Shown piece after piece: positions 1-21,447 of a DNA stretch of 21,447 bases. Source of the DNA: a virus; the IMG/VR virus record IMGVR_UViG_3300020420_000411, positions 1 to 21,447 of that record; one strand, given 5' to 3'. The position numbers were made by a program, and so were the translations under genes. The stretch's first letter is position 1. Every line of letters begins with the position of its first letter. Under the pieces are notes generated by a model that made no database searches, had not been told where the DNA came from, and saw only the letters and a list, made by a program, of their open reading frames with translations.

Positions 1-195
1 GAGAAAGGGAGAAAGTCTTACGAACGTGAGAATCCTGGTTCTGACTTAAAAGCACCAAGCAAGAAGAAAGGTAATAAAAGAAGAGCAAGTTTCTGTGCTA
101 GAATGAAAGGCATGAAACGAAAACTTACGTCAGCAAAAACTGCTCGTGACCCTGACTCTCGTATAAATAAATCACTACGAGCGTGGAACTGCTGA
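1..195 (+). CDS. DUF6321-type small basic protein, 3' end only
   Basis: The reading frame is open from the first base to TGA at 193-195, so only the last 64 codons are present and the start lies outside the window. The product is very basic, with Lys/Arg-rich stretches, and contains ENPGSDLKAPSKK, FCARMKGMKRKLTSAKTARD and ends in SLRAWNC. From memory this pattern fits the family named DUF6321, found in marine phages and of unknown function. The high positive charge suggests nucleic-acid binding, which is inference only. The next gene begins one base after the stop (TGA-T-ATG). The family name is recalled rather than searched. Confidence 0.75.
   Translation, partial: EKGRKSYERENPGSDLKAPSKKKGNKRRASFCARMKGMKRKLTSAKTARDPDSRINKSLRAWNC
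162..169 (+). promoter_or_regulatory. possible late promoter (TATAAATA) inside the upstream gene
   Basis: An exact TATAAATA, the T4 late promoter octamer, lies 27 bases before the ATG at 197, a spacing similar to the other late promoters in this window. It is embedded in codons of the DUF6321-type gene (Arg-Ile-Asn-Lys), so chance is a real alternative. Confidence 0.3.
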
Positions 196-196
196 T

Positions 197-568
197 ATGA
201 AATACTCCTATCACGATGTGATGGAGGTGTACCGAGGAAACGGTCACCCTCCGTCAGTAAAACACATACCCAGATTTTTTACTTGGGCAATCATACTAGC
301 ATTCATGTTAGGTATGACACAGAGTGCATATGCATTTGATAAAGAACCTGTTATCTGGGTACAAGTTCCACAGTGGACAGATGACTGGGCAGTATGTGCA
401 GTAGATATTCCAGACGCATCATGTCATTGGTACATTGCAGAAGCAGATAATACATTTGGAGAAGGGTTTGACTGGGAAACCGCACCTTGGTTTGATGCCA
501 ATGGTTTAAATGACGTGCCTAGTATGTCAGCATCAACACAATTAGAGAAATTACAGAACCACGGATAA
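197..568 (+). CDS. secreted or membrane-anchored Trp-rich small protein, unknown function
   Basis: I do not recognise this 123-residue protein. A charged N-terminal stretch of about 26 residues is followed by a hydrophobic segment (residues 27-43) and a signal-peptidase-like site, A44-Y45-A46 before F47. It could therefore be exported to the periplasm or thylakoid lumen, or held as a signal anchor. The remaining part is acidic and rich in tryptophan (W54, W60, W64, W78, W93, W98), with two cysteines, C67 and C76, that could form a disulfide after export. The start is the ATG one base after the DUF6321-type stop. A possible late promoter at 162-169 would make it a late gene. It is followed by an AT-rich inverted repeat. 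Confidence 0.7.
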   Translation: MKYSYHDVMEVYRGNGHPPSVKHIPRFFTWAIILAFMLGMTQSAYAFDKEPVIWVQVPQWTDDWAVCAVDIPDASCHWYIAEADNTFGEGFDWETAPWFDANGLNDVPSMSASTQLEKLQNHG

Positions 569-575
569 GTAAAAT

Positions 576-594
576 TACCTATATAATATAGGTA
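576..594 (+). promoter_or_regulatory. perfect AT-rich inverted repeat containing TATAAT
   Basis: The sequence TACCTATATAATATAGGTA is a perfect inverted repeat with 9-base arms around one central A. It contains an exact TATAAT at 582-587, which could be a sigma70 -10 element, but no -35-like hexamer lies 16-18 bases upstream. There is no T-run after it, so it is unlikely to be a terminator. It lies 15 bases before the 28-residue ORF that precedes PTOX. It may be a promoter, an operator or an RNA hairpin. Its TACCTA...TAGGTA arms recur at 13932-13947. Confidence 0.4.
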
Positions 595-609
595 GTTTAG
601 AGAAATTAA

Positions 610-696
610 ATGAAAGACTTGCCAATTAAGTCATCATGTATTTTGTTTGGGACCGTTAGTGTTGCTCTTTTATTCTCACGCTTTGCTTGGGTATGA
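610..696 (+). CDS. 28-residue membrane peptide coupled to PTOX
   Basis: A short reading frame begins at ATG 610 and ends at TGA 694-696. Its first eight residues are polar with two lysines, followed by a hydrophobic segment (about residues 10-28, ILFGTVSVALLF) ending FAWV. Its stop overlaps the PTOX start as ATGA (693-696), typical of translational coupling. It may be a real single-span micro-protein or a leader peptide that delivers ribosomes to PTOX. The upstream Shine-Dalgarno is weak (AGAGAA). I do not recognise it, and its reality rests on composition and coupling only. Confidence 0.4.
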   Translation: MKDLPIKSSCILFGTVSVALLFSRFAWV

Positions 697-1193
697 AGAA
701 GTTTAACACTTGGGTCTTAGACACCACAATTTATATCTTGGATTTTCTTTACAGAGGTAGAGACTTCCAAAGATTCTGGGTATTAGAAGTTATTGCAAGA
801 GCACCCTACTTCTCATTTATTAGTGTTCTACATTTCCGTGAGTCATTAGGACTTAGAGGACCAGAACATATCTACTTAATGAAAGAACATTTCTATCAGG
901 CATTAAATGAAACTGAGCACTTGGAAGAGATGGAAAAACGAGGTGGCGATGAACACTGGATTGACAGGTTTCTTGCAAAGCACCTTGTTCTTATCTATTA
1001 TTGGATCATGGTTGGGTACTACCTTGCTAATCCTCTTGCTGCTTATGATATTAATATGAAGATAGAGAAGCATGCATTCGAGACGTATATAAAGTATTTG
1101 GCATATCACCCAGAAGATAAGAAGATAGCAGAGATAGCAGAAGACGAACTAAAACACGCACACGAATTACAACACGCAATGTCTATGATCTAA
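693..1193 (+). CDS. ptoX: plastoquinol terminal oxidase (PTOX), alternative oxidase family
   Basis: This is a diiron carboxylate oxidase of the alternative oxidase family. It oxidises plastoquinol and reduces oxygen to water at the thylakoid membrane, bypassing photosystem I. With the start at ATG 693 the protein has 166 residues. The six expected iron ligands are visible: E32 (VLEVIARAPY), E73 and H76 (NETEHL), E125 (IEKHAFETY), E152 and H155 (EDELKHAH). A TTG six bases upstream is in frame, but ATG 693 makes an ATGA overlap with the preceding micro-ORF and is preferred. PTOX is a known auxiliary metabolic gene of cyanophages, thought to dispose of excess electrons during infection. The full motif set suggests an active enzyme. 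A membrane micro-protein overlaps its stop as TAATG. Confidence 0.93.
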   Translation: MKKFNTWVLDTTIYILDFLYRGRDFQRFWVLEVIARAPYFSFISVLHFRESLGLRGPEHIYLMKEHFYQALNETEHLEEMEKRGGDEHWIDRFLAKHLVLIYYWIMVGYYLANPLAAYDINMKIEKHAFETYIKYLAYHPEDKKIAEIAEDELKHAHELQHAMSMI

Positions 1194-1369
1194 TGGTTGT
1201 AGTTCATTCAGTTAACATTATGGTTCTCATACTTGTCATAAGTGTGACGATTCTTATCGCCTATATAATGAAGTATGCCTATGAGGAAATGAACGATGGG
1301 AGCAATGACACCACCAAGCAGGAAGAGTTGTTACAACTTTCGAGTGACGGAGATAACAAAGGTAGTTGA
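1193..1369 (+). CDS. 58-residue single-span membrane protein, unknown function
   Basis: ATG 1193 shares one base with the PTOX stop (TAATG), and the frame runs to TGA 1367-1369. The peptide has one strongly hydrophobic segment (about residues 6-25, rich in Ile, Val and Leu), then a polar, acidic tail (EEMNDGSNDTTKQEELL). The layout predicts a membrane anchor with a soluble tail. Its last 74 bases overlap the nuclease gene in another frame, which is long for this genome, so either this ORF is spurious past the membrane segment or the nuclease starts later. I do not recognise the family. The hydrophobic composition and perfect coupling to PTOX argue that it is translated. Confidence 0.5.
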   Translation: MVVVHSVNIMVLILVISVTILIAYIMKYAYEEMNDGSNDTTKQEELLQLSSDGDNKGS

Positions 1370-1757
1370 TGGTGACACTATTGACGTAGTAATAGACTTA
1401 GGGTTTGATATATACAAACACGAAAGAGTCAGAATTGCTGGAATAGATACTCCTGAGAAGAGAACGAGAGACCTTGAAGAAAAGAAACTAGGTATAGACG
1501 CAACTAACTGGATGAAAGCAACTTTGGAGGACACGATTAATGGAGAACATGAACTCACTATACGAACTGAACTTAAAGGCGGGGTTGGTAAGTATGGTCG
1601 TCTCCTTGGTTGGTTATATGTGGGTGACGAGGAAAAGTCGCTCAATGAACAGATGATTGACGAAGGATACGCATGGTGCTATGATGGTGGTACCAAACGT
1701 AAAGACTTTGAATCACTTAAAGAGATTCGTAGAAGTCAAGGAACGTTAATAGAATGA
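1296..1757 (+). CDS. Staphylococcus-type thermonuclease (SNase-like endonuclease)
   Basis: This 153-residue protein matches the staphylococcal nuclease (TNase) domain. The pattern VVDGDTIDVVIDLG followed by ERVRIAGIDTPE is diagnostic. By analogy with staphylococcal nuclease, D27 and D51 would bind the metal, R46 and R102 (GKYGRLLGW) would contact the phosphate, and E54 would act as general base. The family cleaves single- and double-stranded nucleic acids. Similar small nucleases are common in cyanophages and may help degrade host DNA for nucleotide recycling, which is inference. Start choice: ATG 1296 has GAGG nine bases upstream. ATG 1305 is the in-frame alternative; the domain itself starts near residue 13. 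The stop overlaps the next start as ATGA. Confidence 0.9.
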   Translation: MGAMTPPSRKSCYNFRVTEITKVVDGDTIDVVIDLGFDIYKHERVRIAGIDTPEKRTRDLEEKKLGIDATNWMKATLEDTINGEHELTIRTELKGGVGKYGRLLGWLYVGDEEKSLNEQMIDEGYAWCYDGGTKRKDFESLKEIRRSQGTLIE

Positions 1758-1981
1758 TGCCATCTATGAGAAAAACTATTATTAACGCACTCAAAGCACA
1801 TGCTATGGGTGACATCAAAAAACATTTAGCAAACATTGAAATCTATTTGGAGAACCCCGCTGGCATCGGAGAACACTCTGATGTTATGGAAGCAATCCAA
1901 GTAGAACTAGATCAGGTGGCAAAATACCATGACCAACTCGAAGTCCTCTCAAAATACGTTGACAGGGAATCTGGTTCATGA
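1754..1981 (+). CDS. small helical cyanophage protein, unknown function
   Basis: This 75-residue protein begins at ATG 1754, overlapping the nuclease stop as ATGA, with AAGGAA ten bases upstream. ATG 1757 and ATG 1766 are in-frame alternatives. It is rich in helix-forming residues (ALKAHAMGDIKKHLANIEIYL, then a break at NPAGIGEHSD, then a second helix with VELDQVAKYHDQLEVL), suggesting a two-helix bundle or coiled coil. I recall similar small proteins near cyanophage terminase genes but know no function. Its 3' end overlaps pcyA by 53 bases. It is too short to be a typical small terminase, and I do not assign it as gp16. Confidence 0.65.
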   Translation: MMPSMRKTIINALKAHAMGDIKKHLANIEIYLENPAGIGEHSDVMEAIQVELDQVAKYHDQLEVLSKYVDRESGS

Positions 1982-2666
1982 AGTTTCTTCATTAATTAGA
2001 CATAAGATATTAACCTTACCCGCACTTAAACCCTTAGATAATCCACATCCTATCGTAGAAAACGATGATGTGTTTATTATTAATGAGATGAATAGGTGTA
2101 AGGGTCTAAGGAAAGTACATTTAGAAACTGGATATACAAAGAACATTGAAGTCATGCACTGTGTGTTCTTTCCTAATCCAGAATATCCCTTACCTATATT
2201 TGGTGCTGATATAGTTGCAACACCGAAGGTAATTACTGCTGCGATCTGTGATATCTCTCCTGTACATAATGCAAGTAGCATATACTATGGTTTGGATATA
2301 ATCGCTAGTCAATATAAGTTTAAAGAACCAAGAGCATTACCAGAGTGGGCAGATATATTTTCACCTTTCTGTCAGTTCATGCGTATAAGAGATGATAAAG
2401 AGAAAAGAATGTTTGTACAGTTAGTAGAAAGATACTTAGACATATACATTGAATATGTGTATGGTGCTGAGAGAGATAAGAACTGGATAAATACTATGAA
2501 GAGAATGGATGATCAGATCTGGTATTGTAAGCAACAAAGGCAGAACAAGAAAACCAAGGCAGTCCTTGGACAATGGTTCGATCCTGAGTGGGCACAAGAT
2601 TATATCGACAATACCTTGTTTGATGTACCTAATAGAAATTGGCAATGGTGGATGAATGGCGACTGA
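1929..2666 (+). CDS. pcyA: phycocyanobilin:ferredoxin oxidoreductase (PcyA)
   Basis: PcyA is a ferredoxin-dependent bilin reductase that carries out the four-electron reduction of biliverdin IXalpha to phycocyanobilin, the chromophore of phycocyanin. The 245-residue protein shows the family core: KVHLE, then MHCVFFPNPEYPLPIFGADIV, then ITAAICDISPVH, and a C-terminal pattern WYCKQQRQNKKT...W...YIDNTLFDV that I recognise from cyanobacterial PcyA. The residues known to act on biliverdin appear as E66, H77 and D94 (equivalent to E76, H88 and D105 of Synechocystis PcyA). The IFGADIV core separates it from the phage PebS type as I recall it. The start is uncertain: ATG 1929 overlaps the previous gene by 53 bases, and TTG 1959 is an alternative. 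The end overlaps the terminase start by 11 bases. Confidence 0.93.
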   Translation: MTNSKSSQNTLTGNLVHEVSSLIRHKILTLPALKPLDNPHPIVENDDVFIINEMNRCKGLRKVHLETGYTKNIEVMHCVFFPNPEYPLPIFGADIVATPKVITAAICDISPVHNASSIYYGLDIIASQYKFKEPRALPEWADIFSPFCQFMRIRDDKEKRMFVQLVERYLDIYIEYVYGAERDKNWINTMKRMDDQIWYCKQQRQNKKTKAVLGQWFDPEWAQDYIDNTLFDVPNRNWQWWMNGD

Positions 2667-4305
2667 AAATCAGTATCTAGGTAACCCTAATTTAAAAAAA
2701 GCAAACGTTGCACAGAGTTTTACTCCGTCACAGGTGAAAGAGTTCGTCAAATGTTCTCAGGACCCTGTGTATTTTATTAAGAAGTATATTAGAATCGTCT
2801 CACTAGATAAAGGTCTTATACCATTTGACTTGTATGACTTCCAAGAAGACATGGTAAACAAGTTCAATGATTACAGATTTAATATTGCTAAGTTACCTAG
2901 ACAGTCTGGTAAGTCTACTGTTGTTACATCATATCTGTTATGGTATGTGATCTTTAATGATAATGTTAACGTAGCAATCCTTGCAAACAAGGCAGCGACT
3001 GCTAGGGAAATGCTACAACGTCTACAATTAAGTTATGAAAACCTCCCAAAATGGATGCAACAAGGAATCAACCAGTGGAACAGAGGTTCTTTGGAACTTG
3101 AAAACGGCAGTAAAATCATGGCTGCTTCTACTTCCGCTTCTGCTGTCAGGGGTATGTCTTTTAATATCATATTTCTGGACGAATTCGCGTTCATTCCGAA
3201 TCACATTGCTGACCAGTTTTTCAGTTCTGTGTATCCTACTATATCTTCTGGTAAATCAACAAAAGTTATTATCATATCTACACCACATGGTATGAACATG
3301 TTCTATAAACTCTGGCATGATGCCGAGAGACAGAAGAACGAGTACGTTACCACTGAGGTACACTGGTCACAGGTGCCAGGTAGAGACGCAGTATGGAAAG
3401 AGCAGACCATAGCGAACACATCAGAGGAACAGTTCAGAGTTGAGTTTGAATGTGAGTTTCTAGGATCTGTTGATACTCTTATCTCCGCATCTAAATTGAG
3501 GATGATGGCATATGATGATCCTATACAAAAGAATAAAGGACTAGATGTATATGAGAAACCAGAAAAAGATAAGACATATTGTATAACTGTTGACGTAGCA
3601 AGGGGTGTAACGAAGGATTATAGTGCGTTCTGTGTAATAGACACGACAACAATACCATATAAGGTGGTAGCAAAGTATAGAAATAACACAATTAAACCAC
3701 TGCTATTCCCTAATACCATATACGATGTTGCGTGTGCGTACAACCATGCGTTTGTATTAGTGGAGGTAAATGATATTGGCGGGCAGATTGCGGACATGTT
3801 GCACTTTGACTTGGAGTATGACAATATCCTTATGGCATCTATGCGTGGACGTGCAGGACAGGTAGTAGGACAAGGATTCTCTGGCACTAAGGTACAACTA
3901 GGAGTTAAGATGAGTACGACTGTCAAGAAGACAGGGTGTTCTAATATGAAACAGTTGATAGAAGATGATAAGTTACTGATATCTGACTATGACATCATTG
4001 CAGAACTGACTACATTCATACAGAGAGGTCAGGCATGGGAAGCAGAAGAGGGTTGTAATGATGACCTTGCTATGTGTCTGGTTATGTTCTCATGGTTAGC
4101 AACATCAGATTACTTCCGTGAACTACATGACAATGACGTCAGAATGAGAATGTATCAAGAGCAGAAGGATCAGATAGAAGCAGACATGGCACCTTTTGGA
4201 TTCGTTAGTGACGGATTAGAGCAGGAAACCATCATTGACAATGAGGGTCAAGTATGGCATACTGATGAGTATGGAGATATGTCTTACATGTGGGATTACA
4301 AATGA
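2656..4305 (+). CDS. gp17: terminase large subunit (T4 gp17-like DNA packaging motor)
   Basis: This ATPase-nuclease pumps DNA into the prohead through the portal (gp20, also in this window) and cuts the concatemer. The 549-residue protein has an N-terminal ATPase with Walker A RQSGKST (82-88, K86), Walker B IIFLDE (171-176, E176 catalytic) and a coupling motif STPHG near 209. The C-terminal RNase H-fold nuclease starts around VDVARGVTKDYSAF, with its first metal-binding Asp, and continues to an acidic motif NDDLAM. It is shorter than T4 gp17 (610 residues), mainly at the N-terminus, where the Walker A lies about 80 residues earlier. ATG 2656 overlaps the pcyA end, with GGTGG upstream. No clear small terminase is next to it. 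The stop overlaps the next start as ATGA. Confidence 0.96.
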   Translation: MATENQYLGNPNLKKANVAQSFTPSQVKEFVKCSQDPVYFIKKYIRIVSLDKGLIPFDLYDFQEDMVNKFNDYRFNIAKLPRQSGKSTVVTSYLLWYVIFNDNVNVAILANKAATAREMLQRLQLSYENLPKWMQQGINQWNRGSLELENGSKIMAASTSASAVRGMSFNIIFLDEFAFIPNHIADQFFSSVYPTISSGKSTKVIIISTPHGMNMFYKLWHDAERQKNEYVTTEVHWSQVPGRDAVWKEQTIANTSEEQFRVEFECEFLGSVDTLISASKLRMMAYDDPIQKNKGLDVYEKPEKDKTYCITVDVARGVTKDYSAFCVIDTTTIPYKVVAKYRNNTIKPLLFPNTIYDVACAYNHAFVLVEVNDIGGQIADMLHFDLEYDNILMASMRGRAGQVVGQGFSGTKVQLGVKMSTTVKKTGCSNMKQLIEDDKLLISDYDIIAELTTFIQRGQAWEAEEGCNDDLAMCLVMFSWLATSDYFRELHDNDVRMRMYQEQKDQIEADMAPFGFVSDGLEQETIIDNEGQVWHTDEYGDMSYMWDYK

Positions 4306-4589
4306 TTTCTTTTTTATTCGCTAGTGCTGGTTTACTAAACCTATTGTTCTATGTTTTTGCAATAGGGTTCGTGGTATCTTTGATACTAGAACAGATTGTT
4401 AAAGCAAAACCCTTATCACCTTTTGATGAGATAAATGAGAGAAATCTCTATATAGTACAGACCAACCGTAGATACTGTTGGAGACAAGCATGGGTCACTA
4501 ATCTAATATGGTTTATGGTCAATGTAAGTCTGTTCTTAGTATCTCGTAATATGCAAACACCAACCGATACATTCTGGAACGGAATCTAA
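4302..4589 (+). CDS. small protein with two membrane segments, unknown function
   Basis: ATG 4302 overlaps the terminase stop as ATGA, giving 95 residues. A GTG at 4290 is in frame but adds only four residues. Two hydrophobic segments are visible (about residues 4-29 and 65-81), joined by a polar, basic loop containing NERNLYIVQTNRRYCWRQ. This predicts a hairpin in the inner or thylakoid membrane with the loop on one side. A holin-like role is possible in principle, but nothing in the sequence shows it and no endolysin gene is adjacent. The next ORF starts at the stop codon (TAATG). Confidence 0.7.
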   Translation: MISFLFASAGLLNLLFYVFAIGFVVSLILEQIVKAKPLSPFDEINERNLYIVQTNRRYCWRQAWVTNLIWFMVNVSLFLVSRNMQTPTDTFWNGI

Positions 4590-4690
4590 TGGTAATAAAA
4601 GTAGATAAAAGTAAAGAGTTTATAAGGAGTGGTAAGAAACTCGCATCAGAGTATCCTGCACAACCAAAGAAGGATGGACCTCGAAAGTGA
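4589..4690 (+). CDS. 33-residue basic peptide, unknown function
   Basis: A short frame starts at ATG 4589 in a TAATG overlap with the membrane protein and ends at TGA 4688-4690. The product (MVIKVDKSKEF...KKDGPRK) is rich in lysine and has no hydrophobic segment. It overlaps the next gene by 17 bases. Its support is only the tight coupling; without it there would be an 84-base gap between two coupled genes, unusual for this region. It may equally be a translated spacer. Confidence 0.35.
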   Translation: MVIKVDKSKEFIRSGKKLASEYPAQPKKDGPRK

Positions 4691-4904
4691 CTTCTTAGAA
4701 TTAGAACACCTTATCCTAAAACAACGTGTTTGCAAGACATGTGGGATAGAGAAAGATCTACTGACTGACTATTATAAGACTAGAAAAGACAGAGGTGCTA
4801 TGCCCTCTGCTTTTTCGTATGAATGCAAATCATGTACAAAGATAAGAATTAAGAAAAGACGTAAAAGTGTTGATATAACTACCTACTCCTACCCTGACTG
4901 GTGA
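4674..4904 (+). CDS. small zinc-finger-like protein (two CxxC pairs)
   Basis: Starting at ATG 4674 the protein has 76 residues. Two cysteine pairs, C20-K-T-C23 and C51-K-S-C54, are separated by 27 residues in the pattern VCKTCGIEKDL...YYKTRKDR...YECKSC. This pattern recurs in phage zinc-binding proteins and in HNH-like treble-clef modules, but the catalytic His/Asn of an HNH nuclease are not visible. A very basic stretch follows (KIRIKKRRKS), fitting a nucleic-acid-binding role. A GTG at 4629 would add 15 residues but overlaps the only good Shine-Dalgarno, so ATG is preferred although its own ribosome site is poorly spaced. It is the last gene before a terminator and the gp18 late promoter. 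Confidence 0.7.
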   Translation: MDLESDFLELEHLILKQRVCKTCGIEKDLLTDYYKTRKDRGAMPSAFSYECKSCTKIRIKKRRKSVDITTYSYPDW

Positions 4905-4909
4905 TGTTC

Positions 4910-4943
4910 ACGTCTTGTTTCCCCACTGGAAACATACGTTTTT
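4910..4943 (+). terminator. intrinsic terminator before gp18
   Basis: A 7-base stem, TGTTTCC / GGAAACA (4916-4922 with 4928-4934), has a five-base loop. Flanking ACGT copies (4910-4913 and 4936-4939) can extend it across a small internal loop. A run of Ts (4939-4943) follows directly. It separates the terminase/small-gene group from the structural genes and abuts the late promoter at 4943. Confidence 0.6.
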
Positions 4944-4950
4944 CTAAATA
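4943..4950 (+). promoter_or_regulatory. late promoter TCTAAATA for gp18-gp19
   Basis: TCTAAATA resembles the T4 late promoter TATAAATA and lies 43 bases before the gp18 ATG, just after the terminator T-run. The same octamer occurs before gp20 and the gp67-like gene. Recognition by the gp55 sigma factor encoded in this window is inferred. Confidence 0.65.
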
Positions 4951-4993
4951 TTAGTAGCATCCGAATTGAAATTTATCCGAGGAGTATACCCAG

Positions 4994-7801
4994 ATGGCAT
5001 CCACACAAATTTCCCCAGGTGTCGTTGTCCTAGAAAGAGATCTGACTAATACCGTAAACGCAACTGTTGATAACATTGCAGCGGTAGTTGGAACCTTTGA
5101 AAAAGGACCAGTAGATGAGGTTAGAGTAATCTCGTCCGAGAGACAACTGGTTGAAGAGTTTGGTAAACCAAACGACAGTAATTACGAGTATTGGTTCTCT
5201 GCTGCACAATTTATGTTGTACGGTGGATCAGTAAAAGTAGTTCGTGCAACAAGCACATCATTAAAGAATAGTATTGATACTACTACTGTAACCGATACAA
5301 CATTCTCAGCAACAGACACTACACTAACAGTTGCAGAGGCAACAGACTTTGACACAGGGGATCTTTTAAAGATCGACTCAGAAATCGTCTCAATCACAGG
5401 AATCTCTGGATTGGACATCGCTGTGTCTCGTGGACAACTTAATACATCTGCGGTATCACACGCTGCATCTTCTCAGATCATGTTGATCGAGGCAGCAGGA
5501 ACTACCACAACTATTAATGAGGGTGGTACCTTCTCTGATAGTGATACAACTCTAACTGTTACTAACGCATCTACATTAGGTGTACAGATCAACAGTTACA
5601 TCAGAATCACTGATGAAATTATGCAAGTTACTGGTATCAGTACCAACGACTTGACTGTGACTCGTGCCCAACTCGGAACTGCTGCATCATCACACACTGA
5701 CGGTGTTACTGTAACACTTCTAACTGTTACTACTAACAAGACAACAATCAATGAGACAACAACAAGTGGTGTTACTCCTCCATTGATTAAGAACTTTGAT
5801 GAGTACGAAGCAACAGTAGAGACTGCTTCTAATAACTGGAAGTGGGCAGGAAAAACACCTGGAACATACGGAAATAGCATTAGAGTCGTAACGACTGACG
5901 CTGGTCCAGACCAAATCCTATACCTTGCAACTCCAACAACAGGTAACCCTGAGCATAAGTTAGAGGCAGGCAAGAAGGTTAACATTTCAGCAACTTCATC
6001 TTATTCACAGATTTATAGTTACGTCCTAGAAATTACCTTAGAACAGGGAGCAACCCTAGTAGGTTCTTTCAACGGTGGTAACTTCTTCACTGCTGTATCA
6101 GGTAACGTAACTGGTAGTGTAGTATCATACGATGCTCCATCTAGAAAGATTGAGATCACAGTTGATACAACATCATCTGACTACCTAGAAGTTGGAGACA
6201 CAATCACAGAACTATCAAATAGTGGCGGATCACCTGGTTCTGCAACTGGCGATAGCGGTAAGATTGCTGCAATTAACAGAAGATTATCTGTTGTAATGGA
6301 CAAGGGAGCAACAAACTTCGTTGCTAACCAAGTCATTAAAGAAGGTTCAACATACGCTGCTGACGGTGTAACAACAGCAGGACGCGACGTAAACATTGTT
6401 TCTATCGCATCTGAGTACGCAACTCGTGTATATGGTAAGAACGCTAAGTGGTCATCTATCGCAGACAGACCTGGCACTTCCGCATACGCAGCAGACAAGA
6501 ACGGATTCCGTGACCTAATGCACATCCTTGTATTAGATGGAGACGGAGGAATCACTGGTACACCAGGAACAGTTCTTGAAAAGTTCCTCAATGTGTCTAA
6601 GGCATCTGATGCTAAGTCACCACAAGGAACAAACATCTACTATAAAGATGTAATTAAGACTTCCTCACAGTACATCTGGTGGGGTTCACACGAACTAACA
6701 CTTGTACAGGATCTTGATAGCACCGCTACTGGTGATATCGGAACAACTGCTGCAAACAGACAGTTCGACATCTTTAAGAACACATCTGCTATCTCTGACA
6801 TTGATGATCCAACAGGAACAACTGCTGGTGCAGTACCAGTTATGTTCACTAAGGGAACATCAACTATCAAATACTCCTTGAAAGGTGGAGTTGATGGTTA
6901 CTCAGCAGAAAGAGACAAGTTGTTTGACGCATACGACTTATTCACAGACCCTGAGACAGAAGAAATAGACTACATCATAGGTGGTCCAGGCATGAGCAAT
7001 GAGGCAGACTCACTTGCTAAGGCACAAAAGTTGATTGACGTTGCAAACATCCGTAAGGACTGCATCGCATTCATCTCACCTCCTAAGTATTCTGTTATCG
7101 GTGTACCTAACACAAACACAATCGTAGAAAATACAATCGAGTTCTTCGATCAATTATCTTCTACATCATACGCAGTGTTTGACAACAACTACAAGTACAT
7201 GTATGACAAGTATAACGACAAGTATCGTTATCTTCCATGTAACGCTGACGTTGCTGGTCTAACACTAAGCACTGCACTTAACGCAGAACCATGGTTCTCC
7301 CCTGCTGGATTCAACAGAGGACAACTATTAAACGCAGTTAAGTTAGCATACTCACCATTAAAAGATCATAGAGATCGTTTATATGGTTCAAGAATCAACC
7401 CTATTGTATCATTCCCTGGTGAAGGAAATATACTTTACGGAGATAAGACTGCACTAGCAGGAGCATCAGCATTTGACAGAATCAATGTTAGACGCTTATT
7501 CCTAGTAATTGAGAGAGCAATCTCTGTATCTGCTAAGAATCAACTCTTTGAAATCAACGATGAGTTTACTCGTAAGAGTTTCAAAAACTTAGTTGATCCA
7601 TACCTAAGAGGAGTTCAATCTGCTCGTGGTATTATTGACTACTTAGTTGTATGTGACTCGACAAACAACCCTCCCGAAGCACAGGACCGTGGTGAGTTCT
7701 TTGCTGAAATCTTTGTTAAACCAACAAGGTCGATTAACTTCATCACACTTACATTTACTGCAACCAGAACAGGGGCAACCTTTGCTGAGGTAACACAGTA
7801 A
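4994..7801 (+). CDS. gp18: tail sheath protein (T4 gp18-like)
   Basis: This is the contractile sheath subunit that surrounds the gp19 tube and drives it through the host envelope. The N-terminus (STQISPGVVVLERDL) and C-terminus (YLRGVQSARGIIDYLVVCD..., NPPE, FVKPTRSINFITLTF) are typical of phage sheath proteins. At 935 residues it is much longer than T4 gp18 (659). The extra length lies in the N-terminal half, where a tandem pair of beta-rich repeats (residues 102-165 and 178-243) and another Ser/Thr/Gly-rich region (about 310-470) are inserted. In T4, sheath domains at such positions lie on the outer surface, so these are probably surface decorations. GAGGAG nine bases upstream supports ATG 4994. 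Late promoter at 4943-4950. gp19 follows after 34 bases without its own visible late promoter. Confidence 0.95.
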   Translation: MASTQISPGVVVLERDLTNTVNATVDNIAAVVGTFEKGPVDEVRVISSERQLVEEFGKPNDSNYEYWFSAAQFMLYGGSVKVVRATSTSLKNSIDTTTVTDTTFSATDTTLTVAEATDFDTGDLLKIDSEIVSITGISGLDIAVSRGQLNTSAVSHAASSQIMLIEAAGTTTTINEGGTFSDSDTTLTVTNASTLGVQINSYIRITDEIMQVTGISTNDLTVTRAQLGTAASSHTDGVTVTLLTVTTNKTTINETTTSGVTPPLIKNFDEYEATVETASNNWKWAGKTPGTYGNSIRVVTTDAGPDQILYLATPTTGNPEHKLEAGKKVNISATSSYSQIYSYVLEITLEQGATLVGSFNGGNFFTAVSGNVTGSVVSYDAPSRKIEITVDTTSSDYLEVGDTITELSNSGGSPGSATGDSGKIAAINRRLSVVMDKGATNFVANQVIKEGSTYAADGVTTAGRDVNIVSIASEYATRVYGKNAKWSSIADRPGTSAYAADKNGFRDLMHILVLDGDGGITGTPGTVLEKFLNVSKASDAKSPQGTNIYYKDVIKTSSQYIWWGSHELTLVQDLDSTATGDIGTTAANRQFDIFKNTSAISDIDDPTGTTAGAVPVMFTKGTSTIKYSLKGGVDGYSAERDKLFDAYDLFTDPETEEIDYIIGGPGMSNEADSLAKAQKLIDVANIRKDCIAFISPPKYSVIGVPNTNTIVENTIEFFDQLSSTSYAVFDNNYKYMYDKYNDKYRYLPCNADVAGLTLSTALNAEPWFSPAGFNRGQLLNAVKLAYSPLKDHRDRLYGSRINPIVSFPGEGNILYGDKTALAGASAFDRINVRRLFLVIERAISVSAKNQLFEINDEFTRKSFKNLVDPYLRGVQSARGIIDYLVVCDSTNNPPEAQDRGEFFAEIFVKPTRSINFITLTFTATRTGATFAEVTQ
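5297..5722 (+). repeat. tandem duplicated ~65-residue repeat within the sheath gene
   Basis: Two copies align at protein level: residues 102-165 and 178-243. Both contain the pattern TFS..DTTLTV..A, then an EI..(I/V)TGIS..D..V(S/T)R.QL, then T-A-(V/S)-SH. This pattern (a loop ending RGQLGT-like, followed by SH) is common in beta-rich phage surface modules. The DNA copies have diverged, so the duplication is not recent. Confidence 0.8.
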
Positions 7802-7835
7802 TTATTATTCACCACAAAAACAATAGGTAAAACTA

Positions 7836-8435
7836 ATGGCATTAGAAGTAACAAAGGACATTATCTCATTCCGTAACTCGGTAAGAGAAGTTGCCCGCCC
7901 TAATCAATTCCAAGTTGAACTAGATTTTCCAACTGGATTAGCACCCGCTTCTCCATCTAAACTAGCAGAATTTGGAACCTTCCTAGTTAAAGGAGCAAAC
8001 TTACCAGCATCTACTGTTGGTACAGTTGAAGTTCCATACAGAGGAAGAGTCTTAAAGATTGCAGGGGACAGAACATTTGAACCATGGACTGTTACTGTTA
8101 TCAACGACGAAGGATTCAAGTTAAGAAACGCTTTTGAAGAATGGTCTGATAAGATCAGTGAACTTGCGGAGAACAGATCTACTTTCGCAAATGCAACACT
8201 GTATCAAACAAGTGCTGTTGTAAGACAGTTGTCAAGAAAAGGTGGAGACATCAAATCATACAAATTTGAAGGAATCTATCCTGTAAATATCTCTGCTATT
8301 GACTTAGCATGGGATAGTAATGACACTGCTGAGGAATACACAGTTGAGTTTGCAGTCCAATACTGGGCACCATACGGTGACAAGAAAGACGTTTACAACT
8401 CAATAACAGTTTCAACTGCTGGAAGGGGTGCTTAG
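7836..8435 (+). CDS. gp19: tail tube protein (T4 gp19-like)
   Basis: This is the subunit of the inner tail tube through which DNA passes into the host. The 199-residue protein has the tube-family pattern FQVELDFP near residues 25-32, FLVKGANLP (49-57), EVPYRGR (65-71), TFEPWTVTVINDEG (80-93) and a C-terminal YTVEFAVQYW strand. It is somewhat longer than T4 gp19 (163 residues). It lies 34 bases after gp18 with AGGTAA upstream, in the usual 18-19-20 order, so it is probably transcribed with gp18. A second, divergent tube-fold protein is encoded at 13953-14504. Confidence 0.95.
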   Translation: MALEVTKDIISFRNSVREVARPNQFQVELDFPTGLAPASPSKLAEFGTFLVKGANLPASTVGTVEVPYRGRVLKIAGDRTFEPWTVTVINDEGFKLRNAFEEWSDKISELAENRSTFANATLYQTSAVVRQLSRKGGDIKSYKFEGIYPVNISAIDLAWDSNDTAEEYTVEFAVQYWAPYGDKKDVYNSITVSTAGRGA

Positions 8436-8442
8436 AAACCTG

Positions 8443-8450
8443 TCTAAATA
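8443..8450 (+). promoter_or_regulatory. late promoter TCTAAATA for gp20
   Basis: The TCTAAATA octamer lies in the short gp19-gp20 gap, 30 bases before the gp20 ATG, and is identical to the octamers before gp18 and the gp67-like gene. Confidence 0.65.
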
Positions 8451-8480
8451 GTAATGAAGTAATTATAGTAAGATCCGATA

Positions 8481-10088
8481 ATGTCAAATTTATTTGGTTA
8501 TTCTCTTGATCGCAAGAAGAAGGGGCAAGCAACTACCCCTTCTTTCGTGCGTAAAGAATCTGATGACGCAGCGCAACCGATAGTAGCGGGTGGGTATTTC
8601 GGACAGTATGTTGAAATGGGCGACGCTGCTAATAAGGCAAGCGAAGCAGATTTAATTGGTCGTTATAGAGAAATGTCTCTACACCCAGAGGCAGATGCAG
8701 CGATCAATGATGTTGTTAATGAAGCGATAGCAGGAGACTTGAACGATCATCCAGTAGATATTGATCTTCAAAACCTCCGTGGATCGTCAAACTTAAAGAC
8801 AAGAATCAAGGAAGAGTTTGATAACGTCCTTGTTCTTTTAGATTTCGATAGAAAAGCATACGATATATTCAGACGTTGGTACATAGATGGTAGATTATTC
8901 TATCATAAGATGATCGATACTAAGAATCCTAAGAATGGTATTACGGAACTTAGATACATTGATCCTAGAAAAATTAAGAAAGTTGTAGAGTTTGATAAAC
9001 CAAAAGATAGATTACAACCCATAGATCCACAGACCGCTTCTATTGTTCCGCGTTCTGTTGAGTATTACATATACTCACCCAAAGGTCTGAAAGGATATGA
9101 GAACAATGGAATTAAGATTGCACCTGATGCAATAACGTATTGTCACTCAGGTCAGTTAGATATGCAGAGAAACTATGTTCTCTCACATCTACATAAAGCA
9201 ATCAAGGCACTCAATCAACTTAGGATGATTGAGGATAGTTTGGTTATATATAGATTGTCTCGCGCTCCCGAGCGTAGGATATTCTATATTGACGTGGGTA
9301 ATTTACCTAAGCAAAAAGCAGAACAATACCTCCGTGAGGTGATGTCCCGCTATCGTAACAAACTTGTTTACAACGCTGATACAGGAGAAATAAGAGATGA
9401 CAAGAAATTCATGTCAATGCTCGAAGACTTCTGGTTACCACGAAGAGAAGGGGGAAGAGGCACGGAAATCTCTACTCTCCCAGGTGGACAGAATCTTGGA
9501 GAACTTGAAGACGTCAAGTACTTCCAAAAGAAACTCTACCGATCACTCAACGTACCCGAGTCACGCTTAGAATCTGATAACTCATTCAACATTGGTAGAT
9601 CTGCTGAGATCACTCGTGATGAAGTGAAGTTTCAGAAGTTTGTCACCAGACTTCGTAAGAAGTTCAGTGATTTATTTAATGATCTCCTTAAAACTCAATG
9701 CGTTCTTAAAGGTGTTTGCACCTTAGAAGAGTGGGATGAGATTAAGGAACACGTTCAGTACAACTTTATTGCGGATAACTACTTCTCTGAAATGAAAGAG
9801 AAGGAAGTTATGAATGAACGTCTCGCTATGTTGCAACAAATGGATCCTTATGCGGGGAAATATTTCTCTGTTGAGTACCTAAGACGCAACATTTTACGTC
9901 AGACTGACAACGAAATGAAGGAACTGGATGAACAAATGGCAGCAGAAATTGCCGATGGGTTAGTTGTTTCTCCTGTTGAGATGCAACAAATGGAAAAAGC
10001 GCAGATGGAAATGTCTATGCAACCACCAGAACCGCCTCCCGAGGAACCCAGTTTGTCTGATAAGGACTATAAAAAGGGAGAAATCTAA
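8481..10088 (+). CDS. gp20: portal protein (T4 gp20-like)
   Basis: This 535-residue protein (T4 gp20 has 524) forms the dodecameric ring at one head vertex. It starts prohead assembly, docks the terminase and connects the neck. Recognisable stretches are the N-terminal EADLIGRYREMSLHPEADAAI with NDVVNEAI, the central YIDPRKIKKV, the IYRLSRAPERRIFYIDVGNLPK segment and SRLESDNSFNIGRSAEITRDEVKF. The C-terminus is Met/Gln/Glu/Pro-rich (MQQMEKAQMEMSMQPPEPPPEEP) and probably flexible. The Shine-Dalgarno is weak. It sits between gp19 and the prohead core genes as in T4. Its stop codon lies inside the next late promoter. Confidence 0.96.
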   Translation: MSNLFGYSLDRKKKGQATTPSFVRKESDDAAQPIVAGGYFGQYVEMGDAANKASEADLIGRYREMSLHPEADAAINDVVNEAIAGDLNDHPVDIDLQNLRGSSNLKTRIKEEFDNVLVLLDFDRKAYDIFRRWYIDGRLFYHKMIDTKNPKNGITELRYIDPRKIKKVVEFDKPKDRLQPIDPQTASIVPRSVEYYIYSPKGLKGYENNGIKIAPDAITYCHSGQLDMQRNYVLSHLHKAIKALNQLRMIEDSLVIYRLSRAPERRIFYIDVGNLPKQKAEQYLREVMSRYRNKLVYNADTGEIRDDKKFMSMLEDFWLPRREGGRGTEISTLPGGQNLGELEDVKYFQKKLYRSLNVPESRLESDNSFNIGRSAEITRDEVKFQKFVTRLRKKFSDLFNDLLKTQCVLKGVCTLEEWDEIKEHVQYNFIADNYFSEMKEKEVMNERLAMLQQMDPYAGKYFSVEYLRRNILRQTDNEMKELDEQMAAEIADGLVVSPVEMQQMEKAQMEMSMQPPEPPPEEPSLSDKDYKKGEI

Positions 10089-10091
10089 ATA
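10084..10091 (+). promoter_or_regulatory. late promoter TCTAAATA for gp67-gp21
   Basis: TCTAAATA overlaps the gp20 stop codon (TAA 10086-10088) and ends 21 bases before the ATG at 10113. It is the third exact copy of this octamer in the structural module. Confidence 0.6.
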
Positions 10092-10112
10092 GTATACATA
10101 CACACATAAATT

Positions 10113-10361
10113 ATGCCTTCTCAATCTGCTAATGACATCGTGAATGCACTATTTGCTGGACAGAAAGATCTTTCTGACTATGTAGATACGCAAATGAAAT
10201 CTCTTGCCATGGACTCTATCGAGGATATGAAAAAAGAGGTTGGGAAAACAATGTTTGCTCCACAAGAAGATGGACCAGAATCCACTGAGCAACCTGTTGA
10301 TGCAATTCCACCTGATCAAACCGAGGAACCCAAAGATGAAACTGATAACGGAACAAATTGA
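10113..10361 (+). CDS. gp67: prohead core protein (gp67-like)
   Basis: This 82-residue protein lies between the portal and prohead protease genes, where T4 encodes gp67 and gp68. The N-terminal half is helical (SANDIVNALFAGQKDLSDYVDTQMKSLAMDS split by short turns). The C-terminal half is acidic, Pro/Glu/Asp-rich and probably disordered, as in T4 gp67 (80 residues). Core proteins of this kind help shape the prohead and are degraded by gp21. Assignment rests on position, size and composition more than on sequence identity. There is no obvious Shine-Dalgarno. Its last 26 bases overlap gp21. Confidence 0.65.
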   Translation: MPSQSANDIVNALFAGQKDLSDYVDTQMKSLAMDSIEDMKKEVGKTMFAPQEDGPESTEQPVDAIPPDQTEEPKDETDNGTN

Positions 10362-10983
10362 TGATGCCCAAGTTGTAATAACTGAGGGTAAGAATGGTAA
10401 GAAACAAACCTTTATAGAGGGTGTTTTCTTGCAAGGTGAAATCACAAACCGTAACGGTAGACGTTATCCAATACAAACTCTTGCAAGAGAGGCAGCGACA
10501 TACAACGATAAGTTTGTAAAAACTGGTCGTGCGCTAGGTGAATTGGGTCATCCCGAAGGTCCAACCATCAATTTAGATCGTGCGTCACATATAATTACTT
10601 CACTAAAACAAGAAGGTAATAACTTTGTAGGTAAAGCACGTTTATTAGAGACCCCAATGGGTAAGATTGCTAAACAACTTCTTGATGAAGGTGTTAAATT
10701 AGGAGTCTCATCACGCGGACTAGGGTCTATCAAAGAAGAAAATGGTATCAAAGTTGTAGGTGAGGACTTCGTTCTTGCTACTGCTGCTGATATCGTTGCT
10801 GATCCGTCAGCACCTGATGCTTTTGTTAATGGCATCATGGAAGGTAAAGATTGGGTACTTGCTGGTGGCGCAATAGCTGAGCAAGATATTGACTCAATTA
10901 AGAAGAGAATTAACAATGCTGCGCTATCGCAGATTGAAGAAAGGAAGATTTCCGCATTTAATTCATTCTTAAATTCTTTATAA
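10336..10983 (+). CDS. gp21: prohead core protease (T4 gp21-like)
   Basis: This serine-type protease matures the prohead by cutting the scaffold (gp22), the core proteins and the N-terminus of gp23 before packaging. ATG 10336 gives 215 residues, close to T4 gp21 (212). It has GAGGAA seven bases upstream, so this start is preferred over earlier in-frame codons that lie wholly inside the gp67-like gene. Family motifs are NRNGRRYP (38-45), GELGHPEGP (68-76), the following SHIITSL (84-90), and GVSSRGLG (123-130). The last holds the likely nucleophilic serine, and a His of the GHP or SHI motif is the probable partner. The exact triad is not proven here. Confidence 0.93.
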   Translation: MKLITEQIDDAQVVITEGKNGKKQTFIEGVFLQGEITNRNGRRYPIQTLAREAATYNDKFVKTGRALGELGHPEGPTINLDRASHIITSLKQEGNNFVGKARLLETPMGKIAKQLLDEGVKLGVSSRGLGSIKEENGIKVVGEDFVLATAADIVADPSAPDAFVNGIMEGKDWVLAGGAIAEQDIDSIKKRINNAALSQIEERKISAFNSFLNSL

Positions 10984-10984
10984 C

Positions 10985-10992
10985 TATAAATA
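10985..10992 (+). promoter_or_regulatory. late promoter TATAAATA for gp22
   Basis: An exact T4 late promoter octamer lies directly after the gp21 stop (TAA 10981-10983) and 41 bases before the gp22 ATG. Confidence 0.7.
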
Positions 10993-11033
10993 ATAATTAG
11001 CAACTCAACAATAACTTAGGACACGGAGTAACA

Positions 11034-12071
11034 ATGTCTGACAAACTTGAAAAAACTGTAACTGAATCTAGTGTTACTGCTAACGCTAAACCTGGCGATC
11101 CAATGCCTAAGTCAGAAGCAGGAACACCTGGACAACCTGGATATCAGGATCTAGGAGGACCAACACCATCTAACTCAAAACCAGATGATGAGTCTAATAA
11201 GTATAAGACTGGTGGCGGACCAACTGCAACACCCCCTCAAACAAAACCATCTGATGCTTCTGCACAGAAGGCAGAGTTTAGTACAAAGGGTGATGTACAT
11301 GCTTCACACAAACCAGAAGGTGAGGAGATAACAGAGGAAGAGAAGGAAGAAACTATACAAGTTGACCTATCTGCTGATGTTGCTGCACTAACTGAGGGTG
11401 AAGATCTAAGCGAAGAGTTCAAAGCGAAAGCAGCGACAATCTTTGAAGCAGCAGTGATCTCACGCTTAAACGAAGAACTAGGACGCATGCATGATGACTA
11501 TGCAAAAGTCTTAGAAGAAGAAATTGAGTCTGTTAAGAACGAATTGGCAGAGAAGGTAGATGAGTACCTGTCATTCGCAACTAACAAATGGGCAAAAGAC
11601 AACGCTCTTGCTATTGAGCACGGTATCAAAACCGAAATGGCAGAGTCAGTCCTTGCAGGACTCAAACAGGTTTTCTCCGAGAACTTCATAGATGTTCCCG
11701 AAGAGAAAGTTGATCTAGTTGACGAAATGACTGGACAACTCGATACAATGGAGAAGAAACTCAATTCACAAATCGAAGAAAACGTCTCTCTAACTAATGA
11801 GATAGGCGGATATATCAAGAATGGGATAGTGAACGAATTGTCTGACGGTCTTAGCGTTTCTCAGAAAGAGAAGTTTGCTAGTCTAACAGATGCAGTTGAG
11901 TTTGAAAATGAAGAATCCTTCCGCGAGAAGGTCAAGACAATACGCGAATCATACTTCAATAATGGCAAACCCGAAGCGACAACAGTCACTGAGGACGTCG
12001 AAGTTGATGCACCTTCTGTTGAAGGAACAATGGGCGCATATGTCAATGCACTTTCCCGCTGGGCAAAGTGA
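11034..12071 (+). CDS. gp22: prohead scaffolding core protein (T4 gp22-like)
   Basis: This 345-residue protein forms the internal scaffold around which gp23 assembles. It is later degraded by gp21. The first 100 or so residues are low-complexity, Pro/Gly/Thr/Lys-rich and probably disordered, a feature I associate with cyanophage gp22. The rest is acidic and helical, with coiled-coil-like stretches (YAKVLEEEIESVKNELAEKV and MEKKLNSQIEENVSLTNEI). The C-terminal MGAYVNALSRWAK is the type of tail expected to contact the shell. T4 gp22 has 269 residues, so the difference is mostly the N-terminal region. GGAG six bases before the ATG supports the start. The order 21-22-23 is as in T4. Confidence 0.9.
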   Translation: MSDKLEKTVTESSVTANAKPGDPMPKSEAGTPGQPGYQDLGGPTPSNSKPDDESNKYKTGGGPTATPPQTKPSDASAQKAEFSTKGDVHASHKPEGEEITEEEKEETIQVDLSADVAALTEGEDLSEEFKAKAATIFEAAVISRLNEELGRMHDDYAKVLEEEIESVKNELAEKVDEYLSFATNKWAKDNALAIEHGIKTEMAESVLAGLKQVFSENFIDVPEEKVDLVDEMTGQLDTMEKKLNSQIEENVSLTNEIGGYIKNGIVNELSDGLSVSQKEKFASLTDAVEFENEESFREKVKTIRESYFNNGKPEATTVTEDVEVDAPSVEGTMGAYVNALSRWAK

Positions 12072-12116
12072 TTATAGTAAACACTAATCCAAAATTTATC
12101 CTTTAAATTAAGACAA

Positions 12117-13463
12117 ATGTTCAACTCAGAACACTTGCAGGAAAAGTGGGCACCTATTCTAGAACATTCCGAGTTAGATAACATCTCAGATAAGTATAGA
12201 AAGGCAGTCACATCAATCTTGCTAGAAAACCAAGAATCATTCCTCAAAGAAGAGGCAGGCATTCTTAACGAAGCTGCTCCTACAATGAGTGCTGGTACTG
12301 CTGGTTTCAGTGGTAGTTCAACTGCTACTGGACCTGTTGCTGGTTTCGACCCTGTGTTGATTTCATTAATAAGAAGATCAATGCCTAAGTTAATCGCTTA
12401 TGACATTGCTGGTGTACAACCTATGACTGGTCCTACTGGTCTAATCTTCGCAATGAGATCACGCTACGGTACAAACAGAACCGCAGGCAGCGAAGCATTC
12501 TTTAACGAAGCAGACGCAGAATTCTCAGCAGAGAACGCTGCATCAGATCTAGGACAATCAGCACAGTCTGGATCTAACCCAGGTCTACTCAATGATAGTG
12601 GTACATATACTACTAACACTGGTATGACAACAGCACAGTCAGAAGCATTAGGTGATGCATCTGGTAACCAGTTCGCTGAAATGAACTTCTCAATCGAGAA
12701 AGTCACAGTGACTGCGAAATCTCGTGCGCTAAAAGCAGAGTACAGTTTAGAACTTGCTCAGGACTTGAAAGCAGTCCACGGACTAGACGCTGAGTCAGAA
12801 TTAGCAAACATCCTCTCAACTGAGGTTCTTGCTGAAATCAACAGAGAAGTTGTTAGAACAGTATACAAGGTTGCAAGACCTGGTGCTCAGAACAACACTG
12901 CTACTGCTGGTATATTTGACCTAGACGTTGACTCCAATGGTAGATGGTCAGTTGAGAAGTTCAAGGGACTTCTATTCCAGATCGAAAGAGACATGAACGC
13001 AATCGGGCATGAAACTCGTCGTGGAAAAGGGAACATTCTAATATGTTCTGCTGACGTTGCATCTGCACTTTCAATGGCTGGTGTGTTAGACTACACTCCT
13101 GCTCTTGCTGGAAACTCTAACCTACTTCCTGACGACAATAGTTCCACACTTGCTGGTACATTGAACGGAAGAATCAAGGTTTACGTTGATCCTTATTCTG
13201 CAAACGTATCTGATAGACATTTCTATGTTGCTGGATACAAAGGTAGTTCTGCATACGATGCTGGATTATTCTACTGTCCATATGTACCTCTACAAATGGT
13301 CAGAGCAGTAGGTCAGGATACATTCCAACCAAAAATCGGATTTAAGACTCGTTACGGTATGGTTGCTAACCCATTTGCGGAAGGCACTGACCAAGGCGGT
13401 GGAGATCTTGATCCTAACAAGAACAGATATTACAGAAGAGTCCTAGTTGACAACCTAATGTAA
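12117..13463 (+). CDS. gp23: major capsid protein (T4 gp23-like)
   Basis: This HK97-fold shell protein has 448 residues, normal for cyanophages and shorter than T4 gp23 (521). Recognisable stretches are DPVLISLIRRSMPKLIAYDI, GVQPMTGPTGLIFAMRSRY, VEKFKGLLFQIERD, and a C-terminal GFKTRYGMVANPFAEG. The helical first 52 residues look like a removable propeptide; ILNE (49-52) fits the (I/L)xE site cut by gp21, giving a mature start at A53, which is inferred. The leader 12072-12116 lacks a strong Shine-Dalgarno and an exact late octamer, although CTTTAAATTA at 12101 is a degenerate match. It may rely on the gp22 promoter. Two hairpins follow the stop. Confidence 0.96.
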   Translation: MFNSEHLQEKWAPILEHSELDNISDKYRKAVTSILLENQESFLKEEAGILNEAAPTMSAGTAGFSGSSTATGPVAGFDPVLISLIRRSMPKLIAYDIAGVQPMTGPTGLIFAMRSRYGTNRTAGSEAFFNEADAEFSAENAASDLGQSAQSGSNPGLLNDSGTYTTNTGMTTAQSEALGDASGNQFAEMNFSIEKVTVTAKSRALKAEYSLELAQDLKAVHGLDAESELANILSTEVLAEINREVVRTVYKVARPGAQNNTATAGIFDLDVDSNGRWSVEKFKGLLFQIERDMNAIGHETRRGKGNILICSADVASALSMAGVLDYTPALAGNSNLLPDDNSSTLAGTLNGRIKVYVDPYSANVSDRHFYVAGYKGSSAYDAGLFYCPYVPLQMVRAVGQDTFQPKIGFKTRYGMVANPFAEGTDQGGGDLDPNKNRYYRRVLVDNLM

Positions 13464-13469
13464 ATCTTA

Positions 13470-13489
13470 TATGTGAGTCCACTCACATA
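13470..13489 (+). repeat. 20-base inverted repeat directly after gp23
   Basis: TATGTGAGT and ACTCACATA form a perfect 9-base stem around CC, six bases after the gp23 stop and ten bases before the terminator stem. There is no T-run directly after it. It could protect the 3' end of the gp23 message, act as a processing site, or bind a protein as DNA. Confidence 0.65.
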
Positions 13490-13498
13490 ACCAATCCC

Positions 13499-13522
13499 AA
13501 GGACCCTTCGGGGTCCTTTTTT
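13499..13522 (+). terminator. intrinsic terminator after gp23
   Basis: AAGGACCC and GGGTCCTT pair as an 8-base stem closed by a stable TTCG tetraloop (13507-13510). Ts at 13517-13522 follow. This is the clearest terminator in the window and closes the gp18-gp23 structural module. Confidence 0.9.
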
Positions 13523-13524
13523 AT

Positions 13525-13542
13525 TATAAATTAGTGTATAAT
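13525..13542 (+). promoter_or_regulatory. promoter region: late-like TATAAATT and exact TATAAT
   Basis: Two elements lie between the gp23 terminator and the next gene. TATAAATT (13525-13532) differs from the late octamer at one base. TATAAT (13537-13542) is an exact sigma70 -10, with only a poor T-rich -35. From TATAAT, transcription would begin near 13549, leaving a leader of about 30 bases with AAGGAG before ATG 13580. Confidence 0.45.
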
Positions 13543-13579
13543 AGGCATTATGAGAACCACACCTAAAAGGAGATTCTAC

Positions 13580-13930
13580 ATGTTATCAGAAGTTTTAAAA
13601 GAGTCACCTATCAGTGACTATGTTAAACCTAAACGCAGGGTGAGGACTACAAGTCCTGCTGTAAAGAAAGCATACAAGAAAGGTTATCTCAAAAAGAATC
13701 AAGAGACCTTCACAAGAGAAGAGTGTGAAGCAATGATTGAGTTCGCTATCAATCAACACAATAGAAACGCAGGACAGATCAGCATGGTCCTAGGTTTCAT
13801 ATTCATGGCACTATTTGCTGATGGATTATTCAGAGTTTTAGGATTGATCCCACCATTCATGGGACTAGATGTAAATATAATTCAAGACGTAGTTGATGCT
13901 ATCAAAGACGAAGTAACCAAACAACTATAA
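13580..13930 (+). CDS. small membrane protein, unknown function
   Basis: With ATG 13580 the protein has 116 residues. This start is chosen because AAGGAG lies seven bases upstream; the earlier in-frame ATG 13550 coincides with the likely transcription start and has no ribosome site. The N-terminal 40 residues are very basic (VKPKRRVRTT, KKAYKKGYLKK). A middle helix follows (EECEAMIEFAINQH), and a hydrophobic segment at about residues 66-90 (ISMVLGFIFMALF...) probably spans the membrane. The C-terminus is amphipathic. I do not recognise a family. It forms its own unit between a terminator and the late promoter of the next gene, whose octamer overlaps this stop codon. Confidence 0.75.
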   Translation: MLSEVLKESPISDYVKPKRRVRTTSPAVKKAYKKGYLKKNQETFTREECEAMIEFAINQHNRNAGQISMVLGFIFMALFADGLFRVLGLIPPFMGLDVNIIQDVVDAIKDEVTKQL

Positions 13931-13933
13931 ATA
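13926..13933 (+). promoter_or_regulatory. late promoter TATAAATA for the second tube-like gene
   Basis: An exact TATAAATA overlaps the stop codon of the preceding gene (TAA 13928-13930) and ends 19 bases before ATG 13953. It probably drives the tube-like gene and the coupled uvsY and uvsW. Confidence 0.65.
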
Positions 13934-13947
13934 CCTAAAAATAGGTA
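13932..13947 (+). repeat. inverted repeat TACCTA-AAAA-TAGGTA over the ribosome site
   Basis: Six-base arms around an AAAA loop overlap the end of the late octamer. They place the 3' arm against the purine-rich ribosome site (TAGGTAGGAAA) of ATG 13953. The same arms flank TATAATA at 576-594. Confidence 0.5.
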
Positions 13948-13952
13948 GGAAA

Positions 13953-14504
13953 ATGCCACAAGACTATGGTCAGTGGAACAAACAGATTGAGAATAGAAAC
14001 TTTCTATCTCCAATCGGTTTCAAGATGCAGATAGATGAATATCCGAAGACTGTATATTTTGCACAGTCTGCTAATATCCCTGGTGTCTCTACAAATACAG
14101 TAGAGCAACAGACAGGTATGGGTCGTCCAATTCCATACGAAGCATTTGGACTTAACTATGAACCATTTAATCTGACGTTTCTAGTTGACGAAAATTTAGA
14201 GAACTATTTGATAATACATAACTGGTTGACTTCTATTGCGGGTGGTAGAGAGAGTCTTGCAGAGCGTCGTAATATAGAGAGAAACTATGCAGTCCGTTGT
14301 GATGCATCACTTGCTGTACTTAATAGTAATTTTCAAGCAAATTTCTTTGTGACCTTTAAAGATCTATTTCCTGTGTCCTTGAATGCATTGGAATTTAATG
14401 CTACAATAGATGGTACAGAGTATGCTACTGCAACAGCAGAGTTTAGGTATGCTGTGTATAATATAGAAACAGTAGACGGTATCGTAAGAACACAATTAGA
14501 ATGA
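13953..14504 (+). CDS. tail tube-fold protein, probable gp3-position tail completion protein
   Basis: This 183-residue protein resembles gp19 in pattern: YFAQSANIPGVS (35-46) matches the gp19 FLVKGANLPAST, and NYEPFNLTFLVDENLENYL (68-86) matches the gp19 FEPWTVTVINDEG segment. The C-terminal YATATAEFRYAVYNIE resembles the last tube strands. The sequence therefore supports a tube-fold tail protein. In cyanophages the gene between gp23 and uvsY is, as I recall, usually labelled gp3 (tail completion and sheath stabiliser), so a role at the tube end is likely. A tube-initiator role like T4 gp48 or gp54 is an alternative. It has an exact late promoter and a purine-rich ribosome site. The stop overlaps uvsY as ATGA. 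Confidence 0.75.
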   Translation: MPQDYGQWNKQIENRNFLSPIGFKMQIDEYPKTVYFAQSANIPGVSTNTVEQQTGMGRPIPYEAFGLNYEPFNLTFLVDENLENYLIIHNWLTSIAGGRESLAERRNIERNYAVRCDASLAVLNSNFQANFFVTFKDLFPVSLNALEFNATIDGTEYATATAEFRYAVYNIETVDGIVRTQLE

Positions 14505-14923
14505 ACCTTGATGAAATTCGTGACATGTGGAGGGAGGACTGTAAGATTGACCAGAACGACCTCGACACTGAGAACTTTAAATGTACAGTTATCCATGAGA
14601 AGTATCTAAACATATGGTCTCACTTTCGTCTGATGCTATCAGATGCTGAGACTAAGGGAAAGATGCTGTACAAAGAGAAATTTGAATACTATGCAGGCAA
14701 AGCACCAGCAGCAGTATATGCTAAGAACCCTTTTAATCATAAGGTATTGAAAGGTGACCTGACCACATACATCTGGGCAGACGAAGATTGGTTGAAGAAC
14801 AAGCAGAAAATTGACTACCTCCAAACTGTTATAAATTATTTGGAGATGATTCTTAAACAGTGTTCCAACCGTGGTTTCCAAATAAAGAACTATCTTGAAC
14901 TGAGAAAACATGCAGATTATTGA
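14501..14923 (+). CDS. uvsY: recombination mediator UvsY
   Basis: UvsY loads the UvsX recombinase onto single-stranded DNA coated with gp32, supporting recombination-dependent replication and repair. The 140-residue protein is about the size of T4 UvsY (137). It has the same layout: an N-terminal LDEIRDMWREDCKID, a central KEKFEYYAG, a TYIWADEDWL segment like T4 LSADKDVL, and a C-terminal RGFQIKNYLELRKHADY that resembles T4 RGFAIKHIQDMRAFEAG. ATG 14501 overlaps the upstream stop as ATGA and its own stop overlaps the uvsW TTG start, so the three genes are translationally coupled. Confidence 0.92.
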   Translation: MNLDEIRDMWREDCKIDQNDLDTENFKCTVIHEKYLNIWSHFRLMLSDAETKGKMLYKEKFEYYAGKAPAAVYAKNPFNHKVLKGDLTTYIWADEDWLKNKQKIDYLQTVINYLEMILKQCSNRGFQIKNYLELRKHADY

Positions 14924-16383
14924 CTACATTAATCACAAAAAAGAATGAAGTTTATTTGAAAGTGAATGCTGAACCTCATGTTCACCAAGAACTAAGTGAT
15001 CACTTTCAGTTTGATGTACCTGGGGCAAAATATATGCCACAGTATCAAAAATATAAATGGGATGGAAAGATCAGATTATACTCTCCTGCTACTGGTGAGA
15101 TATACGCTGGTCTTTTTGACTATCTGACTGACTTTCTAGAAGAAAGAGGTTACCACTATCAGATACAGGACAATAACATCTATGGAAGACCAACAGATAC
15201 CGAACTTCTCATATCACCTGAGGCTGTTGCGGGGTTTATTAGATCTCTATCAATTCCGTTTAAAGCACGAGACTACCAGTTACGAGCAGTTTACCAAGCA
15301 CTTAAATACAATCGCAGACTTTTACTTTCCCCGACAGGATCAGGAAAATCCCTGATAATATATGCCATGGTAAGATGGCATCTACATTTTGAAAGAAATA
15401 TATTAATTATAGTTCCAACAGTATCATTAGTAGAGCAGTTATATAAAGACTTTAAAGAATATGGATGGAATCCTCGTGGATACTGTCATAGAATCTCAGC
15501 AGGAGCAGAGAAATTTACAGAGTTACCTGTCACAATATCTACATGGCAGAGTATATACAAGGAACCCCGAAAGTTTTTCAAGAAGTTTGATGTAGTTATA
15601 GGAGACGAAGCACACTTATATAAAGCAAAGTCATTGTCGGGTATCCTCACCAAGTGTCATGACGCAAAACACAGAGTAGGACTGACAGGGACACTGGATG
15701 GCATGCAGACTCATCAGTTAGTGTTAGAGGGTTTGTTCGGTAAATGCGACAAGGTAACTAAGACTGTTGACCTCATGAAGAAGGGTCATCTTGCTCCTCT
15801 ATACGTCAAGATCCTAGTGTTGAAGCATGGTTTCGTACCATTTGAGGACTATCAACAGGAGATGGATTGGATAGTTCAGAACCATAGACGAAATACCTTA
15901 ATCACTAACCTAGCACTCGACTTGTCAGGTAACACCTTGGTTCTCTTCAATTACGTCGAGAAACATGGTATCCCCTTGAACGAAATGCTAAATAGTAAAG
16001 TAAAGGATGGTCGAAAGACGTTCTTTATACATGGTGGTATTGATGCATATGACAGGGAACAAGCACGCTCGATTTGCGAGCAGGAAAAAGACGCGATCAT
16101 TCTTGCTTCTTATGGGACTTTCTCTACTGGTATCAATATTAGGAACTTACATAATGTAATTTTCGCAAGTCCATCTAAGTCGAGGATTCGTAATCTTCAA
16201 TCTATTGGACGTGTCCTTCGTAAGGGTGACAACAAAGCACAAGCAACGCTATATGATATAGCAGACAACTGTGCTCGTGGATCAAAAAAGAACTATACTA
16301 TTAGACATCTTGATGAAAGAATTAAGATATACAATGAAGAATCTTTCAATTACGAAATTAAGGAGATCAAACTCAATGATTAA
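14920..16383 (+). CDS. uvsW: UvsW-type DNA helicase (superfamily 2)
   Basis: UvsW is an SF2 helicase that unwinds branched DNA and R-loops. In T4 this favours the switch from origin- to recombination-driven replication. The 487-residue protein has an N-terminal DNA-binding region (AEPHVHQELSDHFQF and PQYQKYKWDGKIRLY), Walker A SPTGSGKS (137-144), DEAH (228-231), motif III LTGTLDG (254-260) and motif VI QSIGRVLRKG. The start is TTG 14920, overlapping the uvsY stop as TTGA. No in-frame ATG lies near, and reading from TTG gives TTLITKKNEV, which matches my memory of cyanophage UvsW N-termini. It is close in size to T4 UvsW (503). Confidence 0.94.
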   Translation: MTTLITKKNEVYLKVNAEPHVHQELSDHFQFDVPGAKYMPQYQKYKWDGKIRLYSPATGEIYAGLFDYLTDFLEERGYHYQIQDNNIYGRPTDTELLISPEAVAGFIRSLSIPFKARDYQLRAVYQALKYNRRLLLSPTGSGKSLIIYAMVRWHLHFERNILIIVPTVSLVEQLYKDFKEYGWNPRGYCHRISAGAEKFTELPVTISTWQSIYKEPRKFFKKFDVVIGDEAHLYKAKSLSGILTKCHDAKHRVGLTGTLDGMQTHQLVLEGLFGKCDKVTKTVDLMKKGHLAPLYVKILVLKHGFVPFEDYQQEMDWIVQNHRRNTLITNLALDLSGNTLVLFNYVEKHGIPLNEMLNSKVKDGRKTFFIHGGIDAYDREQARSICEQEKDAIILASYGTFSTGINIRNLHNVIFASPSKSRIRNLQSIGRVLRKGDNKAQATLYDIADNCARGSKKNYTIRHLDERIKIYNEESFNYEIKEIKLND

Positions 16384-16840
16384 CTACATTCGACACGACG
16401 AACAATTCTACGGAGTATGTAAACTCTCCCATGGGGATGAGGTATTGGGTGAGATAATTGTTACAGAAGATCCTGAGACCAAGACAGACTTAATATTCAT
16501 TCAACATCCTGCTAAGACAAAGGTTATTGATTTAGACCACCCTATACAAGAGAATTCCAGAGAACAGAAAGTGGCGATGGGTTTTATCAAGTGGATGAAT
16601 TTCAGCGACGAAGACTTTTATGTTATAAGCGAGAAAGATATAATGACGATAGCACCCATGTCTCCTTCATCAATTATGATGTATAAGAGGTGGGTTAGAA
16701 AAGAAATCGATAGATTGCCTGAGAAAGAAAGGGAAGTACCCATGAATAGTTCTATGGGATTACTAGACACAGTGGACAATGCCAGACAACTTTTAGAAAG
16801 AATCTATAAGAACCCTAAGTTACCAGATATAAACCAATAG
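16376..16840 (+). CDS. cyanophage protein with possible Sm-like N-terminal domain
   Basis: ATG 16376, with AAGGAG ten bases upstream and an 8-base overlap with uvsW, gives 154 residues. The N-terminal half (FYGVCKLSHGDEVLGEIIV, then TDLIFIQHPAKTKVID) has the rhythm of an Sm/Hfq-like beta-barrel: a strand, a G-[D/E]-E-V-x-G-x-I turn, and a second hydrophobic strand pair. A novel Sm-like protein of putative cyanophage origin has been structurally described, and this may belong to that group; the link is inferred from pattern only. The C-terminal half is helical and charged (MMYKRWVRKEIDRLPEKERE). It is the last gene before a terminator and next to gp55. No function is established. Confidence 0.6.
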   Translation: MINYIRHDEQFYGVCKLSHGDEVLGEIIVTEDPETKTDLIFIQHPAKTKVIDLDHPIQENSREQKVAMGFIKWMNFSDEDFYVISEKDIMTIAPMSPSSIMMYKRWVRKEIDRLPEKEREVPMNSSMGLLDTVDNARQLLERIYKNPKLPDINQ

Positions 16841-16873
16841 AACTTCCCTTCCAACCCTCACAGTGTTGAGTGT

Positions 16874-16923
16874 ACACAGAATTTAACAACTTGTCAAGCT
16901 AGTTGCGTTTTCTGTGTTTTTTT
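16874..16923 (+). terminator. intrinsic terminator before gp55
   Basis: ACACAGAA (16874-16881) pairs with TTCTGTGT (16910-16917) and is followed by seven Ts (16917-16923). The 28-base interior can form an inner stem (CAACT with AGTTG). It closes the gp3-like/uvsY/uvsW unit. The remaining gap to gp55 holds only a weak promoter-like pair, TTGCGT and TAATAT, 17 bases apart. Confidence 0.75.
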
Positions 16924-16952
16924 GTTAATATAGGTACATCCAAACGGATATT

Positions 16953-17432
16953 ATGCCCCGCAAATCTACCAAGAAAAAAGAACATTATGTAGATAACAAG
17001 AAGTTTCTAGCAGCATTAGTCGTGTATCGTACTGAATGCGCTGAGGCAACTGAGAAAGGACTCGGTAAACCAAGAGTTTCAAACTATATTGGCGACTGCT
17101 TTTTAAAAATAGCAACTCATCTATCATATAGACCTAACTTTATCAACTATATGTACAGAGAAGACATGATCGGAGACGGTATTGAAAATTGTATTCAATA
17201 CATTCACAACTTTGACCCCGACAAATCTTCTAACCCATTCGCGTATTTTACGCAGATCGTTTATTATGCATATTTAAGACGTATTGCAAAAGAAAAACGA
17301 CAACAAGCGATACGAGAAAAGATTCTGGAACGCAAAGGTTACGAAGAAGTCTTCCACTCAGATGACCACGATAACTCTGCTGACTTAAATTACATCAAGA
17401 ACAGAGTCGAAACTAACACACGATACAACTAA
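16953..17432 (+). CDS. gp55: late transcription sigma factor (T4 gp55-like)
   Basis: gp55 is a minimal sigma factor that directs host RNA polymerase to the late octamer TATAAATA; many such octamers occur in this window. The 159-residue protein has a basic N-terminus (RKSTKKK). Its sigma region 2-like core lies at about residues 67-120 (YREDMIGDGIENCIQYIHNFDP, NPFAYFTQIVYYAYLRRIAKEK), with the aromatic residues expected for -10 melting. T4 gp55 has 185 residues and ends in a sliding-clamp-binding motif; the C-terminus here (SADLNYIKNRVETNTRYN) shows no obvious hydrophobic-acidic motif of that type. The Shine-Dalgarno is weak. The stop overlaps the next start as TAATG. Confidence 0.93.
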   Translation: MPRKSTKKKEHYVDNKKFLAALVVYRTECAEATEKGLGKPRVSNYIGDCFLKIATHLSYRPNFINYMYREDMIGDGIENCIQYIHNFDPDKSSNPFAYFTQIVYYAYLRRIAKEKRQQAIREKILERKGYEEVFHSDDHDNSADLNYIKNRVETNTRYN

Positions 17433-17626
17433 TGGGAATTCTCTCTCAACTCAAAGTCATGTTTAAAGAAGATGATCTTGAACTGACTAAGGCAGACTAC
17501 AAATTAATTTGTGATGCTTTACATAAACGTCAACGAAACTTCATTGCAGGAGATCGGATGTTTAAACACTATGGTATACTACTAGATAAATTTGACAGAC
17601 TCTATGAAACTGCTTCTGATAACTGA
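17432..17626 (+). CDS. small helical protein between gp55 and gp47, unknown function
   Basis: This 64-residue protein starts at ATG 17432 in a TAATG overlap with gp55. It is charged and mostly helical (DDLELTKADYKLICDALHKRQ, then MFKHYGILLDKFDRLYE), without cysteine pairs or membrane segments. It overlaps gp47 by 23 bases. A co-factor role in late transcription or in the gp46/47 nuclease would fit its place but nothing in the sequence shows it. Confidence 0.7.
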   Translation: MGILSQLKVMFKEDDLELTKADYKLICDALHKRQRNFIAGDRMFKHYGILLDKFDRLYETASDN

Positions 17627-18632
17627 TCAACACTTTGGTGTAAGGAACGATAGTCCTGCATACATTGAGCAGTATCGTAAATTTTATAAGGATACTGTCC
17701 TCCCATACATTGATAAGAACAAGATCACTCACATTGTAAATCTTGGCGACACGTTTGATAAACGAAAGTCTATAAACTATTCGTCCTTAGATGCTGCAAA
17801 GGAGATGTGGTTTGATCCTGTCAGGGATCGTGGTATCCATATGTGGTGCATTGTGGGTAACCATGATATCTACTATAAGAATACTTTAAAGGTCAATAGT
17901 CCTGAGTTATTATTTGAAGACTATGATAACATTACAATAGTTGACGAACCACAGGATATTAATATAGGTGGTTTAGATATTCTAATGTTACCATGGAGGT
18001 GTGAAGCAAATACACACAAGTGGAGAAAGATAATAGAAGATACCAAGAGTACAGTATGTCTAGGACATTTGGAACTCAGTCAGTTTGATCCTATCCCAGG
18101 ATATACTATGGATCATGGTGATGATCCTGCTCCTTTCGAGAAGTTTGATGTAGTATGCTCAGGTCATTACCATCACAGGTCATGTAAGGGTAATATTACA
18201 TACCTTGGTAATCCGTATCAACTATACTGGAATGACTTCGGTACAGAGAGAGGATTCCATACACTAAATACTAAGACAAAGAAACTGACTTTCATAAAGA
18301 ACCCTAATAATATGTTTAACAAGATATATTATAGGGATAGTGAAACTGCTCCTATTGATTATCAGTCTCTAAGTGGTACATATGTAAAGTTGATCGTAGA
18401 AAAGAAAGAAGATCAAAAGATGTTTGATAGTAAACTATCCATGATCTTGCAATCAAATCCTGCCGACTTAAAGATTATAGAAGATACCTTTATGGTATTG
18501 GATGAAATAGACGAGACGATAGAAACAGAGGACACTTTATCCATTCTCAACAAATGTGTTGCAGAGGTCGATCATAAGGATGAAGTCTTTGGTATACTTA
18601 AATCTTTATATGTAGAAGCACAAAGAGTTTAA
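17604..18632 (+). CDS. gp47: recombination nuclease subunit gp47 (Mre11/SbcD-like)
   Basis: gp47 is the phosphodiesterase half of the gp46/gp47 complex. It resects DNA ends to give 3' single strands for UvsX, and also degrades host DNA. ATG 17604 gives 342 residues, matching T4 gp47 (339); an in-frame TTG at 17592 is less likely. The calcineurin-like metal motifs are complete: DQH (8-10), GDTFD (48-52), GNHD (85-88), GH (154-155) and GHYHH (187-191). It lies upstream of gp46 with one small gene between them. Its stop overlaps that small gene as TAATG. Confidence 0.95.
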   Translation: MKLLLITDQHFGVRNDSPAYIEQYRKFYKDTVLPYIDKNKITHIVNLGDTFDKRKSINYSSLDAAKEMWFDPVRDRGIHMWCIVGNHDIYYKNTLKVNSPELLFEDYDNITIVDEPQDINIGGLDILMLPWRCEANTHKWRKIIEDTKSTVCLGHLELSQFDPIPGYTMDHGDDPAPFEKFDVVCSGHYHHRSCKGNITYLGNPYQLYWNDFGTERGFHTLNTKTKKLTFIKNPNNMFNKIYYRDSETAPIDYQSLSGTYVKLIVEKKEDQKMFDSKLSMILQSNPADLKIIEDTFMVLDEIDETIETEDTLSILNKCVAEVDHKDEVFGILKSLYVEAQRV

Positions 18633-18895
18633 TGTTTGTATTAGTTGACAAAGCAAGCGGAGGGGTGTATGCTGTAAAGGATGACACCACAGTAGAACGT
18701 GTTGTTCAACTCTTCCAAGAAGAAGACGATGCTGTTAGATATCACGAGTATCTTATTGCAGCAGATTATGAGAGAGAATTAATAATTACACCATGTGACG
18801 AGCAACAGGTAAAAGATAATTGTGCGTCATTCGGTTATGTATATACGGTAATTAAACCAACTGATATTGTTTATCCCCCAAGTGATTCTGACTAA
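18632..18895 (+). CDS. DUF3110-like protein between gp47 and gp46
   Basis: This 87-residue protein starts in a TAATG overlap with gp47 and ends exactly before the gp46 ATG. The pattern VVQLFQEEDDAVRYHEYLIAAD, followed by a Cys- and Gly-Tyr-containing stretch and ending IVYPPSDSD, resembles the cyanobacterial DUF3110 family as I remember it (a 'FE.EDDA.RYA..LEA.DF' core and a terminal Pro-Pro). That family is small, typical of cyanobacteria, and of unknown function. The likeness suggests a host origin, but it is recalled rather than searched. Its place between two subunits of one complex suggests co-translation and perhaps a modulating role, which is inference. Confidence 0.65.
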   Translation: MFVLVDKASGGVYAVKDDTTVERVVQLFQEEDDAVRYHEYLIAADYERELIITPCDEQQVKDNCASFGYVYTVIKPTDIVYPPSDSD

Positions 18896-20611
18896 ATGAT
18901 TGTTTTTGAAAAGATTAGATGGAAGAATCTGTTGTCCACTGGTCAGCAGTTTACTGAAATCAATCTAAATGATACTGCGTCTACATTAATTGTAGGTAAT
19001 AACGGAGCAGGCAAGAGCACACTTCTTGATGCTCTTTGTTTTGGTCTGTTTGCAAAACCATTTAGAAAGATTAGTAAGACACAATTAATCAATACAGTTA
19101 ATGAAAAGGAATGTGTAGTAGAGATAGAATTTAATATCGGTAGTATTGAATATAAAGTTATCAGAGGTATGAAACCCTCTAAGTTTGAGATCTATCGCAA
19201 CGGAGAACTCTATGATGCAAATGCATCTGTTGCTGATGACCAGAAATACTTAGAACAATCTGTACTTAAACTTAATTTTAAATCATTTACACAGGTAGTC
19301 ATACTGGGTAGCAGTACCTTTGTGCCTTTCATGCAGTTGACAGGACCTAATAGAAGAGAAGTTATAGAAGATATACTAGACATCCAGATCTTCTCTCAGA
19401 TGAATACTCTGTTAAAGGAGAGAGTCAAAGAGATCAAGGACGAGCAGAGATCATGTGAGTATGAAATGGATATTGCACAACAGAAAGTTGAAATGCAAAT
19501 CCGTAATATCGAGAACCTAGAAAAGGTTGATACTACACAGATGGAAAGGAAGCAGAAGAAGTTTGATCTAAATGAAGAACGTTGTATACAAATCAAATCT
19601 AGAATCAAAGAACTAGATAAGAAATGTGATACGTTAGAACCACAGATATTAGAACTAGACAAGGCAGTAGATAAACATGAGAAGTTCAAAGAGATGCGTA
19701 CCAAGATCAAATCTAAATTTGATAACTCTCGTAGAGAAATGAATTTCTTTGAGAACAATCACACATGCCCCACATGTACACAAGAGATTAGTGAACAGTT
19801 TAAAGAAACAAAGATAAAGTATCTTGCAGATAAAGGAACTGAATTAGCAGCAGGGTCTAAACAAATTACTGATGAGATTAAAAAACTTGCGACCACAGTC
19901 AAAGATCTCAGGAAGAAATCAGAAGAGATCAATGGTTATAGGTATGAAATACAGGCATTGACGCATGAGGAAACTAAACTTCTCAAAGAGAATACTGATA
20001 TATTAACTGAGGTTGGTAGTGATACTACAAACTTAGAGTATGAGAGACAGTCATTAGTTACTATCCAAAAGAACTTAGAAGATAAGAAAGATGACTGTGC
20101 CAAAGTCAATACACAAGCAAACTATCTTGGTATTGTGGGTGAGTTATTGAAGGACAGTGGTATAAAAACAAAGATAATTGCTAAGTTTATACCACTAATC
20201 AATGCTAGAATTAATAAATATCTGCACAGCATGGATTTCTTCGTAAACTTCACACTAGATGATAACTTTACTGAGAAGATCCTATCAAGATTTCGTGATG
20301 ACTTTACATATGCCTCATTCTCTGAGGGTGAAAAGCAAAAGATTGACCTAGCACTACTGTTTACATGGAGAGAGGTTGCACAACTTAAAAATAGTGTGGC
20401 AACTAACCTACTCATTCTTGATGAAGTGTTTGACTCATCACTAGATCAATCTGCCACTGATGAACTGATGAAGATATTAAAGAATAAGTTAGACAAAACT
20501 AATTTGTTTGTGATTTCACACAAAGGTGAAGTCCTAATTGACCGCTTTGATAAGACGGTTGAGTTTAAGAAAGATGGCGATTTCTCAAATTTACATTTGA
20601 CAAACGCATAG
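18896..20611 (+). CDS. gp46: recombination nuclease subunit gp46 (Rad50/SbcC-like)
   Basis: gp46 is the ATPase partner of gp47. It binds and bridges DNA ends for recombination-dependent replication. The 571-residue protein (T4: 560) shows Walker A GNNGAGKST (34-42), two long coiled-coil arms (about 170-290 and 295-410), a zinc hook CPTC (291-294), the ABC signature FSEGEKQKI (475-483) and Walker B LLILDEVFD with D509 and E510, then a switch His in VISHKG. All catalytic features are present. ATG 18896 follows the previous stop directly. A consensus sigma70-type promoter is embedded in its last codons and just beyond. Confidence 0.96.
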   Translation: MIVFEKIRWKNLLSTGQQFTEINLNDTASTLIVGNNGAGKSTLLDALCFGLFAKPFRKISKTQLINTVNEKECVVEIEFNIGSIEYKVIRGMKPSKFEIYRNGELYDANASVADDQKYLEQSVLKLNFKSFTQVVILGSSTFVPFMQLTGPNRREVIEDILDIQIFSQMNTLLKERVKEIKDEQRSCEYEMDIAQQKVEMQIRNIENLEKVDTTQMERKQKKFDLNEERCIQIKSRIKELDKKCDTLEPQILELDKAVDKHEKFKEMRTKIKSKFDNSRREMNFFENNHTCPTCTQEISEQFKETKIKYLADKGTELAAGSKQITDEIKKLATTVKDLRKKSEEINGYRYEIQALTHEETKLLKENTDILTEVGSDTTNLEYERQSLVTIQKNLEDKKDDCAKVNTQANYLGIVGELLKDSGIKTKIIAKFIPLINARINKYLHSMDFFVNFTLDDNFTEKILSRFRDDFTYASFSEGEKQKIDLALLFTWREVAQLKNSVATNLLILDEVFDSSLDQSATDELMKILKNKLDKTNLFVISHKGEVLIDRFDKTVEFKKDGDFSNLHLTNA

Positions 20612-20624
20612 TGTCCTGTATAAT
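20597..20624 (+). promoter_or_regulatory. consensus sigma70-type promoter at the end of gp46
   Basis: An exact TTGACA (20597-20602) and an exact TATAAT (20619-20624) are separated by 16 bases. Transcription would start near 20631, giving a leader of about 14 bases before ATG 20645. Both hexamers are perfect, so host RNA polymerase with its primary sigma could read the following genes early, independently of gp55. Confidence 0.75.
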
Positions 20625-20644
20625 GGAGTTAGTATCTAAAATTT

Positions 20645-20854
20645 ATGTTTCTAGCAAGTTGCCCACCAGTCTATACTCTACCTGGGACGTGGAGTAAATG
20701 TAATGCACTCATTCCACATTACAACGCAGACCCTAACGTTACGTTTGGGATAGCATTATTAATATTCACTGTTGGACTAACTGGATTCGGTGTGTATAGA
20801 GCATTCTTTAACAACAAAGATCTAACAGATCAGTGGGACGAACACGATGACTAA
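20645..20854 (+). CDS. single-span membrane protein with paired cysteines, unknown function
   Basis: This 69-residue protein has a polar N-terminal part with two cysteines (C6, C19) and several prolines, one hydrophobic segment (about 33-51, TFGIALLIFTVGLTGFGVY) and a short acidic tail (DQWDEHDD). By the positive-inside rule (R52, K58), the Cys-containing part would be outside the cytoplasm or in the lumen. It is the first gene after the consensus promoter. GGAG at 20625-20628 is too far from the ATG and lies before the likely transcription start, so translation may be from a near-leaderless message. I do not recognise a family. Confidence 0.65.
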   Translation: MFLASCPPVYTLPGTWSKCNALIPHYNADPNVTFGIALLIFTVGLTGFGVYRAFFNNKDLTDQWDEHDD

Positions 20855-20927
20855 TTATGGACTTGAAGTAGTATTCTGGGTCACACTTGGAGTGCTTTTA
20901 ATCTACCAATACGAGAATAGAAAATGA
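20847..20927 (+). CDS. 26-residue single-span membrane micro-protein
   Basis: ATG 20847 overlaps the previous gene by 8 bases, and the stop TGA 20925-20927 overlaps the next start as ATGA (20924). The peptide MTNYGLEVVFWVTLGVLLIYQYENRK has a hydrophobic core (about residues 6-20) and a charged end, like the tiny single-helix subunits of photosynthetic complexes, though I cannot match it to one. Coupling on both sides and a clean membrane helix argue that it is real. Its size makes it easy to miss. Confidence 0.5.
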   Translation: MTNYGLEVVFWVTLGVLLIYQYENRK

Positions 20928-21148
20928 ATGACCTGACCGTGGGGATCTATTTCATACTCTTTGCCATAGTAGCAGGAAGTAGTGCAATGTTCATGTTCAT
21001 GATGATGAGAACCACGATTGAGGCAGTCAATAAACCTGTAAGAAATGTACATCCAGAAATGAAAGACGTACAAACAGGTGATGAGTTACTTGTATTTAAA
21101 CCAGAGGAAGATGATGATGAACCTGACACTGTTGTAGTAAGAAGATAA
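20924..21148 (+). CDS. single-span membrane protein with acidic tail, cyanophage-typical
   Basis: ATG 20924 overlaps the micro-protein stop as ATGA. The 74-residue protein has an N-terminal membrane segment (about 6-28, GIYFILFAIVAGSSAMFMF) and a cytoplasmic tail with VHPEMKDVQTGDELLVFK and an acidic run (EEDDDEPD). I recall very similar small proteins, with the MK-V-TGDELLV-type tail, in many cyanophages, but know no function. The stop overlaps the next start as TAATG. Confidence 0.75.
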   Translation: MNDLTVGIYFILFAIVAGSSAMFMFMMMRTTIEAVNKPVRNVHPEMKDVQTGDELLVFKPEEDDDEPDTVVVRR

Positions 21149-21345
21149 TGTACCATAACAACTTCTTTACTGACGAACAATGGGAATGCATAAGAGTATG
21201 TGTAGCAAATGCACCTATACCTTATGATATTACAAAGAAAAAGATTCCTGCTGAGATCCTAGAAAAGATAGGACAACCACAGAGAAAGGAATACGAAGGA
21301 GAAACATTAGTACACGTTGACTTGGAGCAATATGAAAATACCTAA
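21148..21345 (+). CDS. small soluble protein, unknown function
   Basis: This 65-residue protein starts at ATG 21148 in a TAATG overlap. It has no membrane segment. It contains FFTDEQWECIRVCVANAP, a Lys-rich middle (DITKKKIPAEILEKIG) and a C-terminal LVHVDLEQYEN. It looks like a compact helical domain with a C-terminal strand. I do not recognise it. It overlaps the next ORF by 14 bases and belongs to the same coupled run as the three membrane proteins before it. Confidence 0.7.
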   Translation: MYHNNFFTDEQWECIRVCVANAPIPYDITKKKIPAEILEKIGQPQRKEYEGETLVHVDLEQYENT

Positions 21346-21447
21346 CTGGCAACACCACTCTAAAAAAGATAAGAAGCGTCATCTTAAACCACAAGCATTG
21401 CGTCAAGCAAGGAAGCGTCGCAACCAGTTGACAAAGTGTCTACTCAA
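21332..21447 (+). CDS. small very basic protein, 5' part only
   Basis: ATG 21332 lies inside the end of the previous gene, with GGAG five bases upstream, and the frame stays open to the end of the window (38 codons seen). The product is strongly basic (HHSKKDKKRHLKPQALRQ, then ARKRRNQLTKC), suggesting binding to nucleic acid. The 3' end is missing, so the family cannot be judged. Confidence 0.55.
   Translation, partial: MKIPNWQHHSKKDKKRHLKPQALRQARKRRNQLTKCLL

Follow-up and report, generated by a model that had tools for sequence, protein, structure and literature searches.

A conserved microprotein gene overlapping psbN in T4-like cyanophages has a homologue in Prochlorococcus and may belong to an early photosystem II cassette

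The stretch of DNA analyzed here (the window; 21,447 nucleotides, IMG/VR record IMGVR_UViG_3300020420_000411) belongs to a T4-like phage of ocean cyanobacteria. On its plus strand, the gene for the recombination ATPase gp46 (18896-20611; SMC_N/AAA_23 Pfam matches, with the gp46 label in matching phage records) is followed by four small open reading frames (ORFs) on the same strand: a 69-amino-acid PsbN-core protein (20645-20854; T4-GC163/phrog_8051), a 26-amino-acid one-helix microprotein, p26, that starts 8 bases inside psbN (20847-20927; phrog_36745), a 74-amino-acid one-helix protein with an acidic tail (20924-21148; phrog_275, T4-GC332 family), and a 65-amino-acid soluble protein (21148-21345; phrog_37679). 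The overlaps described in the original prediction were all confirmed by direct reading: 8 bases (20847-20854), ATGA (20924-20927), and TAATG (around 21148). Peak hydropathy in a 17-residue window was 2.1, 1.8, and 2.2 for the 69-, 26-, and 74-mer, respectively, versus 0.6 for the 65-mer, which bears out the predicted set of three single-span proteins and one small soluble protein.

A perfect sigma70 promoter had been placed in the end of gp46, and this was exact: TTGACA (20597-20602), a 16-base spacer, and TATAAT (20619-20624) form a plus-strand sigma70-type promoter (20597-20624) that overlaps the 3' end of gp46, with the -35 hexamer lying within the last codons of that gene. It was the sole 12/12 match among 46 promoter-like sites in the 20 kb scanned. 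Each of the 13 other gp46-linked cassette loci also had both hexamers, at -47/-48, and they were kept at locus L058 with a spacer of different sequence and length (18 nt versus 16), such that the consensus promoter is conserved beyond its neighboring sequence. A base-shuffle test of 91 upstream regions gave p <= 0.05 for 16; 14 of these belonged to the window and its 13 gp46-linked counterparts, and outside the gp46 context the promoter was not kept, the 2 significant regions of 77 (L003, L057) being at chance level in this test. Late-type octamers (NATAAATA) were identified at 162, 2486, 10985, 13926, and 20213 and none of this type within the cassette, in agreement with the claim that the promoter is of another type. 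The accompanying claim, early transcription of the cassette by the host sigma70 polymerase, is supported indirectly by the kept hexamers and the lack of a late octamer.

Judged from its sequence, the 69-mer is a known auxiliary gene product, T4-GC163, with a PsbN core, a likeness that the original prediction had missed. It matched phrog_8051 over its full length (134.6 bits; residues 1-69 of 69) and PF02468, the Pfam family of cyanobacterial and plastid PsbN, at 31.2 bits, above the cutoff of 25 (residues 30-69 to profile positions 3-43 of 43); aligned to host PsbN, 19 of 42 positions were identical (shuffle z, 19.7). Against the NCBIfam PsbN equivalog (NF009650) it scored 42.7 bits, below the cutoff of 70, and it is therefore named PsbN-core or PsbN-like rather than a PsbN orthologue. 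The protein comprises an N-terminal block (residues 1-28, with Cys6 and Cys19), one transmembrane helix, and the PsbN C-terminus. The helix and C-terminus are common to both forms, and the host terminus DPWDDHDD also occurs in several phage copies, whereas PsbN has about 43 residues with few before the helix and the phage form carries about 28 extra N-terminal residues. All 50 host psbN matches were restricted to residues 29-69, which marks the N-terminal block as phage-only. Two cysteines lay within the first 32 residues in 63 of 67 parsed phage PsbN sequences, a sample biased to close relatives; P-SSM2 and P-SSM7 were without both, and the other two cysteine-free cases (L009, L013) were misparsed because the annotated proteins start later. 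In Prochlorococcus, psbN was found in 8 of 8 genomes.

T4-GC163 was named “possible photosystem II PsbN” and assigned to the core genes of Prochlorococcus T4-like phages (Sullivan et al. 2010, PMC3037559). Members from P-HM1, P-SSM4, and P-HM2 bear this label, and the family is not limited to phages isolated on Prochlorococcus, as it also includes S-SSM4 and S-SSM7. The accessible portion of the 2010 account describes neither an overlapping peptide downstream of the gene nor the phage-only N-terminal block or its pair of cysteines. New here are p26, its pairing with psbN, and its host homologue; psbN itself was already known.

p26 is a real gene under purifying selection. Across alignment A1, residues N3, L6, E7, F10, W11, and L14 were invariant, and the peptide fits the one-helix pattern N-x-[GA]-L-E-x-x-F-W-x-x-L. 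The 27-amino-acid phage cluster phrog_36745, a library entry without function, host homologue, or link to psbN or hli, was matched by all 20 members of A1 (E of 5.8e-4 for the window p26). pN/pS was 0.183 in frame versus 0.685 and 1.755 in two shifted frames, and in one group 79 synonymous pairwise differences stood against 0 nonsynonymous ones. Conservation of the 26-residue frame had been named beforehand as a test on which the original prediction could fail, and the frame passed it. Because the promoter recurs in every gp46-linked locus and the 26-mer is conserved under purifying selection, the locus is more than a chance arrangement.

Directly downstream of psbN, p26 was observed in 33 of 70 environmental psbN loci and in 22 of 59 environmental loci not behind gp46; psbN lacked an adjacent p26 in 37 of the 70, and p26 occurred without psbN in the available flank in 38 of 63 loci. 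Among named phages, p26 was detected at E <= 1e-10 in 12 of 14 psbN carriers, three of the 14 having supplied rows to the p26 model; a partial minus-strand match in P-RSM6 (E of 0.0017 and 0.9) was doubtful and left out of the count. The gene is present in S-SSM5, and profile searches did not find it in Syn9, S-PM2, S-RSM4, or S-SM2, nor in P-SSM2, which has a psbN-like gene. T7-like cyanophages carry p26 beside talC (P-SSP7), and further neighbors are CP12 (P-TIM40), pebS (P-HM1), and PTOX (near p26 in L210, L212, L213, L214, and L216), which p26 precedes in some phages. In cyanophage records p26 is mostly unannotated. Matches in Erwinia, Paenibacillus, Vibrio, Aeromonas, and Streptomyces at E of about 1-10 were taken as chance.

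The phage-only profile revealed a 33-residue homologue of p26 in Prochlorococcus, with matches in 154 of 200 genomes of the genus at E <= 0.1 (best, 1.8e-8); after extension with host rows, the profile matched 150 of 200 genus-group genomes at E <= 1e-4. Elsewhere in the phylum sample, no genome yielded a homologue. The host 33-mer also matched phrog_36745 (E of 2.4e-4). Of 35 host p26 loci, 21 had a high-light-inducible (HLI) gene nearby, identified as such by PHROGs, versus 1 of 20 shifted control windows, counts that are not independent since the genomes are closely related; for one host p26 subtype, defined like the others after the data were seen, hli was 172-750 bp away in 12 of 12 loci. 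Both psbN and p26 thus combine a host homologue with phage carriage, as auxiliary metabolic genes (AMGs) do. Like hli, p26 is a tiny one-helix gene of Prochlorococcus and of T4-like and T7-like cyanophages, and it adjoins hli in hosts; its Pfam and PHROGs matches, however, included neither an HLI nor a chlorophyll-binding family. Pfam searches with 20 members returned weak unrelated names only, and identity with a known photosystem subunit was rejected; PDB profile searches yielded no photosystem chain. In literature on p26, small hli-linked peptides, and phage microproteins, mostly from outside subscription journals, no such peptide was named.

The remaining two ORFs are shuffled phage genes. 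The 74-mer (phrog_275, 1.9e-12) has relatives in T4-GC332 that adjoin gp7 in other phages, and its family was seen at 70 environmental loci; p26 lay within 1 kb in only 25 of 69 loci of the 74-mer. The 65-mer (phrog_37679, 4e-27) directly follows psbN in some other loci, e.g., L022 and L083. The expected conserved gene order was accordingly seen behind gp46 and only partly kept elsewhere. A fixed cassette was rejected as a general rule, given that, outside the gp46 context, psbN neighborhoods vary and do not retain the promoter: the cassette is a fixed unit only behind gp46, and in other contexts its four genes recombine.

PsbN has a known membrane topology and assembly role, and in tobacco it is required for assembly of the photosystem II reaction center, according to the accessible parts of two accounts (PMC4823308, PMC4754418). 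A Synechocystis psbH psbN double mutant appeared no worse than the psbH mutant (accessible part of PMC4823308); PsbN may therefore matter little in cyanobacteria. The proposed thylakoid or photosystem role fits the 69-mer through its PsbN core and is plausible for the 26-mer, but nothing links the 74-mer or 65-mer to photosynthesis. On balance, we favor, with somewhat better than even confidence, an early auxiliary cassette that would support the assembly or repair of photosystem II in infected cells. Against it stand the many loci where psbN and p26 occur apart, the sub-cutoff NCBIfam score of the 69-mer, the Synechocystis mutant result, and the failure of p26 to match a solved photosystem subunit in the profile searches. 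Host RNA polymerase with its main sigma factor would transcribe the cassette early from the promoter in the gp46 end, and ribosomes could move along psbN, p26, and the 74-mer and 65-mer genes in turn through the overlapping stops and starts, whose geometry is visible and whose coupling is presumed. By analogy with the PsbN family, the PsbN-core protein would span the thylakoid membrane, its conserved C-terminus facing the cytoplasm and its phage-specific, cysteine-bearing N-terminus the lumen, and would assist in building or restoring the photosystem II reaction center during D1 turnover. p26 would most likely contribute to this membrane process too, associating with PsbN-like or HLI proteins or with an early photosystem complex, and the 74-mer and 65-mer genes would ride on the same transcript. 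A photosystem role for p26 is made plausible by its psbN pairing in phages, hli adjacency in hosts, and PTOX in some phages.

Alternatively, the four genes might have been assembled by recombination in a small-gene hot spot, sharing a transcript and not a process. The position of psbN varies among the named phages examined, several unrelated ORFs follow psbN at the same start offset, p26 elsewhere overlaps denV, a cytosine methyltransferase, gp45, and others, and the infrequent proximity of p26 to the 74-mer points the same way. We nonetheless regard this as rather unlikely overall, and as better suited to the 74-mer and 65-mer than to p26: the psbN-p26 adjacency is far above chance for one gene among some 200, and p26 recurs beside PTOX, CP12, talC, and pebS in phages and beside hli in hosts. 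That the one-helix proteins act at the cell membrane (in lysis timing, superinfection exclusion, or defense) and not in photosynthesis is improbable; their single helix and small size would suit holin-like or exclusion proteins, yet the one weak holin-family match of the 69-mer (phrog_920, E of 0.29) is at chance level whereas PsbN is well above the Pfam cutoff, the promoter is of early type, and the occurrence of p26 homologues in most Prochlorococcus genomes searched, with none elsewhere in the phylum sample, would be odd for a lysis protein. Very improbable, finally, is that p26 is a shortened relative of PsbI, a small D1 partner. Its gene adjoins psbN in Prochlorococcus (we take the adjoining ORF to be PsbI), in the order psbN-psbI, and shuffles equaled the pairwise PsbI score in 0.2% of cases for host p26 and 1.2% for phage p26, figures uncorrected for the many small subunits that might be compared; however, PsbI has no counterpart to the conserved E7 and W11, was absent from the Pfam and PDB profile results for p26, and is carried by Prochlorococcus hosts together with p26.

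We tentatively propose, at less than even confidence, that p26 and the host 33-mer represent an unrecognized, lineage-specific part of the machinery for photosystem II biogenesis or photoprotection, acting as a peptide partner of HLI or PsbN, and that phages deliver it along with a remodeled PsbN bearing a cysteine pair in its phage-only lumenal domain. Phage psbN has appeared in gene lists since 2010 with no assigned role, and the function of cyanobacterial PsbN is itself unsettled. The existence of a conserved partner peptide encoded in overlap with psbN leads us to expect a two-protein module that acts when photosystem II is assembled or repaired and is delivered early by the phage. At its small size and with what looks like a single helix, the Prochlorococcus p26 lends itself to tagging in a model cyanobacterium. 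As annotation skips a gene conserved in many cyanophages, published AMG inventories have gaps among the smallest genes.

The window, an IMG/VR virus record of 21,447 bases, is a piece of a T4-like cyanophage. Its right end carries a perfect TTGACA-16-TATAAT promoter (20597-20624) overlapping the end of gp46 (18896..20611, +). Downstream follow plus-strand open reading frames of 69 (20645..20854), 26 (20847..20927), 74 (20924..21148), and 65 residues (21148..21345), joined by an 8-base overlap, an ATGA, and a TAATG; each of the first three proteins has one hydrophobic segment, and the 65-mer has none. Every coordinate of the original prediction, with its promoter, three one-helix proteins, one soluble protein, and overlaps, proved correct. 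Both hexamers recurred at -47/-48 in all 13 other loci with psbN behind gp46, 12 of them with a spacer of 16; in the other (L058) the spacer was 18 and differed in sequence, both hexamers still being intact. Because the hexamers are conserved across these gp46-linked loci, we judge the promoter to be real; gp46 codons may partly hold the -35, and the -10 is intergenic. The proposed early expression by host polymerase gains from this conservation and from the finding of no late octamers within the cassette, while its timing is something we infer. Elsewhere in the window, gp47 and gp46 are separated by the frame of an 87-residue DUF3110 protein (18632-18895; PF11360, phrog_470), and a strong hairpin resembling an intrinsic terminator, with 8 pairs, a TTCG loop, and a T run, stands behind the gp23-like capsid gene (13499-13518).

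The first cassette gene is already known. Residues 30 to 69 of its product match Pfam PsbN (31.2 bits; cutoff, 25), and the full length matches phrog_8051, whose named-phage members are labelled T4-GC163, which Sullivan et al. (2010, PMC3037559) called “possible photosystem II PsbN” and placed among the core genes of Prochlorococcus T4-like phages. Against the NCBI PsbN equivalog the protein scored 42.7 bits, below the cutoff of 70. When a 24-copy phage profile was compared with host psbN across 61 Prochlorococcus genomes, the match was confined to positions 29 to 69 in 50 of 50 hits, and residues 1 to 28 are therefore phage specific; within the phage family they are also the best-conserved stretch (C6-P, VYTLPGTW, KCN, and IPH are invariant). 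Given the topology outlined in part of a review, by which PsbN places few residues in the lumen and its functional C terminus in the stroma (PMC4823308), this block and its two cysteines would be lumenal.

Phage PsbN comes in two kinds. For that of the window, the closest host protein is the canonical PsbN (identity, 19/42; shuffle z, 19.7); for that of P-SSM2, it is a second host PsbN-like protein (36 of 71 aligned columns identical; z, 26.8). Of six loci of the latter, which carries EHARMHELGIAHGH, four had high-light-inducible (hli) genes nearby; of five loci of canonical host psbN, none did. In Prochlorococcus this second protein measures ~71 to 95 residues and ends in a histidine-rich tail (loci L342-L347; L360:1321-1536); its gene lies 614 bp from the host counterpart of p26, the 26-residue frame, in one locus (L384) and ~2.5 kb away in another (L400).

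Several observations show that p26 is not a chance open reading frame. In a phage-only alignment (A1), 20 homologues align without internal gaps and share invariant N3, L6, E7, F10, W11, and L14. Once codons 1 to 4, where the psbN overlap falls, are set aside, pN/pS from pairwise sums is 0.183 in frame, compared with 0.685 and 1.755 when the two alternative frames are read, and in the P-HM1-type group one identical peptide is encoded by six DNA variants.

Among the best 80 of 171 environmental psbN relatives, 70 had at least 600 bases downstream and were counted: p26 directly adjoined psbN in 33 and lay within 3 kb in 43. Eleven of the 33 counted as gp46 linked; the other 22 fell among the 59 remaining loci. 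A separate p26 scan returned 65 loci, 63 of them new, with psbN within the flank examined in 25 of the 63, on contigs that partly overlap the psbN set. In named phages, p26 was present at E <= 1e-10 in 12 of 14 psbN carriers, three of which (P-HM1, P-HM2, and metaG-MbCM1) had supplied model rows; it was not found in P-SSM2, and P-RSM6 gave a doubtful match. Joined by name, and with nine single-cell fragments left out, 17 of 20 psbN-carrying named T4-like cyanophages have p26, the exceptions being P-SSM2, P-SSM5, and P-RSM6. It was not found in Syn9, S-PM2, S-RSM4, or S-SM2. Beyond psbN carriers, it occurs in S-SSM5, for which no psbN was among the matches listed, and in the T7-like P-SSP2, P-SSP3, P-GSP1, and P-SSP7; in the last (PSSP7_053) the window's geometry recurs, with an 8-base overlap with the preceding gene and an ATGA into talC. 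P-TIM40 has it annotated, behind CP12; no CDS is annotated for it in P-HM1, MED4-213, P-HM2, P-SSM4, S-SSM4, P-TIM68, P-RSM4, S-SSM7, P-SSM7, or metaG-MbCM1.

In five environmental loci (L210, L212, L213, L214, and L216) p26 runs into PTOX, and it also stands behind genes unconnected with photosynthesis (denV, a cytosine methyltransferase, and gp45). The 74-mer belongs to the T4-GC332 family, often adjoining gp7, and 25 of its 69 loci also have p26 no more than 1 kb away, upstream or downstream; the 65-mer lies directly behind psbN or p26 in several other loci. Neither matched a named domain above cutoff in Pfam, PHROGs, or NCBIfam. The slot behind psbN accepts different genes, as P-RSM6 illustrates: directly behind psbN, with an 8-base overlap, is a homologue (L001:3203-3490) of a 99-residue membrane protein that the window encodes between its terminase and tail-sheath genes (4290-4589). 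A PTOX/alternative-oxidase gene (PF01786, 41.8 bits) occupies the opposite window end (687-1193). In six loci of other phages (L106, L119, L128, L141, L142, and L146), a gene of the 74-mer family is followed by a p26-like variant, MNGWYVIFWT..., whose tail is rich in lysine and which lacks the N-x-G-L-E start.

Prochlorococcus itself encodes p26 relatives. The A1 profile matched 154 of 200 genus-group genomes at E <= 0.1 per genome (best E, 1.8e-8), a threshold at which ~20 matches would be expected by chance; the matches are proteins of 33 residues, among them MTNLGLEIVFWLILLTYLGARLTQTKKGYKQQY and MTNLGIEILFWTILISYLGLRFSQTWNGFKKQY. With host rows added, the profile (A2) matched 150 of 200 at E <= 1e-4, 24 of 300 in a wider family sample at E <= 1e-3, and 12 of 292 in a phylum sample at E <= 1e-4; the last 12 genomes measure 1.6 to 1.7 Mb and were all among the family-sample matches too. 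The real proportion may be larger than these counts suggest, since many of the sampled genomes are small assemblies, probably incomplete and from single cells. PHROGs, independent of both alignments, linked the host 33-mer to phrog_36745 (E, 2.4e-4). HLI frames occurred within ~2.5 kb on each side in 21 of 35 host p26 loci versus 1 of 20 windows shifted by 60 kb (a weak score); they were identified through PHROGs (in three examples, best E between 3.5e-15 and 5.8e-27), the Pfam chlorophyll-binding family being subthreshold. In a subtype with a KK-type C terminus, grouped by eye and after the fact, HLI genes lay 172 to 750 bp away in 12 of 12 loci. One Prochlorococcus genome carries three p26 copies within ~16 kb (L371, L392, and L393; ~280 to 296 kb) with HLI genes around them, a grouping that suggests an island of genes for small membrane proteins of light stress. 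P-HM2 and P-SSP7 each have p26, and results excerpted from PMC5082946 show the same host hli transcripts rising in MED4 infected by P-HM2 (in light) or P-SSP7.

The original suggestion that early one-helix proteins could modify the thylakoid, the cell membrane, or a photosynthetic complex pointed in the right direction. Host polymerase would initiate early at 20597-20624, the overlapping frames would keep their products in step, and the modified PsbN and p26 would enter the thylakoid to aid reaction-center assembly or repair, a role that we consider roughly as likely as not. The main alternative is a patchwork of small genes that share no function. As far as our literature searches go, three things are new: a microprotein whose frame overlaps psbN, the occurrence of that protein in two groups of phages and in Prochlorococcus, and the link of its host form to hli genes. 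In the portion of the review concerned with assembly, YCF48, PsbN, and the YCF39-Hlip complex act at the same stage (PMC4823308), and this shared stage would unite the phage psbN-p26 pair with the host p26-hli neighborhood.
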